Shown: positions 1 to 64,000 of the stretch, in pieces | Numbering within the stretch: the first letter of the stretch is position 1 | Layout of the letters: the number at the start of each line of letters is the position of its first letter | DNA from: Cyclobacteriaceae bacterium | GTDB lineage: Bacteria; Bacteroidota; Bacteroidia; Cytophagales; Cyclobacteriaceae | Length of the DNA: 64,000 bases | Assembly: GCA_028284125.1 (NCBI GenBank) | Contig: JANQSI010000004.1 | Coordinates: 362,038 to 426,037, forward strand | Direction of reading: 5' to 3' | The notes under the pieces: generated by a model | Told to the model about the DNA's origin: nothing | Databases searched by the model: none | What the model saw: only the letters and a program-made list of their open reading frames with translations | Translations under genes and position numbers: made by a program

Positions 1-2446
1 TTATGATCGAAAGTGTTTTAAGACCCAGAAAGTCCATTTTCAGCATTCCGGCAGATTCAACTACGCTGTTGTCAAACTGCGTAACCATTAAATCGGAATC
101 CTTGGATCGAGCGAGAGGAACGAAGTTGCTCATGTCATCCGGGGTGATGATCACTCCACAGGCATGAACACCGGTATTTCTTAGTGAGCCCTCCAAAACA
201 ACAGCCTGATTGAGAACCTGAGAGGGCAGGTCTTCACCTTTTTTGAGAGCTTCCAGTTCTTTTACTTCGCTAAAGACCGAGTTGAAGTTAGCGCCAGGTC
301 GTTCTGGGACTAGCTTGGCAATGGCGTCTGTTTCCGGAAGTGGAAGTTCCATTACTCTACCAGCATCTCGGATTGCAGATTTTGGTGCCATAGTGCCGTA
401 TGTGATGATCTGTGCGACCTGATCTCCGCCATATTTTTCAATCACGTAGTTGATCACCTTTTCTCGCCCTTCGTTATCAAAGTCGATATCTATATCGGGA
501 AGTGATACACGATCGGGGTTTAGGAAACGCTCAAAAAGGAGATCGTAAGCGATCGGGTCTACATTTGTGATTCCGATACAATAGGCTACTACCGATCCGG
601 CTGCTGATCCTCGGCCTGGACCGACGGACACATCCATTTCTCTGGCTTTTGCAGTGAAATCCTGAACAATGAGAAAGTATCCCGGGTAGCCCGTATTTTC
701 AATGGTAGCCAGCTCAAAATCAATCCGTTCCCGGATTTCATCGGTAATTTGATCGTAGCGTTTCTCTGCACCTTGATAAGTGAGGTGTTTTAAGTAAGCA
801 TTTTCTCCTCGATTTCCACCATCTTTTTCGTCTTCAGCATCCATGAATTCTGAAGGGATGTCAAATTTTGGGAGAAGAACGTCTCGCTCAAGGCTGTACT
901 CTTCAACTTTCTCAATGATTTCTGAAATGTTCTCAATTGCTTCGGGAATGTCCCCGAAGGCTTCTTTCATTTCTTGTTGAGATTTGAAATAGTAATTCTC
1001 ATTGGGAAGTCCTGGACGAAAACCTCGACCTCTACCAATTGGTGTACTTTGCTTTTCATTTTCCTTGATACAAAGCAATACGTCGTGTGCTTTGGCATCT
1101 GCTTGATCAAGGTAATAGTACTCGTTGGAGGCGATGAGTTTTACTTCATGTTTTCTGGCAAATTCAACCAGTATTTCATTCAATCTATTTTCTTCTTCCA
1201 GGCCATGCCGATTTAATTCCAGGTAAAAATCGTCTTTGAATAATTCCTTCCACCAAAGCAAGGCTTCTTCTGCTTGAGTTTCACCTACATTCAAAATAAG
1301 GTGGGGGATTTCACCACCCAAACTGCCACTTAATGCAATTAAACCTTCAGCATGTTTTTCAATGAGTTCTTTATCAATCCTGGGGAAAAGTCCGTAATTA
1401 CCTTCCTTGTAGGCAATGGAACTTAGCTTGATCAGGTTTTCATAGCCAACTTTATTTTTGGCCAATAAAACCTGACGAAATCTCTTATCAGGATTGTCTT
1501 TGGTAAACTGGAGCTTGAGCCTTTCTTCGGCCACAAAAAATTCACATCCTACGATTGGTTTAATTCCTTCTTTGAGTGCAGCTCCTACAAATTTGAACGC
1601 ACCGAACATGTTGCCAAGATCGGTGAGCGTTGCTGCTGGCATTTCGTATTCTTTGGCCTTGGCAATGATAGCACCTACATCAGGTGTGGCTTGTAGAACA
1701 GAAAACTGGGAATGTCCGTGAAGATGAGAAAATGCCCCTTTAATATCTTCTGCGCTGACTTCCTTATCTCCAATTTTACCGGTTGACTTTTCTCTTCGAG
1801 TAGCGAAGTTGGCATCATCGAGTTTAGGCGCTTCATAATTAATAGAATTTGGATCGATATCATCGATGGGCTTGATGATGGACCGTTTGAGGCATTCGAA
1901 AAATGCTTTGGCTGTAGCGTCTACATCGTAAGCAGCATCGTGTGCGTCATCAAAACCTTCACCGAAAAGCTTGGTGTAAAGTTCAATCAGTTTTGGCTGC
2001 TTCAATTTGCCACCAAGTCCACCTTCTAGTTGACAGAATTCAACCGTTTCTGTCGACGTGTCAATGTTTTTGGCATCTGCCAGTAAGTTTTCTTTATCTG
2101 TCCGTAAGTATTCTGCTCCAATGATTTTGTTGTCAAACTCGATGTTGTGACCAACAAGAACTTCTGCTTTTTTTACGTCAACACTGAATTTTTCTAGTAC
2201 TTCACTAAGATCTTCACCCACCTCAAGGGCACGTTTGGTGGAAATGCCATGTACTTTTTCTGCATTGAAGGGGATCGTGAATCCATCGGGTTTTACAATG
2301 TGATTTCCTGTTGAAAGGAGTTTGCCTTTGTTATCATGAAGTTGCCAGGCTATTTGAACCAATCGGGGCCAGTTGTCGAGATCTTCGACGGGTGCGGTTT
2401 TATTATGAGGAAGCCCGGTTGTTTCAGTATCAAAAATTAAGTACAT
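1..2446 (-). CDS. dnaE: DNA polymerase III subunit alpha with N-terminal proofreading exonuclease (3' end outside window)
   Basis: Replicative DNA polymerase catalytic subunit. My reading of the reverse strand from the ATG at 2444-2446 gives about 815 codons open to the window edge, so the C-terminus is missing. Residues 1 to about 185 form a DEDDh exonuclease: DTETTG at 6-11, HNIEFDN near 100-106 and HDAAYD near 169-174. A PHP domain follows, starting at HLHGHSQFS near 241. The polymerase palm then shows GPGRGSAAGS near residue 608 and PDIDIDFD near 650, which carry the catalytic aspartates. Fusion of an epsilon-like exonuclease to a DnaE-type core is known in Bacteroidota, so it is unusual relative to E. 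coli rather than novel. The gene is divergent from the serine hydrolase at 2663. Confidence 0.96.
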   Translation of the reverse strand, partial: MYLIFDTETTGLPHNKTAPVEDLDNWPRLVQIAWQLHDNKGKLLSTGNHIVKPDGFTIPFNAEKVHGISTKRALEVGEDLSEVLEKFSVDVKKAEVLVGHNIEFDNKIIGAEYLRTDKENLLADAKNIDTSTETVEFCQLEGGLGGKLKQPKLIELYTKLFGEGFDDAHDAAYDVDATAKAFFECLKRSIIKPIDDIDPNSINYEAPKLDDANFATRREKSTGKIGDKEVSAEDIKGAFSHLHGHSQFSVLQATPDVGAIIAKAKEYEMPAATLTDLGNMFGAFKFVGAALKEGIKPIVGCEFFVAEERLKLQFTKDNPDKRFRQVLLAKNKVGYENLIKLSSIAYKEGNYGLFPRIDKELIEKHAEGLIALSGSLGGEIPHLILNVGETQAEEALLWWKELFKDDFYLELNRHGLEEENRLNEILVEFARKHEVKLIASNEYYYLDQADAKAHDVLLCIKENEKQSTPIGRGRGFRPGLPNENYYFKSQQEMKEAFGDIPEAIENISEIIEKVEEYSLERDVLLPKFDIPSEFMDAEDEKDGGNRGENAYLKHLTYQGAEKRYDQITDEIRERIDFELATIENTGYPGYFLIVQDFTAKAREMDVSVGPGRGSAAGSVVAYCIGITNVDPIAYDLLFERFLNPDRVSLPDIDIDFDNEGREKVINYVIEKYGGDQVAQIITYGTMAPKSAIRDAGRVMELPLPETDAIAKLVPERPGANFNSVFSEVKELEALKKGEDLPSQVLNQAVVLEGSLRNTGVHACGVIITPDDMSNFVPLARSKDSDLMVTQFDNSVVESAGMLKMDFLGLKTLSII

Positions 2447-2662
2447 GCAGTTGACTTTAGCTATTGGATGCCAGGATTTGCAGCAACCATTAAAAGATAT
2501 TACAAATAAAAAAAGAAGCTTGTTCCTTTTATCGGTTGTGGAAAAGTTGTGTATATGTAACCTGTAGAATCGATTGCAGAAATTTATTGATGGTTATTTG
2601 TGACGAGAATGCAACTCTTTCTTCTTTAGTGAATCTTTATATTAATCTTAATTGTAATTATT

Positions 2663-3760
2663 ATGAAGATCAAGACACAAATTCTATGCTTATCCATTTG
2701 TTCTTTTTACTTGAGCTATGGACAATTCTCTGAAGCTCGTTCTAAGGCGGAAGTACTTTTAACAGAACTATCTCAAACATATCCTGGCCTTTCTGCTGCT
2801 GTGGGTTATGGAAATGATATCATTTGGAAGTCGGCTGTCGGTTACGCGGATGTTGCCAACCAAGTTCCAGTGAATCCATCTCATCAATTCAGGTACTATA
2901 GTTTATCAAAGTCAATAACAGGAATGGCTCTAATCAAACTAATTGATGAGGGAAAATTGGATATTGAAAGACCAGTAACTCACTACCTACCCGAATTACC
3001 ACAAGCTTACAGTAATGTGAAAGTAAGACATTTGATTAACCATACCGCTGGGGTAAGGCACTACAATGGTGGTGAATGGATGAAGATTAGTCGGGATCAC
3101 TGCCCTGATACCAAGTCGGCCATTGCGACTTTCATTGATGACGAATTAGAATTTGTGCCTGGTCAGGAGCATTCATATACCTCGTTTGGTTATGTTCTAC
3201 TGTCACATTTGATTTCAGAAATAAGTGGTGAACAGTACAATTCATATGTTAAGAAGAATTTTTTGGATCCACTAAAAATTGAAGACTTGTGGCCAGATCA
3301 ATCTGAGTTTCTTTCGCAGCAGGTCAAGTATTATACAAAATGGAATGCTGAAAAAGTCAAAGCAACTGAAGCGAAAGTAGTAAACAACTCTTGTAAGTTT
3401 GGTGGAGGTGGTTTCGTTGGAACTGCTGAAGCCATTGTGAAACTTCACCTTGCTATGGCCAATGAATCCTTTGTAGGAAGAGATTTACTTGATAAATATT
3501 ACACCGCTATCCCTGGGGATAAGGAACCGACGGTATATGCGTTTGGAATTGGAGACAATGTATCGACTTCTTCCGGCAGAAGATATCATGCGCATACTGG
3601 ATCTGCTCTGGGAGCCAGTTCGGTGCTGATTGTTTATGAGCCTGATGATACTTTACCAAAACCATTGGTGGCGGTAATTCTTGGAAATATCAAGGATTCA
3701 GAAATGAATAGCCAAATCGGAAAATTGGCCTCTTTTTTCATTGATGACATTGAGAATTAG
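2663..3760 (+). CDS. exported serine hydrolase, beta-lactamase/DD-peptidase superfamily
   Basis: Penicillin-binding-protein-like serine hydrolase of 365 aa. It begins with a signal peptide (MKIKTQILCLSICSFYLSYG, cut probably before Q21) and so acts in the periplasm or outer envelope. The catalytic motif SLSK is at S80-K83. The second motif is YTS at 172-174, where YSN or YAN is more common. The third is HTG in the segment HAHTGSALGASS near the C-terminus. These three motifs define the class C/AmpH/esterase EstB-like group. Substrate is unknown: peptidoglycan peptides, D-amino acid peptides or esters are all possible. It stands alone, divergent from dnaE. It is one of three serine hydrolases in the window (also 37774-39075 and 55719-57206). 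Confidence 0.85.
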   Translation: MKIKTQILCLSICSFYLSYGQFSEARSKAEVLLTELSQTYPGLSAAVGYGNDIIWKSAVGYADVANQVPVNPSHQFRYYSLSKSITGMALIKLIDEGKLDIERPVTHYLPELPQAYSNVKVRHLINHTAGVRHYNGGEWMKISRDHCPDTKSAIATFIDDELEFVPGQEHSYTSFGYVLLSHLISEISGEQYNSYVKKNFLDPLKIEDLWPDQSEFLSQQVKYYTKWNAEKVKATEAKVVNNSCKFGGGGFVGTAEAIVKLHLAMANESFVGRDLLDKYYTAIPGDKEPTVYAFGIGDNVSTSSGRRYHAHTGSALGASSVLIVYEPDDTLPKPLVAVILGNIKDSEMNSQIGKLASFFIDDIEN

Positions 3761-3859
3761 TGAATATTATTGTTATAGATGACCTATCACTGTTTGCTCG
3801 ATATCATCACCTTTAATGCAATGAAAATGAATCAATGCCTATATGGTGTAATGAACAAG

Positions 3860-3875
3860 AAGTTTGAACAAACTT
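3860..3875. terminator. short hairpin between serine hydrolase and micro-protein gene
   Basis: AAGTTT-GAAC-AAACTT is a perfect small inverted repeat 4 bases past the stop of the minus-strand micro-gene at 3880-4041. It could end that transcript, but it has no clear T-tract, so the call is weak. Confidence 0.3.
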
Positions 3876-3879
3876 ACAT

Positions 3880-4041
3880 CTAACTGAGTGAAGCAGAATT
3901 GGTAATGTATCGTTCACAGAGTTCCTTGGTACCGACGTACAAAAGTTGATTATTCCTGTAAACTTGATACTGCTTGTCAGATTTGCTGAATCTGATGTTG
4001 AATTCGGATTTTTTCCCTAAGATTTTTTTGAAAACATTCAT
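3880..4041 (-). CDS. 53-aa micro-protein, tandem paralogue 1
   Basis: Short open frame from ATG (4039-4041) to TAG. It reads MNVFKKILGKKSEFNIRFSK, then SDKQYQVYRNNQLLYVGTKE, then LCERYITNSASLS. It is unlikely to be chance because a second frame just upstream (4146-4313) encodes a clearly related peptide. Both share the pattern I-R-F-x-K-(T)-S-D-x-x-Q-V-(F/Y)-(K/R), then Y-(V/I)-G-x-K, then C-E-(K/R)-Y, at the same spacing. There is no signal peptide or membrane segment. The N-terminus is basic and the body looks like a small beta-rich domain. Function is unknown and I do not recognise the family. The two genes sit head-to-tail with a 104-base gap, so they may be co-transcribed. Confidence 0.7.
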   Translation of the reverse strand: MNVFKKILGKKSEFNIRFSKSDKQYQVYRNNQLLYVGTKELCERYITNSASLS

Positions 4042-4145
4042 GGCAAGAGCGGTTAACTATTTTATATGACAATTCAGTGAATTTATATAATAAATTCGAT
4101 AAATATTAACAAATAAAGGATTAATTGTAGTATTTCCGGATTTAT

Positions 4146-4313
4146 TTACAGAGTAATCTGGAAATTCTCTACATATTTCTCACATTGTACTTTTTCACCG
4201 ATGTACATGATCTTCATTCCTTTGAAGACTTGCCATTGATCTGAGGTCTTGTTAAATCTAATTTTAAGACCCGTTTTGTGGTTAGAACCGAAAAGATTTG
4301 ATAGTAAATTCAT
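4146..4313 (-). CDS. 55-aa micro-protein, tandem paralogue 2
   Basis: Open frame from ATG (4311-4313) to TAA encoding MNLLSNLFGSNHKTGLKIRF, NKTSDQWQVFKGMKIMYIGE, KVQCEKYVENFQITL. It aligns along nearly its full length with the peptide of 3880-4041: IRFNKTSDQWQV against IRFSKSDKQYQV, YIGEK against YVGTK, and CEKY against CERY. Conservation at the protein level with divergent DNA is good evidence that both are translated. It is cytosolic by appearance, with no export signal. The neighbours are an LVIVD lipoprotein upstream (stop at 4481) and its paralogue downstream. Function is unknown. Confidence 0.7.
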   Translation of the reverse strand: MNLLSNLFGSNHKTGLKIRFNKTSDQWQVFKGMKIMYIGEKVQCEKYVENFQITL

Positions 4314-4480
4314 AATAATTGTGGTTGACTTTTATATGAAGCTAGAAATCAAAAAATTCAGATAAAAATTAGTTCGATCAACCTGGATGGACCATTGTTG
4401 AACCACTCGAATTTATAGTTGGAGGGTTTTTTGAACAGGACGAATTTTGGGTAAAACTTGGTAAAAGTGCTCTGAAGTGC

Positions 4481-5836
4481 TTAAAAAGGAATTACGCCTA
4501 GATATTCAAGTGCCGCACCACACGATCTGGAATATTGGTAAAAACCATCATTTCCGACAATCATAAGCATGTTTTGTAGTGCAATAACATCTAAAGCATG
4601 AATTTCCGTTTGAGTAGACGTAAGTGTGACATTGGTCGGGTCCATGAAGTCTACCTGGAAGGATTTGAATCCCTGTGACCCTTCGCATATGTACAAGCAA
4701 TTGTCATAAATCGCCAATCCATGCGGATTTTCCATTTGATAAGTCTTTTCAAGAAATGGATTGGCTGCATCAGATACATTTACAATATCCAACTGGTTTG
4801 TGAATCCCTGACAAGCAGTTCCTGATCGGAGTGTCACATAAGCGTAATCTCCGCGAACCACCACTGGGTCACAGCTTCTTACATGCTGATATTTAGATAG
4901 GAAAGTGGGATTAGTAGGATCTGAGTTATCATAAATAAACATTCCATCCATAGCTCCAAAGAAAAGTTTGTCCTCATATGGATAGATCGTTTCGATTTGC
5001 CAACCAATATGAATATCACTGATCTTTTGCGGAGATTCCCCGGAAATATCAAAAAGGTGAAGATCACTATAGTCGATGTTGTACAAATAGTCTCCTACTA
5101 TGGAAAATCTAGTTATTGAGCCTGCTGTACCTGTTGTTGGTGCTCCTGAAGTTCCGGAGGAACTGTTTTGCACAGCCATACCTCTTGAAAAACCGCCTTC
5201 GAATGTAGCGTCATGATACCACTGAGGCTGATCCACATCATCACAAACTTCATGTTCATACACCACAGGTTGTGATTCATATCCCGTGATTATACCAAGT
5301 GAATCATCTACATAGTAACCTGAATAGTATAGGTTTTCATAAACATTTCTCACTCGCTGATTTAAGGATGGAGATTTTGGATCAGAAATATCAAAAACTA
5401 AAAGGTCTGAAAATGAATCCGTGTATAGTTTGTCTCCTTTTGCTGTAAGCCCATTGACGCCTGGTATATTAATAAAGGCGATATGAATTGGGTTAGATGG
5501 GTTTGTATCATCAATTACGTGAATACCCGTTTCATTTAAGCGAAGATTGTAAGTGAAGGATCCGTCATCAAAATATTGATAGTGGTGATTTTCCTCTCCA
5601 AGCTCAAGAATGTACACATAACCGTCTTTATAGTATAATCCACCAGGTCTTACTACATCTCTTGCTGGAAGCGTTTTCACCATTCCTTCAATCGAATCAA
5701 GGTTGAGGTAAATCGGATTGTGAGAGTAAGTCTTATACGTTTCCAAATGACAATCCTGGCAACTGAATATAAATGGAGCAATGACAAGAAGTAGTAGTGT
5801 GGATTTGACGGTGAAGCGCTTGAAAGGATTTCTCAT
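4481..5836 (-). CDS. LVIVD-repeat beta-propeller lipoprotein
   Basis: Surface or periplasmic lipoprotein of about 451 aa. I chose the ATG at 5836, giving MRNPFKRFTVKSTLLLLVIA and then the lipobox FIFSC. An upstream in-frame GTG (5848) would add only four residues. The body contains repeated blades of the LVIVD type: GIHVIDDTNPSNPIHIAFI, DLLVFDISDPKSPSLNQRV, DLHLFDISGESPQKISDI, GMFIYDNSDPTNPTFLSKY and QLDIVNVSDAANPFLEKTY. Such repeats form a beta-propeller and are widespread in Bacteroidota lipoproteins; their ligands are mostly unknown. It also has an acidic, cysteine-containing insert (CDDVDQ) and a Ser/Gly/Thr-rich loop. It is monocistronic, between the micro-proteins and the YceI terminator. 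Confidence 0.85.
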   Translation of the reverse strand: MRNPFKRFTVKSTLLLLVIAPFIFSCQDCHLETYKTYSHNPIYLNLDSIEGMVKTLPARDVVRPGGLYYKDGYVYILELGEENHHYQYFDDGSFTYNLRLNETGIHVIDDTNPSNPIHIAFINIPGVNGLTAKGDKLYTDSFSDLLVFDISDPKSPSLNQRVRNVYENLYYSGYYVDDSLGIITGYESQPVVYEHEVCDDVDQPQWYHDATFEGGFSRGMAVQNSSSGTSGAPTTGTAGSITRFSIVGDYLYNIDYSDLHLFDISGESPQKISDIHIGWQIETIYPYEDKLFFGAMDGMFIYDNSDPTNPTFLSKYQHVRSCDPVVVRGDYAYVTLRSGTACQGFTNQLDIVNVSDAANPFLEKTYQMENPHGLAIYDNCLYICEGSQGFKSFQVDFMDPTNVTLTSTQTEIHALDVIALQNMLMIVGNDGFYQYSRSCGAALEYLGVIPF

Positions 5837-5895
5837 GGGTCTTAACACGTTGATGTAGCATTAGTACATACTGTCTAGCGAAAACCCTACATAAA

Positions 5896-5928
5896 AAAAG
5901 CCATCTTGATTTCTGCAAGATGGCTTTT
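5896..5928 (-). terminator. strong intrinsic terminator after the YceI gene
   Basis: A 13-bp perfect stem (AAAAGCCATCTTG / CAAGATGGCTTTT) with a 7-base loop. Read on the minus strand it follows the YceI stop at 5947 by 18 bases and is followed by a run of seven T. Confidence 0.9.
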
Positions 5929-5946
5929 AATGCTTTTAGTGAGCGT

Positions 5947-6525
5947 TTAGCTTCCAGCTCCAGATGTTACTAGTTTCACTTCAAGTGTAAACTCATCGCT
6001 TATTGCCTTGTCTCCAAGGTCATCAAAGAACGATCCTGAACCGTATCGTACGTCAAACTTAGATCGATCAATTGTGATTGAGGCTGATGCTTCATAGCCA
6101 TCTCCAGCTTCAGCAAGCGAAGATGTAAATGAGATTGATTCAGTAATTCCTTTAATGGTGATGTTTCCTGTTACATCATACGTTCCATCTCCCTTTGCTT
6201 TCACTTTCGTTGTTTTGAATTCTGCTGTAGGAAATTTCTCTACTCCGAAGAAATCGTCAGACTTTAAGTGCCCTTCTAATTTTCCTTTCCACTCACCGGT
6301 AAGGTCCGTATCTTCCAATGTAGTCATATCTACTACGAAAGATCCACCTTTCAAAACTCCTTTTGAAATATCCAGCGAACCACTTGCCAGTTGAAGTGTA
6401 CCTGAATGGCTTTTTCCTACTACCTTAGATCCAGTCCACTCAATAGTGCTGGCCTTAGTGTTAATGTCTACATCTTTAGCTTCTCCGCTTAAAAATGCTG
6501 CTAGAATGATAAATGCTTTAATCAT
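5947..6525 (-). CDS. YceI family lipid-binding protein
   Basis: YceI-like lipocalin-fold protein of 192 aa. The start MIKAFIILAAFLSGEAKD gives a short signal peptide, so it is periplasmic. The family signature is clear: STIEWTGSKVVGKSHSGTLQ near the N-terminus, GGSFVVDMTTLEDTDL, SDDFFGVEKFPTAEFKTT, and GNITIKGITESISFT. Family members bind polyisoprenoids or other lipids and are often induced by stress or under MarR-type control. The gene is monocistronic with its own terminator. About 20 bases upstream of the start lies a palindrome (6547-6562) that resembles one placed the same way before the DoxX gene at 29406, suggesting a shared regulator. Confidence 0.92.
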   Translation of the reverse strand: MIKAFIILAAFLSGEAKDVDINTKASTIEWTGSKVVGKSHSGTLQLASGSLDISKGVLKGGSFVVDMTTLEDTDLTGEWKGKLEGHLKSDDFFGVEKFPTAEFKTTKVKAKGDGTYDVTGNITIKGITESISFTSSLAEAGDGYEASASITIDRSKFDVRYGSGSFFDDLGDKAISDEFTLEVKLVTSGAGS

Positions 6526-6546
6526 GTTTCCAAATGTTTATATAAA

Positions 6547-6562
6547 ATGTATGTACCTACAT
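6547..6562. promoter_or_regulatory. palindromic operator candidate upstream of YceI
   Basis: ATGTATGTACCTACAT is an inverted repeat with one mismatched pair, of form ATGTA-n-GTAC-n-TACAT. It ends 22 bases from the YceI start. A related perfect palindrome ATGTACGTACAT lies 26 bases from the DoxX start (29432-29443). Confidence 0.5.
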
Positions 6563-6628
6563 CAATTTAGGTGTAAAGAAAACGTGCTAAGTTGAAAATG
6601 GTTCAATTTTTTTTGAAAAATTTGTAAA

Positions 6629-7192
6629 ATGATTGAAATCGAGAACACTTTGGTCTCAGATGATGTGGTAAAAGAGGCTTTTGTTTGTGACCTTCAAAAG
6701 TGTAAAGGTGCCTGTTGTGTCGAAGGCGATCTTGGTGCCCCCCTCAATAAAGAAGAACTTCCATTGATAGACGAAGTGATCGATTTGGTAAAGCCCTATC
6801 TCGCCAAGGAAGCAATTGAAGTTCTGGAAAAGGAAGGTGGGTATATTCTGGATGAAGATGGCGATTATTCCACGTCCACCATTGATAATAAAGAATGTGC
6901 GTTCGCTTTTTATGATGAAAACAAGATCTTAAAATGTGGAATAGAACAGGCTCATAAGGACGGAAAAACAGATTTCAAAAAACCTATTTCATGTCATTTA
7001 TATCCTATCAGGATTTCGAAACTTCCCGAGTTTGAAGCGTTGAATTATGATCGCTGGAGTATCTGTTCTCCTGCATGTGATTTGGGGAAAGAATTAAAAG
7101 TCCCAGTCTACAAATTTCTTAGAGAAGCATTGATTAGAAAATTTGGAGAAAGTTGGTATAAAGCTTTGGAAGAAAAAGTGAAGAATCAATAA
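6629..7192 (+). CDS. DUF3109 family cysteine-rich protein
   Basis: Cytosolic protein of 187 aa that matches the DUF3109/YkgJ-type cysteine cluster family. Cysteines lie in VCDLQKCKGACCVEGD near residues 19-33, then NKECAF, KCGIEQ, SCHLYPIRI and WSICSPACDLG. The spacing suggests binding of zinc or an Fe-S cluster, which is the general expectation for this family; no reaction is established. The start MIEIENTLVSDDVVKEAFVC is the usual beginning in Bacteroidota homologues. It converges with the membrane protein at 7186, and the two stop codons overlap by 7 bases, so there is no room for a terminator between them. Confidence 0.85.
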   Translation: MIEIENTLVSDDVVKEAFVCDLQKCKGACCVEGDLGAPLNKEELPLIDEVIDLVKPYLAKEAIEVLEKEGGYILDEDGDYSTSTIDNKECAFAFYDENKILKCGIEQAHKDGKTDFKKPISCHLYPIRISKLPEFEALNYDRWSICSPACDLGKELKVPVYKFLREALIRKFGESWYKALEEKVKNQ

Positions 7193-8658
7193 TCTTTATC
7201 CGTAATCCAGTGAAAGTTGATATTCCAATAAGCCAGCTTGAATTGTCTGGTAGAATCAGCTAAATCTGTCAAATCAATTCCTCTGTTTTTATAAGCATAG
7301 TCCGATTCTCTTTCATCAGGTTCACTAACGACAACTCTTGCATTGTACTTTCTAATAGGATCTTCAGTCTCCATAAACTGATGCCAAACAGGGATCGCCA
7401 GGTTTTTACTTTGCCAATTAGAGGAAGTCGCCCAAGTCCCAATTAGAACATCCTCCGGATTGGTTTGAGCAGCTACATATTCATTGATCTCAGCAATTGA
7501 ATATTGTCGGTTGTCTAGTGACCTGAAGTAGTGGTATGAGTTGATGAAGACCAATCCGGCAATCAATAATGCTGCTATGTATTTTAGAAATCTTTTGTTC
7601 TGAGCGAAAAAGATGTTACTTCCGATAATAGAGATTAATAATCCCATTGAAAAGTAGAGGCTGATCAAATACCGAACTGGGAGGTAGTCCATTGGAAGTT
7701 TATGCAACTCGAGAGCGAACCAGACCAGATTGAATATGACCATTCCTTTTAAATATCCACAGTACTTGTTTTTAGCCAAATTCGATACAGACCACACCAA
7801 GGCAGCTAAGAAAGTCATCGTAAAAGGCAAATAGCCTCTTACCAAGAAATTCCTGTTGATATTTTCTAAAAGACCAGTCGTTGAAATAGTAGTGCGCTCA
7901 AAAATGTTCGACTGCTGTGATAGGATGGAGGTCCATTCATTTCGAAAAGGCAAGTACCAGAAGAAAAGAAGACCTAAAGTGATTGCAGCAAGAATGATTA
8001 AGGATTCAATTCCTTTTTTTCTGAACTTGGTTTTGTCTTTTGTTAAAGAAACAAGGAAAATACTCAATGTAGGAATTGCTAATGCATAAATGAATTGGAT
8101 CTTAAACAAGGACGCACAAAGCAGAGAGAAAAAAGTGTAAAGAAGATGTCTTCTTTGATTGCTTTGAATGTAACTAGAGAAGAATAAACAGGAAATTAAA
8201 AGAAGAATTGCTCCGTAGATCTCGGCCATCGCGATGTGCGAATACTGATGAATAGGAAAGAACATCAGTGTTGTTAGCAAAACCATACTTGCGATTCCAA
8301 ACATCCGTTGGTAACGAGCAAGAACTAACAAAGAAGCAACTAAGAACATCAGTGTTGCCAGCCTGCCAACTTCCATCGATGTTCCGAAAATGGAAAAAGG
8401 AGTAAATAAATAAGCAGAGAGGAACGGGGTTTTTAGGAACGCATCACTTTCCAGTAAGTCGAAAGATTCCTGATTGACGTAGTTTCTTATTTGGCTGGTG
8501 TATAAACCTTCATCGGACCAGGAACCGCGACTACCTCCGGTTCTAATGTGTATGTCTGCATCGGCTGAAAGAAAAGGTAAATGAGAAAAGAACCATATCA
8601 GTAGCAGTGCAAAAAATAGAACCCGCGGTGCACTGTCTTTTCTTAAACTCATTCTCAT
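7186..8658 (-). CDS. multi-pass membrane protein, glycosyltransferase-39/ArnT-like
   Basis: Integral membrane protein of 490 aa with about ten hydrophobic helices from residue 13 to about 385, then a polar C-terminal domain. Motif features fit the GT-C fold (ArnT/PMT group): an early periplasmic loop with acidic residues (DADIHIRTGGSRGSWSDEGLYTSQI), AEIYGAILLL in a following helix, and a C-terminal soluble part with VLIGTWATSSNW. The substrate is not evident; such proteins usually transfer sugar from a polyprenyl-phosphate carrier to lipid or protein at the periplasmic face. The nearby ATG at 8652 is an alternative start two codons in. It overlaps the end of the DUF3109 gene tail-to-tail. Confidence 0.65.
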   Translation of the reverse strand: MRMSLRKDSAPRVLFFALLLIWFFSHLPFLSADADIHIRTGGSRGSWSDEGLYTSQIRNYVNQESFDLLESDAFLKTPFLSAYLFTPFSIFGTSMEVGRLATLMFLVASLLVLARYQRMFGIASMVLLTTLMFFPIHQYSHIAMAEIYGAILLLISCLFFSSYIQSNQRRHLLYTFFSLLCASLFKIQFIYALAIPTLSIFLVSLTKDKTKFRKKGIESLIILAAITLGLLFFWYLPFRNEWTSILSQQSNIFERTTISTTGLLENINRNFLVRGYLPFTMTFLAALVWSVSNLAKNKYCGYLKGMVIFNLVWFALELHKLPMDYLPVRYLISLYFSMGLLISIIGSNIFFAQNKRFLKYIAALLIAGLVFINSYHYFRSLDNRQYSIAEINEYVAAQTNPEDVLIGTWATSSNWQSKNLAIPVWHQFMETEDPIRKYNARVVVSEPDERESDYAYKNRGIDLTDLADSTRQFKLAYWNINFHWITDKDY

Positions 8659-8726
8659 GTACTGATCAATAGATCAACTAAGGTAAACGAATGAGAATGT
8701 TGAGAATGTAGTTTTTGAAAATGATC

Positions 8727-10070
8727 TTACAAATCACTCAAATCAAAGGACTCCATAAAGGCTGTAGTGAACTTTCCAGATTTAAACCCTTCATCGTCCA
8801 TCAACTTCAAATGGAATGGAATTGTAGTTTTGATTCCCTCGATGACGGTTTCACCCAGTGCTCTTTTCATTTTGATGATTGCTTCTTCACGCGTTTGTGC
8901 CGTGACGATTAGTTTGGCAATCATTGAATCGTAGAATGGTGGAATGGTATAACCCGCATAAACATGGCTGTCTACTCGAATGCCGTGACCTCCTGGTAAA
9001 TGCAAGTTGGTGATCTTTCCAGGACTTGGTCTGAAATCATTAGTTGGATCTTCAGCGTTGATTCGGCACTCGATTGAGCATAACTGTGGGTAATAATTTC
9101 GACCTGAAATTAATTCGCCAGCAGCAACTTTAATTTGCTCTTTGATCAAGTCATAATCAGTAACTTCTTCAGTGATCGGGTGCTCTACCTGGATTCTTGT
9201 GTTCATTTCCATGAAGTAGAAGTCCCCATGCTTGTCTACCAGAAACTCAACGGTTCCCGCTCCTTCGTACTTAATAGCTTCAGCTCCTTTAATCGCTGCC
9301 TGCCCCATTTTTTCTCTAAGTTCCTGACTTACAATAGGAGATGGGGTTTCCTCAAGTAATTTTTGGTGTCTTCTTTGAATCGAACAATCTCTTTCGGAGA
9401 GGTGACAAGCTTTTCCTTTATGATCACCCACAATCTGAATTTCTACGTGACGCGGCTCTTCCACGAATTTTTCCATGTAAAGGCCATCGTTACCGAAAGC
9501 AGCACCAGATTCTTGCTTCGCACTATCCCATGCTTTTTGAAATTCTTTTTCTTCCTTCACGAGTCTCATCCCTTTTCCACCTCCGCCGGCAGTTGCTTTT
9601 AGCATCACTGGGTAGCCCATTTCTTTGGCTAGTGATTTTCCTTGTTTGACGGATTCTAATAGCCCGTCAGATCCAGGAATTGTTGGTACCCCAGCTTTTT
9701 TCATGGTGGCTTTTGCTGTTGCCTTGTCACCCATCGAGTCGATCATTTTCTCACTGGCACCAATGAATTTGATATTATATTCTTCACAGACGCGAGAGAA
9801 TTCTGCATTTTCCGCCAAGAAACCATATCCCGGATGGATTGCATCCGCGTTGGTTACTTCAGCCGCAGAAATGATGTTCGGTATATTTAAATAAGAATCT
9901 TTTCCTTGAGGTGGACCAATACAAACAGCTTCATCAGCAAATCGGACATGAAGACTATCTCTGTCAGCTGTTGAATATACAGCCACAGTCTTTATACCCA
10001 TTTCCTTACAGGTTCGAATAACACGTAGTGCGATTTCTCCTCTGTTGGCAATTAATATCTTATTGAACAT
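8727..10070 (-). CDS. accC: acetyl-CoA carboxylase, biotin carboxylase subunit
   Basis: ATP-dependent carboxylation of biotin on BCCP, the first half of malonyl-CoA synthesis. 447 aa is normal for AccC. The N-terminus [20 protein letters not shown] is diagnostic. The ATP-grasp region has [14 protein letters not shown] (glycine-rich loop), HVEIQIVGD, the [16 protein letters not shown] block and [18 protein letters not shown] with metal and bicarbonate ligands. The C-terminal RINAEDP block is intact. It is the last gene of the block yceD-rpmF-fabH-efp-accB-accC, 11 bases after accB. No carboxyltransferase subunit lies in the window. Confidence 0.97.
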
Positions 10071-10081
10071 TGACGCGGGGT

Positions 10082-10561
10082 TTAAGAAGGATCAACTAAG
10101 AAAAGAGGTTGATCATACTCAACCGGCTGAGAATTATCAATGAGAACTTTTACAATTTTTCCTGAAACTTCAGATTCAATTTCATTGAAAAGTTTCATTG
10201 CCTCAACAATGCAAACTGTGTCTCCAGCCTTAACTGTGCTTCCAACTTCAACAAATGCCGGAGAATCCGGATTTGCCGATCGATAGAATGTTCCAATCAT
10301 CGGAGACTTGATTTCGACAAGATTGGCATCAGACCCGGCACTTTCTTCAGCAGGAGCTGCTGATTGTGGGGCTGGGGCAGCTGCAGCAGGCTGTGGAGCC
10401 GGAGCTGGAGCAGCTTGTACAGCTGCAGGAGCGGCAGCAACGACTTGCTGCTCAGGAGACCGCTTAATGCTTACTTTGAGATCTCCGGTTTCTATATTGA
10501 CTTCTTCCAGACCTGATTCTGAGAGAAAATTTATAAGTTCTTGAATTTCTTTAGCCTTCAT
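10082..10561 (-). CDS. accB: acetyl-CoA carboxylase biotin carboxyl carrier protein
   Basis: Carries biotin between the carboxylase and transferase of acetyl-CoA carboxylase. 159 aa: an N-terminal helical domain ([20 protein letters not shown]), an Ala/Pro/Gln-rich linker at about 35-75, and a C-terminal biotinyl domain. The biotinylated lysine is K123 in [10 protein letters not shown], at the usual distance of about 35 residues from the C-terminus. The segment [20 protein letters not shown] is the conserved thumb region. It lies directly upstream of accC, 11 bases apart, and 86 bases after efp. Confidence 0.97.
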
Positions 10562-10647
10562 AGGTTAGTGTTGATAAATCTCTAAGGAACTAAGGTATTA
10601 TAAAAAAATTTATAGGGTTGGATCAGTTAAGTAAAAATCGCTTGCAA

Positions 10648-11211
10648 TTATTTTACTCTTTCCATGTATGATCCATCCTCCGTGTTGACTTTGATTAGCT
10701 CATCTTGCTCGATGAATAACGGAACCTGTATGGTAGCTCCTGTCTCGATCTCAGCATTCTTAGTCGCATTAGTCGATGTGTTTCCTTTTACGGCAGGCTC
10801 TGAGTATGTGACTTTAACAATTACATGCTGTGGAACTTCACATCCTAAAACTTTTTCTTCTTCTGCATGGAAAAGAACCTGGACTTCCTGACCGTCTTTT
10901 AGAAACTTAGGCGCATTGATCATCGATTCTTCTATCGAAATTTGTTCATAAGTGCCAGTATCCATGAAATGATAGCCCATATCATCTTTGTATAGGAATT
11001 GGAATGGTCGACGTTCCACTCGAGCGGTAGTTATTTTGTGACCCGCTGAAAATGTATTGTCGATAACCTTTCCAGTGGTTATGCTTTTTAGTTTAGTTCT
11101 AACGAAGGCAGGGCCTTTTCCAGGCTTCACATGTTGAAATTCTACGATGCTGAATAAGTCATGATTATATTCAATGACTAGTCCATTTTTTATATCTGCT
11201 GTAGTTGCCAT
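10648..11211 (-). CDS. efp: translation elongation factor P
   Basis: Relieves ribosome stalling at polyproline stretches. 187 aa with the three-domain KOW/OB arrangement: MATTADIKNGLVIEYNHDLF, then the exposed loop VKPGKGPAFVRTK, whose lysine in KPGKG is the position modified in other bacteria. The C-terminal domain shows ETGATIQVPLFIEQDELIKVNTEDGSYMER. The gene lies between fabH (12 bases upstream) and accB. I see no EpmA/EpmB modification genes in the window. Two polyproline-rich proteins occur nearby (46 aa at 19215-19355 and the AccB linker), the kind of substrate EF-P helps. Confidence 0.97.
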   Translation of the reverse strand: MATTADIKNGLVIEYNHDLFSIVEFQHVKPGKGPAFVRTKLKSITTGKVIDNTFSAGHKITTARVERRPFQFLYKDDMGYHFMDTGTYEQISIEESMINAPKFLKDGQEVQVLFHAEEEKVLGCEVPQHVIVKVTYSEPAVKGNTSTNATKNAEIETGATIQVPLFIEQDELIKVNTEDGSYMERVK

Positions 11212-11223
11212 GTTTCTTGAATT

Positions 11224-12222
11224 TTATTTTGGATCGTAAGCCCATTTTACCCAGATCGCTCCCCAGGTGAACCCACCTCCAAATGCTGCTAAAATAAGAT
11301 TGTCACCTTTTTTCAATTGAGGTTCATAATCGTGTAGACAAAGTGGAATGGTCCCACTGGTCGTATTTCCGTATTTATGAATGTTCAGCATCACCTTCTC
11401 ATCTCCGATTCCCATTCTCCTTGCTGTTGCGTCAATGATTCGCTTGTTCGCTTGGTGTGGAACTAGAAATGAAATATCGTCTCCTGTCAAGCCATTTCTT
11501 TCCATCACCTCAGCTGCTATGTCTGCCATATTCTTGACGGCAAATTTGAAAACCATAGCGCCCTCTTGACGAGCAAAGTGTTCTCTGCTGTTGACGGTAT
11601 CTACCGTAGCTGGACGTCTGCTTCCGCCGGCCTTCATGTGTAGGAAAGGCTCACCTGAACCGTCAGATCTTAGAATGGAATCTTTAATTCCATAATCTTC
11701 TTCGGTAGGTTCGAGCATTACTGCACCTCCACCATCTCCGAAAATGATGCAAGTGGTACGATCGGTGTAATCCACGATGGATGACATCTTATCAGCACCA
11801 ATCACAACAACCTTCTTGTATTTTCCAGTTTCTATAAATTGGGATCCGGTTGTTAGCGCATAGATGAATCCTGAGCAAGCAGCTTGCAGATCATATCCAA
11901 ATGCATTCACAGCTCCAACTTTGTTTGCAATAACATTTGCAGTCGCCGGAAACACCATGTCTGGTGTTGTAGTCGCACAGATGATCAGGTCAATTTCTTC
12001 TGGCTTAGTGTTGGTTTTTTCCATAAGCCCTTCTAAAGCCTTCACGGCCATTACAGAAGTGCCTTGGTCTTCGCCTTTAAGAATGTGTCGCTCTTTGATG
12101 CCAGTTCTGCTTGTGATCCATTCATCATTGGTATCAACCATTGACTCCAGGTCTTTATTCGTGAGAATATCCTCAGGAACATAACCATGAATTCCGGTAA
12201 TAGCGGCTTGGATTCGCGACAT
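11224..12222 (-). CDS. fabH: beta-ketoacyl-ACP synthase III
   Basis: Condenses acetyl-CoA or a branched acyl-CoA with malonyl-ACP to start type II fatty acid synthesis. 332 aa with the full catalytic triad: C116 in AACSGF, H256 in PHQANKR and N286 in GNTTSGT. The N-terminus ([19 protein letters not shown]) and the [10 protein letters not shown] block are typical. It lies in the conserved order yceD-rpmF-fabH; plsX, which sits between rpmF and fabH in many bacteria, is absent here. It follows rpmF by 11 bases, so is probably co-transcribed. Confidence 0.97.
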
Positions 12223-12233
12223 AAAAGATTAGC

Positions 12234-12425
12234 TTAAGCTAATACTTCTTTCTCCATTACTACTTTTCCCTTGTAGTACAGTTTTCCTTCGTGCCAGAAT
12301 GCACGATGAGGTAAATGTGGCTCACCAGTTGTAGGGCAGATCACATAGTTTTTAGGTGTTGCCTTGTAATGGGTTCTTCTTTTATCCCTCCTGGTCTTCG
12401 AAATTTTGCGTTTTGGATGCGCCAT
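12234..12425 (-). CDS. rpmF: 50S ribosomal protein L32
   Basis: 63-aa protein of the large ribosomal subunit. The N-terminus [20 protein letters not shown] is diagnostic. [14 protein letters not shown] matches the L32 core with a single cysteine, so this is a form without the four-cysteine zinc ribbon. It follows yceD by 32 bases and precedes fabH, the widely conserved arrangement linking ribosome and lipid synthesis. Confidence 0.96.
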
Positions 12426-12457
12426 TTTTCCTTTGTCTTAAAGCGTTTAAACTCTTC

Positions 12458-12967
12458 TTATTTCAATTTTTTTAAGGCTTCCCATCGGGGATCCACCTCA
12501 TTTTTATCATCATCCTCTACATCAGAGGAGTAAATCAATTCGTCACTTTCGCTATCATCCTTAAATTTTGGATGAAGCTTCTTCATCGGAATTTCCAACG
12601 AGATAGACTCATATAAAAACTCCGAAATGTTGATTTCCTGGGCGTCTTTCGTGATCACAAATACATTTTCGCTCAGCTCTCTGTCTTCATCACCGTATTT
12701 GTAAATCACCTCCTGATTCACCGCAATTGGATAGTTGAATTTTTCAAGACTTCTATCACAAACCAACTCCACAGTTCCTTCAATTTTCAGATTCAAATCC
12801 AACATCGAATCAGACTTCACTAAATCAACATTGCAAGTGCCTTTGCCCTCGCTAATCAGACTGTTTTCAAATTCTGAGAAGAACTCATTGTCGAACTCAA
12901 ATTCAAAACTATGAGTATCGTTACTTAGGCCAAAAATCTCAATTTTGTAACGCCTAGAATTCTTCAT
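12458..12967 (-). CDS. yceD: YceD/DUF177 family protein
   Basis: Protein of 169 aa with the DUF177 layout: an N-terminal beta region, the sequence GTVELVCDRSLEKFNYPI holding the conserved cysteine, then EINISEFLYESISLEIPMKKLHP, and an acidic tail ending in DPRWEALKKLK, which is the conserved family ending. Homologues next to rpmF have been linked to 23S rRNA accumulation in other bacteria and plants; I infer the same role here. It starts the block yceD-rpmF-fabH-efp-accB-accC. Between it and pdxA is a 255-base gap holding an interspersed repeat. Confidence 0.9.
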   Translation of the reverse strand: MKNSRRYKIEIFGLSNDTHSFEFEFDNEFFSEFENSLISEGKGTCNVDLVKSDSMLDLNLKIEGTVELVCDRSLEKFNYPIAVNQEVIYKYGDEDRELSENVFVITKDAQEINISEFLYESISLEIPMKKLHPKFKDDSESDELIYSSDVEDDDKNEVDPRWEALKKLK

Positions 12968-13125
12968 TTTTACTCACCTCCCGATAAAGAACCGCAAATT
13001 TAGATAGAATGCGGGGACTACAAAACATTTAGCGCTATCATTTCGCTATTTATTTGGTGTGATTTGAGACGATAGTAAATAGAATCTGTATTAGATTATA
13101 CAACATATCAATGTCTGTCGGAATT

Positions 13126-13200
13126 CCTCCCTTGAGGAAGGTTAGGAGGGTGTTTTGATGACAGTTTCAAAAACACACCTATAATCCCCTCAAGGGGATA
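13126..13200. repeat. imperfect inverted-repeat element (interspersed palindrome type)
   Basis: Two arms of about 28 bases face each other around a centre near 13165. The left arm contains CTCCCTTGAGGAAGG, TTAGGAGGGTGTTTT; the right arm contains AAAACACACCTATAAT, CCCCTCAAGGGGAT, which pairs with the left in most positions. Each arm also has an internal palindrome (CCCCTCAAGGGG). This resembles the small interspersed repeats scattered between genes of Bacteroidota. It lies in the gap between pdxA and yceD and could act as a hairpin between the two transcription units. Confidence 0.55.
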
Positions 13201-13222
13201 TTTCGTGTGTATTCAATTGCTT

Positions 13223-14257
13223 TTAGGATTCATTGGGATTTCCGTTTTCGTTTCTTTGATTAACAATATCATTTGCCACATAAAGCGCATTTCTAAATGA
13301 AGTGGGGTCAGCTTCATTTTTTCCTGAAATTGCGAATGCGGTTCCATGGTCCGGAGATGTTCTAACAAAAGAAAGACCTGCGGTATAATTCACGCCACTT
13401 TCAAAGGCTAGTGTTTTGAATGGTACCAAACCTTGATCATGATACATGGCTAAAATTCCATCAAAGTTTTTGTAGTTAGCCATACCAAAAAATCCATCGG
13501 CTGGGAACGGTCCGAAAACCAAGTGATGTTCGTTTTTGAATTGGGTAATTACAGGATTAATGATCTTTTCTTCTTCGTCACCTAGTAAACCATTTTCTCC
13601 TGCGTGTGGATTAACCCCCAGAACAGCGACTCTAGGTTTTTTTATTCCAAAATCATTCTTCAAGGATTTGATCATGATCTTGAGTTTTGAAGTGATTTTC
13701 TCCTGACTGATTTTACTACTGACTTCTTTTAGTGGCACATGTCCAGTTACTACGCCAACTCGAAGACCCTCGTGGACCAGGAACATCAAACTATCTTTTG
13801 CATCATCTTGCTGGGTGAGATATTCTGTATGGCCTGGAAATTTGAAATTATCTTCCTGAACCAGTTCTTTGCTTAAAGGGGCTGTGGCTATCGCGTGGAT
13901 TTTTCCTTCTTTCAGGTCTTCAGTGGCTTTTTGAAGCGCTAATCGTGCGTATTTCCCGCCTTTTTCATTTGCTTGTCCGGGTTTAATTTCCACCTCGTCA
14001 TTCCAAACATTTAGAATATTCACTTTTTTATGATGAATCTTATCCAAAGATGGGATCTGGTGATAGTTGAAGTCTTCTTTGTTTAGCGCTTTTCTGTAAA
14101 AAGAAATGATCTTGGAAGAGCCATAAACAACCGGCGTAAACTGCTTGATGATTCTAGGATCTTCTAGCGATTTTATAATCACCTCAGGTCCGATTCCATT
14201 GATATCGCCGATGGTGATCCCTATTACATTTTTTTTCTTTTGGTGCGAGTCGCTCAT
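13223..14257 (-). CDS. pdxA: 4-hydroxythreonine-4-phosphate dehydrogenase
   Basis: NAD-dependent oxidation in the DXP-dependent pathway to pyridoxal 5'-phosphate (vitamin B6). 344 aa. Motifs: IGITIGDINGIGPEVIIKS at the N-terminus, the metal-site segment FPGHTEYLTQ, GVNPHAGENGLLG, and MYHDQGLVPFKTLAF. Family length is about 330-350, so it is complete. The gene is upstream of yceD in the same direction, an order seen in many Bacteroidota, but a repeat element separates them. Its start codon lies almost back-to-back with rsmA on the other strand. Confidence 0.95.
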   Translation of the reverse strand: MSDSHQKKKNVIGITIGDINGIGPEVIIKSLEDPRIIKQFTPVVYGSSKIISFYRKALNKEDFNYHQIPSLDKIHHKKVNILNVWNDEVEIKPGQANEKGGKYARLALQKATEDLKEGKIHAIATAPLSKELVQEDNFKFPGHTEYLTQQDDAKDSLMFLVHEGLRVGVVTGHVPLKEVSSKISQEKITSKLKIMIKSLKNDFGIKKPRVAVLGVNPHAGENGLLGDEEEKIINPVITQFKNEHHLVFGPFPADGFFGMANYKNFDGILAMYHDQGLVPFKTLAFESGVNYTAGLSFVRTSPDHGTAFAISGKNEADPTSFRNALYVANDIVNQRNENGNPNES

Positions 14258-14298
14258 TGTTTACTTTAACAGATTTGAAGATAACAACCTCCAATAAG

Positions 14299-15066
14299 TT
14301 GGCAAGCGTAAAACCCAAAAAACATTTAGGGCAACATTTTTTGAAAGACGAAAACATCGCCCAAAAAATTGTTGACTCTCTCACGGAAAAGGAAAGACTT
14401 GTCATTGAGGTTGGTCCGGGAACTGGCGTATTGACCAAGTATCTTTTGCAAACCGATTTAAGCGAATTTATTGCATTGGATGTTGATCGAGAATCAATTG
14501 ATTACTTGAAGAGAAATTTTCCAGATTGTTCAGACCAATTCGTACTTGAAGATTTCCTCAAATATTCTATTGAGAAGGATTATGCAGTGATTGGAAATTT
14601 TCCCTATAACATTTCTTCGCAGCTCTTTTTCAAATTTTGGGATGATCGAGATAAGGTATCTGAAGTCGTGTGCATGATCCAGAAAGAGGTGGCTGATAGG
14701 ATTTGCTCAAAAGAAGGATCCAAAACGTATGGAATTCTCAGTGTGTTGCTTCAGGCTTTTTTTGATATTGAATATTTATTCACTGTTCCACCTCAAGTTT
14801 TCCAGCCTCCACCCAAGGTTGATTCGGCAGTTATTCGATTGAAACGCAACGAAATTCAAAAGCTAGAGTGTGATGAAAACTTATTCAAGCGAGTGGTAAA
14901 GGCGGGTTTTGGCAAGCGAAGAAAAACATTGCGCAACGCCTTAAAAGACATAAATTTGCCCGAATCAGTCAGCGGCCTGGAAATCTTGAATTCAAGGGCT
15001 GAACAATTGACCGTCGCACAGTTTATTTCGCTTACCACTAAAATCTCCTCGGGATGGAAGCAGTGA
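14299..15066 (+). CDS. rsmA: 16S rRNA (adenine1518-N6/adenine1519-N6)-dimethyltransferase
   Basis: Dimethylates two adjacent adenines near the 3' end of 16S rRNA during 30S assembly (KsgA). Signature motifs: KKHLGQHFL, the SAM-binding VIEVGPGTGVLT, and the catalytic GNFPYNISSQ. The C-terminal domain carries VPPQVFQPPPKVDSAV and FGKRRKTLRNAL. There is no ATG before the first conserved motif. I chose TTG at 14299 because it gives MASVKPKKHLGQHFL, the usual family start; TTG at 14275 or 14257 would extend it by 8 or 14 codons. The last 13 bases overlap mgtE. Start position is uncertain, function is not. Confidence 0.95.
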   Translation: MASVKPKKHLGQHFLKDENIAQKIVDSLTEKERLVIEVGPGTGVLTKYLLQTDLSEFIALDVDRESIDYLKRNFPDCSDQFVLEDFLKYSIEKDYAVIGNFPYNISSQLFFKFWDDRDKVSEVVCMIQKEVADRICSKEGSKTYGILSVLLQAFFDIEYLFTVPPQVFQPPPKVDSAVIRLKRNEIQKLECDENLFKRVVKAGFGKRRKTLRNALKDINLPESVSGLEILNSRAEQLTVAQFISLTTKISSGWKQ

Positions 15067-16418
15067 AAACATTTGAGTTATCCGTCGAGTTCAAGGAACG
15101 CTTCAAACAGGCCTTGGAGGAGAATGACAATGCGTTCATCATGGACAGCCTGGATGGGGTAAACGCTGCGGATATTTCGGCTTTCCTTGATGAGTTTAGT
15201 TCTGAGGAATGCAAATACGTCTTTGATTTGTTGACTGTCGAGACAGGCGCGGAAATTCTTGAAGAACTGGAGGAAGACGTTCGCGGTGAATTCCTAAAGC
15301 AATTCACAGCCAGAGAGATTGCTGCCTTTGTGGAGCAGATGGATTCGGATGATGGGACAGACCTCCTATACGAAATGCATGTTTCCGACAGGAATGAGGT
15401 TATTCGTCAAATCAATGATGAAGAAAAGGCTTCCCACCTAATGGAGCTCCTGGAGTACGATGAAGATGTGGCAGGAGGTCTAATGGCAAAAGAACTAATT
15501 AAAGCCAATCACAATTGGAACATTCTTCAGTGTATTGAAGAAATAAGAAAGCAGGCGGAAAATATTGAGAAAATCTACTCGGTGTATGTGGTCAACGATA
15601 AGGAAGAGTTGATAGGAAAGGTAGGATTGAAGAAGATCATTCTTGCAAACGATGCGTCCAAGGTTGCGGACATTTACGATGATGAACTTGTTTCGGTAGA
15701 AACATCTGCAACTGAAGAGGAGGTTGCGAGCATTATGCAGAAGTACGATTTGGAGGCGGTTCCTGTTGTAAATGCTCGTGGGAGATTAGTTGGCAGAATT
15801 ACCATTGATGATGTTATTGATGTCATCACCGAAAATGCCGAAGAAGAGCGGCAATTAATGTCAGGTGTAAGTTCTGACGTGGAGGAGGATGATTCTGTTT
15901 GGAGAATCTCCAAAGCACGTTTGCCGTGGCTGATTATTGGAATGGCTGGTGGATTAGTGGGTGCTCAATTCATGGGGTTTTTCAGAGAAGAAATTATCAT
16001 CGTTCCTGCTTTGGCCTTTTTTATTCCTTTGATTACAGCTTCAGGCGGAAACGTTGGAATTCAATCCTCATCTATCGTGGTTCAAAGTCTTGCTAATCCA
16101 AACGTGTTTGCTAGCAGCATGTTGAAACGTTTGATTAAGGTATTTTTCGTAGCTGTAGTAAATGGAATCATCTTGGCTTTGATGGTTTTTGGTTCTGTGA
16201 TTCTATTTATGAGTGATCAATCGCTGGCCGCAACTGTTTCTATTGCGCTATTTTCTGTTGTTTTACTTGCTTCGTTCATGGGAACGGTAACACCTTTGGT
16301 TTTGAACCGATTTGGTGTCAATCCAGCGCTAGCTTCAGGACCTTTTATCACAACAACGAACGATTTACTCGGTTTAGCTGTCTACTTCTCAGTAGCGCAC
16401 CTTTTATATAATCTATGA
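15054..16418 (+). CDS. mgtE: magnesium transporter MgtE
   Basis: Mg2+ channel of the inner membrane, 454 aa, the normal length. The N-terminal superhelical MgtE_N domain (about 5-130) is followed by a CBS-domain pair (about 130-255, with EEVASIMQKYDLEAVPVVNARGRLVG and ITIDDVIDVITENAEEE) that senses cytosolic Mg2+. Five membrane helices follow from about 285. The pore helix block ASGGNVGIQSSSIVVQSLA is intact, as is the C-terminal TNDLLGLAVYFSVA. Its ATG overlaps the end of rsmA, and its stop overlaps the next gene by 4 bases (ATGA), so the three are likely translationally coupled. Confidence 0.95.
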   Translation: MEAVKTFELSVEFKERFKQALEENDNAFIMDSLDGVNAADISAFLDEFSSEECKYVFDLLTVETGAEILEELEEDVRGEFLKQFTAREIAAFVEQMDSDDGTDLLYEMHVSDRNEVIRQINDEEKASHLMELLEYDEDVAGGLMAKELIKANHNWNILQCIEEIRKQAENIEKIYSVYVVNDKEELIGKVGLKKIILANDASKVADIYDDELVSVETSATEEEVASIMQKYDLEAVPVVNARGRLVGRITIDDVIDVITENAEEERQLMSGVSSDVEEDDSVWRISKARLPWLIIGMAGGLVGAQFMGFFREEIIIVPALAFFIPLITASGGNVGIQSSSIVVQSLANPNVFASSMLKRLIKVFFVAVVNGIILALMVFGSVILFMSDQSLAATVSIALFSVVLLASFMGTVTPLVLNRFGVNPALASGPFITTTNDLLGLAVYFSVAHLLYNL

Positions 16419-17362
16419 GTATAAATAACCGAGTGCTTATCATTGACCAGATGCATGAGAGCATTGTGCCCATGCTTGAAGAAATTGGATGTGAGGTCAA
16501 TTATGAACCATCGATATCCAGGGAAGAAATCCTTGATTCTATTGGCAGTTATTCTGGCCTTATTGTTAGAAGCAAAACTTCCGTTGATCAGGAGTTGATC
16601 AATGCTGCACACCAGTTGCAATTTGTCGCTCGAGCTGGAGCTGGTATGGATAAATTGGATACCGATTATCTGCGATCGAAGAATATTACAATCCTTAATG
16701 CTCCTGAAGGGAATAGAGATGCCGTTGGTGAGCATGCCATGGGACTATTACTGAATCTGCTGAATCAGATAACAATCGCGAATGAAGAAGTTAAGCGTGG
16801 AGAATGGAGACGTGAGGAAAACAGGGGAATGGAATTGAAAGGGAAGGTTGTAGGGATTTATGGGTTTGGAAATACAGGTTCATCATTTGCTAAGCGGTTA
16901 AGCGGGTTTTCATGCGAGGTTTTAGCTTTCGATAAATACAGGACGAATTTTGGCAATGAGTTGGTTCAGGAAGTTTCTGAAGACGAGTTTAGGGAAAGGG
17001 TTGAGGTTCTAAGCATTCATGTTCCACTAACCGAAGAAACGAACGCTTACTTTTCACAAGAAGAGCTTAAGCGATATCCTAATCTGAAGATCATTTTAAA
17101 TACTGCTAGAGGAGAGCTGCTTCCACTTTCAGATGTTGTTGAGCTATTAGAAAACAATAATCTTTCAGGTGCAGGACTGGATGTTTTGGAAAATGAAAAA
17201 CTGGACAAACTGACTGAGTCTGAGCAATCAGTTTTCCAACGATTAGCATCCAACAAAAACGTCATCCTGACACCTCATGTAGCCGGTTGGACACATGAAT
17301 CCTACAGAAGGATAAACCAAGTATTGGTTGAGAAGATTAGGAAATTGAACTTATTCCAATAA
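16415..17362 (+). CDS. D-isomer 2-hydroxyacid dehydrogenase, phosphoglycerate dehydrogenase-like
   Basis: NAD(P)-dependent dehydrogenase of 315 aa. It has the two-domain fold: an N-terminal substrate-binding half with VRSKTSVDQELINAA and VARAGAGMDKLD, then the Rossmann motif VVGIYGFGNTGSSFAKRL near residue 145. The catalytic arginine is in LNTARGELL and the catalytic histidine in LTPHVAGWTHES. The pattern DxxxxxxNI.I.NAPEGNRDAVGEHA fits the SerA side of the family, but it lacks the ACT regulatory domain of E. coli SerA. A serine-pathway role is plausible, not proven. It overlaps mgtE by 4 bases and converges with the STAS-like gene, overlapping it by 12 bases. Confidence 0.85.
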   Translation: MSINNRVLIIDQMHESIVPMLEEIGCEVNYEPSISREEILDSIGSYSGLIVRSKTSVDQELINAAHQLQFVARAGAGMDKLDTDYLRSKNITILNAPEGNRDAVGEHAMGLLLNLLNQITIANEEVKRGEWRREENRGMELKGKVVGIYGFGNTGSSFAKRLSGFSCEVLAFDKYRTNFGNELVQEVSEDEFRERVEVLSIHVPLTEETNAYFSQEELKRYPNLKIILNTARGELLPLSDVVELLENNNLSGAGLDVLENEKLDKLTESEQSVFQRLASNKNVILTPHVAGWTHESYRRINQVLVEKIRKLNLFQ

Positions 17363-17788
17363 CCACTTTTCAGCTTCATCGTAATCATCAAACTTTTTCA
17401 TTTTCATGTTGGGCAATATAAGGCTGATTGCTGTTGCCATCATGTTGCTGAAAATTTTCCCCATGGATGATTTTGCATTGATTAGAGCTACTTTATCTAC
17501 TTTTCGAGCTATTCTTTTTGCACGGGTTTTAAGAAGATCTTTGATCCATACACGAGCTTCAGTATCAAATTCATCCAACTTTCTTCTATCAACAAGCAAC
17601 TTCGTAAATCCATCAAATTCTACTGCATCACCGGCTCGATTAAGTAGATCTGAAGCAATCTTGACATCTACTTTTCCATACCAGGAAATTTTAGTGATTT
17701 TATTTTTTTTATCTAGCTCAAAGATGTTTCCATCCAACTCTTTTTGAACCACGAAATCGGTGGTTGTAGTGGCGGTATTGGTTTCCAT
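17351..17788 (-). CDS. STAS/SpoIIAA-like protein of unknown function
   Basis: Cytosolic protein of 145 aa. After a Thr-rich start it shows the alternating strand-helix pattern of the SpoIIAA-like/STAS fold: ITKISWYGKVDVKIASDLLNRAGDAVEFDG, FTKLLVDRRKLDEFDTEARVWI, and KVALINAKSSMGKIFSNMMATAI, ending with FDDYDEAEKWLLE, a typical last helix. Bacteroidota carry many such single-domain proteins whose partners are unknown. There is no obvious phosphorylatable serine motif of the anti-anti-sigma type. The upstream region towards greA contains a palindrome and a 21-bp-spaced direct repeat that could control it. Its 3' end overlaps the neighbouring dehydrogenase by 12 bases. Confidence 0.65.
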   Translation of the reverse strand: METNTATTTTDFVVQKELDGNIFELDKKNKITKISWYGKVDVKIASDLLNRAGDAVEFDGFTKLLVDRRKLDEFDTEARVWIKDLLKTRAKRIARKVDKVALINAKSSMGKIFSNMMATAISLILPNMKMKKFDDYDEAEKWLLE

Positions 17789-17838
17789 TTTTTAATGTAA
17801 TTAGGGTGATAAATCGCTTAATGAACCTAAGTTATATA

Positions 17839-17892
17839 TTATCAATTGATAATTAATAAAAACTAGTTGAATGCGCGTAAATACTAGTTGAA
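17839..17892. promoter_or_regulatory. palindrome plus 21-bp-spaced direct repeat in the STAS-like/greA divergent region
   Basis: TTATCAATTGATAA (17839-17852) is a perfect palindrome. Next to it ACTAGTTGAA occurs twice (17862-17871 and 17883-17892), start to start 21 bp, two helical turns. This arrangement suits a dimeric regulator binding one DNA face. It could act on either divergent gene. Confidence 0.5.
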
Positions 17893-17937
17893 AAAGGAAT
17901 GTGATTCTGTAAACAAATCAGCTGGAAACTCAAATGT

Positions 17938-17970
17938 TTTGACATAAGAGCGTTATTTCCCTTATATTTG
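17938..17970 (+). promoter_or_regulatory. greA promoter, Bacteroidota type
   Basis: TTTG at 17938-17941 and TATATTTG at 17963-17970 with a 21-base spacer match the -33/-7 consensus of the phylum. The predicted transcript begins near 17974, leaving a leader of about 75 bases before greA. Confidence 0.75.
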
Positions 17971-17999
17971 CATAACTATATATGAAGACACATAATAGC

Positions 18000-18028
18000 A
18001 ACGGCTTCAAGCAGAGGCCGTTCTTTTT
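18000..18028 (+). terminator. terminator-like leader hairpin upstream of greA (attenuator candidate)
   Basis: AACGGC (18000-18005) pairs with GCCGTT (18017-18022) and is followed by CTTTTTT. It lies between the predicted promoter and the greA start, so it can only end greA leader transcripts. This resembles an intrinsic attenuator. Confidence 0.6.
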
Positions 18029-18048
18029 TGTTTAAAGGGGAGAGACAA

Positions 18049-18519
18049 ATGGCAGTTAATTATTACACAAAAGACGGATTACAGAAGCTCAAGGATGAAC
18101 TTCAGGAATTAAAGACAAAGGGTCGTGCGGATATGGCAAAACAAATTGCTGAAGCACGTGATAAGGGTGATTTAAGCGAAAATGCAGAGTATGATGCGGC
18201 TAAGGAAGCCCAGGGTTTGATGGAGCTTAAAATTTCAAAACTTGAGACGGTAATTGGAAATGCCAGGGAAATTGATGAATCTTCTATTGATACATCGAAA
18301 GTTTCTATCCTTTCTTCAGTGAAGATTAAGAATAGTTCGAACGGAATGCAGATCACCTACCAGTTGGTAGCTGAGGAAGAAGCTGATTTGAAGTCAGGTA
18401 AAATATCCGTTCAATCGCCTATTGGAAAAGGGCTTTTAGGAAAGAAAAAAGGTGAAAAAACCAAAATTAAAGTTCCTGCCGGTGAGATGGAATTCGAAAT
18501 TCTAGATATCTCTGTCTGA
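18049..18519 (+). CDS. greA: transcription elongation factor GreA
   Basis: Rescues backtracked RNA polymerase by stimulating transcript cleavage. 156 aa from ATG 18049, which begins MAVNYYTKDGLQKLKDELQE and is preceded by an unusually good ribosome site (AGGGGAGA). An upstream in-frame TTG at 18028 is not needed. The N-terminal coiled coil contains the acidic tip ARDKGDLSENAEYDAAKEAQG, whose Asp/Glu pair reaches into the polymerase. The C-terminal FKBP-like domain has SPIGKGLLGKKKGEKTKIKVPAGEMEFEIL. It overlaps the HIT gene by one base (TGATG), so the two are coupled. Confidence 0.97.
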   Translation: MAVNYYTKDGLQKLKDELQELKTKGRADMAKQIAEARDKGDLSENAEYDAAKEAQGLMELKISKLETVIGNAREIDESSIDTSKVSILSSVKIKNSSNGMQITYQLVAEEEADLKSGKISVQSPIGKGLLGKKKGEKTKIKVPAGEMEFEILDISV

Positions 18520-18911
18520 TGCCATCCATTTTTACGAGAATCATCGATCGTGAAATTCCGGCACATATTGTTGCGGAATCTGATGAGTTCCTTGCGTTTC
18601 TTGACATTAATCCACTAGTCGAATGCCACACGCTAGTAATTCCTAAGAAGGAAATTGATTATTTGTTTGATTTAGACGATGAGACTTTAGCTGGACTTAA
18701 TCTCTTTGCCAAAAAAGTAGCAAAGGCCATCGATTCCGTTTCTGATTGTGAACGTGTTGGAGTTTCAGTTATTGGGTTGGAAGTACCGCATGCACATGTT
18801 CATTTAATTCCTATCAATTCGATCGATGATATGAATTTTGGGCGGATGAAATTATCTCCCAGCAAGGAAGAACTTGCTGCTACTGCTGAGAAAATTAAAG
18901 CTGCTTTTTAG
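18519..18911 (+). CDS. HIT family nucleotide-binding protein
   Basis: Histidine-triad protein of 130 aa, probably a purine nucleoside phosphoramidase/hydrolase of the HINT type. It begins MPSIFTRIIDREIPAHIVAE, the standard start of the branch. The triad H91-x-H93-x-H95 is in VPHAHVHLIP, with the middle histidine as nucleophile. It starts within the stop codon of greA (TGATG), an arrangement frequent in Bacteroidota, so expression should follow greA. The stop codon overlaps the minus-strand WYL-like remnant at 18908. Confidence 0.93.
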   Translation: MPSIFTRIIDREIPAHIVAESDEFLAFLDINPLVECHTLVIPKKEIDYLFDLDDETLAGLNLFAKKVAKAIDSVSDCERVGVSVIGLEVPHAHVHLIPINSIDDMNFGRMKLSPSKEELAATAEKIKAAF

Positions 18912-18988
18912 TATTTCAGATTCTTCATTTTGTTCAGAATGATGATGGCGGTCAACCTGGCCAGCCTTGGCTTTTCATCTTCTTCCAT
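18908..18988 (-). pseudogene. remnant N-terminus of a WYL-domain transcriptional regulator
   Basis: The frame MEEDEKPRLARLTAIIILNK then MKNLKY and a stop resembles the first helix of YafY-like HTH-WYL regulators, which typically start (K)PRLARLTAIITxLQSK. Everything after about residue 20 (wHTH and WYL) is gone. I read this as a decayed gene at the edge of the islet at 19.2-19.9 kb. It is short, so a chance match is possible. Confidence 0.4.
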
Positions 18989-19170
18989 ATCGGTTGATCG
19001 CAATTAGTGGCCATGTTGAAAGTAAATGTCCATTGATACAAAGCGTAATGTTTTATAGGAGTTTCGACCTTGGCTTCAAAATATCATTTAAAACAATTGA
19101 TCACGCGAAATCTTTGTTGATGTTAACCTTTTTAAGAATTTTGGGATTAGGTAAAGTGGTATTAGAGGAA

Positions 19171-19185
19171 CGCGTTACAAACGCG
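19171..19185. repeat. REP-like small palindrome
   Basis: CGCGTT-ACA-AACGCG is a perfect 6-bp stem with a 3-base loop, followed by a second weaker arm pair ACGTGCAAACTACGG (about 19195-19210). The 226 bases between the WYL remnant and the small ORF contain no other gene. Short GC stems of this kind are typical of REP elements mobilised by Y1-type transposases; no such transposase is in the window. Confidence 0.4.
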
Positions 19186-19214
19186 CTGGTATTAGACGTG
19201 CAAACTACGGTTCT

Positions 19215-19355
19215 TTATTTTTTCTCCCTGGGTGGTGGAGTGGGTGGAGCACTTGGAACTCTTGGTGGTCCCGGGACACTATATTCTCGACGTTCTCGTA
19301 ATGGTTCCTTGCTTGGAGGGCTTGGAGGGTTACTAGGTTGGTGTTTATCTCCCAT
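19215..19355 (-). CDS. 46-aa proline-rich peptide, partner of the upstream SLATT-like gene
   Basis: Open frame from ATG (19353-19355) to TAA: MGDKHQPSNPPSPPSKEPLR, ERREYSVPGPPRVPSAPPTP, PPREKK. Sixteen of 46 residues are proline and the ends are charged. It starts 11 bases after the stop of the two-TM protein at 19367-19861, so the two form a likely operon. It has no membrane segment or signal. A plus-strand frame over the same DNA (18967-19386) gives a Gly/Leu-rich product that looks like the antisense shadow of these proline codons. Function is unknown; the peptide may bind SH3-like or WW-like surfaces or act as a disordered tether. EF-P would be expected to aid its translation. Confidence 0.6.
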   Translation of the reverse strand: MGDKHQPSNPPSPPSKEPLRERREYSVPGPPRVPSAPPTPPPREKK

Positions 19356-19366
19356 TTTTTACTATT

Positions 19367-19861
19367 TTACTTTACTCCATACTTAGCTAAGCTAAGTTCC
19401 CATTCGCTTATAGCTAATTTTTCAGTTTTCTTATCGTTTTCTATTCTCACCTTTAGGAACTTCTTAGAAAGGTTAAAAAATTTTTGGTAAATATTTCTAT
19501 AATTATCTTTCATTTCATCTTCCGTTAAATCACCTAAGGAAATTTGAAGCCACAGGTCATCAAGTTCATAATGACGTTCTTTGTAATGCAATTGTAACTC
19601 GTGGTACAATTCATAATCTCGTATCCTAGGAATATATGGCTTAGCTAGATTGATAAATTGACTTAATGCAATCAGAAACCCCCACAAGCCAGGAAATTCC
19701 GACCAAATGGCCCATCCACCTACACTTGCACTTGAGACAAATGTTGTAAACAAGTTAATTCCATCTGATAGCTTCCGTATACTAGAATTATGAATGCTAG
19801 CAAAAATTGCTTGATAGTCTGATGTTGTTAAATCTGACCATATTCTATCCTGTATATTCAC
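19367..19861 (-). CDS. two-transmembrane helical protein, SLATT-like
   Basis: 164-aa membrane protein. Residues 1-30 are polar helix, a first hydrophobic stretch runs about 35-53 (INLFTTFVSSASVGGWAIW), a second about 57-73 (PGLWGFLIALSQFINLA), then PYIPRIRDYELYHELQ leads into about 85 residues of charged helix. A two-TM hairpin followed by a long helical region is the layout of SLATT-type domains, which in other bacteria act as pore-forming effectors of nucleotide-signalling defence systems. I could not confirm family membership. No CD-NTase or SLOG gene is adjacent; instead a proline-rich 46-aa peptide follows by 11 bases. The flanks carry a REP-like palindrome and a regulator remnant, consistent with an acquired islet. 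Confidence 0.55.
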   Translation of the reverse strand: MNIQDRIWSDLTTSDYQAIFASIHNSSIRKLSDGINLFTTFVSSASVGGWAIWSEFPGLWGFLIALSQFINLAKPYIPRIRDYELYHELQLHYKERHYELDDLWLQISLGDLTEDEMKDNYRNIYQKFFNLSKKFLKVRIENDKKTEKLAISEWELSLAKYGVK

Positions 19862-20033
19862 AATAAAAAGTTAGAATCAATTAAAGATAATAAATATTAC
19901 AAAAAACTGTATCGATTTATTTAACATACAAAATGATTTGTGATTCCAAATCTTGCAGATGTCTTTTTTGCTTTTCCTTCATGAAAATCTATACCCCGAA
20001 ATCATAAAGTAAGACTCTAGTATGACCTTGTGC

Positions 20034-20717
20034 TCACCCCTCCAAAATAAATCCCTTGCCATGTACATTGATGATCTGAACGGCTGGGTCTTTTTTGAGG
20101 TATCGTCGGAGTTTGTGGATGAAAACGTCCATGCTCTTCCGGTTGAAGAAATCGCTTTCGCCCCACACGGATTTTAGGGCTTTGTTTCGGTCCAAGACTA
20201 CATTTTTATGTTCACAAAGAAGAAGCAGAATTTTGGCTTCTTTTTCTGTCAGGCGCTGTACTTCGCTATTGAAACTCAGGGCCTGGTTGGTGAAATCAAA
20301 TTGGTACTTTCCAATTGTGTGTTCAGTGACTCGGTGAATGGTTTCGCTTTCTGAAGAAGTTCGTTTGATCAAAGCTTTTACTCGTGCGATGAGCAATTCT
20401 TCATCAATCGGTTTCACAATGTAATCGTCACAACCGAGTCGGAAACCTTTCAGTTTGTCTACTTTCAATGCTTTGGCAGTCAGGAAAATGAAGGGAATGT
20501 CTGGATCTGCTTCTCGGATTTCTTTCGCCAAAGTGAAACCGTCTTTGACCGGCATCATCACGTCCAGTAAGCAGAGATCAAAGACGCCTTTCTTGAACGT
20601 TTCCAATCCATCTTCACCATTTTTTGCTAGCGTGACAGCAAAGTCATTGATCTCCAGGTATTCTTTGAGGATGTACCCGAAGCTTTCATCATCTTCAACT
20701 AAAAGTATTTTGCCCAT
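20034..20717 (-). CDS. OmpR-family response regulator
   Basis: Two-component regulator of 227 aa. Receiver domain: acidic pocket E8-D9-D10, phospho-acceptor D52 in CLLDVMMPVKDG, and conserved lysine about K102 in YIVKPIDEE. The C-terminal winged helix (about 135-227) shows LTEKEAKILLLLCEHKNVVLDRNKALKSVWG and MDVFIHKLRRYLKKDPAVQIINVHGKGF, the OmpR/PhoB DNA-binding pattern. It follows the histidine kinase by 3 bases in one operon. The adjacent divergent permease at 22203 is a plausible target. Confidence 0.93.
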   Translation of the reverse strand: MGKILLVEDDESFGYILKEYLEINDFAVTLAKNGEDGLETFKKGVFDLCLLDVMMPVKDGFTLAKEIREADPDIPFIFLTAKALKVDKLKGFRLGCDDYIVKPIDEELLIARVKALIKRTSSESETIHRVTEHTIGKYQFDFTNQALSFNSEVQRLTEKEAKILLLLCEHKNVVLDRNKALKSVWGESDFFNRKSMDVFIHKLRRYLKKDPAVQIINVHGKGFILEG

Positions 20718-20720
20718 GGA

Positions 20721-22034
20721 TCAGCTAAATGGAAAGTATAGCAGAAATTCACTCCCATCATTGGGTTTGCTCTTGAGCCCGACCTGTCCCTTATGTTCGT
20801 CAATGATCTTTTTCACGTAACTAAGCCCTAACCCAAATCCTTTGGCATTTTGGACATTGCCCGTTTCGGCTCGATAGAATTTATCAAAAATGTATTTCTG
20901 AATTTCCTCACCGATACCTATGCCATTGTCTTTGATGGAAATTTCAATTCCCTGTGAGCTGTCATAGGTTGTGATTGAAATGTGCGGGACATCAACAGTA
21001 TATTTCAGCGCGTTATCAATCAGATTATAAATGATATTTACAAGATGTGTTCGGTCCGCCAAAACTTCTGATTTTGTAGCGTTCAGTTTAAGATCAATGT
21101 CGCCATTTCGCTTGCTAACCACCAGGTGCATGCTTTCGACCACCTGGTTGATGACTTCATGTACATCCAGTTGTTTTTTCTCCAAAGTGAAATTGCCGGA
21201 ATCGATCATAGCGATCTGCAGCACTTTGTCCACCTGTCCCTCCAGTCGCTTGCTTTCAAGCTCGATGAGGTCCAGGTAATTAGATTTTTTCCTTTTATCC
21301 ACCTTTTTATCACCTTTCAAAATGCTTGTCGCCAGTGAAATAGAAGCAATAGGAGTTTTGAACTCATGTGTGAGATTATTGATAAAATCGTTCTTGATTG
21401 CTGAGAGTTTTTTCTGTCGTTGGATGATGATGAGTGTGTAGACAAAACACCCGATCAGCAATGCTATAAATAAAACAGAAAGAATTAGCGCACCACTGGA
21501 TTGAGCAAACACATAGGCGTCCTGACTTGGAAAAAATAACGCAAGATGAAAGCTATTCTTAGATGCATAACCAGCTGCACAAGTAAGGTTTGCCCAGCCA
21601 TGACCTCTTTCTTGTGGATTTTCACAGTTGGCAAGCGCAAATTCGAGACTTGTTCCTTCATCGCCCATCACAAATTTGTAGTTAGGTCCATTACGGTCAT
21701 GCACATAAATGGCATACTCGTAGGGGATATCTAAACCAGATTCATCGAAAATTGGATCGATGATCTCCCTCATTTGTTGATCCATTTTAGGATCATTCAA
21801 TTGACCTGACTTGCGGACCCTATCGGCTGCACGAATTAACTCTTTGGGATAGTAGCTGTCCGAATCAAATGCATTTCCAATTTTAGTTGAGGCAAGATCT
21901 ACTTTGTGGAGGAACGTCTGCCTGTTGGTTTTGAGAGAAGATCTTAGGTTCTGAACTTGAAGAACGGACAATCCCACCAATGCCACCGTAGCGATTCCAA
22001 TCACGAAGAATATAGCTTTTCTGGATAACTTCAC
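20721..22034 (-). CDS. sensor histidine kinase
   Basis: Membrane sensor kinase of 437 aa. TM1 is at about 8-25 and TM2 at about 182-203; between them is a periplasmic domain of about 155 residues with two cysteines (C137 and C152). The H-box is LTHEFKTPIASISLA with phospho-accepting H223. The ATPase has N-box NIIYNLIDNALKYT, G1 DNGIGIG, F-box FDKFYR and G2 GFGLGLSYVKK. It has no HAMP domain. It is paired with the regulator at 20034, 3 bases downstream. The signal is unknown. It is divergent from the FtsX-type permease with about 168 bases between. Confidence 0.93.
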   Translation of the reverse strand: MKLSRKAIFFVIGIATVALVGLSVLQVQNLRSSLKTNRQTFLHKVDLASTKIGNAFDSDSYYPKELIRAADRVRKSGQLNDPKMDQQMREIIDPIFDESGLDIPYEYAIYVHDRNGPNYKFVMGDEGTSLEFALANCENPQERGHGWANLTCAAGYASKNSFHLALFFPSQDAYVFAQSSGALILSVLFIALLIGCFVYTLIIIQRQKKLSAIKNDFINNLTHEFKTPIASISLATSILKGDKKVDKRKKSNYLDLIELESKRLEGQVDKVLQIAMIDSGNFTLEKKQLDVHEVINQVVESMHLVVSKRNGDIDLKLNATKSEVLADRTHLVNIIYNLIDNALKYTVDVPHISITTYDSSQGIEISIKDNGIGIGEEIQKYIFDKFYRAETGNVQNAKGFGLGLSYVKKIIDEHKGQVGLKSKPNDGSEFLLYFPFS

Positions 22035-22202
22035 TTAGGCTGTTTTTGGACATTTATATTAGTGAAAGTATACGATTTGAAGGCCAAGAGTTGAGATTTT
22101 AACTCTTTTTTAACCACTTTAATTTTTCATTAAAACAACTTAACTCCTCGTTATTCCACCTTTTTTCGAACCGGTCGTAAGTTGACTCAAAGATTTACGA
22201 CG

Positions 22203-24569
22203 ATGAAAATATTCTTCAACCTGGCCCTTCGAAATTTCCTGAAATCTAAAGGTCTCAATAGCTTAAACGTTCTTGGTCTTTCCCTTGGATTAATTGCCTC
22301 TACTTTAATTATTCTTTATGCCGATCATGAATTTCATTATGATGGCTTCCACACAGATTCGCAAAATATCTATCGCCTGGAAGGAAAAACGAACGGTAAT
22401 CAGTGGTTTGCTAATCTTGGAATGGAACATGCTCGTGAGCTTAATTCAGGAAAGTATCCCGAAGTAAAGGATATGGTGATGCTTAATTCATCGCAAAAAG
22501 CTTTTTTGCAATACAAAGACAAAAAATTTGCTGAAAACAAAATTCATCGAACGAATCCGGGCTCAAATTTTTTTGATCTTTTCGAATTTAGAATTTTAGA
22601 AGGTGAGAAGAGCAGCATGCTTGAGGAACCTTACTCAGTCGTACTAACTGAATCTTTTGCGAAACGCTTCTTCGAGGATGTTTCACCAATGGGAGAGACC
22701 CTTGAATACGATACCTTACTATTGAAAGTGACGGGTGTCATCGAGGATCTTCCAACAAATTCTCATCTGGAATTTAACATCTTATATACGAACCCAAGAC
22801 TTTATAGCCTTAATCACTTTCATACCTTAACGTATTTGCAGTTACACAACGATGTAGATCCGATCGATTTACAAAATAAGATTCTGGAAATGGAAGGTGT
22901 TGCGTTCGATGAATTTCATGAACTCTCTGAAGTCCGCTTATTGAAATTACCAGATATCTACCTGGAGTCGGATGCAGCTTTTGGATCTGGTGGAAAAGGT
23001 GACCGGCTACAGTTGCTTGTTTTCCTTATCATCGGTGGGTTGATCCTACTAATTTCTGTTGCCAATTATGTGAATATGTCCTTGGCTATTTACCTCAGTA
23101 AGGGAAGGGAGGTCGGAGTTCGAAAAGTGTTTGGCGAATCTCAAGGGCAGATCATCAAGGCGTTCATTTATGAATCTTTTTTTATCACCTTAATCATTGT
23201 TCCATTGGTAATCATTGGTCTTGGGTTTGCCATACCAGTTTTTAATGATTTGCTCGGCGTAAGGCTTCATAATAAACTATTCACATCGCCTACATACCTT
23301 TCTTCAGCACTAGGTCTTGTGATCATAATCAGCCTTTTAACCGTGATTTATCCGGCTATTGCTCTAGCAAAAACTAAAACAAACGTCCTAATGAAAAGTA
23401 AGTCAATGATGAATGTTACGGGTGGAACACAATATCGAAACGCCTTAATATTTTTCCAGTTTGTTTTGCTTTTCACGCTTGGAATTTCCGCCTGGTTCAT
23501 GAACCGACAGATCAGTTATCTCGATAACAAGGAAATGGGTTTCGATCCTACTGGAGTTATCAAGATTGGAAACGCCTTCGAAATTGGGCGATTTGAAAAT
23601 TATGAATTGTTCAAAACCCAACTTCTTTCTTATCCACAAATCAGTGGTGTTTCTTTTGGGCCAATGATCGGTGATAACATGAACCCGTTAACATACAAGC
23701 CAGAAGGACAGGATGAGACATTTGAAAACTTGCTGTCCTACGGGGTTGATGTTGATTACTTCGATGTTATGGGGATGGACCTCACGCATGGAGATTTCAA
23801 AAAAGTGTTGAATTCTTCTGAAGATGGTCAAATCACTTCACTTGTCAATCATAGTTTTATTAAGCGGTTTGGTTGGGAAGATGATCCAATTGGGAAAAAA
23901 ATCATACTTAGACCTGGATCTGAAAATGAACTGAATCGAAAGGTATCGGGGGTGTTCAAGGATTTTCATTTTTTCACATTGAAGGAAAAAATCACTCCTC
24001 AAATCATTTCCCTTCGTCCTGATCCACGGTTTGTTAATACAAACATTTTGATTAGAGTAAATTCTGAGCTTACCGAAGCGACCAAGATAATTGAAGAACA
24101 ATGGTATAAGATCAGACCGAATATTCCTTTGGAATATGAACTCATGGAGGACGCGGTGAAAGAACTTTATGAGAAAGAACGTCAGACAAGCCTTGTAAGT
24201 CTTACTTTTTCACTATTGGCCATTTCACTTTCTATTTTGGGACTTGTTGGTTTTATGATTTACATCATTGGCCTTAAGTCAAAAGAAATGACAATGCGGA
24301 AAGTATTAGGAGCTTCTTTATTTCAGATTATCAGTTTTCTTAACAAAAAATTGTTCTTGGCTATTTTCTTGGCAGCACTTGCTGGAAGTGCAATGAGCTA
24401 TTGGTTGATCAGCAAATGGTTGGAGGATTATGCTTATACCATTACCCTTAGTCCGATTGTATTTATTGCTGCGATGGTCGTGGTTTACCTAATCGTCTTC
24501 ACAATAACCGCGTTACGATCGGTCAAGTGGGCCAGTGCTAATCCAGTGATTGCTTTGAAGGATGAGTGA
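22203..24569 (+). CDS. FtsX/MacB-type ABC transporter permease
   Basis: Permease of 788 aa from ATG 22203 (MKIFFNLALRNFLKSKGLNS); an upstream TTG at 22182 is in frame but less likely. Layout: TM1 near 20-40, MacB-type periplasmic core domain, three TMs (about 275-400, with GREVGVRKVFGESQGQIIKAF), a further TM, a second periplasmic domain, and a final FtsX block with SKEMTMRKVLGASLFQIISF and ending VKWASANPVIALKDE. This is the duplicated permease form common in Bacteroidota; it lacks the prefix domain of the two permeases at 29848 and 35054. No ATPase gene is nearby. A terminator follows at 24605. The neighbouring two-component pair may control it. Confidence 0.88.
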   Translation: MKIFFNLALRNFLKSKGLNSLNVLGLSLGLIASTLIILYADHEFHYDGFHTDSQNIYRLEGKTNGNQWFANLGMEHARELNSGKYPEVKDMVMLNSSQKAFLQYKDKKFAENKIHRTNPGSNFFDLFEFRILEGEKSSMLEEPYSVVLTESFAKRFFEDVSPMGETLEYDTLLLKVTGVIEDLPTNSHLEFNILYTNPRLYSLNHFHTLTYLQLHNDVDPIDLQNKILEMEGVAFDEFHELSEVRLLKLPDIYLESDAAFGSGGKGDRLQLLVFLIIGGLILLISVANYVNMSLAIYLSKGREVGVRKVFGESQGQIIKAFIYESFFITLIIVPLVIIGLGFAIPVFNDLLGVRLHNKLFTSPTYLSSALGLVIIISLLTVIYPAIALAKTKTNVLMKSKSMMNVTGGTQYRNALIFFQFVLLFTLGISAWFMNRQISYLDNKEMGFDPTGVIKIGNAFEIGRFENYELFKTQLLSYPQISGVSFGPMIGDNMNPLTYKPEGQDETFENLLSYGVDVDYFDVMGMDLTHGDFKKVLNSSEDGQITSLVNHSFIKRFGWEDDPIGKKIILRPGSENELNRKVSGVFKDFHFFTLKEKITPQIISLRPDPRFVNTNILIRVNSELTEATKIIEEQWYKIRPNIPLEYELMEDAVKELYEKERQTSLVSLTFSLLAISLSILGLVGFMIYIIGLKSKEMTMRKVLGASLFQIISFLNKKLFLAIFLAALAGSAMSYWLISKWLEDYAYTITLSPIVFIAAMVVVYLIVFTITALRSVKWASANPVIALKDE

Positions 24570-24604
24570 AAAAATCCATTGGTTTCTATACTTAGGTAAA
24601 TTGA

Positions 24605-24630
24605 GAAGGCGGCGAAAGTCGCCTTCTTTG
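24605..24630 (+). terminator. intrinsic terminator after the permease
   Basis: GAAGGCGGC-GAAA-GTCGCCTTC forms a 9-bp stem (one G-T pair) with a GAAA tetraloop, followed by TTTG. Confidence 0.85.
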
Positions 24631-24635
24631 TTATG

Positions 24636-25301
24636 CTATTTTCTCAGGCTGTATTGAACATCCATTTTTTCATTTTCCAATCTTAATTCCGTTCCGAAAT
24701 ACCAAATCCTCCAGGAAGTTTCATCATTTTCGAAGATGATTTTTTTGTGACGTGTATCAACAGTAACGTGTCCTTCTTCAACTAAAGAATCACTCTTTGT
24801 AATGGTGTAAGTTTTCTTGCTGTTCAAAGTGAACCAAGTATCATTCAGTCTTTCAACATTTCCTTTGGTTCTGATTTTGTAAAGCTCCCACCGACCTACA
24901 AGATCATTTTCAAATGATTGAAAATCCGGGATGCTTTTAATTTTCACAAATCTCAAATGGGTGGTTTTATGTGGGGTATCCAGCCCGGAAAGTCTAAGTG
25001 AGTTTTCAACTTTCTTTATTTTCCAATTGGTATTAAACCAGCGTTCATCATTACTTTTCAAAACCAGTTTCGAATCATTAAGTCCGTATATACCTACAAA
25101 ATCACCCGAGGTTGTAGATAGGGCAAATCTGTCGTCTGGCTGCATTTCAATAAAAGTCGGTTCAAAAGTTCTGTCAAGACCGTCAATGTTCACTTCTCTC
25201 AATGACCAAATACCTTTAAGTTCGGACTTCTCCAAAGTTTGACAGCTGATAGATAGAACGAGTAGAACGCAATTGAAAAGGAGTTTTTTGTTGACTAGCA
25301 T
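24636..25301 (-). CDS. lipoprotein with two lipocalin-like repeats
   Basis: 221-aa lipoprotein; lipobox LSISC with C20 after a hydrophobic start. The mature part has two related halves: LKGIWSLREVNIDGLDRTFEPTF (about 29-51) and LVGRWELYKIRTKGNVERLNDTW (about 134-156), each followed by beta strands. W-x-L at the start of each half matches the opening strand of lipocalin-like domains in Bacteroidota. Ligand unknown. It converges with the permease at 22203; the terminator lies between their stops. Confidence 0.65.
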   Translation of the reverse strand: MLVNKKLLFNCVLLVLSISCQTLEKSELKGIWSLREVNIDGLDRTFEPTFIEMQPDDRFALSTTSGDFVGIYGLNDSKLVLKSNDERWFNTNWKIKKVENSLRLSGLDTPHKTTHLRFVKIKSIPDFQSFENDLVGRWELYKIRTKGNVERLNDTWFTLNSKKTYTITKSDSLVEEGHVTVDTRHKKIIFENDETSWRIWYFGTELRLENEKMDVQYSLRK

Positions 25302-25442
25302 CTTGGATTAGGTTGCCTTGAGATAAGCAAAAAGCATTCCATCTGTAATTAAAGTTAAAGCTCGTAAAGACTGGTTTTGACCTTCCGGGAGTTTCGGAGT
25401 TTACTTGTCGTACTTACGATGAAATAATAGGTCATTGCTTAC

Positions 25443-25450
25443 TACTTTTG
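25443..25450 (+). promoter_or_regulatory. -7 box of the mdh promoter
   Basis: TACTTTTG fits TAnnTTTG and lies 39 bases before the mdh start. A matching -33 TTTG is not clear. Confidence 0.5.
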
Positions 25451-25489
25451 CGGTCCTCATATTATGGAAATTTCTAAACATCTAAAACA

Positions 25490-26428
25490 ATGAAAGTAAC
25501 AGTAGTAGGTGCCGGTGCTGTAGGTGCCAGTTGCGCAGAATATATCGCAATTAAAAACTTTGCATCAGAGGTGGTGCTAATAGATATCAAAGAAGGATTC
25601 GCTGAAGGAAAAGCAATGGATCTAATGCAAACCGCTTCCCTTAACAGCTTTGATACGAAGATTACCGGAACTACGAACGATTACTCTAAAACTGCGAACA
25701 GTGATGTTGCTGTTATTACTTCTGGAATTCCAAGAAAACCCGGAATGACACGTGAGGAGTTGATCTCGACTAATGCAGGCATTGTTAAATCTGTCGCTGA
25801 GAACTTGATCAAGCATTCTCCTGACGTGATCCTAATTGTTGTTTCCAACCCAATGGATACCATGACTTATTTGGCTCATAAAGCCACCGGACTTCCTAAA
25901 AATAGGATCATTGGAATGGGAGGAGCACTTGATTCTGCAAGATTTAAGTATCGATTAGCAGAAGCATTGGAATGCCCAGCTTCTGATGTAGATGGAATGG
26001 TGATTGGTGGACATAGTGACACGGGAATGATTCCATTGACGAGACTGGCCACCAGAAATAGTGTACCAGTTTCCAAATTCTTAAGCCAGGAACAAATGGA
26101 CTATGTGAAAGAAGAAACGAAAGTGGGTGGTGCTACGCTTACCAAACTTTTAGGAACCTCTGCATGGTATGCACCTGGTGCTGCTGTTTCAGCCCTTGTG
26201 CAAGCGATCGCTTGTGATTTGAATAAAATGTTTCCATGTTCTTCCCTATTGGATGGTGAGTACGGGCTTAGTGATGTTTGCGTGGGTGTGCCAGTAATTA
26301 TTGGAAAAAATGGAATCGAAAGGATTGTGGAAATTGAACTTGATGACGCTGAAAAATCCAATCTTGATGAGAGCACAGCTGCTGTTAAAAAAACAAATGA
26401 AATTCTCACGGAGATGAATTTGATCTAA
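25490..26428 (+). CDS. mdh: malate dehydrogenase, LDH-like type
   Basis: NAD-dependent oxidation of malate to oxaloacetate in the TCA cycle. 312 aa, normal for the type. NAD-binding GAGAVG at 8-13, with D32 after strand 2 suggesting NAD preference. Substrate arginines R82, R88 (in GIPRKPGMTREE) and R151; the catalytic pair is H175 in GGHSDTGM with its aspartate in the ALDSARF segment. R82 in this position distinguishes malate from lactate dehydrogenases. It is monocistronic with a clear terminator at 26455. Confidence 0.96.
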   Translation: MKVTVVGAGAVGASCAEYIAIKNFASEVVLIDIKEGFAEGKAMDLMQTASLNSFDTKITGTTNDYSKTANSDVAVITSGIPRKPGMTREELISTNAGIVKSVAENLIKHSPDVILIVVSNPMDTMTYLAHKATGLPKNRIIGMGGALDSARFKYRLAEALECPASDVDGMVIGGHSDTGMIPLTRLATRNSVPVSKFLSQEQMDYVKEETKVGGATLTKLLGTSAWYAPGAAVSALVQAIACDLNKMFPCSSLLDGEYGLSDVCVGVPVIIGKNGIERIVEIELDDAEKSNLDESTAAVKKTNEILTEMNLI

Positions 26429-26454
26429 GGTACTCCAACAACTTAGCCGGAAAG

Positions 26455-26481
26455 GCTGGACCGGGAGGTTCAGCTTTTTTT
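26455..26481 (+). terminator. intrinsic terminator of mdh
   Basis: GCTGGACC-GGGA-GGTTCAGC (8-bp stem, one G-T pair) followed by seven T, 27 bases past the mdh stop. Confidence 0.9.
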
Positions 26482-26501
26482 GTTATAAGAAACCGATAAT
26501 A

Positions 26502-26692
26502 ATGTTTCCCACATGGCCCCTGAAAGGATTCCAGGGGACCACACTACTCAAGTTCTCAACTTGAAGCTGATTTTCAGTTTAAGGACAAACCCTTTAACTT
26601 TGATCAACCGTTTAATAAAACGTAGCATGGATTTACCATGCTTGGGAAACATAAAACAAAGATGGCAATACTGAAAAGTGTTGCCATTTTTG
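26502..26692 (+). ncRNA. candidate structured non-coding RNA with its own terminator
   Basis: This is the 406-base gap between mdh and ppk1, and it contains no gene frame. Bases 26502-26511 (ATGTTTCCCA) pair perfectly with 26643-26652 (TGGGAAACAT), closing a 151-base domain. Inside are local hairpins in series: 26515-26540 (GGCCCCTG/CAGGGG-A-CC), 26548-26564 (TCAAGTT-CTC-AACTTGA), 26567-26577 (CTGA/TCAG), 26579-26597 (TTAAGG/CCTT-T-AA), 26609-26622 (CGTTT-AATA-AAACG) and 26624-26642 (AGCATGG-ATTTA-CCATGCT). The last directly abuts the closing stem, so the two can stack. After an A-rich linker, ATGGCAATAC/GTGTTGCCAT plus five T forms a terminator (26662-26691). I cannot name the family; it does not look like the rod of 6S RNA, SRP RNA or tmRNA. 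No promoter is obvious; processing of mdh readthrough is possible. Confidence 0.65.
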
Positions 26693-26778
26693 TTGGGTCT
26701 ACTTTCGGTCTAAAAGTGATCAGTCGAAATCTAATATCAGCTTGAAATATTGTCTAGATCTGGCTTAAGGAATCATCG

Positions 26779-26799
26779 GTTAACATGACAAATGTTAAC
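26779..26799. promoter_or_regulatory. palindromic operator at the ppk1 promoter
   Basis: GTTAACAT-GACAA-ATGTTAAC is a perfect 8+8 inverted repeat. It occupies the position where a -33 element would be, ending 22 bases before the -7 box at 26822. A regulator bound here would activate or block the promoter directly. Confidence 0.6.
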
Positions 26800-26821
26800 A
26801 TCAGAAAGCGCTCTTTTTATA

Positions 26822-26829
26822 TACTTTTG
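26822..26829 (+). promoter_or_regulatory. -7 box of the ppk1 promoter
   Basis: TACTTTTG matches TAnnTTTG exactly. It ends 5 bases before the ATG at 26835, so a transcript from it would be leaderless or nearly so. Confidence 0.55.
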
Positions 26830-26834
26830 AAAGT

Positions 26835-28934
26835 ATGAGAGATTTCTCAAACTTGATATACAAAAGCGATTTAATCAGCCGAGATCTAAGCTGGCTGAAG
26901 TTCAACTACCGGGTATTAGATCAGGCGAAAAAAGAGAACAGAAACCTATTTGAGAAGCTCAAATTTCTAGCTATTACATCATCAAATGCAGACGAGTTTT
27001 TCATGATTCGAGTTGGTAGTTTGTACAACTACATTGATTATGGAAATGATCGGGTTGATTACTCAGGCCTGCGGTCAATACCTTTTAAAGAGCAACTGTT
27101 AGATGGACTCAAGCGATTCACTGAAGACCAGCATTCACTTTATTTGAGTGATCTAAAACCAGCTTTCAAGGATCATTCTTTCGAGATAAAATCCTACGAT
27201 CAATTGGATGCCAAACAAAAGAAATCTGCCGGATCCTATTTCAAGAAAACCATTTTCCCAATGCTTACTCCAATGGTTTTCGATTCCTACCACAGCTTCC
27301 CGATTCTGATGAACAACATTTTGATTTTCGGTGTGGTTACGAAATCACAGACTGTCAAGGAGAAAAAGAAAATGTCCTTTATTCAGCTTCCTCAGAACCT
27401 TCCACGGTTCTTTGAATTGATGGATGGGGACAAGATCATTTTTATACCCATAGAAGAGATCATTAGAGAACATATAGATCTTGTGTTCAAGAAAGTTGAT
27501 ATCCTCTCATGCACACTTTTCAGAGTCACAAGAAATGGGGATTTCACTTTGGAAGAGTCTGAAGATATCGAAGCGAATTTTCTCGAAGAGATGAAGTCCA
27601 AATTGAGGACACGGAAGACTGGTCGAGTGGTTAGAATGGAGGTGGAGAAAAATGCGAATCCTTGGTTGTTGAAGCAATTGATGAAACGCTATGAGACTGG
27701 GGACGAAAATGTAATGATTGCACCAGAAGGGGGATTGTTGGACTACACCTGTTTGTGGCAAATCGTTAATCACCAGGAATTTGACCAATTTAAGCCATTA
27801 AGGATAAATCCTGTCACGCCGATTAGCATGACTGATGGAATTCAGCAGGACATGTTCAAGGCTTTGAAGAATCGGGACATTCTTCTACATCATCCTTATA
27901 ACACAATTGAGCCTTTACTTGATTTAGTTGAGCAAGCGGCAGAGGATCCGAATGTTTTGTCCATCAAACTAACGATTTACCGACTTGCGAAGGATTCGAG
28001 AATCGTGGAAGCGCTCCTAAATGCCGCTGAAAATGGGAAACACGTGTCCGTACTTTTCGAAGTGAAAGCTCGGTTTGATGAGGAAAATAACATGAAACAA
28101 GCATTGAGGCTGCAAAAGGCCGGTTGCTTTGTGATTTATGGTGTAGGTTCTTTAAAAACACATACGAAGCTTCTTCTAATTGTTCGAAAGGAAAAAGAAA
28201 AAGTGACCAGGTACGTCCACATGGGAAGTGGCAACTATAACGAAGCGACTTCTAAACTTTACACTGACATTGGCCTTTTGACGTGTGATGAAACCTACGC
28301 CAACGATGTGCAGGAATTCTTCAATGTTATCACGGGACATTCAATGCCTGAGGATTATAGGAGTCTGATTACTGCACCGACTCAGATGCGAACAAAGTTG
28401 ATTGAGCTAATAGAGCAGGAAAGAAAAAATGCGTTGGACAAAAAGCCTTGTGGAATTGTATGTAAAATGAATTCCTTGCAAGACAAAGATGTAATTCTAG
28501 CTTTTTATGAGGCATCAAAAGCAGGTGTACCGATCAAGCTTATCGTACGCGGTATTTGCTGTTTACGTCCAGGAAGAGACGGACTCAGCGAGAACATCAC
28601 AGTTCGGTCTATTGTAGGAGAGTATTTAGAACACTCACGAATTTTTTATTTTCATAACAATGGAGAACCGCTGGTGTACAGTGGTAGCGCCGATATGATG
28701 GTTCGGTCTTTTGATAGAAGATTAGAATCGCTATTTATCATCAAAGACAATCTTCTAAGACAGCAAGCAATAAATATTTTGAATTACAACCTAATGGACA
28801 ATATGAATGCCTATGAGTTGAATGAAGATGGAACATATGCTGCTTGTAGCCCTGGGGATAATTCAATTTTCGACATCCATAAAGAATTCTATCAAGTGGA
28901 TAAGGATGAAGCTTTGAAAGTGAAGTTGTTCTAA
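26835..28934 (+). CDS. ppk1: polyphosphate kinase 1
   Basis: Reversible transfer of ATP gamma-phosphate into polyphosphate at the membrane. 699 aa is the normal length. N-terminal domain: LISRDLSWLKFNYRVLDQAK and SNADEFFMIRVG. The two PLD-like catalytic domains show HTKLLLIVRKE (auto-phosphorylated histidine), HMGSGNYNEATSKLYTDIGLL, and GICCLRPGRDGLSENITVRSIVGEYLEHSRIFYF with the second histidine, followed by SADMMVRSFDRRLE. The start is the only ATG close before the conserved region. It is monocistronic; a palindrome overlaps its promoter, and a hairpin follows at 28940. Confidence 0.97.
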   Translation: MRDFSNLIYKSDLISRDLSWLKFNYRVLDQAKKENRNLFEKLKFLAITSSNADEFFMIRVGSLYNYIDYGNDRVDYSGLRSIPFKEQLLDGLKRFTEDQHSLYLSDLKPAFKDHSFEIKSYDQLDAKQKKSAGSYFKKTIFPMLTPMVFDSYHSFPILMNNILIFGVVTKSQTVKEKKKMSFIQLPQNLPRFFELMDGDKIIFIPIEEIIREHIDLVFKKVDILSCTLFRVTRNGDFTLEESEDIEANFLEEMKSKLRTRKTGRVVRMEVEKNANPWLLKQLMKRYETGDENVMIAPEGGLLDYTCLWQIVNHQEFDQFKPLRINPVTPISMTDGIQQDMFKALKNRDILLHHPYNTIEPLLDLVEQAAEDPNVLSIKLTIYRLAKDSRIVEALLNAAENGKHVSVLFEVKARFDEENNMKQALRLQKAGCFVIYGVGSLKTHTKLLLIVRKEKEKVTRYVHMGSGNYNEATSKLYTDIGLLTCDETYANDVQEFFNVITGHSMPEDYRSLITAPTQMRTKLIELIEQERKNALDKKPCGIVCKMNSLQDKDVILAFYEASKAGVPIKLIVRGICCLRPGRDGLSENITVRSIVGEYLEHSRIFYFHNNGEPLVYSGSADMMVRSFDRRLESLFIIKDNLLRQQAINILNYNLMDNMNAYELNEDGTYAACSPGDNSIFDIHKEFYQVDKDEALKVKLF

Positions 28935-28939
28935 AATTT

Positions 28940-28971
28940 GAAAGCCTATCATCGGGTGAGGACAGGCTTTC
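28940..28971. terminator. hairpin after ppk1
   Basis: GAAAGCCT (28940-28947) pairs with AGGCTTTC (28964-28971), 5 bases past the ppk1 stop. There is no T-tract on either side, so it may serve as a weak terminator or 3' end stabiliser. Confidence 0.5.
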
Positions 28972-29010
28972 AGATCCATAGAGCAAGCTTAGCTCTTAGT
29001 GAAGAAACTC

Positions 29011-29406
29011 TTATTTCTTGGCAAATACTCCTTTGAAATTTTCTTTGTGTGCTACGGCTAAAAGAATGTTTCCGCCAAAAACAACGATTGCCACAGGCAT
29101 TCCCGCTGGTTCAAGTGCGGCGTGAAACAAGAAAATGTTAAGCGTAATAGGGCCAAGTATCGCTATTGCTAATGGAACGTACATTCCTGTGAGGAGGAGT
29201 ATCCCCGAAATGATTTCAAGAGATTTCAACATCGGAAAGAAGTAGCCCGATCCTGCCAGACCGCCCATCATTGCCATGGCGCCTGGTGACATTTCTCCCA
29301 TCGGGATAAAATTGAGAAAACCATTAAGTCCAAATACAACAAAGATTAAACCTAAAAGATACCGCACTACTGTAGCTGCGATTCTCATTCCTTTTGAATT
29401 TTCCAT
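29011..29406 (-). CDS. DoxX family membrane protein
   Basis: Four-helix inner-membrane protein of 131 aa. TM segments lie at about 9-30, 40-65 (including GGLAGSGYFFPMLKSLEIISGILLL), 72-90 and 97-118. The pattern R-Y-L-L-G-L-I-F-V-V-F-G-L-N-G at the N-terminus is typical of DoxX. Members take part in redox or sulfur metabolism or stress responses in other bacteria; the exact role here is unknown. A perfect palindrome (29432-29443) lies 26 bases upstream, placed like the one before YceI at 6547. The PadR gene is 96 bases upstream in the same direction. Confidence 0.85.
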   Translation of the reverse strand: MENSKGMRIAATVVRYLLGLIFVVFGLNGFLNFIPMGEMSPGAMAMMGGLAGSGYFFPMLKSLEIISGILLLTGMYVPLAIAILGPITLNIFLFHAALEPAGMPVAIVVFGGNILLAVAHKENFKGVFAKK

Positions 29407-29431
29407 TTTTCAGTTAGTGTGTTTCCATTAA

Positions 29432-29443
29432 ATGTACGTACAT
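29432..29443. promoter_or_regulatory. palindromic operator candidate upstream of DoxX
   Basis: ATGTACGTACAT is a perfect 12-bp palindrome 26 bases before the DoxX ATG. It resembles the palindrome before the YceI gene (6547-6562) in sequence and position. Confidence 0.55.
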
Positions 29444-29502
29444 ATAATTAGAATAAAAAGAAGAATGGATTGACAGTCAGGAATGAGACATGTTGATTTT
29501 TG

Positions 29503-29832
29503 CTACTTTTCGAATGCGATTGATGGAATTCCTTGCCAGAAAGTTTCTCTTTGTTCTCGTACTTGAAGTAATGCTTTTTGACCAGATTTAGTCACTCTGA
29601 AAAGATGTTTCCTTCGTCCACCTCTCTCAGGTGTCATTCCATCATATCTTGAATCCATGAATCCTTTTTGCTCCAATCTGGCCAGTACCGCGTGCACTGT
29701 GCTTATGGAAATGGACCGATTGCATTTGGCTTTGATCTCTTTTTGAATGGCTATGCCGTAGGCATTATCATAAAGAGATGCTGTTGCCAGCAGAATTAAT
29801 TCTTCGAGTTCACCAAGGTTTGTTCCTTTCAT
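29503..29832 (-). CDS. PadR family transcriptional regulator
   Basis: Winged-helix regulator of 109 aa. It begins MKGTNLGELEELILLATASL, and the wHTH has YGIAIQKEIKAKCNRSISISTVHAVLARLEQKGFMDSR, with GGRRKHLFRVTKSGQKAL forming the wing. These are the standard PadR features in Bacteroidota permease operons. It lies 15 bases after the stop of the 872-aa permease at 29848, so it is the last gene of that operon. I infer that it is the repressor acting on the repeated TTCG-N7-CGAA motifs upstream of the operon. Confidence 0.9.
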   Translation of the reverse strand: MKGTNLGELEELILLATASLYDNAYGIAIQKEIKAKCNRSISISTVHAVLARLEQKGFMDSRYDGMTPERGGRRKHLFRVTKSGQKALLQVREQRETFWQGIPSIAFEK

Positions 29833-29847
29833 GGATGTGTCGTTTAG

Positions 29848-32466
29848 TTATTCGGTGCTTAAGTTTTCAGAAGGATTCACACTGGCTGATCTTATCGAAA
29901 GCCAGCTCACAATTAATACACTAATCAGCAAGGTAAGTCCTCCAGCTAAGAAAAAAGGAACTCCACCAACCGTAATCTGATAGGCAAATTGTTCAAGCCA
30001 ATCAGAAATTAAGAAATAGGAGAGTGGTGCTGCAATTAGAAAGCTGACTAAAATGATAATCAAGAATTGTTTGTTCATCATGGAAATGATACTTGTCACT
30101 GAAGCTCCCAGTACCTTTCTAATACTTATCTCTTTGTTTCGTTGTTGCAGAAGAAGTGCGGTCAATCCAAACAATCCCAATCCACAAAGAAGGATACTAA
30201 TGAATGAATAGATCGAGGAAATTTTCAAAAGCTTTCGTTCTTTTTCATATTGCTCATTGAACCAATCATTAGCGAAGAATGCATTGAAAGGAGTTCTTCC
30301 TGCCAACTGATCCCAAGTATTTTGAACGTGATTCATGGTTTCTTTTAGGTCTCCATTTCCAATTCTAACGGACGTGTACGATTGATTAACAACGTCCAGG
30401 TAAAGAATCATTGGCTCTATTTGATCTGAGGCAAGAGAATGAATATGGAAATCATTAACTACGCCAATAATAGGTAAATCATTTCCCTCTGCGGAGAAAC
30501 GAATATGTTTTCCGACTGGATCTTCCCATCCCATGAAAGCGACCATTGCTTGATTCACCATAAGGTTTGAAGAGTCCGCTATCGAATTTTTAATGAAAGA
30601 CCTTCCAGCAACTATATTCACCCCATATGTTTCGAAAAATTCTTGATCTACACCGAAAATTCTAGTGTTTATTTCATCATTGTTCCCTTCGGGAATTACT
30701 GTTGTACTGTAAGATCCAGTTCCAATCGTAGACCTTGTGGTCGAAACAGAGAGAATATTAGGATGACTCAGCAATTCGTTTTCAAGCACATTTACTTTTG
30801 GACGAACTTCATTACCAACATCCAGAATAAGCACCTGCTCTTTGTCAAAACCTAATGGTTTGCTCTCCATAAAATCGGTTTGTCGAATTACAACAATTGT
30901 GCAAATAATCAGGAAAATGGATATAGCATATTGTAACGTCAGGAGCATTTTTCGAAACCAACCAGTGGAACCGACCACACCGTTAGATGATTTCAAAATG
31001 GTAGAAATAGGAGGTGAGGACAGAACAAGTGCTGGATAAGTCCCGACGAACAGACTAACTCCAAAAATGAACCCAACCAATGTTAATAATGTCAGTGGCT
31101 GTAAAAATGCCATCAAAGGAAGTTCTTTTCCACTTAGCATATTGGCTGTAGGCAAAAACCAAATAACTAAAATCAAGCTTAGAATTGATGCTATTGTTGT
31201 GCTCAAGAAAGTTTCTGAAATGAATCGACCCATTAATTGCTTTCGAGAAGACCCCATTACTTTTCGAATGCCTACCTCGGTACGTGTTTGAGTCGCTCTG
31301 GATAATGCAATGTTGATGTAGTTGACGCTTGCAATTAAGAAAATCAGAAATGCCGAAAAACCAAGCATGTAAACAAACGTGATACTGCCAGATTTCATTC
31401 CTCTGTTTGCACGAATGTTATCGCCGTGCAGATACATATCTTTTAGCGGCATCAATTTTAGAAAGTACTGATCAGCTCGTTCTTCAAAATGATTTTGCAT
31501 CATCTCAGGAAGTTTTTCGGTCAGAGCAAGAGGATCCGCGTTATTCTCGAGTTTAACGAAAGTGAAAATTCCCTGAGCCAACCAATTGTTCATCCAGCGA
31601 AACCTGAGAGGGCCCAGACCTGGGACAGAGGTGCTCCAAGAGACTAATGCGTTGAATTGTAGTGATGAATGCCGAGGTGGATCTTTGAAAATTCCAGTGA
31701 CCGTATGGTCAATTTCATTAAGTCCAACCACAGTTTTCCCGATAGGATCTTCATCACCAAAAAGTTTTCTTGCAAATGATTCACTCAATGCGATGGATGA
31801 TGGTACAGTCAGAACAGTAGATGGATCACCCTGGATAAGTTCATAATCGAAAAATTCGAAGAAAGTGGAGTCCACAAAATAGAAATTTTCAGTGTTAAGA
31901 TTCGTCTCTTTGTATGAGATAATCACCTTATCCCACCACGGACAAACACGCATAAAATCATCTACTTCAGGATACTCATCTTTCATAGTCGGCCCCATCA
32001 TGCCCGAAGTTTCATAAGTCAAATGATCGACATTCTCTGGTATGTTGATGTATCGCTTATAAAGTCTGTAGGTCCGATCGACATCACTTTGTTGTGTATC
32101 AAATTTTAATTCGTCATCGATGTAAACGAGTGCAAAAAGCGAACAAGAGATGGCCATAATAAGGCCAATGAGATTGATACCGAATAAGACCTTTTGTTTT
32201 TTAATTGATCGGATGGATGTGCGGAAATAATTGAGCCAGATGGATTTCATGTTCGTTAGTCTTTTTTCTTTTCTCTTGAATTTCGTTCTTAGAAAACCCA
32301 GCGATTGAAAAATGTAAATCAACCGAGCCCTCATTACACCTTTCGTTTCGACATTTTCAAGAAATGACTCAAAAAGATCTCCGCTAATTCCTTCCCACAG
32401 GTAGGGGTCGCAAAATCGTTCGAGTATGTTGTAAATCCACTTTGGAGGTTGTAGCTCTTTTTTCAT
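29848..32466 (-). CDS. ABC transporter permease with prefix domain, paralogue 1
   Basis: 872-aa inner-membrane permease. Residues 1-70 (MKKELQPPKWIYNILERFCD, then PYLWEGISGDLFESFLENVE) form the cytosolic 'permease prefix' domain that in Bacteroidota marks PadR-linked permeases. The rest is two MacB_PCD/FtsX units: TM near 95-115, a periplasmic domain, three TMs with TRTEVGIRKVMGSSRKQLMGRFISE, then a second unit ending with RNKEISIRKVLGASVTSIISMMN and SIRSASVNPSENLSTE. It is nearly collinear with the same-length permease at 35054-37672. No ATPase is encoded nearby. Two copies of the TTCG-N7-CGAA motif lie 45-122 bases upstream. Confidence 0.9.
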   Translation of the reverse strand: MKKELQPPKWIYNILERFCDPYLWEGISGDLFESFLENVETKGVMRARLIYIFQSLGFLRTKFKRKEKRLTNMKSIWLNYFRTSIRSIKKQKVLFGINLIGLIMAISCSLFALVYIDDELKFDTQQSDVDRTYRLYKRYINIPENVDHLTYETSGMMGPTMKDEYPEVDDFMRVCPWWDKVIISYKETNLNTENFYFVDSTFFEFFDYELIQGDPSTVLTVPSSIALSESFARKLFGDEDPIGKTVVGLNEIDHTVTGIFKDPPRHSSLQFNALVSWSTSVPGLGPLRFRWMNNWLAQGIFTFVKLENNADPLALTEKLPEMMQNHFEERADQYFLKLMPLKDMYLHGDNIRANRGMKSGSITFVYMLGFSAFLIFLIASVNYINIALSRATQTRTEVGIRKVMGSSRKQLMGRFISETFLSTTIASILSLILVIWFLPTANMLSGKELPLMAFLQPLTLLTLVGFIFGVSLFVGTYPALVLSSPPISTILKSSNGVVGSTGWFRKMLLTLQYAISIFLIICTIVVIRQTDFMESKPLGFDKEQVLILDVGNEVRPKVNVLENELLSHPNILSVSTTRSTIGTGSYSTTVIPEGNNDEINTRIFGVDQEFFETYGVNIVAGRSFIKNSIADSSNLMVNQAMVAFMGWEDPVGKHIRFSAEGNDLPIIGVVNDFHIHSLASDQIEPMILYLDVVNQSYTSVRIGNGDLKETMNHVQNTWDQLAGRTPFNAFFANDWFNEQYEKERKLLKISSIYSFISILLCGLGLFGLTALLLQQRNKEISIRKVLGASVTSIISMMNKQFLIIILVSFLIAAPLSYFLISDWLEQFAYQITVGGVPFFLAGGLTLLISVLIVSWLSIRSASVNPSENLSTE

Positions 32467-32510
32467 ACTAAGCAGCTATACTCTTATTCCAAACAGAAGT
32501 TACAAATTTC

Positions 32511-32588
32511 TTTCGTTTTTGTCGATTTTGAAAGAATAGCTAAGTTAACGAACCAGTTTAATATATGTTTCGTTTTTGTCGAAATTGA
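32511..32588 (-). promoter_or_regulatory. two copies of the shared TTCG-N7-CGAA operator upstream of permease 1
   Basis: Plus-strand copies TTTCGTTTTTGTCGAT (from 32511) and TTTCGTTTTTGTCGAA (from 32568), each followed by WTTGA, start to start 57 bp. On the transcribed strand the core reads TTCG-ACAAAAA-CGAA. The same motif lies before the genes at 35054-37672 and 37774-39075. Confidence 0.65.
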
Positions 32589-32622
32589 TTTTGCGATACA
32601 GTAGATGTGTTAGATTATTGCC

Positions 32623-34413
32623 TTAATCTTTTCGTATGAAAATGAAATCACCACCTTCATCTCCGGCATTTTGGATGGTTCCGTATTGTGGAACATTGGT
32701 GGAATTGTTGATTACCGCAGTTTCAACCTGTGTGAAAACTTGTCTGGCTGAAATGTAATTTTTTTGATTTTCTTTCAAGCGCCGAATCAAGTACCTCATA
32801 AACGTACTTTGATCAGGAACTGTGGTTAGTGTACCAGAAGTCATAGCCTTTCGACTTGGTAAGCGGTAAACTTTTACAAAACCCTCTACCTGCAAGGTGT
32901 TTTCTTCAGCGCTTAACTCAACAGATCGTGTCTTGAAAATACTGCCACTAAAGCATGCATCGGTGATGAGTAAGGTGTGTTTGGTCTTGATCCCGGAGAT
33001 ATAATCACGCACTCGGCTGTTGCTTAGCCAGTTGGCCTTGCTGAGCATTGTAGCATCTGAGGGCAGCCAATAGCCAATCTCGAGCTTTTCATCCCAAACC
33101 CCATGTCCGGCATAAAAAACGAGTAGGTTGTCTTTTTCCGTGATGGTTGCTGAAATAGCTTCTAGTGCATTGATGATCTTTGATCGTGTGGCATTTTTTA
33201 GGAAAATGATGTTTTCTGGTTCAAATGTGTAGCTTTCGATAAGCGTTTTTCTCAATGATGTGGCATCTGCGACAGGTTGCCCAAGATCTACTAAGTCATC
33301 TTCATTAAATTGATAATCATCAATACCAATGATCAAGGCATAATAGACAGGTCGACTGTCCGTAATTTCATTTGACTCAGAATAAGCGACTTCTTTTGCT
33401 TTTTGGTCATCCTCAAACTTCCGTCTCGTTTGTGCGATACTACTAATCACTCGTGGGTTTGTCAGGCTGTCACTGTACTGAATGAAGGTTTTTAAATGAT
33501 GAATTGCTTCACCGCTTTTGCTCATAGCCTCATAGATTTCAGATAGCTTCATTGAAGCATCTCTGATTTGTTCTTTCATATCATATTTTGTTGCGTTCTC
33601 AAGTGCGATATTGGCATGAATGAGTGCACCCATTAGGTATTCCGTTTGGAGGTACACATCAGCCATAAAAGTTTGATAAGATGAAATACCATACGCATCA
33701 CCTAATTCTTCAAGAATGTTCGTGGCGTCAAAAAGGTTTTTCTCTGCCAGGTTGAAATTTCCCTGTTCGACATAAACCAAGCCCATGTTTCCAAGCGCGT
33801 AAGCCTTTCCGATCGTGTATTCTTCTTTATCAAAAATTTCGCTGGCTTCTTGAAAGTACAACAGCGCCGAATCAAGATTTGATTGATTGAGATATTCATC
33901 TCCGGCGTTGAGTAAGGCAGAAGCTAGCTGGATTGGAGCGTTCAGATCTGATGATTGCCTAAGCTTACCAATTCCATCATTGTAGTAGTTAATTGACTTG
34001 GTTGGTTCATCAATAGATGAATAGGCATCCGCTATGGTGCTATATGTCACGCCAGATGAATAATTGGATGATTCTTTGCTTTCAAGTGCATATTTAAGTG
34101 CAGCGAAGTAGGCTTCAAAAGCCTGGTCAAACTTCCCAAGATATTTGAAGGCGTTTCCCTTTTGAAGATAACCACTTGATAAATGCAATGGGTTATCTCC
34201 TGCAAGGCTTATCAGCTCCAGAGCAAACTCAAGAATTACTTGTGGATCAGTTTCATAATAACTGATTTCTTCGATCAATCTCTTTTTCTCAATGCCTGAT
34301 AGTTCTTGATTGGCGTAAATAGTCTTTAAACTGTCTGCAATCTGTTGATCCTGAGCAAGCGAACAAATCCAAACGATAAACAATAAAAAAATCAGGGAAG
34401 ATTTTTTCAGCAT
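32623..34413 (-). CDS. secreted TPR-caspase (peptidase C14) fusion
   Basis: 596-aa protein with a signal peptide (cut near residue 20, ICSLAQD). Residues about 25-345 are tetratricopeptide repeats (for example NAFKYLGKFDQAFEAYFAALKYA, GNMGLVYVEQGNFNLAEKNLFDA). Residues about 356-595 are a caspase-like domain: PVYYALIIGIDDYQF, catalytic H437 in FYAGHGVWD, and catalytic C487 in TDACFSGS. The dyad is intact, so it is probably an active Arg/Lys-type cysteine protease (metacaspase/orthocaspase group). The TPR part presumably recognises partners. It starts 3 bases after the stop of the small secreted protein at 34417. Export makes it different from cytosolic defence caspases. Confidence 0.88.
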   Translation of the reverse strand: MLKKSSLIFLLFIVWICSLAQDQQIADSLKTIYANQELSGIEKKRLIEEISYYETDPQVILEFALELISLAGDNPLHLSSGYLQKGNAFKYLGKFDQAFEAYFAALKYALESKESSNYSSGVTYSTIADAYSSIDEPTKSINYYNDGIGKLRQSSDLNAPIQLASALLNAGDEYLNQSNLDSALLYFQEASEIFDKEEYTIGKAYALGNMGLVYVEQGNFNLAEKNLFDATNILEELGDAYGISSYQTFMADVYLQTEYLMGALIHANIALENATKYDMKEQIRDASMKLSEIYEAMSKSGEAIHHLKTFIQYSDSLTNPRVISSIAQTRRKFEDDQKAKEVAYSESNEITDSRPVYYALIIGIDDYQFNEDDLVDLGQPVADATSLRKTLIESYTFEPENIIFLKNATRSKIINALEAISATITEKDNLLVFYAGHGVWDEKLEIGYWLPSDATMLSKANWLSNSRVRDYISGIKTKHTLLITDACFSGSIFKTRSVELSAEENTLQVEGFVKVYRLPSRKAMTSGTLTTVPDQSTFMRYLIRRLKENQKNYISARQVFTQVETAVINNSTNVPQYGTIQNAGDEGGDFIFIRKD

Positions 34414-34416
34414 GGA

Positions 34417-34917
34417 TTAGATCTTTATTCGCATCTTCAGTTTGGGATCACTGTTGAATTTCCGATCCCCTTCAGGAGTTCTCACAGTGAAGTAAATGAC
34501 ATACCGATGCTTCATGCCAATACCTTTCTTGGACCTGGCTTTTGCTTCAATTTGGCCTGCAACACCATCATAATCGTCTTTCTCAAGCATTCTTCGTGTG
34601 CCTAACCTTCGTTTTCTAACGATTTTATCGATAAGCACAGAATGGCCAATGGAAGTGTTCACCGGTTCTCCAACAACTGTCACATCCTGGCTTCTGTTGA
34701 TATCAGATTTGAATCCTTTAATCTTTTCACCAGTAGCTGTGTCTTGTGAGCGATTATCTTTTAATGTTAATATTCCAGGTTGCTTGATGTTGTCCTTAGT
34801 AATCTTCTCCGTATCAACAGTCAACGTAATTGTTGTTTCACTTTGACTGAAAGAAATAAACGGAATGAATAAAATGGAAGCTAACGCAATCCAGGACTGG
34901 GGCGCTTTGTGTTTCAT
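34417..34917 (-). CDS. small secreted protein upstream of TPR-caspase, unknown
   Basis: 166-aa protein with a signal peptide (WIALASILFIPFISFSQS, cut near residue 25). The mature part is basic: it contains VRKRRLGTRRMLEKDDYDGVAG and ends in DPKLKMRIKI, and is predicted mostly beta. I do not recognise the family. It is followed by the caspase gene at a distance of 3 bases, so they are almost certainly co-expressed. Its many Arg/Lys sites (KRR, TRR, RSKK) would suit cleavage by a caspase of the Arg/Lys-specific type; that is inference. It has no copy of the TTCG-N7-CGAA motif upstream. Confidence 0.7.
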   Translation of the reverse strand: MKHKAPQSWIALASILFIPFISFSQSETTITLTVDTEKITKDNIKQPGILTLKDNRSQDTATGEKIKGFKSDINRSQDVTVVGEPVNTSIGHSVLIDKIVRKRRLGTRRMLEKDDYDGVAGQIEAKARSKKGIGMKHRYVIYFTVRTPEGDRKFNSDPKLKMRIKI

Positions 34918-35053
34918 AGCGTGGCAAATTTTGGTTGGTCGACATTGTAATTATACGAATAATTTAGAAGTAATGTGACTTTTAGAGGCAATATGGCCAC
35001 ATTTAGGATCTAAAAAAATGTACAAATGAATGATGCAACTACCGAATATGTTA

Positions 35054-37672
35054 CTACTCTGTTCGCAAATTTTTAGAGGGATTAACGTTTGCAGTACGAA
35101 TTGATAAAATGCTGACTATTCCGATACTAACGATCAAGACTACCAATCCGGAAAAAACAAATGGCAATAGGTTTACCGAAATGCTGTACACAAATTGGTC
35201 TAACCATTGGTTTAAAAGCCAATAGGCAATTGGGGCAGCAAGCAAGAAGCTGACTAAAATAATCAGAACGAATTGCTTATTGATAAGTGATAGAATGGAA
35301 GTGATAGGTGCTCCAAGTACTTTTCGAATGCTAATTTCCTTCGTTCGCTGCTGTAAAAGTAAAGCGGTCAAACTGAAAAGACCTAGTCCACATAGAATGA
35401 TACTGATGATTGAGTAGATGGTAGATATTTTCAGCAGTTGGTTTTCTTTTTTGTACTGATCATAAAACCATTGATCAACAAAGTAATAATTCAGGGGTGT
35501 TCGTTCAGCTAAAGAACTCCACGTGTTCTCAATGTGTTCGATGGTTTCTTTGAGATTACCGTTTCCTATTTTGACCGAGGAATTGTACGATTCCCCACGA
35601 TGCAAATACATAACCATTGGCTCAATATCTGAAGTAGCCAGTGAAAAGATATGGAAGTCTTCAACCACTCCAATGATGGTGAAAGCAGTTCCTTCATCAT
35701 TAAGACGCATTCTTTTTCCAATCGGATCTTTCCAACCTACATGGTCGACCAATGCTTGGTTTACGATAAGTTGATTTGAATCTGCTACAGAGTTTTTTAA
35801 AAATGATCTTCCCTTATTCAATTCAATACCATATGTTTCTATGAATTCCGGGTCTATCCCATAAAATCGAGAAACGATTTCTGCTGATGACCCAACAGGG
35901 TAGACCGAATTAGTAAATGATCCTGCTCCAATGGCAGTTCTTGTGGAAGATACTGTTTTTATGTTGGGATGGCTTAATAATTCTGATTCCAGGACATCAA
36001 TTTTTTGATTCACCTCATTGTCTATATCTACGACCAAGACCTGCTCTTTGTCAAACCCAAGCGGTTTGTTTTCCATGAAATAGGTTTGCCGATTGATTAG
36101 AGCAGTACTTATGAGCAGTAGAATAGAAATGAAAAACTGGAGAGTCAGAAGTGCTTTTCTAAACCAACCAATAGCTCCAGTTCTACCTGATGAGGGCTTT
36201 AAGATTGAAGAAATGGAAGGAGAGGAGAGGATGTAGGCTGGGTAAACACCAATGACAATACAACTACCGATGATGAATGATACAAGAGAGATGATCGCTA
36301 ACGGCGAATAAAAAAGTTCGATTGGTAATTCTTTGCCACTTATTGCATTGATTTTTGATAGAAAAACAAAAATTAGAAGTAGGGCAAGTATAGAGGCGAC
36401 TGTTGTATTAAAAAGTGTTTCGGTAATAAACCTTCCCATCAACTGATTCCTGGTAGATCCCATTGTTTTTCTGATTCCCACTTCAACCTGTGTTTGTGAG
36501 GCCCTAGAAAGTGATGAGTTGATGTAATTAACGCTTGCAATTACAAATACTAGAAGAGCTGATATTCCTAGGGTTAGGATAAAAGTGAAACTGCTGAATT
36601 TCATTCCACCTTTATTCCTGATTTCATCACTGTACAAGTACATCTTTTCAAAAGGAATTAGATTTAAATGGTAGCGATCTGATCGTTCAGGAAGATGTCG
36701 CTGCATCATCTCTGGAAGTTTTTCTACGAGTTCAGCAGAGGAGGCATCCGGCGACAACTTTAGAAATGTGAAGATGCCTTGGGTACGCCAGTTGTTCATC
36801 CAGCCATAACTCACAGGTCCGACTCCTTTAACTGTGGTACTCCATGAAACCACGGCATTGCATTGAATAGATGATCTTCTGGGAACATCTTCAAATACTC
36901 CAGTAACCGTAAAGTCTAAATCATTTAGTCCAAGAATTACTTTTCCAATGGGGTCTTCATCACCGAACAATGATTTGGCCAATGTTCGGCTTAGCACAAT
37001 CGAAGATGGAGCAATTAGCAACTTCTCGGGATTTCCAGAGAGAATGGGGAATTCAAAAAATTCAAAGAAGTTTGAATCGGCGATGTACAATTTTTCAGTG
37101 ACCACATTTTTCTCTTCATGAGAGAGAATTACTTGGTAGGATCTGTCATTAACTCTCAAGAAAGATTCAACTCCCGGATAGTCCTCGACCATGGTTGGTC
37201 CCATCATCCCGGAAGTTTCAAATGTCAAATGATTGGTTCCTTCTACCTCATAGATGTGATGTTTATACAGACGATAGATTTGATCTGATCCTGTATGGAA
37301 TTTATCAAACTGGAGTTCATCGTTTATGTAGATAAGTGCGAAAAGGCTGCAGGCGATTGCAACAACTAGACCTAATAAATTGATAAAGAAATAAGATCGA
37401 TTTCTTTTTAGTGAACGATACGATGTGATGAAGTAATTAAGCCAGATAGATCTCATGTTTGATATGCGTTTGGTTTTATTTCTGAAAACATTTCTTAAAA
37501 AACCGATGGATTGAATAGCGTAAATCCATCTGGCTTTTCGAAGACCTTTTAATTCGACATTTTCATGAAACACTTCTTCGAGATCCCCGCTAATACCTTC
37601 CCATAGGTAGGGATCACAAAATCGTTCAACAAGCTTGTAAATCCATTTTGGCGGTTGAAGTTCTTTTTTCAT
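35054..37672 (-). CDS. ABC transporter permease with prefix domain, paralogue 2
   Basis: 872-aa membrane protein, the same length and domain order as the permease at 29848 and starting with the same MKKELQPPKWIY. Prefix domain at 1-70 (FCDPYLWEGISGDLEEVFHE), then two MacB/FtsX units with QVEVGIRKTMGSTRNQLMGRF and TKEISIRKVLGAPITSILSLIN, ending SIRTANVNPSKNLRTE. Divergence is spread along the length, so this is an old duplication within the island. The upstream DNA also matches paralogue 1 (AGTTACAAATTTCTTTCG in both), carrying one copy of the shared operator. No ATPase nearby. Confidence 0.9.
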   Translation of the reverse strand: MKKELQPPKWIYKLVERFCDPYLWEGISGDLEEVFHENVELKGLRKARWIYAIQSIGFLRNVFRNKTKRISNMRSIWLNYFITSYRSLKRNRSYFFINLLGLVVAIACSLFALIYINDELQFDKFHTGSDQIYRLYKHHIYEVEGTNHLTFETSGMMGPTMVEDYPGVESFLRVNDRSYQVILSHEEKNVVTEKLYIADSNFFEFFEFPILSGNPEKLLIAPSSIVLSRTLAKSLFGDEDPIGKVILGLNDLDFTVTGVFEDVPRRSSIQCNAVVSWSTTVKGVGPVSYGWMNNWRTQGIFTFLKLSPDASSAELVEKLPEMMQRHLPERSDRYHLNLIPFEKMYLYSDEIRNKGGMKFSSFTFILTLGISALLVFVIASVNYINSSLSRASQTQVEVGIRKTMGSTRNQLMGRFITETLFNTTVASILALLLIFVFLSKINAISGKELPIELFYSPLAIISLVSFIIGSCIVIGVYPAYILSSPSISSILKPSSGRTGAIGWFRKALLTLQFFISILLLISTALINRQTYFMENKPLGFDKEQVLVVDIDNEVNQKIDVLESELLSHPNIKTVSSTRTAIGAGSFTNSVYPVGSSAEIVSRFYGIDPEFIETYGIELNKGRSFLKNSVADSNQLIVNQALVDHVGWKDPIGKRMRLNDEGTAFTIIGVVEDFHIFSLATSDIEPMVMYLHRGESYNSSVKIGNGNLKETIEHIENTWSSLAERTPLNYYFVDQWFYDQYKKENQLLKISTIYSIISIILCGLGLFSLTALLLQQRTKEISIRKVLGAPITSILSLINKQFVLIILVSFLLAAPIAYWLLNQWLDQFVYSISVNLLPFVFSGLVVLIVSIGIVSILSIRTANVNPSKNLRTE

Positions 37673-37725
37673 CGATGCTGTGATTAACAGCTAAACTCAT
37701 GAACCATCAAGAAGTTACAAATTTC

Positions 37726-37746
37726 TTTCGTCTTTGTCGAATTTGA
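37726..37746 (-). promoter_or_regulatory. shared TTCG-N7-CGAA operator upstream of permease 2
   Basis: Plus-strand TTTCGTCTTTGTCGAA followed by TTTGA, 54 bases before the permease start. The flank AGTTACAAATTTC is identical to that before permease 1. Confidence 0.6.
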
Positions 37747-37773
37747 TATTAAATTTTTTTCACTAATATTTTT

Positions 37774-39075
37774 TCAATCGATTCTAGGAATAAGTGATTC
37801 ATTCGACCCTCGAATCTGAATGATTGCATCAACTCGCCCTGAATCGTTTCGTCTGAATTTCATTTTTGTTCCACTTGCAGGGATATAGTATTGTTCTCCC
37901 TCAATTGGATAAAACTCATTATCACCTCTATACAATCTTCCTCTCTCAATCTTAATTTTTACAGTGGACCCATTACTGTTGTAATTACCTACAAGAAATT
38001 CATGCTGTTCAAATGATTTATGAATAGGAGGTGGATTCATAATCGTACTTGTTGCCTCATTTGTTATAATCTTTCGTAGGTTAGATCTGATCTGCCAGGT
38101 AGCAGCTGATCTTAAATTTGTTAAGATGATCAAGCGAATATCCTCAGAAGGTAGAATATCTAAATAGGCTTCATAACCACTTGTTCTTCCCGTCCATCCA
38201 CTCCACGATTTGGTACCTAAATTCGTCCAGGTTTCCTTACCGAATGTGCCTGCCTTTATTGCACTAACAAAAGATTGTAAATCTGTAACTGTCGCATACA
38301 CCGCGCTGGCTCCTGTTAAGAAATTCAGGTCTTTAAAAGGAGCGTTAAGCATTACAAGATTACCATTGGAAGTTCCCAAATAATAGGGATACGCCTTTTT
38401 GATCATGGGCTCAAGCGTATTTTCACTTCTTGCTGACATCATATTTGCTGGCACAAAAATTCGTTCTTCAAGAATTTTGGAGAAAGGCTTTTGTTCTACT
38501 ATTTCAGAGACACGGGCCAAAACTGTGTAGCCAACGCTACTATACTGCCTTTTTTTACCTGGTTTAAAACTTAGTTCAATTTGCTTTACTCGTTCTACTA
38601 AATCGGAAGTGGATATGAATTGCGTTTCATCCAATTGTTCTGTTACTCGATGTGGAAGGCCAGAAGTATGATTATAGAGATGCTCAATCCTTGGAGCATT
38701 GCCTTTTGGACCCTTTGGAAAATCTTCAATAAATTCTTCTACGGTAGTATTCAAATCTAGTTTTCCTTCATTAACCAATTGTTGAACAACAATTCCAGTC
38801 ATCATTTTGGTTATAGATCCGATTCCGAAACGAGAATCCAACCTATTAGGTACTTCATGTTCTTTGTTTGCAATTCCAAAAGCCTTCTGGTACAAAACAT
38901 CATCGCCCTTAGCTACTAAGATTGATCCGCTGAAAGTACCAGAAGCCGTATTTGGTTGAATCAAATTGTCAATTGCAAGTGTGAGCTCATCAGGGTCAAT
39001 AGTCTGAGCTGAAATAATTAGTGTGGTAAGTGAAAACAAGTAGCCAATGAACGCTCTTGAAATTGTTTGTGCCAT
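37774..39075 (-). CDS. exported serine hydrolase, beta-lactamase/DD-peptidase superfamily
   Basis: 433 aa. Signal peptide (FIGYLFSLTTLIISAQ, cut near 24). Catalytic S87 in GSITKMMTG (S-x-x-K), Y178 in RQYSSVGYTVL, and a GRTSGYEAY segment in the position of the third motif (K-T-G/H-x-G), which is altered. A C-terminal beta domain (about 345-433) follows, common in Bacteroidota members. It probably acts on peptidoglycan-like or ester substrates in the periplasm. Two operator copies (39089 and 39140) lie just upstream, tying it to the permease genes of the island. Confidence 0.85.
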   Translation of the reverse strand: MAQTISRAFIGYLFSLTTLIISAQTIDPDELTLAIDNLIQPNTASGTFSGSILVAKGDDVLYQKAFGIANKEHEVPNRLDSRFGIGSITKMMTGIVVQQLVNEGKLDLNTTVEEFIEDFPKGPKGNAPRIEHLYNHTSGLPHRVTEQLDETQFISTSDLVERVKQIELSFKPGKKRQYSSVGYTVLARVSEIVEQKPFSKILEERIFVPANMMSARSENTLEPMIKKAYPYYLGTSNGNLVMLNAPFKDLNFLTGASAVYATVTDLQSFVSAIKAGTFGKETWTNLGTKSWSGWTGRTSGYEAYLDILPSEDIRLIILTNLRSAATWQIRSNLRKIITNEATSTIMNPPPIHKSFEQHEFLVGNYNSNGSTVKIKIERGRLYRGDNEFYPIEGEQYYIPASGTKMKFRRNDSGRVDAIIQIRGSNESLIPRID

Positions 39076-39088
39076 CTTTATGTATATC

Positions 39089-39160
39089 TTTCGATTTTGT
39101 CGAATTTGTTTTCATTTTTACGGGCTTGTTCTTAATATGTTTCGTTTTTGTCGAATTTGA
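39089..39160 (-). promoter_or_regulatory. two copies of the shared TTCG-N7-CGAA operator upstream of the serine hydrolase
   Basis: Plus-strand TTTCGATTTTGTCGAA (from 39089) and TTTCGTTTTTGTCGAA (from 39140), both followed by TTTG. Start-to-start distance is 51 bp. The nearer copy begins 14 bases before the ATG. Confidence 0.65.
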
Positions 39161-39183
39161 TTGATGTTTACTCAAGAACATCA

Positions 39184-39214
39184 AAAAGAGTAGACATATC
39201 GTGCCTACTCTTTT
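39184..39214 (-). terminator. intrinsic terminator after the ABM-fold gene
   Basis: AAAAGAGTAG pairs perfectly with CTACTCTTTT across an 11-base loop. On the minus strand it lies 43 bases beyond the stop at 39257 and is followed by one more T. Confidence 0.8.
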
Positions 39215-39256
39215 AATCTTCTAATCAGATGTTTTTACATAGCAGATCAGTTTATC

Positions 39257-39625
39257 TTATCGCTCAAATCCAAATGCCAATGGTGCGAACGTAGCATCTA
39301 GCCCCATTCCGATAGCAGCTTGTTTCAATTCTTCTGGAACATCTCCCAAGAAAAGAAATGGTCCAGGTTGTGCGATTTGAAGCAAAGACGGAAAATGTCC
39401 TGCTGCAGTCGTACTAAGATGCTGTCCTAAAGCCGCTCCATCTTTGAATAAATCTGAGACAATAAGTACATCGTTTGATTCATCAAAATAGCAATCTACC
39501 TTTAGTGCTCCGGGTTCAGTTTCATTCATTTGCTTTTCTACTTCTTTATATATGGCTTTTAGTTCGTCCGTTTTTCCTGGGTTAGCTGTCCATTTGTATA
39601 CGACTGTGATTTCTTGATTTTTCAT
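39257..39625 (-). CDS. ABM-fold (antibiotic biosynthesis monooxygenase-like) protein
   Basis: 122-aa cytosolic protein of the dimeric alpha-beta barrel type. TVVYKWTANPGKTDELKAIYKEVEKQMNETEPGALKVDCYFDE matches the strand-helix-strand start of the family, with VSDLFKDGAALGQHLST as the second unit. The family includes small oxygenases and heme-degrading enzymes, but most members have no known reaction. It is divergent from the GlxA-type regulator at 39751, a likely controller, with 125 bases between them. Confidence 0.75.
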   Translation of the reverse strand: MKNQEITVVYKWTANPGKTDELKAIYKEVEKQMNETEPGALKVDCYFDESNDVLIVSDLFKDGAALGQHLSTTAAGHFPSLLQIAQPGPFLFLGDVPEELKQAAIGMGLDATFAPLAFGFER

Positions 39626-39676
39626 TTTTTGCTTGTTTTTTTGATTAATGACAAGACAAAGCTATGTCATAAATGC

Positions 39677-39718
39677 ACCCAATAATGGGTTATAATACGA
39701 CAATATATCGGGTTGATT
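39677..39718. promoter_or_regulatory. repeats in the ABM/GlxA-type divergent region
   Basis: ACCCA-ATAA-TGGGT (39677-39690) is an inverted repeat. GGGTT then recurs at 39687 and 39710, within AATGGGTTATAAT and ATCGGGTTGATT, 23 bases apart. AraC-type regulators bind such spaced direct half-sites. Confidence 0.4.
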
Positions 39719-39750
39719 CAGACATTATTTCCTTTTAAGTTTGCTGAATT

Positions 39751-40737
39751 ATGAAGCATTTAAGCATTTTGGTTCCCAGGGGATTGGCTATTGTGGACAC
39801 GATTATTGGTTCTTATAACCTATTTCAAATGGCCAATAATGATTATCGAAGAAAAACCGGAGACCAACTCTTTTATATAGATCTTGTAGGTATCACTCGT
39901 GAACCGCATAGTTATAGCAATTTTTTTAGCGTAACTCCGACCAAAGAACTAGGAGATATTGAAAAGACGGACTTAATCATCGTTCCTGGTTTGGTTGGTG
40001 ATATGGAGAAACAAATTGAACTGAACTACCCATTCGTGGATTGGATGAGGAATCAAAGAGTACAAAATCAATCGGAAATTGCTAGTCTTTGTAGAGGAGC
40101 TTTTCTTTTGGCTGAGACAGGTCTTATGAACAAAAAGTCATGCGCTACCCATTGGATCACGCATGACAAATTCAAGGAAATGTTTCCCGAGGTAGAACTG
40201 GTTCCTGAAAAGGTGATAAGCGAAGACAATGGAATTTACTCCAGTGGAGGTGCGTATTCTTTTCTGAATCTACTGCTTTATATGATTGAGAAATTTTACG
40301 GTAGAGAAACAGCCATTTGGTGTTCAAAAGTTGCTGAAATTGAATTCGATCGAATGGATCAAAATCAATTTGTGATTTTCAATGGACAAAAAGGTCATTC
40401 AGACGAAGAGGTTGCTCAAATCCAGGATTTCATAGAGGAACATTACGCTGAAAAAGTAAGTGTTGAAGAATTGGCAAATCAAACTTCAACCAGTACAAGA
40501 AACTTTGTTCGGAGATTTAAGAAAGCAACAAAGAATACGCCAATCGAATACATTCAACGTGTAAGAATGGAGGCCGCTAAGAAGAAACTGGAGGCTACAA
40601 CGATGAATGTTCATCAGGTGATGTATGCTGTCGGATACAATGATGATAAAACATTTCGTACACTTTTTAAGCGATACGTAGGAATGACTCCATTGGAATA
40701 CCGAAACAAATACAACAGAGAGATGGCTTACGCTTGA
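39751..40737 (+). CDS. GlxA-type AraC-family regulator with DJ-1/PfpI domain
   Basis: 328-aa regulator. Residues 1-190 form a DJ-1/PfpI domain with the nucleophile-elbow cysteine C114 in ASLCRGAFLL and CATHWITHDKF following. Residues about 225-328 form an AraC DNA-binding domain with two HTHs (VSVEELANQTSTSTRNFVRRFKKAT and VHQVMYAVGYNDDKTFRTLFKRYVGMTPLEYR). Proteins of this build sense small metabolites; the ligand is unknown here. It is divergent from the ABM-fold gene. The DUF1801 gene follows 34 bases later. Confidence 0.92.
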   Translation: MKHLSILVPRGLAIVDTIIGSYNLFQMANNDYRRKTGDQLFYIDLVGITREPHSYSNFFSVTPTKELGDIEKTDLIIVPGLVGDMEKQIELNYPFVDWMRNQRVQNQSEIASLCRGAFLLAETGLMNKKSCATHWITHDKFKEMFPEVELVPEKVISEDNGIYSSGGAYSFLNLLLYMIEKFYGRETAIWCSKVAEIEFDRMDQNQFVIFNGQKGHSDEEVAQIQDFIEEHYAEKVSVEELANQTSTSTRNFVRRFKKATKNTPIEYIQRVRMEAAKKKLEATTMNVHQVMYAVGYNDDKTFRTLFKRYVGMTPLEYRNKYNREMAYA

Positions 40738-40771
40738 TTGTTAAGTTTGACTTAACGAATTTTGATTGGGT

Positions 40772-41158
40772 ATGACCATCCAGGAATTTCATCAATCTCA
40801 ATCAACAGAAGATCGGAAGATTTGTGACCTACTTAAGTCTGTCATTGATAAGAATCTCACCAAGGCTGAAAGCAAGATTTGGCACAGACATCCTGTTTGG
40901 TTTTTGGATGAAAATCCGACAGTTGGATACGGCAAACTCAAGGATTGCATCCGGCTAATGTTTTGGAGCGGTGCAGACTTTGATGAAAAAGACCTAAAGC
41001 CAGGAACAGGTAAATTCAAAGACGCTTCCATTCGATACACAACAATTGATGAGGTAAATACAGAGGATCTCAAGAGGTGGCTGGATAAGTCGCGTAAAAT
41101 TCAATGGAACTATAAGAGTATCTACAAGAACAAAGGTCGGTTAGAGAGACTCAAATGA
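40772..41158 (+). CDS. DUF1801 family protein
   Basis: 128-aa cytosolic protein from ATG 40772 (MTIQEFHQSQSTEDRKICDL); an in-frame TTG two codons upstream is possible. It has the family's YdhG-like core: ESKIWHRHPVWFLDENPTVGYGKLKDCIRLMFWSGADF, KFKDASIRYTTIDEVNTEDLKRWLDKS. The fold resembles frataxin/YdhG; function is unknown. It probably shares a transcript with the GlxA-type gene upstream. Confidence 0.82.
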   Translation: MTIQEFHQSQSTEDRKICDLLKSVIDKNLTKAESKIWHRHPVWFLDENPTVGYGKLKDCIRLMFWSGADFDEKDLKPGTGKFKDASIRYTTIDEVNTEDLKRWLDKSRKIQWNYKSIYKNKGRLERLK

Positions 41159-41343
41159 ATCATTTTAGCGGTGAATGCTAATTCAGGTGGTTCAACATGA
41201 CCCTTCCATCAATCAACTTATCCATTTTCCAATCAAAAAGACAGAATTGTCAAATAATCGGTTAATAGGCCGATTTTAGATTTTTCGACCCAGTTCGTAG
41301 AATATTTTTTAGTCAATCAAGTCTACTTAAAACTTTTGCTTCA

Positions 41344-42630
41344 ATGCAAAGAATTAGGTCAATAGGTTTTGATTGTTTGGTATTCGGAGTGGCCCTTTTG
41401 GGTTGCTCTGAATCCTCCATTATAGGTGAAGACTTTGTAGGTGATGAAGCGTTCAGTCTATTTTACGCAGATACTGTTTCGCTCCCAATCTACACGACCA
41501 AGTTTGATTCCTTGATTACAAGTCAAAGTGGGAGGTTGTTAATTGGGAATAGTTCAGACTCAAGATTAGGTGCGACGAAAGCTGAAGCATTTTTCATACT
41601 TGAAAACTTGTCAGAGAGTTTTTCAATTAGTGAAAATCTGAAATTTGATTCTGTAACTCTTACACTCTTCATGGACGGTTACACAGATTATCTAGATGAA
41701 TCTGAGGTTACGAGTACCATTCTGGTCGAACAGTTAAATGAAGAACTTGAGCGACTTGATGATTTTAATCTATACAACAATACAGAAGTAGATGGTGCAA
41801 TTGGTGACTTAAAATTACTTGCTGAACAGCGATTTATTTTAGCGACTGATCGATTAAGAACCCTTGAAATAACTCTTGACAATCAATGGGGTCTTGAATT
41901 ATTTGAACAACTCAGTGACGATAGCGAGTTGAGTTTGGACAGTGAATTCAAAGAATTTATCAAAGGGTTTAAGATCGGATTCAAGGAAACAGATTCACCA
42001 TTTATTGGTTTTGCATCCGATAGCGTTTCATTAACCATTTATTCTTCTGACAACTTCACAACGCCACCAGAAAGTATCACATACGAATTTAAAGTAGGGT
42101 TTTCTCCATACTATTCGAAGATCGAACATACAGAAGTTCCGGAAGAATTAGCAGAGATTAACTCTCTTGAGGATGAAATATCATCTAATCTAACAAACAA
42201 CTACGGAGTTATTGCAGGTGGGCTTGGTTATGCCGTCAAATTAGATACAGATCCAATTAGGAACTCATTTCTACTAACGGAAGACTTACTGATGGTAACA
42301 ACCATCCTTGAATTGGAATGGTTGGACGAAGGGGAGACTCGATTTTTACCTGATACAGTGCAAGTCAACTTCGTCAATGAGTCCCTATTTGATGTAGGAG
42401 AGCAGACCTATTATATGCTACGCTCTGATGGGGACGATTTTGAAAGAAATAGAAACTACTCAATCGATCTAAGCTCCATTGTGAGTCTTCTGCTTTCCTT
42501 CCCTCTTGACGAAAAATACTACCTGCTTTTGAGCTTACAAGATTTCAACACATCGACAACCACTGTTTTAGTAGGGGATCGATCTTTTAACAGTCGATTA
42601 AAAATTTATACAGTATCAAACAACGAGTAA
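41344..42630 (+). CDS. DUF4270 family lipoprotein
   Basis: 428-aa lipoprotein; lipobox ALLGC with C21. The mature N-terminus SIIGEDFVGDEAFSLFYADTVSL matches DUF4270, a Bacteroidota-specific family of surface beta proteins. Features include a long acidic beta-rich body and LLLSLQDFNTSTTTVLVGDRSFNSRLKIYTV at the C-terminus. It is the first gene of a trio with Kelch and outer-membrane proteins; its stop overlaps the Kelch start by one base. Role unknown; an envelope or adhesion function is likely. Confidence 0.82.
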   Translation: MQRIRSIGFDCLVFGVALLGCSESSIIGEDFVGDEAFSLFYADTVSLPIYTTKFDSLITSQSGRLLIGNSSDSRLGATKAEAFFILENLSESFSISENLKFDSVTLTLFMDGYTDYLDESEVTSTILVEQLNEELERLDDFNLYNNTEVDGAIGDLKLLAEQRFILATDRLRTLEITLDNQWGLELFEQLSDDSELSLDSEFKEFIKGFKIGFKETDSPFIGFASDSVSLTIYSSDNFTTPPESITYEFKVGFSPYYSKIEHTEVPEELAEINSLEDEISSNLTNNYGVIAGGLGYAVKLDTDPIRNSFLLTEDLLMVTTILELEWLDEGETRFLPDTVQVNFVNESLFDVGEQTYYMLRSDGDDFERNRNYSIDLSSIVSLLLSFPLDEKYYLLLSLQDFNTSTTTVLVGDRSFNSRLKIYTVSNNE

Positions 42631-43631
42631 TGAATAAGTTCTTAAAATCAATAATGCTGGCAATCGGATTTGTTTCATGTACGGAAGACATATCTGATGA
42701 TAGTACCAATGGAAACTGGATTAAGTATTCGGATTACGAAGGAGACACACGTTCAGGAGCTGTAAGTTTTACGATTGGAGCGTTTGCTTACGTGGGACTT
42801 GGCACTGACGGAGAAGACTATTTGGTTGACTTTTGGAGATATGATCCTTCCCGGAATTTTTGGGAAGAAATGGCACCCTTTCCAGGCGTTGGAAGAATCT
42901 CTGCGATTGGCTTAGGTGTGAATGGAAAAGGTTATGTAGGAACGGGGTTTAACGCGGATTTGGAAACTGAGGAGTTGAGTGATTTCTGGGAATATGATCC
43001 TGTGACTAACTCTTGGACGGAAAGGGCTTCATTTGGAGGTGGAGCTCGCTATTCAGCTGTGGCATTTGAGATTCTCGGAAAAGCATATGTCGGAACAGGA
43101 TTTGACGGAAGCTATTTGAAAGACTTTTGGAGTTACGATCCTACTTCCGATTCTTGGTCACAGACAGTCAGTTTATTTGGTTCGAAGCGAGAGGGCGCAG
43201 TTGCTTTTGTAATTGATGATGTGGCATACGTGGGCGCAGGGATAAATAATGGCCAGTTCTTGTTTGATTTCTGGTCTTTTGCTCCAGAATCAAATTCATG
43301 GATTGATTTGTCTTTGAACGATGAAGATGATACCTATGATGAATTTATTGCGGCGGTGGGGAGGCAAGATGCTGTTGCTATTGCTTTAGACGGAATTGCA
43401 TACATCGTTACAGGTCAAGCTGGTGGTTTCTCATCAGATACATTTTCCTACGATCCAGCGACGAATCGCTGGAGTGATGACTGGACAGATTTTGAAGGAA
43501 CATCACGAGCAGATGCGGTCGCTTTCGTGATTAACAATAAAGGTTACATCGTCTGTGGTCAAAGTGCTGGTCTACGCCACGACGATATTTGGGGATTTGA
43601 ACCGGACCAAGAGTATGAGGAATTCGATTAA
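42630..43631 (+). CDS. Kelch-repeat beta-propeller lipoprotein
   Basis: 333-aa lipoprotein (lipobox GFVSC, C17). Six Kelch-like blades recur about every 50 residues: the pattern R-x-G/D-A-V-x-F-x-I-x-x-x-A-Y-V-G followed by D-F-W-x-Y-D-P-x-x-x-x-W, for example DFWEYDPVTNSWTERASF, DFWSYDPTSDSWSQTVSL and DTFSYDPATNRWSDDWTD. These form a secreted propeller. It starts in the stop of the DUF4270 gene and its last 17 bases overlap the next gene, so the trio is coupled. Confidence 0.85.
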   Translation: MNKFLKSIMLAIGFVSCTEDISDDSTNGNWIKYSDYEGDTRSGAVSFTIGAFAYVGLGTDGEDYLVDFWRYDPSRNFWEEMAPFPGVGRISAIGLGVNGKGYVGTGFNADLETEELSDFWEYDPVTNSWTERASFGGGARYSAVAFEILGKAYVGTGFDGSYLKDFWSYDPTSDSWSQTVSLFGSKREGAVAFVIDDVAYVGAGINNGQFLFDFWSFAPESNSWIDLSLNDEDDTYDEFIAAVGRQDAVAIALDGIAYIVTGQAGGFSSDTFSYDPATNRWSDDWTDFEGTSRADAVAFVINNKGYIVCGQSAGLRHDDIWGFEPDQEYEEFD

Positions 43632-44844
43632 TGCAGCGTTTGTCTTATTGATTCTTTGCGGCTGTACGTCTCTATATTCTCAGTCAATTTCCGGCTCGGC
43701 TTACAACATATTTGGTGTAGGGTCATTAGATCAGTTTGGTCTTCTTCCTTATCAAAGTATGGGAAATGCCGGAATCGGTTCAATCCCTGAAGAAATTGTC
43801 AACTTGAAGAATCCAGCTTCATTAAATTCAATAAAAGGACCTAACCAGTTATTTGATATTGGAATTTCCTATTCATCTCTCGATCAAAAATCATTGAATG
43901 AGACTTTCAATACTACCCATGGCGGGATCAATGGAATCAATTACTGGTTTAAGGCAAATGATAAGCTGGCTTTGACGTTTGGTATTTCCAGGTTCAGCGA
44001 TGCTACTTATGATATCATCGATTCCCAATTTGGTTCTACTGAATTGGAAATTTACAATGCGAGATTCATAGGAGAGGGAGGGCTTTCCAATTTGTACATT
44101 GCTGCGGGCTATCAGTTAACCGAAAATCTAGGTTTGGGATTACGAACGAGTGTGCTTTCAGGAAGTCAATCGGTAAGTGAATACTTGACGCTCGATCAAG
44201 TCGGTGCAGCAATCACAATCCTGGAAGATCAGAATTTTGTTAAAGCAATTCCGGATTTCGGGGTTCAATACCAGTTGAATGTTGGTTCTAATAAATCGAT
44301 CGTACTAGGTGGAACGTACCGACCCAGAAGTCTGGTCAACTATAAGGATGAAACAATCATTATCAATGCTAATCGTGACAGTTTGTTTACCGAAAGTGAT
44401 CGCCCATATCATATTCCCGAAAGAATTGGCGTTGGAATAGGCTTTAAGCTTCCAAATTGGGAGTTTAATGTAGACCTTGAATCCGAATATTGGAGTGTTA
44501 ACTCAAGAGAAGACAACTATCAGTACAAAGACAGAACCCTTGTTTCATTCGGTACTTCTTATCAGAAAAATAGACTTTCTCGAGAATATCTTGATCGGAT
44601 AGCCATTCGAGCGGGTGTAAGTTTTCAGTCAAACTACATCATTGTGAATGAAACCAATTACTGGAACCAAGCATATTCTTTCGGCATTGGTTTGCCATTC
44701 AATAGACGTGGTATGATCCATCTGGGATATCAACATGAGATAATCGGGACTGATCTTAATAAGCTGGTCAAGGAAACCTCTCATACCTTCTCCTTGAGTT
44801 TCACATTAATGGATGTCTGGTTCAGGCATGGAGCGTACAATTAG
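43615..44844 (+). CDS. outer-membrane beta-barrel protein
   Basis: 409 aa from ATG 43615 (MRNSINAAFVLLILCGCTSL, signal peptide cut near YSQ). I preferred it to an upstream in-frame GTG at 43555 because it yields the signal peptide. SGSAYNIFGVGSLDQFGLLPYQSMGNAGIGSIPEEIVNLKNPASLN is the typical opening of FadL/PorV-like barrels in Bacteroidota. Alternating strands follow and it ends in an aromatic-rich strand (TFSLSFTLMDVWFRHGAYN). It follows the DUF4270 and Kelch lipoproteins, overlapping the latter by 17 bases, so they may form one surface complex. It converges closely with the LytTR gene at 44852. Confidence 0.78.
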   Translation: MRNSINAAFVLLILCGCTSLYSQSISGSAYNIFGVGSLDQFGLLPYQSMGNAGIGSIPEEIVNLKNPASLNSIKGPNQLFDIGISYSSLDQKSLNETFNTTHGGINGINYWFKANDKLALTFGISRFSDATYDIIDSQFGSTELEIYNARFIGEGGLSNLYIAAGYQLTENLGLGLRTSVLSGSQSVSEYLTLDQVGAAITILEDQNFVKAIPDFGVQYQLNVGSNKSIVLGGTYRPRSLVNYKDETIIINANRDSLFTESDRPYHIPERIGVGIGFKLPNWEFNVDLESEYWSVNSREDNYQYKDRTLVSFGTSYQKNRLSREYLDRIAIRAGVSFQSNYIIVNETNYWNQAYSFGIGLPFNRRGMIHLGYQHEIIGTDLNKLVKETSHTFSLSFTLMDVWFRHGAYN

Positions 44845-44851
44845 GCAATTG

Positions 44852-45544
44852 CTATATTTCTGATAAGGATGCTTTAGCTGAGGACCTGTAGTTTTTTCCA
44901 ATAGGAATCTTCTGGTCACTGATCTCAACCGAAACGCCCTCGAATGCTTTTACAAAGTTCCTGTTAATGATGAAAGATTTATGGACCCGAATAAATTGAG
45001 ATGGTAATGACACTTCAAGGTTTTTCAAAGCGACCAGTTCCATCAATTTTTCCCCATTGGATAAATGATACCGGGCATATTCTCGCATGCCTTCTATAAA
45101 TAAGATTTCATTTGGCTGAACTCGATATGTCTTATGATCAGCTTGGATAAGTAACATAGGTTCTGGCTGCACTGGAGGATTTGACTTACCGCCTCGACGA
45201 CTTTTCACTTTATTTACCGCTGTGAGAAAACGGTCAAAAGGAAATGGTTTCACCAGGTAATCAACAATGTCTAATTCGTACCCTTCGATCGCGTACTCCG
45301 AATAAGCTGTGGTGATGATGATGAAGGGCTTGATATTGAGCGTTCGGAGGAAATTGATGCCGTTCATGTCACTCATTTCAATATCGGTAAAAAGCAGGTC
45401 AACATTCGACCAGGAAACATCATGAACCTCCAATGGACCTTTATAGGAACCGACAAGTTCCAGGTCTTGCACCTTGGCAATGTAATTTGCAAGAAGTTCC
45501 CTGGCGGGTTGTTCATCCTCTATTACAACACAATTAATGCTCAT
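44852..45544 (-). CDS. LytTR-family response regulator
   Basis: 230-aa regulator. The receiver domain has E9-D10-E11, phospho-acceptor D54 in LLFTDIEMSDMNG, and the lysine in DYLVKPFPFDRF. The C-terminal LytTR DNA-binding domain (about 130-230) shows ILFIEGMREYARYHLSNGEKLMELVALKNLE and FIRVHKSFIINRNFVKAFEG. It overlaps the kinase gene upstream by 11 bases and forms a LytS/LytR-type pair with it. Confidence 0.93.
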   Translation of the reverse strand: MSINCVVIEDEQPARELLANYIAKVQDLELVGSYKGPLEVHDVSWSNVDLLFTDIEMSDMNGINFLRTLNIKPFIIITTAYSEYAIEGYELDIVDYLVKPFPFDRFLTAVNKVKSRRGGKSNPPVQPEPMLLIQADHKTYRVQPNEILFIEGMREYARYHLSNGEKLMELVALKNLEVSLPSQFIRVHKSFIINRNFVKAFEGVSVEISDQKIPIGKNYRSSAKASLSEI

Positions 45545-46607
45545 GATCCAAATCCAATTCTAGCTTCACTTCAAAGACATTTCTATCATCCTTTATCTCT
45601 AATTTATATAAGTCACGATAAATTAGATCGAGCCTTTTTCTTACGTTTTCAATTCCAATACCATTATTTTTTCCTGTTTCAATCACTCCATTCATGTGGA
45701 CATTCCTGTCGTTTGGGACACTGTTTTCTGCTTGAAAACTCAGTTTTCCATCAATAACCTGAATCGAAATCTTGATCCAACCATTTTTATCCTGGTCAAT
45801 TTTGCTATGCTTGTAGCTATTTTCTACAAAAGGCATCAGTAACAATGGGCTAATCTTCACATCTGAGCCATCATAAGCGAATGTCACTTTTTCGTTCCCC
45901 GGATCTTTTATTCGTTGCAGTTCAATGTAGTTCTGAATGTGCTTCACCTCTCTCGATAGTTGCACCTTTGTCTCGTCAAAATCATAGATGATGTATCGAA
46001 GCATTTCAGATAACTTAATGATGACAGTACCCACCTTGTCTGATTTGTTGATAGCTAGCGAGTAGATGTTGTTGAGCGCATTGAACAAGAAGTGTGGATT
46101 TATCTGTGATTTCAGAAAGTTAAGTTCCTGGTGAAGAAGCTCAGCTTTCACGGAAGCGACTTCAAGCTCTTTTTCTCTAGCGCGTTCCTGGAACCGAATC
46201 AGACTAGAAATAAGAATTCCAATAAATGAAAATAGTGTAATGGGTATATTTTTTGCTGCCTTAAAGCCAATGGGTCTTCCACTCCAGGTTGTAGGTGCAA
46301 ACTGTCTTACTTGATCTTCCTTGATTAGGCTTGAGTTTAATAAATCGCCTACAATAAACACGCTTGCCAGCAATCCAATTAGTGACAGCATATACCACCA
46401 TTTCTTGTTTTTGAAACGTAGTTGAGGGACCAGAATCAAGTAGTTTATGTAAAATGATGTAAGGAGAAGTCCAACCATTACTCCTCTATACAAAAGAGGA
46501 TTTTCTATGAATGGCGGAATGGGCATGACTGAGAGGATAACCAAAATGGTAATCCAACCAATCGAGTGAATCAGCAGCTTATTAATAAAAATAGCATCTT
46601 TGGCCAC
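45534..46607 (-). CDS. LytS-like membrane sensor histidine kinase
   Basis: Kinase of about 357 aa. I place the start at GTG 46607 (MAKDAIFINKLLIHSIGWIT); an in-frame GTG at 46634 would add nine residues, and no ATG is available. Four TM segments fall in the first 150 residues. The His_kinase domain has INPHFLFNALNNIYSLA, with the phospho-acceptor histidine, and LLLMPFVENSYKHSKI as the N-box; NGIGIENVRKRLDLIYRD is the G-box. It is the partner of the LytTR regulator, whose gene overlaps its end by 11 bases. The signal is unknown. Confidence 0.9.
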   Translation of the reverse strand: MAKDAIFINKLLIHSIGWITILVILSVMPIPPFIENPLLYRGVMVGLLLTSFYINYLILVPQLRFKNKKWWYMLSLIGLLASVFIVGDLLNSSLIKEDQVRQFAPTTWSGRPIGFKAAKNIPITLFSFIGILISSLIRFQERAREKELEVASVKAELLHQELNFLKSQINPHFLFNALNNIYSLAINKSDKVGTVIIKLSEMLRYIIYDFDETKVQLSREVKHIQNYIELQRIKDPGNEKVTFAYDGSDVKISPLLLMPFVENSYKHSKIDQDKNGWIKISIQVIDGKLSFQAENSVPNDRNVHMNGVIETGKNNGIGIENVRKRLDLIYRDLYKLEIKDDRNVFEVKLELDLDHEH

Positions 46608-46810
46608 ATTCAAAATTACCCATATTAGATGCACTAAAATTCAGCAACCTACGAACGCATTTAGTATTTCTACAAAAGACACATTTCTATCAATATTAAG
46701 AGGAACTGGCACTTATTGAAATTTAAGGACCATTTATTGAAAAAGGTTTCTATAGTGAGATTGTAGAGAAAACTTTATGATCCATTTCCTAATTGAAATC
46801 ATAAGGAATC

Positions 46811-47350
46811 ATGAAAAGATCTTTATTGTCGATTTACGTAATGTTGGTTGTTTCAATAGTTCTTGCCCAGCGCCTGCCTATGGGAGGAGGTTTTTCACAG
46901 AACCCAATAAAAGCTGAAGACCTGGCTGAGGTTCTTATTTTGGAACCGGAAAAAGTAACGAAGAAAATAAAGCTGAAAGGTCCTGAAGAGAAGCTTTGCT
47001 GGAAGCTTACTACAGATTATAATCAGGCAATTGATAGCATTAGGCTTTCGAATTTTGAGACACTTGATGCGATAAATAAGGATTTAATACGAGTTCAGGC
47101 AAATGCCATGAGATCTCGCGATCCACGAATGATGCAGGTGCAAATGGTTGAAATTTCCAGAAAACTAGAGCCCATACTTAATGCCACTAGAGAGGTCAGG
47201 AAGCTATTCACAAGCAGAGTAAAACTCATCGTAGATGTCAAGCAGTTTGACAAGTTTGAAAAATACGTTGAAAGAAGACTCGAAGAGTTAAAACCGCGTA
47301 CTCCTCAAAGCAGAATGCCTACTGGTGCTTCCAGAAGATCTGGATTTTGA
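46811..47350 (+). CDS. secreted helical protein, unknown
   Basis: 179-aa protein with a signal peptide (MKRSLLSIYVMLVVSIVLAQ). The mature part is helical and charged, with KKIKLKGPEEKLCWKLTTDYNQAIDSIRLSNFETLDAINKDLIRVQANAM and a basic, Arg/Pro-rich tail (RTPQSRMPTGASRRSGF). The layout recalls small Spy/CpxP-like periplasmic proteins but the LTxxQ motif is absent. It is divergent from the LytTR two-component pair, which could control it. Confidence 0.6.
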   Translation: MKRSLLSIYVMLVVSIVLAQRLPMGGGFSQNPIKAEDLAEVLILEPEKVTKKIKLKGPEEKLCWKLTTDYNQAIDSIRLSNFETLDAINKDLIRVQANAMRSRDPRMMQVQMVEISRKLEPILNATREVRKLFTSRVKLIVDVKQFDKFEKYVERRLEELKPRTPQSRMPTGASRRSGF

Positions 47351-47380
47351 ACCTTTGATCATTAGTATTCTTAAGAAAAA

Positions 47381-47427
47381 TTTGCGCAAGTAAATACTTG
47401 CATATAAATTTGCAAGCAAGTACTTGC
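47381..47427 (+). promoter_or_regulatory. ArsR-type promoter with two operators
   Basis: TTTG (47381-47384) and TAAATTTG (47405-47412), spacer 20, match the Bacteroidota promoter consensus. GCAAGTA-AA-TACTTGC (47386-47401) fills the spacer and GCAAGTACTTGC (47416-47427) covers the transcription start; both are perfect palindromes with the same half-site GCAAGTA. A repressor bound at either would block transcription. Confidence 0.8.
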
Positions 47428-47431
47428 ATTT

Positions 47432-47746
47432 ATGGAGCAACGAAGAGATATATTTCAAGCCATTGCTGACCCAACAAGAAGAGAAATTCTCACAACATTG
47501 GTAGATCAGCCGAAAAATCTGAATGCACTCGCTGATCAATTTTCAATATCTAGGCAGGGCGTTTCATTGCATGTTAAAGTGCTTGAGGAATGTGACATGA
47601 TCACTATTTCTAAAGAAGGTAGAGAACGATACTGTCACATAAAACCTGAAAAACTTTTAGAGATTATCGAATGGCTGGAACCATTTAAACAGCTCTGGCG
47701 AGATCGATTTGATCAACTGGATGACCTTTTAAAAAACATTGAATAA
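47432..47746 (+). CDS. ArsR family winged-helix repressor
   Basis: 104-aa regulator. MEQRRDIFQAIADPTRREILTTLVDQPKNLNALADQFSISRQGVSLHVKVLEECDMITISKEGRERYCHI is the standard ArsR wHTH; the metal-binding CxC of metal-sensing members is not present, which fits the branch paired with SRPBCC/AHSA1 proteins. It starts only 5 bases after a promoter with two matching palindromes, so it is very likely autorepressed. The SRPBCC gene follows by 12 bases. Confidence 0.92.
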   Translation: MEQRRDIFQAIADPTRREILTTLVDQPKNLNALADQFSISRQGVSLHVKVLEECDMITISKEGRERYCHIKPEKLLEIIEWLEPFKQLWRDRFDQLDDLLKNIE

Positions 47747-47758
47747 AATACAATTCTC

Positions 47759-48241
47759 ATGAACAAAACCACATTTACTGAAGACTTAGAAAACAATAAG
47801 CTGATTGCTGTTCGTAAATTCGACGCGCCTGTCGAGAAAGTTTGGAAAGCCTGGAGCGATCCCAATATTCTTTGTCAATGGTGGGCACCACTTCCTTACA
47901 CGTGCAAAATAGATCATATGGATTTCAAAGAAGGAGGTTGTTGGATTTATAACATGATAGGCCCGGAGGGTGATAGTTATCGAGGTAGAATGGATTTCCT
48001 AAAAATGGAAGATCGGATCGGATTTGAGGCAGAGGAATATTTCTGTGATGAAAATGGAGAGAAAACCGGAGAAATTCCTCCAATGAAATTGACCGTAATC
48101 TTTGATGTGCATGGAACTGTCACCACGATTAAAGCCACTTACACCTATGTATCTCCTGAAGCTTTCCAGCAAATGGTACAGATGGGTGCAGCGGAAGGAT
48201 GGGAGCTGGCAATGAATCAATTGGAAGGACAATTAGCTTAA
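47759..48241 (+). CDS. SRPBCC (AHSA1-like) domain protein
   Basis: 160-aa START-like protein. IAVRKFDAPVEKVWKAWSDPNILCQWWAP is the diagnostic N-terminal block; FKEGGCWIYNMIGPEGDSYRGRMDF and a C-terminal helix (EAFQQMVQMGAAEGWELAMNQLEGQL) complete the helix-grip fold. It probably binds a hydrophobic ligand. ArsR-SRPBCC pairs are frequent. It lies between the ArsR and VOC genes with gaps of 12 and 4 bases. Confidence 0.9.
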   Translation: MNKTTFTEDLENNKLIAVRKFDAPVEKVWKAWSDPNILCQWWAPLPYTCKIDHMDFKEGGCWIYNMIGPEGDSYRGRMDFLKMEDRIGFEAEEYFCDENGEKTGEIPPMKLTVIFDVHGTVTTIKATYTYVSPEAFQQMVQMGAAEGWELAMNQLEGQLA

Positions 48242-48245
48242 AACC

Positions 48246-48647
48246 ATGAAGAGATTAATTGCTTGCATTTTCGTCATTTGCTCAACACAGATAAATGCTC
48301 AAAACCAGCTTTCGTATTCCAGCAGCACCATAAGCTTTCCTGTTTCGAATCTTGATCTTTCAGTTGAATGGTATAAGCAGGTGTTGGGTGAAATTGAATA
48401 TTTTTCTCCTGCCGATGGTGTTATGGAGTTCGCACTTAATGATAAGACCTGGCTCCAACTTTTCGAAGGAGAATCAACCACAGGATCAGTTTTGAGACTA
48501 GAGGTGAGAGATATTCAATTTCAATATGAGCGGTTGAAAAAACTTAGCATATCACCAACACCTGTAGAAATGGTTCCGAATGTTGTTTCATATTTTGACT
48601 TCAAAGATCCTGATGGAAATCAAATGAGTTTTTATGAGCTTGAGTGA
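48246..48647 (+). CDS. VOC (glyoxalase-like) domain protein with an export signal
   Basis: 133 aa. MKRLIACIFVICSTQINAQ is a signal peptide, so the enzyme acts outside the cytoplasm. The VOC fold is shown by TISFPVSNLDLSVEWYKQVLGEIEYF and VSYFDFKDPDGNQMSFYELE. Most VOC proteins are cytosolic, so the export signal is unusual. The glutamate in SFYELE is a typical metal ligand position, but the first metal ligand (H or E near residue 30) is not obvious, so it may bind rather than catalyse. It is 4 bases after the SRPBCC stop. Confidence 0.8.
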   Translation: MKRLIACIFVICSTQINAQNQLSYSSSTISFPVSNLDLSVEWYKQVLGEIEYFSPADGVMEFALNDKTWLQLFEGESTTGSVLRLEVRDIQFQYERLKKLSISPTPVEMVPNVVSYFDFKDPDGNQMSFYELE

Positions 48648-48775
48648 ATAGTGGCTCATAGTTCAAAGAATCATTTTTGGTTGCATTTGGGAAACTCAGA
48701 TCAACAATTCGGAAATTGACTTCCATCTGAATAACAAATAAGGACCATGTTTGAACTAGATAAAGTTTAAACCAA

Positions 48776-49804
48776 ATGAAAAAGTCCACCATACTTTTAC
48801 TTACCTCGTTAATCATTTTTTCTTGTCAAGAAGAAGAGCTTCTTCAATCAGATTTGTATCACGAAAGTCAGGCACTAGCAGCTGATACTAGGACTGCAAC
48901 TCTTTTATCGAAGTTGCCACTAAACAAAATTGATTATGTGGAGCCAGGCCTTATTCAGGTCAAAAAAAACAAGCAAAAAGTAAGAATACTTGTAATTGCT
49001 CCTAATGTAGATCTAAAATCAGTTGGTGGAATACGAATCAATCATAATGCAAAAAGAAGTGCAATTATCCGTCGTACGCATATGCAACAATCTATAGCCG
49101 CCTCCTACGAGAATATCATTGAGGAACAGATTGAGTTCATTGCTACGAGTCCTCTTTATGTGGGAAATGCTGTACAAGCTGATGGTTATACAGAAACTCA
49201 ATTCGATTTTGGAAATCCGGTGAAAAAACGGATGAATCCATTCGTTATTTGGGAAGAGGAAATCACAGCATATGTCAAACAAAAAGTAGCTAAATACGGA
49301 AAGCCACAAGGTCATTTGCTTATTACCGAGGTTATTGCAAATGTGGGCGACTTTAAAGGAACAGAACTCTTGCAGATGGAAATTGGGCTAGTAGATCCAA
49401 ATGGTAAGCTATTATCAGAGCCTACTATCGTAAAAAAAGAGTTAAACATTAGTAGTCCGATTCTTGTGTCTGAAACCAGTGGAATTCTCAAAAAATCATC
49501 ACCTGATCTACCAGACGGAACTATTGAATTGACAATGAAAGTAACAGGAGAAGAGCAACCTAATAGCATCCAATTATATCCTGTCAATAAAAGAAAATAT
49601 GCGGACCTACCGATCTCCAAGATACACTTCAAGCTAATGGAGGGGACTAAAAGCTCAAGCACCTGGCACGCAGTTGTTCCAGAGGCATATGGAGTCCTTT
49701 TGAGCGCTAAGAAAGACCCGAAAGTAAAAGGCCGATTAAAATTGAAGACCAATCAACAGTTGTCTTACATGCATATTTCCGCTTATGGTGTAATTCTAGA
49801 GTAG
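48776..49804 (+). CDS. lipoprotein of unknown function
   Basis: 342-aa lipoprotein (lipobox IIFSC with C17 after a hydrophobic start). A segment near 70-110 is basic (KKNKQKVRILVIAPNVDLKSVGGIRINHNAKRSAIIRRTHMQQ). The rest alternates beta strands. I recognise no family. It stands alone between the ArsR-SRPBCC-VOC operon and the MG/TonB-plug gene, with a 395-base gap after it. Confidence 0.6.
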   Translation: MKKSTILLLTSLIIFSCQEEELLQSDLYHESQALAADTRTATLLSKLPLNKIDYVEPGLIQVKKNKQKVRILVIAPNVDLKSVGGIRINHNAKRSAIIRRTHMQQSIAASYENIIEEQIEFIATSPLYVGNAVQADGYTETQFDFGNPVKKRMNPFVIWEEEITAYVKQKVAKYGKPQGHLLITEVIANVGDFKGTELLQMEIGLVDPNGKLLSEPTIVKKELNISSPILVSETSGILKKSSPDLPDGTIELTMKVTGEEQPNSIQLYPVNKRKYADLPISKIHFKLMEGTKSSSTWHAVVPEAYGVLLSAKKDPKVKGRLKLKTNQQLSYMHISAYGVILE

Positions 49805-50199
49805 CTTCCAAAATTCCTTTATGTACAAAGTGCGTGAATGACTTCACAGACAGAACATCAAAACAATCTTCTGCTTAAAAAAGAAGGGCTTAAAATCCCT
49901 TAAAATTTGCACAAATCCTCCTTCATGATGATAAGGTGATGAATTGACAGAACTGAGGTTTGAGGATAATTTGGATAAAACCGGGTATATAATCATCTGA
50001 TATACTCCACTTGCCAGACTCAACAGTGGGGCCATTCGTAGACAATTTTGGTACCATTCACTTCATTTAAAGTCACTCACATCAATAGTTGAATTAATAT
50101 TTGAAACGAAAAGTAAGGTGCAACGCAAAGCAAGTTGTAATATGAGGTAAGGAGAGGATATTTCTAACAGCCAAACGGTTCACAATTAATAGTTAAATC
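49805..50199. other. intergenic region without gene
   Basis: Between the unknown lipoprotein and the MG/TonB-plug gene I see no gene and no strong promoter consensus. A minus-strand frame at 49844-50035 shows no recognisable motif and is probably chance. Confidence 0.5.
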
Positions 50200-52632
50200 G
50201 TGAAGATCAAATTTGTAGTTATAGCCATCTCTTTAGCATTTCAAATATTTGCTCAGACAAATAGCACCCCTGAGAATGGGATTAAGATAGCAGAGGCCTT
50301 GGAAGCCTATCAAAGTGAAAATTTTACTGAAAGAGTTTTTTTACATAATGACAAATCCAAATTGATAAGAGGTGAGACGCTTTGGTACAGTGCATACCTC
50401 GTTCAAGGGCCAAGGCATTTTTTTTCGCTTCAAAGTAAAGTCCTTCACGTTGACCTGATTAACGCCTACAATGAAATCATTGTTAGCAAGACACATTACG
50501 TGGAAAATGGAATCGGATCTGGAGCGATAACATTTCCGACAAGCGCACCACCTGGTGATTATGTGATTCGAGCGTACACCAACTGGATGCGAAATTTTGA
50601 TGATCAATATTTTTTCTCGAAAAAAATTGAAGTCGTTGTGACCTCTAATGAGTATCCTCTAACGAATGAAACTGAAGTGATGAGTGTATCATTTTTTCCA
50701 GAAGGAGGTCAATTGATCAATGATTTGAGAGGAAGAGTGGCCTTTAAAGCAGTTGGAGTAGATGGAAAAGGAATAGCTAAAGAGCTTAAAGGGGAGATCA
50801 TAGATTCCGAGGGAAAAAAAGTTGCCTTTTTTGAGACGCTCTATAAAGGAATGGGTTCATTCTATTTTAAACCTCAAAAAGGAAAAGTTTATAAAGCCGT
50901 ATTTTCAGATGGGTCTGATTTTACTCTTCCACAAGCAGTCGATCAAGGTACTGGTCTAATTGCTTATAATGATCCTGACAGAATCGCACTAATCATAAGA
51001 TCTAGCGATGACTATATAGGTAAAGAAATGCATCTAATTGGAACCCAAGAAAACCATATCATTTTTAATCATAAGTACACGAGTGATACTGGTCGAGTTG
51101 AATTGGCGCTTCCAAAAGTGGATCTTCCAAAAGGAATACTCACACTGACTTTATTTGATGATACAAAAACTCCAAGAGCTACCAGACAACTATTTATTCA
51201 GAATAAGCAATCACTTTACATTAGTACTACTGTAAAAGGAGCAATTGAGGAAGAGGGGAAAATGCACATGGAAGTTAGAGTCGTTGATGAAGAAGGTAAT
51301 CCAGTTTCTACTAACTTATCATTAGCTATCACCGATGCGAATTTTATGGACAAAGCAACTGATGATAAGAACTTGGCAACAAACCTTCTTATTGAATCTG
51401 CTAGTTTGGATCCGGTGGAGAGTTCTGCCTCTTTTGTATTGAAAGATGACGAAGAATCGGTACTAAGGTCAGACCTGCTGATGATGACTCATTCATTTAA
51501 GAGTGTTGATTGGAAGGAAGTGTTGAATCCTACAAATAACAGCAAGGAGTTTGAGATTGTAAAGGGACTAACCATTTCTGGCACAGCTTGGTGGGAAGAT
51601 GGACGTCCTATAAAAAGTAAGGAACTTGAAGTCATGGCTTTTGCTAGGGGAATTACTTCTCAATTTTCCATACCGACTGATGAAAATGGAAGGTTTTCTA
51701 TTGAGGGTTTCAACGGGGAAGGAACCGTCAACTTGATTTTTAGAATTCATAACAAGAAAGGGAAATTATTAGCGAGCAAAGTGATATTAGACGAGCAAGA
51801 AAAGGATCTTCCTATCCCAGATTACGAATTTCAAGAAAAGGTTAATATACAAGCTGATGGTGTCAGTGAAACTACCAATCAAGCTTTATTGGAAGAACGG
51901 ATATCCTATGCAATGTTTGACCAGGATGCTACCATTCTCGATGAAGTAAGGATACTCGGAGAAAAGATAGATGAAAACAGCGCGCCTTCATTGAATGGAA
52001 TCAAACCAAGTGCCGTGAGGTATATTGACCAAGACAAAGTAGATAGAAGAGATTACCTGGAAGTTTTAAATACGGTAAGTGGTGTTAGATATCAAGCTGG
52101 CGGTGGTGCCTCAGGAAGGGTCAGTATTTTGGGATCAGAAAGAGATCCAACCTGGGTCTTGGATGGTTCAATTATTGAACAAGATGTTGCAGGACTTATT
52201 GGAGGTTTCCCAACAAATATTCCATGGGCCATTAGAACGCTTAATCCTAGCGATGTTGAACGAATAGAAGTACTTATGGGTGCAGATGCTGTAGCGTATG
52301 GTGTAAGAGGAGGGGAAGGAGTAATCATTATTTACACTAATAGGGGAAAGAGTTCAGCTAAATCCAAAACCACCAATTTGGAAGTGAGGGGACACAGTGA
52401 ACCACAGTTTTTTGATCCTTCAGACTCACAAAACACCAATCGGTACACGTTGTATTGGAACTCCAATGTTCAGACAGATGAAAATGGAGTGGCAAACATC
52501 TTTTTTTATAACTCATCCAATACGGAAGATATCCAGGTTGATATTCAAGGCCTTTCTTCACAGGGTCTTTTGGGAGTATACCTTGAAACGTTTGATGTAG
52601 AAAAGATTACGAGTATGGATAGCGAAAATTAG
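50200..52632 (+). CDS. macroglobulin-like protein with a C-terminal TonB plug domain
   Basis: 810 aa from a GTG start (MKIKFVVIAISLAFQIFAQ, signal peptide). The N-terminal two thirds are macroglobulin-like beta domains: ERVFLHNDKSKLIRGETLWYSAYLV, PPGDYVIRAYTNWMRNF, and a long MG2-like series. Residues about 590-730 form a TonB-dependent receptor plug: EVLNTVSGVRY, VSILGSERDPTWVLDG, NPSDVERIEVLMGADAVAYGVRGGEGVIIIYT. There is no beta-barrel, and the end (DENGVANIFFYNSSNTEDIQVDIQG) is another MG-type strand pair. The combination is known in Bacteroidota envelope proteins; how the plug works without a barrel is unclear. A monocistronic unit, convergent with the DUF2252 gene. Confidence 0.82.
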   Translation: MKIKFVVIAISLAFQIFAQTNSTPENGIKIAEALEAYQSENFTERVFLHNDKSKLIRGETLWYSAYLVQGPRHFFSLQSKVLHVDLINAYNEIIVSKTHYVENGIGSGAITFPTSAPPGDYVIRAYTNWMRNFDDQYFFSKKIEVVVTSNEYPLTNETEVMSVSFFPEGGQLINDLRGRVAFKAVGVDGKGIAKELKGEIIDSEGKKVAFFETLYKGMGSFYFKPQKGKVYKAVFSDGSDFTLPQAVDQGTGLIAYNDPDRIALIIRSSDDYIGKEMHLIGTQENHIIFNHKYTSDTGRVELALPKVDLPKGILTLTLFDDTKTPRATRQLFIQNKQSLYISTTVKGAIEEEGKMHMEVRVVDEEGNPVSTNLSLAITDANFMDKATDDKNLATNLLIESASLDPVESSASFVLKDDEESVLRSDLLMMTHSFKSVDWKEVLNPTNNSKEFEIVKGLTISGTAWWEDGRPIKSKELEVMAFARGITSQFSIPTDENGRFSIEGFNGEGTVNLIFRIHNKKGKLLASKVILDEQEKDLPIPDYEFQEKVNIQADGVSETTNQALLEERISYAMFDQDATILDEVRILGEKIDENSAPSLNGIKPSAVRYIDQDKVDRRDYLEVLNTVSGVRYQAGGGASGRVSILGSERDPTWVLDGSIIEQDVAGLIGGFPTNIPWAIRTLNPSDVERIEVLMGADAVAYGVRGGEGVIIIYTNRGKSSAKSKTTNLEVRGHSEPQFFDPSDSQNTNRYTLYWNSNVQTDENGVANIFFYNSSNTEDIQVDIQGLSSQGLLGVYLETFDVEKITSMDSEN

Positions 52633-52684
52633 ACCCTCTTGATCTCGAGAATTTATAGCCCTGGCTGAAAAAGCATGCACATAC

Positions 52685-53995
52685 TCATTTTGAAGCCACG
52701 GCTTTAAGGAAATAATCATAATCCTGATTGACTCGTAGCGCATACTGAATCGCCACTGAGGATACGAATTTGCAAAAATCCTTTTTTCGACCCTTGGCCA
52801 GTTCCTTCATTTTTTTCGGCATTTCGTGAGCTTCACCATTTAGAATAAAACTCGCCCTCTTATGCCTACAAGCTAAAATCGTTCCCCATATTTCTGCCAT
52901 AAAGCAAAGAGAATCTGCAGTATCAAGTTTATTGGTCGGAAAATCTGACTTGTAAGGAGATCGCTCTTTTACTGAAAATTCTTTTTCTCCAAGACTCAAC
53001 CAACCTAAATATTTATCCGGATGCTCAGCCAAGGCAAATGTTGCTTTAGCGTGTCTTTCACCTTCATGTGGGTATACCTGATCATATTCATTTTTCTCAC
53101 TCTTGTTCATATGTCGATAGAGGGGAGGCTTACCTTGTTCTTTTACATCCAGAATTACGTCATCATCATGGGCATCTGTATCTCCTTCAATGAGTATATA
53201 GTAACGATCTGCACCCAAAGAACCAGTTCCGGACTTGATCCTCCTTACAATATCTTTTATCTGAAAATGCTTAGGTGTATCGTCAAACTCAAAATTGATG
53301 CTTGATTGATAATTGGTGAAAGCTTCAGAAAGAGTTTTAAATTCCTCATTTCCGAGGGCTTCCAAACGATCACTCGCTAAATCAAATCTTCGCGTTCCAT
53401 TTTCAACCACCGTCCATTTGTTGAGCATTTTGAGACGATTCTTTTTCTTTTCGACTTTTTTCAAGAAGCGCTTAAGTAGTTTCTTGGAAGTCTTCCGTGT
53501 ATAGTGAACCTCCTCATCTGCTTCACCTGGTTTGTAAGAAGTGATCTCTTTCAGGTAAGATTTGGCAAAAGTGTTTAGCGCTTTCTTTTCTGCTACTTCA
53601 CCAAAAACACCGTTCTCCCGACAATCAAGCAGGATACTGATCGCCATTCGCCACAGATCAAATTGATAATCAGCAACTATCGCATCATCAAAATCATCCA
53701 TGCAAAAGATCGCTTCTCCATAGTGATTGGAGTATGCCCCATAGTTGTAGATGTGCGCATCTCCATTTATCCATGTCAATGTTTCAGCAGTCCCACCGAA
53801 AAAACTGATCCGCCAATCATTATAAAAATCTTCCCAGTATAGATGGTTAGAGCCACGATAAAAGGCATAAGGTGAAGCAGCCATCTTTTCAAATTTCTGT
53901 CTACGATGTTCACCCGCTATGTCCTGATTGTTGATCTTTAGTTCATGGCGGATTTGTTCAAAGCGATTGTGAAGGAGAAGTTTTCGTGTCGGCAT
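52685..53995 (-). CDS. DUF2252 family protein
   Basis: 436-aa cytosolic protein. Family blocks: KFEKMAASPYAFYRGSNHLYWEDFY, INGDAHIYNYGAYSN, FCMDDFDDAIVADYQFDLWRMAISI, RIKSGTGSLGADRYYILIEG and KEQGKPPLYRH. The fold resembles aminoglycoside phosphotransferase/protein kinase-like enzymes; substrate unknown. It is monocistronic and converges with the MG/TonB-plug gene. Confidence 0.88.
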   Translation of the reverse strand: MPTRKLLLHNRFEQIRHELKINNQDIAGEHRRQKFEKMAASPYAFYRGSNHLYWEDFYNDWRISFFGGTAETLTWINGDAHIYNYGAYSNHYGEAIFCMDDFDDAIVADYQFDLWRMAISILLDCRENGVFGEVAEKKALNTFAKSYLKEITSYKPGEADEEVHYTRKTSKKLLKRFLKKVEKKKNRLKMLNKWTVVENGTRRFDLASDRLEALGNEEFKTLSEAFTNYQSSINFEFDDTPKHFQIKDIVRRIKSGTGSLGADRYYILIEGDTDAHDDDVILDVKEQGKPPLYRHMNKSEKNEYDQVYPHEGERHAKATFALAEHPDKYLGWLSLGEKEFSVKERSPYKSDFPTNKLDTADSLCFMAEIWGTILACRHKRASFILNGEAHEMPKKMKELAKGRKKDFCKFVSSVAIQYALRVNQDYDYFLKAVASK

Positions 53996-54159
53996 TAAGG
54001 TAAATTAGGTTAAGACATTGTCACCTAAATTATAGTCGAATTCCTGTATTTGGAATCAATTTGAAAGAATTTATTCAGGGATATTTTCAATAGAAGTAGG
54101 GAGAAGCGTGTTTGAGATACCTTCACCATTTGACTCCATACAATGCTTACTACGTATTT

Positions 54160-54699
54160 TTAATCTAAATGCAACACGTGAAGATTGTCGTCTACTCGAA
54201 CAATGAGCTTATCGATTTTATGTAAGTACTTTGTTAGTTCGGTTTCCAGTAGATAAACTTTTGAGTCGTAAGATTCGTAACCCACACCGCTCTTTAGTTC
54301 ATCTGCATTAGCTTCAATTTCATTTCTGAATTCGCAACTTGATCTCATCTTATCGATAAAATGAGCTAAGCTGAACTCGTGTTCCAGATCTTCAATGTCG
54401 GAGAATGTTTTTTTGCTCGCCTTTTTATTCCAGCTTAAATAGGATGTAGGATCATTTAGTTTGGATAGGATCAAGGAATCATAGGCATGAATTTCTTTTA
54501 AAATCTCATCCACTGATTTTCTAAAGTCTGGATTTCGACAGTATTCATTTAGGCCTTGGTAAGTTTTCAAGTACTCAGATTTAGTGACCCAGTTTTGAGT
54601 GATTTCATCAAACTGATCTTCAAGAGGAAGCTCTACCGCAGATTGTGCACAGAGCATAGAACTTATTAAAAATAGTGTTGTATACGTGAGGGTTCTCAT
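54160..54699 (-). CDS. secreted helical protein, unknown
   Basis: 179 aa from ATG 54699 (MRTLTYTTLFLISSMLCAQS, signal peptide); the frame extends 15 codons upstream but the internal start gives the signal. The mature part is helical and acidic (DFRKSVDEILKEIHAYDSLILSKLN, FSLAHFIDKMRSSCEFRNEIEANADEL), with two cysteines that could form a disulfide. I recognise no family. It stands alone. Confidence 0.6.
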   Translation of the reverse strand: MRTLTYTTLFLISSMLCAQSAVELPLEDQFDEITQNWVTKSEYLKTYQGLNEYCRNPDFRKSVDEILKEIHAYDSLILSKLNDPTSYLSWNKKASKKTFSDIEDLEHEFSLAHFIDKMRSSCEFRNEIEANADELKSGVGYESYDSKVYLLETELTKYLHKIDKLIVRVDDNLHVLHLD

Positions 54700-54965
54700 A
54701 ATTTGGATTAGATGTAATTCTATTTGAGAACGACTTAATACCAAATATGTTTATAAATAATAATTAATGTTTTTTATATTTTATATAACAAAAATGAATG
54801 TATATGTTTCTAGATGAAAGGGCTTTTAAATGGCCAATATCTAGATGACAACAAAATTTTCCTGGTTTCTGAATTCCCTGATATCAATCAATTGGTAAGA
54901 TGATTTCCGGCATTGTAGAAGGGATTAACCCTGACTAGGTTCGCGTAATCCAGATAACCAAAATC

Positions 54966-55511
54966 ATGAAAAGGTTTCTTCTAATATTGACACTGGCAAC
55001 ATGTCACTTTGTTAATGCACAAACTCAAGAAAAAGCCAGCCAAACAGTTGGATTTGAACTGGATGCCCTTCCTTACATAGCTGGTGGTTTTTATGGATCT
55101 ATTTGGTATGGAAGAAATCAAATGAGATACAGGGCGGTTATCACCAAGATTACTACGCCTGAATTCGTTTTAAAGGATGGATTTACAAATAACGATTTGT
55201 ACGTCTATGCATTAATCACAGAATATTTCTTCAAACCTGGTTTTGAAGGCTGGTGGTTGGGTACAGGGCTTGAATATTGGGATGCTGAAATACAAACAGA
55301 GGCAGAGTTGTCTACCGCAGAATATGAGAATTACATTTTCACGATAGGGAGTGGGTATGCATGGAAGTTCTATAAGAATTTTTATTTAAATCCATGGGCG
55401 GCTATTCATGTTAGAATTGCAGGAGATAGTGAGGTGCCAGTTGATGGAGAAGTATTTGAACCAGCCCCCTTGCTTCCTGAAGTATCTGTCAAACTTGGTT
55501 GGCATTTTTGA
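54966..55511 (+). CDS. small outer-membrane beta-barrel protein, unknown
   Basis: 181 aa with a signal peptide (MKRFLLILTLATCHFVNAQT). The rest shows amphipathic strands with aromatic girdles (GGFYGSIWYGRNQMRYRAVITKI, YVYALITEYFFKPGFEGWWLGTGLEYW, GSGYAWKFYKNFYLNPWAAIHVRI) and ends in VSVKLGWHF, a C-terminal aromatic as needed for Bam insertion. About eight strands suggest an OmpX/OmpW-like small barrel. Function unknown. Confidence 0.7.
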   Translation: MKRFLLILTLATCHFVNAQTQEKASQTVGFELDALPYIAGGFYGSIWYGRNQMRYRAVITKITTPEFVLKDGFTNNDLYVYALITEYFFKPGFEGWWLGTGLEYWDAEIQTEAELSTAEYENYIFTIGSGYAWKFYKNFYLNPWAAIHVRIAGDSEVPVDGEVFEPAPLLPEVSVKLGWHF

Positions 55512-55718
55512 ATTCCTGAAGCAGGAAAATGAGAAAAAGAGGAGTGTTTAGTGACTCAACTGTCTTATAAATTCCTAAGTAAAGGTTCTAATACAGATAC
55601 TAGTACATTAACGAACCACTAATGTTGTAGAATTCCAAGTCAAATCAAAATAGCTTGAAGTCCCTTTTCAATCACATCATCGATTGCTGGATGTAGTTAT
55701 CACAAAACGAGAAAACAA

Positions 55719-57206
55719 ATGAAAATGCGAAGAAAGTATTGTCTTTGGATCTTTAGCGTGATCCCACTTTTGAACCATTCCCAAGATAAAATAATGGTGG
55801 ATGCATTGAATAGTGGTACATATACAGAAATAGATGATTTGATCAATACTTTTTATTCAATAGATGATTTTTCGGGAGTGGTAATTGTTGGTCATGGTGA
55901 TTCAATCCTTTACCATAATGAGGTTGGTATCGCCGATCGTAGTTTCGATACTCCTATTACTATCAACACCAAATTTTCTATTGGATCTATCACCAAATCA
56001 TTTACTGGGTATTTAATACATCACTTGATCGATGAGGGACTGTTAGAAGAAGACGTTCCAATAATTAACTACTATACTGACTTGCCTGAAGATGTTGGTC
56101 AAGTAACTATTAAGCAGATTTTGGGACACTTATCTGGAATATGGCATTACAATAAGTACGAAAATTATAGGCAGCTACATTTTAGAAAAGATCAAACTGT
56201 CAAAGAGTTTGTAGATCAATACATTAAAGATGGATTAAGAAGAAAACCAAACCAGGTTAGATCTTACAGTAGCATTGGGTATGATTTACTCGGTTTAATT
56301 GCTGAAAAAGTAACAGGTAAAGCCCTATCACAGCTTTATGGTGAAGTAATTTTTAATAGGTTGGATATGGAATCTACTCTTTTGCTAGAAGAGGATGTAG
56401 TCATTTCCGAATATGCGAAAGGATATAGGTATGATATATTTCGAGGCTATCTCAATGAAAGATACAGGCATGCCAGTTCGGGGTATGCTGGTGGTGGGAT
56501 TGTGTCAAGTGCCCCAGATCTATTAAAATGGTCCTCGTTTTTGTTACAGTCTTTCAAAGAGAATCCAGGCCTGATTTTTTTTCAGCCTATTCTAAACAAT
56601 GGAAAAGAAGAATGGGAAGGTTATGCCTTTGGATTTAGTACCTATTTACCTATGAAAAATGATACCATAAGAGCTTTATGGCATGAAGGTCAATTTGGAG
56701 GTAATAGAACTGTTTTTATAGGAATGCCCGAATCTGATATTTCGATCGTAGTTTTATCAAACACACGTGGTGTTCCAGTTATGTCTATTAGTAAGAACAT
56801 TATTGAAATACTTCGTGGAAATCCAATACCATATCCCGCAAAACAGAGCTATATAAGTTTGATGTGGGATGAGTTATCCTTAGGCAATGTGAAGTCTTCA
56901 ATTAATATTTATGAAGATTTGAAAATTCGACCTGGTACCCTTTATGATTTTTCAGACCCGTCTGAATTAATATATCTTGGGACCTATCTCCAAAATCAGA
57001 ATAGGTTAGCTGATGCGTTAGAAATCCTGGAGTTGGCCAGAATAAACTATCCGTACGATATCGATAGCAGGCTTTTTATTGCAAAGATTAATTTATTGAA
57101 GCCATATGAAGATGCTAGCAAAGCAAAAAAATACCTGGAGGAAGTATTGATTTTAGATCAAGACAATGAGGAAGCTAAGAGTCTCATGGAATCGCTCGGT
57201 CTATGA
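55719..57206 (+). CDS. serine hydrolase with C-terminal TPR-like repeats
   Basis: 495 aa. The N-terminus MKMRRKYCLWIFSVIPLLNH gives a signal peptide. Catalytic S90 in GSITKSFTG (S-x-x-K), Y183 in RSYSSIGYDLL, and HEGQFGGNRT as the third motif (H-x-G). After about residue 385 comes a helical part with two TPR-like units (YLGTYLQNQNRLADALEILELARINYPYD and AKKYLEEVLILDQDNEEAKSLMESL). Many Bacteroidota serine hydrolases carry such a TPR tail, perhaps for protein contacts. The permease pseudogene starts 31 bases downstream. Confidence 0.87.
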   Translation: MKMRRKYCLWIFSVIPLLNHSQDKIMVDALNSGTYTEIDDLINTFYSIDDFSGVVIVGHGDSILYHNEVGIADRSFDTPITINTKFSIGSITKSFTGYLIHHLIDEGLLEEDVPIINYYTDLPEDVGQVTIKQILGHLSGIWHYNKYENYRQLHFRKDQTVKEFVDQYIKDGLRRKPNQVRSYSSIGYDLLGLIAEKVTGKALSQLYGEVIFNRLDMESTLLLEEDVVISEYAKGYRYDIFRGYLNERYRHASSGYAGGGIVSSAPDLLKWSSFLLQSFKENPGLIFFQPILNNGKEEWEGYAFGFSTYLPMKNDTIRALWHEGQFGGNRTVFIGMPESDISIVVLSNTRGVPVMSISKNIIEILRGNPIPYPAKQSYISLMWDELSLGNVKSSINIYEDLKIRPGTLYDFSDPSELIYLGTYLQNQNRLADALEILELARINYPYDIDSRLFIAKINLLKPYEDASKAKKYLEEVLILDQDNEEAKSLMESLGL

Positions 57207-57236
57207 AAAAGGAAGAACTTAAAATTAGGTAGGGAA

Positions 57237-57665
57237 ATGTTTAGAAATTATTTCAAGTCCACAATGAGAAGTTTGGTTAGAGACAAGCTATACTCTACAA
57301 TAAATATTGTTGGTTTGAGTGTAGGGATTACCTGTTTGCCTTGTCCTTGCTCTTTACATACAATTTGAACTTAGTTATGATAAGCATATTCCGGATTCCG
57401 AAAGAGTCTATAGAATGGTTATCGATCTTGAGGCTAACGACTGGGCAATTTCACATTTCCCCGTAGGACAATTGTTAGAAGAAAATTTCTCGGAGGTAGA
57501 AAATTTCACTCATTTTAAACCTATTAAGGACATATATATCAGAAAACGGTATTGATAATTTGGCTGAAGAAGAGAGTAGCTATTTCAATTTCCATGATTA
57601 CTATTTCTTTTCATTCATTGAAAGCTGTATTAGCAAACCCAGTTAATGCATTGAAGGATGAATAA
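57237..57665 (+). pseudogene. collapsed FtsX-type ABC permease pseudogene
   Basis: From ATG 57237 the frame reads MFRNYFKSTMRSLVRDKLYS, TINIVGLSVGIT, the standard start of an FtsX-type permease, then shifts frame near 57335. Continuing in another frame gives LYIQFELSYDKHIPDSERVY and so on to about 57540. The last bases (57612-57665) give SLKAVLANPVNALKDE and stop, the usual permease C-terminus. About 650 internal residues are missing. This is a permease reduced by a frameshift and a large internal deletion. Confidence 0.8.
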
Positions 57666-57728
57666 ATTCAATTAAGCTTGTTTCCGATCAATTGAATTGA
57701 AGGAAGTTGTACTCAAGTGTGAATAATT

Positions 57729-58838
57729 CTATTGGATATACTTTGAGGTATATTTTAAATATTGCTTTGGAGTCTTACCATACTTTTTTTTGAAGTACTT
57801 ATGGAAGCTTGATTTGGAGTTATAGCCAACTTCATACATGACTTCACTAACTCGTAAATTTCGATTTTCATCAAACAGTTCACCGGCTCTTTTTATTCTT
57901 ATTTCGTTTAAATATTCCCTAAAAGATTTGTTGAGTTTGCTGTTGATAACTTGGGAAATATCTCTTGTGGGGAACCCTGTATCTTCACTAACATTGGCTA
58001 AGGTTAGAGTTGGGTTTTTATACATAAGTTTTTTTAGGAGTAGATCGTTGACCTGACCTATAATTGTTTCTATATAACTGTCAGAAAGGCCAGAGTAATT
58101 ATATTTTTCCGAAGACCATTCCTTGGATCGATTTCTAAGGTATTTGCTCTGAATATATAAATCCGGGTATTTGAAAAAGTAAATAACTGAACCATCAACC
58201 ATGATTCCAATCATTATTAGAAAAACATAAATAAGAACTGTACTTTGAGTTTCGCCATGAATTGAATACAGAATAAATGAAACCCAAGTCAGAATTAAAA
58301 TTCCAAATGTCACATCAATTAACAGTAGTAGATTTCGTTTGAGTTTTATGTCAGATGCGTTGTTTTCTCTTAAGGAATACGTAACAGCGATGATTACATA
58401 AGATAATATATGAAGGAATATAAAAAGTCTATCAATTGATAGTTTTTGGGTAGGCCATGTCGTTAGGGAATCCTTAAGTAAAATTGATAAAAGGGTATAA
58501 ATCGGTATTGCAATAAAGTGCAGAAGATGTTGCTTTTTAAAAACCTTTGAATCCTTTATGTATAGCACATTAGCAATCCAAATAATAGGTCCGTATGAGA
58601 GTAGGAAAGCATTTAGTAAATAGGGTCTATAATCCACTAAACTCCAAGTTCCTGCAAATTGTATTTTAATGTGGTCATTGAAAAAAAAGAGTAATAAAAA
58701 TTGAAGACCTAAAATGGTTAGAAACAGGCCAATCAGATTCACTCCAAGGTTCCTAGATTTTTTATTGAAAAGTGTACAAATACCGAATAAAAGAAGATGT
58801 GAAGAGATAATTATCTCTAAAGTGAATATTAATGACAT
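57729..58838 (-). CDS. membrane-anchored AraC-family regulator
   Basis: 369 aa. The N-terminal half has seven hydrophobic helices (about 5-225); the C-terminal 100 residues are an AraC DNA-binding domain: TLANVSEDTGFPTRDISQVINSKLNKSFREYLNEIRIKRAGELF and VSEVMYEVGYNSKSSFHKYFKKKYGKTPKQY. Such membrane AraC proteins are common in Bacteroidota. The permease remnant is just downstream, suggesting they once belonged together. Confidence 0.9.
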   Translation of the reverse strand: MSLIFTLEIIISSHLLLFGICTLFNKKSRNLGVNLIGLFLTILGLQFLLLFFFNDHIKIQFAGTWSLVDYRPYLLNAFLLSYGPIIWIANVLYIKDSKVFKKQHLLHFIAIPIYTLLSILLKDSLTTWPTQKLSIDRLFIFLHILSYVIIAVTYSLRENNASDIKLKRNLLLLIDVTFGILILTWVSFILYSIHGETQSTVLIYVFLIMIGIMVDGSVIYFFKYPDLYIQSKYLRNRSKEWSSEKYNYSGLSDSYIETIIGQVNDLLLKKLMYKNPTLTLANVSEDTGFPTRDISQVINSKLNKSFREYLNEIRIKRAGELFDENRNLRVSEVMYEVGYNSKSSFHKYFKKKYGKTPKQYLKYTSKYIQ

Positions 58839-59086
58839 TTGACCTTATTGAATTCATGATTAGATATTAGTCCTTTCGTTTTTACTTTCATTATGCGCTT
58901 ATGTTAAGAATAATGAAGAAAAGTAAGTTCAAAAATCACATAATGGATGTAGGTTTTTTTACGTATCCCTTAACCGATTAGTTGAGTAAAACCTTCATAA
59001 CACCTTTATTGATTCAGGTATTAAGAAGCGTGGCAGAAGTTTATTTGAAGTAACGGACACACTCTTAATTGTGAATAATGTATCGA

Positions 59087-59443
59087 CTACTGTAAAAGCC
59101 TTCTATTGTTCAAAAAATGTGAGTCAGTTTTCCGTGAGTTTTCCCATAGCTCGTTTCTCTTGAGGTGTAACTGTTTTAGTAAATCAAATCCGTTTGAACA
59201 AAGCTTGTAAATTTTGTTTTTTTTCCCTCCTTGGACATTTTTTTTCTCACCCCATTTTGAAGTTACAAACCCTTTCTTTTCGAGTCGTTTTAATACGGTA
59301 TGTGTGGCAGGTTGAGAAAGGCTTCTTTCCCATATTGTCTCAATACTATTTTTTATCTCTTTTGATGTACCACTAAAACCATCAGAAGCCATGAGATGTA
59401 GAAGTACAATCTCTTCCAAAACACCAACGTTCAATAAACTCAT
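59087..59443 (-). CDS. PadR family transcriptional regulator
   Basis: 118 aa from the internal ATG 59443 (MSLLNVGVLEEIVLLHLMAS), which matches PadR N-termini; the frame extends 12 codons further upstream. The wHTH has SKEIKNSIETIWERSLSQPATHTVLKRLEKKGFVTSKWGEKKNVQGGKKNKIYKLCSNGFDLLKQL. It is longer than the PadR at 29503 at the C-terminus and less similar to the permease-linked type. It stands alone among regulators and proteases. Confidence 0.85.
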   Translation of the reverse strand: MSLLNVGVLEEIVLLHLMASDGFSGTSKEIKNSIETIWERSLSQPATHTVLKRLEKKGFVTSKWGEKKNVQGGKKNKIYKLCSNGFDLLKQLHLKRNELWENSRKTDSHFLNNRRLLQ

Positions 59444-59684
59444 TATGGTAGAATATTTTGATATACTCACACAAAACATGAAGTCAGAAAACTACTTGAA
59501 AGGCAAGCAATCATACTGGCAATATTTTGAACATCACATTCTAAATGGTACTAAAACAGGAAACAGAACTAGAATGCGATCCTCGTTCTTATTTCTTTGA
59601 CAAACTATCAAACAGTTGCATGATACTTCTGGAATGATATATTAAAAGTCTTCGCGTTTTCCAGAAATGGTGTTCTCGGTAGGA

Positions 59685-60992
59685 TTATTCTATCCTGTCA
59701 AGCCATTCAGAATTTCCACTCGAGTATGTAATTTGTAAAGCCATTGCATTATTATCTTCAACGATAAATTCAAGTGTACTAGAGCTATTTCCTAGTAAAA
59801 CAAATTGATTATTTCCAGCATAAATTATTTCAGTTTCAATGCTTGACTTATTGAACATGAGTTTATCTAGATTAATTTTGATGTTCGCATCCCCATATTG
59901 CCCAACAAACATCTTTAGTTGCTTCCGGGTGAGTGCTATGGGGTTGAGGATTGTTTCTAACCAGTTGACTTCCCAATTAAAAACTTTTTGTCTGAAATCA
60001 TCTTGCTGATAATTATTCATAGCATTTTTAATCAGGATTAACCTTGCCGTATCTAGAGCTTTGTCAGATTCAATGATAATATTAGGTTTTACTCCAGTTC
60101 CTTCCCAATTGGTTTCAGTGATTGGATTAATCCCCTTACCAGTCGGTACAATCGCATAGAAGTTTTCATTTAACGCATAATAATCAACCGTATGTGCTGC
60201 ACCACCTGTGGCTTGGCCTATTACTGTTGCTCTGTTGAGATTTTTCATCGTATAAGCGAATCCTTCAGCAGCAGAAAAAGTCTTCGGACCTACAAGGATG
60301 ATTACCTCTTTTTCGGTCATATTGTACTTGTTCATTAATGGAAATGACCAAACTTGCCTGATACTCTCGTTTGGTCGTTCATAAAACTTGTTTAGAAGAG
60401 TGGATGTGCGAGTAAAATAGGAGATCAGCAACTGAACGGTGTATCCACTTCCTCCTCGGTTTTTCCGAACATCGAATATGACTGCTTCGGTATCTCTTAG
60501 AAAATTCATTAGTGATGCAATGGTTTCCGAAACCCCAGCACCGTCAGAGAATTCTTTGAATCTTATATAGCCAATATTACCTTCCAGTATACTTACCTGC
60601 TCAAAATAGTGACTATTGAATTGGCTTAGTTGATCGTTAAACTCATTATAAGAATCATCACCATTTTCTTGATTACTCGAATACCTTTCTATCAAAATAG
60701 GGTCAAACTTTATGGAAATGTGCTTATCTTCATTCACTAACTTCATATCTTCAGTTAATGCACGCGAAAAGTGGTGAGGATTTAGGATTTGATCGTATTG
60801 ATTATTGTTATACTTATCTCTTATTGTTTTTGCGATCCTGCTTCCGATATCTGGATACACGTAGTATGATTCAAATAATTTTGCTGCTGAATCTACTATC
60901 TGCTTCTTTTCAGTCTGACCGAGCGCTTCTTGACCAAAAACTTGGCCGACCGCAAATAAGACAATCATCAAAGTAAGTTGAGATCTAAACAT
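59685..60992 (-). CDS. S41 family peptidase
   Basis: 435-aa secreted protease (signal peptide MFRSQLTLMIVLFAVGQVFG). An N-terminal helical domain (about 25-115) resembles the IRBP/tail-specific group; no PDZ is seen. The catalytic core is about 140-300, with INGYIRF-like GNIGYIRFKEF, VIFDVRKNRGGSGYT, and nucleophile S240 in GPKTFSAAEGFAYTMK. A C-terminal extension (about 345-435) of beta type follows. Substrate unknown. The neighbouring CarboxypepD_reg protein ends 11 bases before its start. Confidence 0.88.
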   Translation of the reverse strand: MFRSQLTLMIVLFAVGQVFGQEALGQTEKKQIVDSAAKLFESYYVYPDIGSRIAKTIRDKYNNNQYDQILNPHHFSRALTEDMKLVNEDKHISIKFDPILIERYSSNQENGDDSYNEFNDQLSQFNSHYFEQVSILEGNIGYIRFKEFSDGAGVSETIASLMNFLRDTEAVIFDVRKNRGGSGYTVQLLISYFTRTSTLLNKFYERPNESIRQVWSFPLMNKYNMTEKEVIILVGPKTFSAAEGFAYTMKNLNRATVIGQATGGAAHTVDYYALNENFYAIVPTGKGINPITETNWEGTGVKPNIIIESDKALDTARLILIKNAMNNYQQDDFRQKVFNWEVNWLETILNPIALTRKQLKMFVGQYGDANIKINLDKLMFNKSSIETEIIYAGNNQFVLLGNSSSTLEFIVEDNNAMALQITYSSGNSEWLDRIE

Positions 60993-61003
60993 AAGATTAG
61001 TGT

Positions 61004-62044
61004 TTATTTGCTGTACTCAATTAGTACTTTGGAAACAAGTGTGAATGGCTGTAGTCTCCATTTATCAAAACTGGCAGCTTTACTGTAGCACGGATATCGT
61101 TCTGCCCACTTCGCAGTTACCCTAAAATTCGTTCGGGGTGATGATTCTATTCCTGCTTCTTTCATTGACTTAATCAAAGTTTTAACTCCTCTGTTTTCTG
61201 CTATGTAGCCTGTTACAACTTCATTGCCATCTATCGTCTTCTTTATTTCGCGAATTCCCTTTTCACCTTTTTCAAACAATTTTCTGTAATGTACTTGGCG
61301 AAGACTGTCTTCTGCATCTTGCAGTTCCCTGATCGTAGCATCTTCTATAAGTTCAATTCCTAGAAAGAATTTATCGATATCAAGACTTATGTTATGTTGA
61401 GTCAAGTCAACTACTAACCATCCCTTTTTAATAGAGCAATCAGATATGATATTATGTTCGATTAAATCAGTCCCTGGTAGTTTCGTGGAATCACTTTGTT
61501 TCAAAAGCCTTATTCTGAATTTCGCTTCTAACCAGTTATTATCCGCAATGTTTAACCTTATTTTATTGAGGAAAAATTTGCGTGGTTGCGGGTCTATCAA
61601 AATAGCAACAACTGCTCCTCCATTTTGATCTCTGCTATTAAAATTGTATCGCAAATTTTCTGCTGGGTTAGGACCTATGAGAGATTTTTTGAACTTGGAT
61701 TTTTTCTTAACTACTTCAACTTCTTTAAGAACCGTTGCTTGCTCTCTTAATGTGATTTTAATATTCTTCATCAAAATCAATTCAGAAATTGAAAAGGATT
61801 TTCTCTCATAGCCCAGTGAAGAAAAGATAACTTCTCGATCTTTAAACTTATCTGGGATGACTAGTTTAAAACTTCCATCTAACAAGGATGTAGTACCTAC
61901 CGATTCATTTAGAATACCGATGTTAGCAAAAGGCAAAGGTTGGTTTCTCTCATCTACTAATCTCCCATTGATCTGTATCTCTGCTTGAACAGATACAAAT
62001 AGTAGGATTACACCCAGAATCATAAGTGTTATTTTTTTTGTCAT
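61004..62044 (-). CDS. CarboxypepD_reg-like domain protein
   Basis: 346 aa from ATG 62044 (MTKKITLMILGVILLFVSVQ, signal peptide); the frame extends 22 codons upstream. Residues 22-105 are a carboxypeptidase-regulatory-like domain (INGRLVDERNQPLPFANIGILNESVGTTSLLDGSFKLVIP), a seven-strand sandwich often found at the N-terminus of TonB receptors. The rest, 'VEVVKKKSKFKKSLIGPN' onward, has no barrel. This type is usually encoded near peptidase genes; the S41 peptidase lies 11 bases downstream, so they form an operon. Confidence 0.78.
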   Translation of the reverse strand: MTKKITLMILGVILLFVSVQAEIQINGRLVDERNQPLPFANIGILNESVGTTSLLDGSFKLVIPDKFKDREVIFSSLGYERKSFSISELILMKNIKITLREQATVLKEVEVVKKKSKFKKSLIGPNPAENLRYNFNSRDQNGGAVVAILIDPQPRKFFLNKIRLNIADNNWLEAKFRIRLLKQSDSTKLPGTDLIEHNIISDCSIKKGWLVVDLTQHNISLDIDKFFLGIELIEDATIRELQDAEDSLRQVHYRKLFEKGEKGIREIKKTIDGNEVVTGYIAENRGVKTLIKSMKEAGIESSPRTNFRVTAKWAERYPCYSKAASFDKWRLQPFTLVSKVLIEYSK

Positions 62045-62176
62045 TATGGTATTGTCATTAATCATTGCGATTTCTTGTTTGAACTGACAAGTCAAACGGC
62101 CTTCCAGCAATGATCAGTTATCGTAACCCTAATCGATTTGGTCAATGGTGTTACAAATAATCTGAATGGTGTTAAC

Positions 62177-63337
62177 TCACTGAGATCTATACCATTTTTT
62201 AAACTTAGGGGCCCTGTATCTACTTATTACGGCAGTTTCTTTCTTTCCAGAATGCGATAGGTAAACAACTCTCAACTTCTGATTTTTTTCTTTGATGTAA
62301 TCAACAATATAGCCTTTTGATAGGATTAGTTGCCTATTCACTCTGAAGAACTGATGATTACCTAGTTTTTTTTCAAGTTCGTTCAAAGAACTGTCAAGAA
62401 TATGTTTCTCTTTTGAATGTGTATAAGCAACTGTTAATCCATCATAAATAATGATAAGTGCAATTTCTGAATAGGATAGTAAATGATCTTTTTTAGGTTT
62501 CTTAACGATTATTTTTTCGCTTTGCCAATGTTCAGTGTTTGAAGTTTTAGTTTGAATAACTGGATCTATGACATGTTCGAGTAATATCACAGAAACGATT
62601 ATCGAAAGAAATATTGGTAACTCAGTGTGCCAAAAAGATTGATACCTTAAGATAGATGTTTGATGTATTGCTTGAAGAAAAAACTCATTTACAATGCCGG
62701 TATATAATATCAGAACCACGAATGAAATAAATTTTCTTAACGTCCAATATTTTTCTGCTAACAATAGACGTTTATTGATTTGTGAATTTATCTCAACCGC
62801 TAAAAAGGTTGCACCAACAAAAAACACAAAATCAACAGAGGCCTGGTAGAAAAGAGCGATTCCATACTTATAACCGTCAATAAATTCTTTATAGAAGAAG
62901 AATACAAATGACAAAACCGTAAACATTACTAGAACAAGACCGAGGGATTGATTTTTCCTGAATTGTTGTTCAGTATAGTATATGATCTGGAACCATATCA
63001 CAATGGTAAAAACCAGAATTATTACTTCCAATTCACTTTGCAATGAATCGGATTTGTAATGGAAAAAAACAGATATGACAAATAATAATGAGAACAATAT
63101 TAAGGGCTTTGTCTGTTTGCAAGAAGTTCTAAATAAACTATTGTAAAGTCCGTAACATGAAAGCATTAATAAAATAATTCCTATGGTACTTCCAAAGTGA
63201 CTGAATACGCTCCATTCATATTCCTGATTGAAGTGATCAACAATCCATGCCATTATAAGAGGTGCATTAGTGATGACCACCTTTTTAAGTGACCAGTGAG
63301 ATATTTCCTGAGGTAAATTTTGAATTGTAACTAACAT
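62177..63337 (-). CDS. membrane-anchored LytTR DNA-binding protein
   Basis: 386 aa. Eight hydrophobic segments in the first 250 residues; the C-terminal LytTR domain (about 280-386) shows KEKHILDSSLNELEKKLGNHQFFRVNRQLILSKGYIVDYIKEKNQKLRVVY. No receiver domain is present, so signal input is through the membrane. It is upstream of the CarboxypepD_reg and S41 genes and may control them. Confidence 0.87.
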   Translation of the reverse strand: MLVTIQNLPQEISHWSLKKVVITNAPLIMAWIVDHFNQEYEWSVFSHFGSTIGIILLMLSCYGLYNSLFRTSCKQTKPLILFSLLFVISVFFHYKSDSLQSELEVIILVFTIVIWFQIIYYTEQQFRKNQSLGLVLVMFTVLSFVFFFYKEFIDGYKYGIALFYQASVDFVFFVGATFLAVEINSQINKRLLLAEKYWTLRKFISFVVLILYTGIVNEFFLQAIHQTSILRYQSFWHTELPIFLSIIVSVILLEHVIDPVIQTKTSNTEHWQSEKIIVKKPKKDHLLSYSEIALIIIYDGLTVAYTHSKEKHILDSSLNELEKKLGNHQFFRVNRQLILSKGYIVDYIKEKNQKLRVVYLSHSGKKETAVISRYRAPKFKKWYRSQ

Positions 63338-63766
63338 CTATCTAAGAAGTTAATGCCTATTGATCATTAGTAGCACTTGTTTAATCAAAAGACGGGGTTT
63401 CAATAATGAGGCCTTTTTCTTATTTAGGTTGCAAAAGGTTGATGGGTGATTATTTTTTAAATCACATTCATTGATGGTTTCTAGAGCAGAGTAGGGAATG
63501 TTAGGCCATGATTTGAGATGCAATGTTAGATTAGGAAATTGGCCGATTTCGTTACTTCTAAATTCAGACAAGTTATCTATGCTTGTAATCTACATGGGTT
63601 CATTACTTATATAGGTTCTATTACACGAATCCGAACCTTAAATGCGTTTTTTTAACGTACTATAATTAGAGTAACAAAATATATTTATGAATGCATTTAT
63701 GCACATAGAAGAGCAAATTCTATTTATAGCAATAATGCTTTCCAATTGGTTGTAAATTCCCGACCT
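63338..63766. other. intergenic region without gene
   Basis: AT-rich gap upstream of the LytTR gene. A minus-strand frame at 63350-63571 has no recognisable motif and I treat it as chance. Confidence 0.5.
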
Positions 63767-63852
63767 AGGTGTAGGTTGTAGCTACACCTTCATATATCAT
63801 GGCAATCTCTCATTGACAACCCCCCTACTAGGTGTAGGTTGTACCTACACCT
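63767..63852. promoter_or_regulatory. two near-identical palindromic operators 63 bp apart
   Basis: 63830-63852 is a perfect palindrome AGGTGTAGGT-TGT-ACCTACACCT. 63767-63789 is the same with one base changed (AGGTGTAGGT-TGT-AGCTACACCT). The start-to-start distance of 63 bp equals six helical turns. The flank CTAGGTGTAGGTTGTA is identical in both. They precede the partial gene at 63909 by 57 bases. Confidence 0.7.
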
Positions 63853-63908
63853 CAATCTAAAATCATTTTGGGTATTTTTACTTAAAACTGAACTGCCTCA
63901 CAAAACGA

Positions 63909-64000
63909 ATGAAGATGGAGCCGCTATTTAAGATTGCCTCGAAAGATATTCAGGCGACAGATCTTGAACCTTGGCTTGAACAGAAGTCGGAAGAACTTAG
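63909..64000 (+). CDS. start of an unknown gene (truncated by window end)
   Basis: ATG at 63909 opens a frame that is still open at the window end: MKMEPLFKIASKDIQATDLE, PWLEQKSEEL. No family recognised from 30 residues. It is preceded by the two palindromes at 63767-63852, which suggest tight regulation. An alternative start is the Met at codon 3. Confidence 0.5.
   Translation, partial: MKMEPLFKIASKDIQATDLEPWLEQKSEEL

What the first reader, a model, noticed from the sequence alone, without database searches (positions are those of the whole stretch)
26502..26692. Candidate multi-branched non-coding RNA between mdh and ppk1
Ten bases at 26502-26511 pair perfectly with 26643-26652. The enclosed stretch holds at least five ordered local hairpins. 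The last of them abuts the closing stem with no spare base, the geometry of coaxial stacking. An independent terminator (26662-26691) follows, and mdh already has its own terminator at 26455, so a second one here needs an RNA to terminate. I see no ORF and could not match it to 6S, SRP, tmRNA, RNase P or a known riboswitch.
Basis: partly seen in the sequence, partly recalled or inferred. Interest (0 to 1): 0.75.

Follow-up and report, generated by a model that had tools for sequence, protein, structure and literature searches.

The report
Multicopy antisense-controlled peptide toxin module
A stretch of about 190 bases, present in seven diverged copies in this bacterium's genome, likely encodes on the strand opposite to the one first reported a tiny positively charged peptide inside a self-folding messenger RNA, and together with a predicted short antisense RNA it would act as a toxin-antitoxin pair of a kind that the papers I could search do not report from its phylum.

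Summary
The structure is real, but the strand and the label "non-coding" are wrong. The genome holds seven diverged copies; one MAG of another genus in the family holds two; none was found in the other genomes sampled. At five loci congeners lack it. Across nine copies the minus strand carries an open frame for a cationic 30-36-aa peptide; substitutions follow its codons (0 of 1000 structure-preserving shuffles) and wobble pairs mostly favour the minus strand. A Bacteroidota -7 motif (at most one mismatch) lies 4 nt before the aligned start codon in 9 of 9, predicting a leaderless mRNA. Its start codon pairs with its own 3' end in the predicted fold; an early hairpin, exclusive with the extended form of that fold, forms first. 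Both pairings covary between copies. On the plus strand a -7 motif inside the ORF and a conserved terminator predict an 84-90-nt antisense RNA. This is the anatomy of a type I toxin-antitoxin module, closest in logic to aapA/IsoA. A 2025 paper states such systems were known only from Proteobacteria, Firmicutes and Tenericutes, besides its own cyanobacterial case. Transcription, antisense action and toxicity are untested, and the peptide is not a hydrophobic transmembrane toxin.

The parts
26502..26694 (.). Whole conserved module: closing stem at one end, terminator hairpin / peptide promoter at the other
   Evidence: Seven copies in G000 and two in G078; the 60 nt before the closing stem are not conserved, the terminator is
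26548..26652 (-). Peptide ORF, 34 aa (MFPKHGKSMLRFIKRLIKVKGFVLKLKISFKLRT), ATG at 26652-26650, stop TGA at 26550-26548
   Evidence: coding tests; peptide alignment of nine copies
26657..26664 (-). Predicted -7 promoter element of the peptide mRNA (CATCTTTG, one mismatch to TANNTTTG); predicted +1 is the A of the start codon (leaderless)
   Evidence: Same spacing in 9 of 9 copies, <=1 mismatch 9 of 9, exact 3 of 9; no TTTG at -33 seen
26502..26511 (-). 3' arm of long-distance helix P1, which pairs with the start codon region
26643..26652 (-). 5' arm of P1, containing the start codon
26624..26642 (-). Early hairpin hp5, just downstream of the start codon; its arms re-pair in the final fold (P1 extension and PX) in 6 of 9 predicted folds, not in the window copy's own
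   Evidence: hp5 in the 48-nt prefix fold of 9 of 9 copies; own-partner test 0 of 5000
26623..26630 (-). hp5 3' arm, alternative partner (PX) of 26539-26546
26539..26546 (-). PX partner segment between hp2 and hp1
26512..26515 (-). P1 extension segment, partner of the hp5 5' arm in the alternative fold
26609..26622 (-). Hairpin hp4
26566..26608 (-). Hairpin hp3 with internal loop
26548..26564 (-). Hairpin hp2, contains the stop codon
26514..26541 (-). Hairpin hp1, near the 3' end of the peptide mRNA
26595..26602 (+). Predicted -7 element of the antisense RNA (TAACTTTG, exact TANNTTTG) inside the ORF; -33 region TTTT at 26571-26574
   Evidence: Same place in 9 of 9 copies, exact 6 of 9, one mismatch 3 of 9; published consensus TTTG/TANNTTTG (PMC6847099, passages)
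26607..26691 (+). Predicted antisense RNA, 85 nt, complementary to the first 46 nt of the peptide mRNA
   Evidence: 84-90 nt in nine copies; not observed experimentally
26655..26694 (+). Intrinsic terminator hairpin and T tract of the antisense RNA; the same DNA holds the predicted peptide promoter

Best explanation
The element is likely a multicopy type I toxin-antitoxin-like module, in which the minus strand would encode a small cationic peptide in a self-closing mRNA and the plus strand is predicted to make an 84-90-nt antisense RNA that would silence it. Shown by sequence comparison: nine homologous copies in two genomes; a minus-strand ORF open in all nine, whose substitutions respect its codons; covariation of a long-distance helix that holds the start codon; covariation of an early hairpin that excludes the extended form of the final fold; a conserved plus-strand terminator. 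Predicted: the peptide mRNA starts at its start codon (leaderless) from a promoter inside the terminator DNA. While it is being made, hairpin hp5 forms right behind the start codon. When the 3' end emerges, the start codon is locked by pairing with it, so the full-length mRNA is inert. The antisense RNA starts from a promoter inside the ORF, ends at the terminator and covers the first 46 nt of the mRNA in the window copy. Untested: that both RNAs exist, that 3' trimming or loss of the antisense RNA frees translation, and that the peptide is toxic to its own cell.
For: Copies: seven in G000 and two in G078, found with a model built only from the G000 copies, at E 4e-34 and 2e-32. Coding: BLOSUM per differing codon 1.73 against -0.38 +/- 0.50, 0 of 500 column shuffles; 1.54 against -0.43 +/- 0.47 with base pairs kept together, 0 of 1000, and 0 of 1000 for the best of six frames. 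The aligned start codon stays in frame with the conserved core in 8 of 9 copies. Strand: z lower on minus in 8 of 9; A.C against G.U on plus is 18 to 10 in fixed helices, 6 to 0 in PX (my tally). Folding: start codon paired with the 3' end in the full-length MFE in 9 of 9, first seen at prefix lengths of 130-154 nt (prefixes from 120 nt on were tested); hp5 in the 48-nt prefix in 9 of 9. Own partner against other copies' partners: on average stronger, 0 of 5000 permutations as good for each of P1, P1 extension, PX and hp5. Promoters: -7 motif at fixed spacing on both strands, <=1 mismatch in 9 of 9 each, against 0.0078 of background sites. Gain: five loci without the element in congeners. Precedent: aapA/IsoA uses a 5'-3' long-distance interaction plus metastable hairpins, with several chromosomal copies (PMC6733600, Introduction and Working model).
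Against: No transcript or toxicity data. The peptides are cationic (net +5 to +11) and lack the hydrophobic membrane segment usual for type I toxins. One copy (C1a) has a 1-nt indel that puts its aligned start codon out of frame with the conserved ORF. PX is weak in copy C13 (-0.5 kcal/mol; all 8 other copies' partners pair better) and hp5 is weak in M1 (5 other partners better); for P1, some other copy's partner is at least slightly better in 7 of 9. In 3 of 9 full-length folds (win, C13, M2) hp5 stays formed instead of re-pairing. M1 folds better on the plus strand. hp5 itself shows more plus-type wobbles (6) than minus-type (3) (my tally). In the automatic alignment of seven copies the closing stem is only 50% paired and further pair types are not above shuffles (96 of 500). 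The minus strand has no -33 TTTG, and most transcripts in Flavobacterium johnsoniae have leaders (section heading and passages of PMC6847099). The plus -7 motif lies in conserved codons, so its conservation is not independent. I saw no clear 3' end signal for the peptide mRNA.
Confidence: 0.6

Rival explanations
1. The minus strand does encode the peptide under antisense and fold-back control, but the peptide is not a self-toxin: it is a small secreted, regulatory or RNA-binding cationic peptide whose expression must be tightly delayed.
For: Same coding and folding evidence; strongly cationic sequence, AlphaFold2 model a single helix of residues 5-33, mean pLDDT 81.5, pTM 0.35, from three sequences; no match to any Pfam or NCBIfam family at E <= 10 for the four peptides tested of nine.
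Against: The layered silencing (long-distance lock, early hairpin, antisense RNA), multiplication and patchy distribution are what type I toxin loci show; a harmless peptide would hardly need it.
Confidence: 0.25
2. A plus-strand multi-branched non-coding RNA between mdh and ppk1.
For: Plus strand folds well, covaries and ends in a conserved terminator; copy M1 folds better on plus.
Against: Codon-respecting substitutions on the minus strand, wobble asymmetry and lower minus-strand z in 8 of 9, and no conservation in the 60 nt upstream of the plus-strand 5' end, where its promoter would be.
Confidence: 0.08
3. A small non-autonomous mobile element whose folded ends serve transposition; ORF and terminator are incidental.
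For: Seven scattered copies, congeners without it at five loci; one G078 copy next to a split tyrosine recombinase gene (name from its motif, recalled).
Against: No shared sharp ends or flanking sequence beyond a weakly conserved tail after the terminator; arms of the closing stem differ between copies while the coding core is conserved.
Confidence: 0.05
4. A cis-acting leader or riboswitch of ppk1.
For: Lies upstream of ppk1 in the same direction.
Against: Neighbours differ between loci, and in 4 of 9 copies (C1a, C1b, C13, M2) the next gene is convergent or is another copy.
Confidence: 0.02

Closest known systems
aapA/IsoA type I toxin-antitoxin systems of Helicobacter (PMC6733600; Introduction and Working model read)
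   Same: Small peptide gene in several chromosomal copies; cis antisense RNA; mRNA inert through a 5'-3' long-distance interaction; mutually exclusive early hairpins formed during transcription, supported by covariation.
   Different: No Rfam match, and no Pfam or NCBIfam match for the four peptides tested; no Shine-Dalgarno to hide; predicted leaderless start codon locked directly; predicted promoter of the peptide lies inside the antisense terminator; peptide cationic, without a hydrophobic stretch; phylum Bacteroidota.
hok/sok type I systems (details recalled; named as typical type I in a passage of PMC6504116)
   Same: Fold-back inhibition of the toxin mRNA by its own 3' end, antisense RNA.
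   Different: No overlapping leader ORF noticed, peptide unlike it as recalled, antisense predicted to cover the start of the peptide frame itself.
msoT1/msoA1 of Microcystis (PMC12390103; passages read)
   Same: Type I-like locus outside the classical phyla.
   Different: Cyanobacterium, no relation looked for; characterised in E. coli, this one is not tested.
Bacteroidales-1 (6S) RNA, RF01693
   Same: Structured RNA of Bacteroidota.
   Different: 14.2 bits against a gathering score of 60: chance.

Membership tests
Type I toxin-antitoxin system | Toxin gene encodes a small peptide (under about 60 aa) | tested here: met
   30-36 aa in nine copies; coding test 0 of 1000
Type I toxin-antitoxin system | Antisense RNA antitoxin that pairs with the toxin mRNA | tested here: inconclusive
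   Conserved plus-strand terminator and -7 motif predict an 84-90-nt antisense RNA in 9 of 9; no transcript data
Type I toxin-antitoxin system | Start region of the full-length toxin mRNA occluded by structure | tested here: met
   Start codon paired with the 3' end in the predicted full-length fold in 9 of 9, helix covaries; prediction only, translation not tested
Type I toxin-antitoxin system | Peptide toxic on expression, relieved by the RNA | not testable with these tools
   Needs expression experiments
Membrane-associated type I toxins | Hydrophobic peptide with a transmembrane helix | tested here: not met
   Net charge +5 to +11; the longest stretch without K, R, D or E in any of the nine sequences is 6 residues; no TM predictor was run; definition from passages of PMC8309996
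aapA/IsoA family | Sequence homology to aapA/IsoA | tested here: inconclusive
   No Rfam match at gathering and no Pfam or NCBIfam match at E <= 10 for four of nine peptides; no direct comparison with AapA sequences was made
aapA/IsoA family | 5'-3' long-distance lock plus mutually exclusive early hairpin, both covarying | tested here: met
   0 of 5000 permutations for each of four helices; exceptions PX in C13, hp5 in M1
aapA/IsoA family | Sequestered Shine-Dalgarno sequence | tested here: not met
   In the predicted mRNA the start codon is at the 5' end, with no leader; Bacteroidota mRNAs lack SD (PMC6847099, abstract passage)
aapA/IsoA family | Activation by 3'-end trimming | not testable with these tools
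   Needs RNA mapping
Bacteroidales-1 / 6S RNA | Match to the covariance model | tested here: not met
   14.2 bits against 60

The most novel reading that the evidence does not exclude
A type I toxin-antitoxin family in Bacteroidota, a phylum from which I found none reported, built as two interlocked genes: the peptide's promoter lies inside the antitoxin RNA's terminator, the antitoxin's promoter lies inside the peptide ORF, and translation of a leaderless, SD-free mRNA is blocked first by an early hairpin and then by a covarying 5'-3' lock, the same solution that Helicobacter aapA uses, apparently reached independently.
Probability: 0.5. Interest if true: 0.85.

Novelty: new variant of a known kind. 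Interest (0 to 1): 0.72.

Why it matters
If true, it extends RNA-controlled toxins to a phylum that a 2025 paper's list of type I phyla does not include (PMC12390103, passages). It shows how such a toxin mRNA can be kept silent in bacteria that do not use Shine-Dalgarno sequences. Nine natural copies with compensatory changes make the early-hairpin-to-lock mechanism directly testable. It also warns that strongly folded "non-coding RNA" candidates can be small-peptide mRNAs on the opposite strand.

Tried and rejected
Rfam at gathering and at E <= 10: nothing credible. DNA comparison with relatives: 1 of 59, the own genome. Model R1 (built from the seven own copies): 2 of 245 genomes in the family, 1 of 390 in the order, 1 of 395 in the phylum, 1 of 395 in the class, the own genome counted in each; the samples overlap, and over 40 genomes the tool uses stricter filters. 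Genus of G078: 1 of 2. Exact pattern: 2 stretches in genome contigs, both of one Cyclobacteriaceae MAG, 0 in viral contigs. Peptide HMM: 61 of 390 family genomes at E <= 0.1, of which only G000 (7 matches) and G078 (2 of its 3 matches) are strong; the next two, at 0.0024 and 0.0038, were translated and I saw no such module there, the weaker ones were not inspected. Peptide HMM against viral contigs, one peptide (M1) against plasmids and phages: none. Riboswitch of ppk1: rejected on context. hp1 extension (the fourth possible pairing): matched -2.42 against mismatched -2.15, not supported. Literature: searches, with listings of 6 to 15 papers each (none); no Bacteroidota type I system seen in the listings or in the passages read.

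Dropped or limited: in the coding tests only the ungapped 87-90 columns were used. The C1a/C1b pair was left out of the flank comparison because they are tandem copies. Only 4 of 9 peptides went to Pfam and NCBIfam. C13 was not judged for an empty site, because only one flank was found. The segments used for P1 and P1 extension overlap by a few bases.

Full report
1. The observation. The closing stem (26502-26511 with 26643-26652) is exact, and the enclosed stretch folds far better than shuffles (z -6.97, 0 of 200). A hairpin with a T tract follows. Rfam has no match at gathering scores. The one wrong statement is that there is no ORF: the minus strand has one of 34 codons.

2. It is a repeated element. 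The same genome holds seven copies, 72-83% identical to the query copies over their aligned parts. They lie at C2:388534 (the window), C1:292321 and C1:292697 (tandem), C2:195108, C2:228056, C7:92505 and C13:9491. A covariance model built from these seven finds two more in a second genome of the family (G078, E 4e-34 and 2e-32) and none in the other genomes sampled: 2 of 245 in the family, 1 of 390 in the order, 1 of 395 in the phylum, 1 of 395 in the class, the own genome included in each count, the samples overlapping. A pattern scan of genome contigs found one organism, the MAG [quoted passage not shown], whose two stretches carry the same genes as those of G078.

3. It looks recently gained. 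mdh and ppk1 are 409 bases apart here, but 125 and 124 in two congeners, with no element; a third congener (G003) has a longer gap filled by other sequence and no match. At four further loci (C1, C2b, C2c, C7) both flanking genes were found next to each other in two or three congeners and the model finds nothing: 1 chance match at E 3.7 in 25 loci. C13 could not be judged, because only one flank was found. Repeated loss in the congeners is not formally excluded.

4. It codes, on the minus strand. All nine copies have an open frame there, ending near ...KGF.LKLK..FRFRT. In 8 of 9 the start codon (ATG or GTG) is at the same aligned place and in frame with the conserved core; copy C1a has a 1-nt indel and would use a later ATG. 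With columns shuffled, BLOSUM score per differing codon is 1.73 against -0.38 +/- 0.50 (0 of 500), and the synonymous fraction 0.352 against 0.193 (0 of 500). With base pairs kept together in the shuffle it is 1.54 against -0.43 +/- 0.47 (0 of 1000); for the best of six frames also 0 of 1000. The plus frame that shares the wobble position also scores above its null (0.955, 0 of 500; 0.67, 32 of 1000), as expected, but lower. Related copies are not independent, so these are not formal probabilities.

5. The folded RNA is mostly better explained as the minus strand. Folding z is lower on minus in 8 of 9 copies; M1 is the exception. In the helices with fixed columns there are 217 Watson-Crick cells, 18 A.C on plus (G.U on minus) and 10 G.U on plus, 8 of them at one column. 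PX has 6 A.C and no G.U, while hp5 has 3 A.C and 6 G.U (my tally). The terminator is the reverse: it folds better on plus in 8 of 9, C13 excepted.

6. Two folds, one early and one late. Four segments, hp5 5' arm (A), hp5 3' arm (B), P1 extension (C) and PX (D), give A:B or A:C plus B:D. For each of A:B, A:C, B:D and the outer P1, a copy's own partner pairs on average better than other copies' partners (means -7.8, -7.9, -7.8, -7.3 against -4.4, -4.3, -4.2, -3.9; 0 of 5000 permutations each). Single exceptions stand out: B:D in C13 and A:B in M1. C:D is not supported. None of the three pairings A:B, A:C and B:D follows from the other two, so both states seem selected. Prefix folding shows hp5 in the first 48 nt in 9 of 9, and the start codon locked to the 3' end in 9 of 9, first at 130-154 nt (prefixes from 120 nt on were tested); in 3 of 9 (win, C13, M2) the full fold keeps hp5. 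In the 48-nt folds the start codon itself is fully unpaired in 7 of 9 (C1a and M1 pair part of it), so that hp5 blocks initiation is an inference.

7. Promoters. Bacteroidota promoters are TTTG/TANNTTTG at -33/-7 (PMC6847099, passages). A -7-like octamer stands 4 nt before the aligned minus start codon in 9 of 9 (exact in C13, M1, M2; one mismatch in six), which puts +1 on that codon by the published spacing. On the plus strand TAANTTTG stands inside the ORF in 9 of 9 (exact in six, one mismatch in three). Background for at most one mismatch is 0.0078 of sites in 102 kb of the own genome, both strands. The plus RNA would be 84-90 nt. The minus promoter lacks a -33 TTTG, and conserved codons could explain the plus motif. 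The DNA of the terminator and of the predicted peptide promoter is the same, which could explain why the terminator is conserved in sequence (score 23.6 against 5.6 shuffled in the own copies).

8. Mechanism. An mRNA of a small peptide that is born with a hairpin behind its start codon, locks its start codon with its own 3' end and faces an antisense RNA has the logic of type I toxins. The Helicobacter aapA/IsoA work describes the same sequence of events (PMC6733600, Introduction and Working model). That the peptide is toxic is inferred from this anatomy, from multiplication and from patchiness. The peptide is cationic (net +5 to +11; predicted helix 5-33 at mean pLDDT 81.5), with no uncharged stretch longer than 6 residues, so it does not fit the hydrophobic membrane class (PMC8309996, passages).

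9. Novelty. The 2025 Microcystis paper states that type I systems were known only from Proteobacteria, Firmicutes and Tenericutes before its own case (PMC12390103, passages). My searches brought no Bacteroidota system in their listings, but listings are capped and most subscription journals are not held. I call it a new variant of a known kind, membership unproven.

Noticed in passing
L059 9190-10551 (G000:C1): The tandem pair of copies sits next to a CBS-domain gene followed by what looks like a PPK2 polyphosphate kinase gene (motif recalled), while the window copy is next to ppk1; two of six loci near polyphosphate kinases may be chance.
   Followed up: no
L018 331-1149 and 1577-2451 (G078): One copy in the second genome follows a tyrosine-recombinase-like gene (motif recalled) whose N-terminal part seems to lie in a separate frame, and precedes a two-gene pair that looks like a toxin-antitoxin pair.
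   Followed up: partly
L060 about 8010-8445 (G000:C2): At locus C2b two congeners (G001, G003) carry a small gene (looks like a gamma-glutamylcyclotransferase, by eye) where this genome has the element; short remnants of that gene seem to flank the element.
   Followed up: partly
L061 8043-8113 (G000:C2): At locus C2c the element starts about 20 bases after the stop codon of an FKBP-like gene and stands where congeners G001 and G004 have what looks like that gene's own terminator.
   Followed up: partly
L010 about 1050-1900 (G000:C1): A short hairpin-bearing segment precedes both tandem copies and recurs a third time, about 400 bases on, without an element after it (weak hit at C1:293005-293036).
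   Followed up: no
window 26779-26799: Perfect 8-base inverted repeat GTTAACAT-5-ATGTTAAC in front of ppk1, possibly an operator.
   Followed up: no
L020 1501-1667 and L025 1501-1668: Two copies begin within about 10 bases of the stop codon of an upstream gene in the plus direction of the element (an HTH-like frame that contains a stop, and an S41-peptidase-like gene split over two frames).
   Followed up: no
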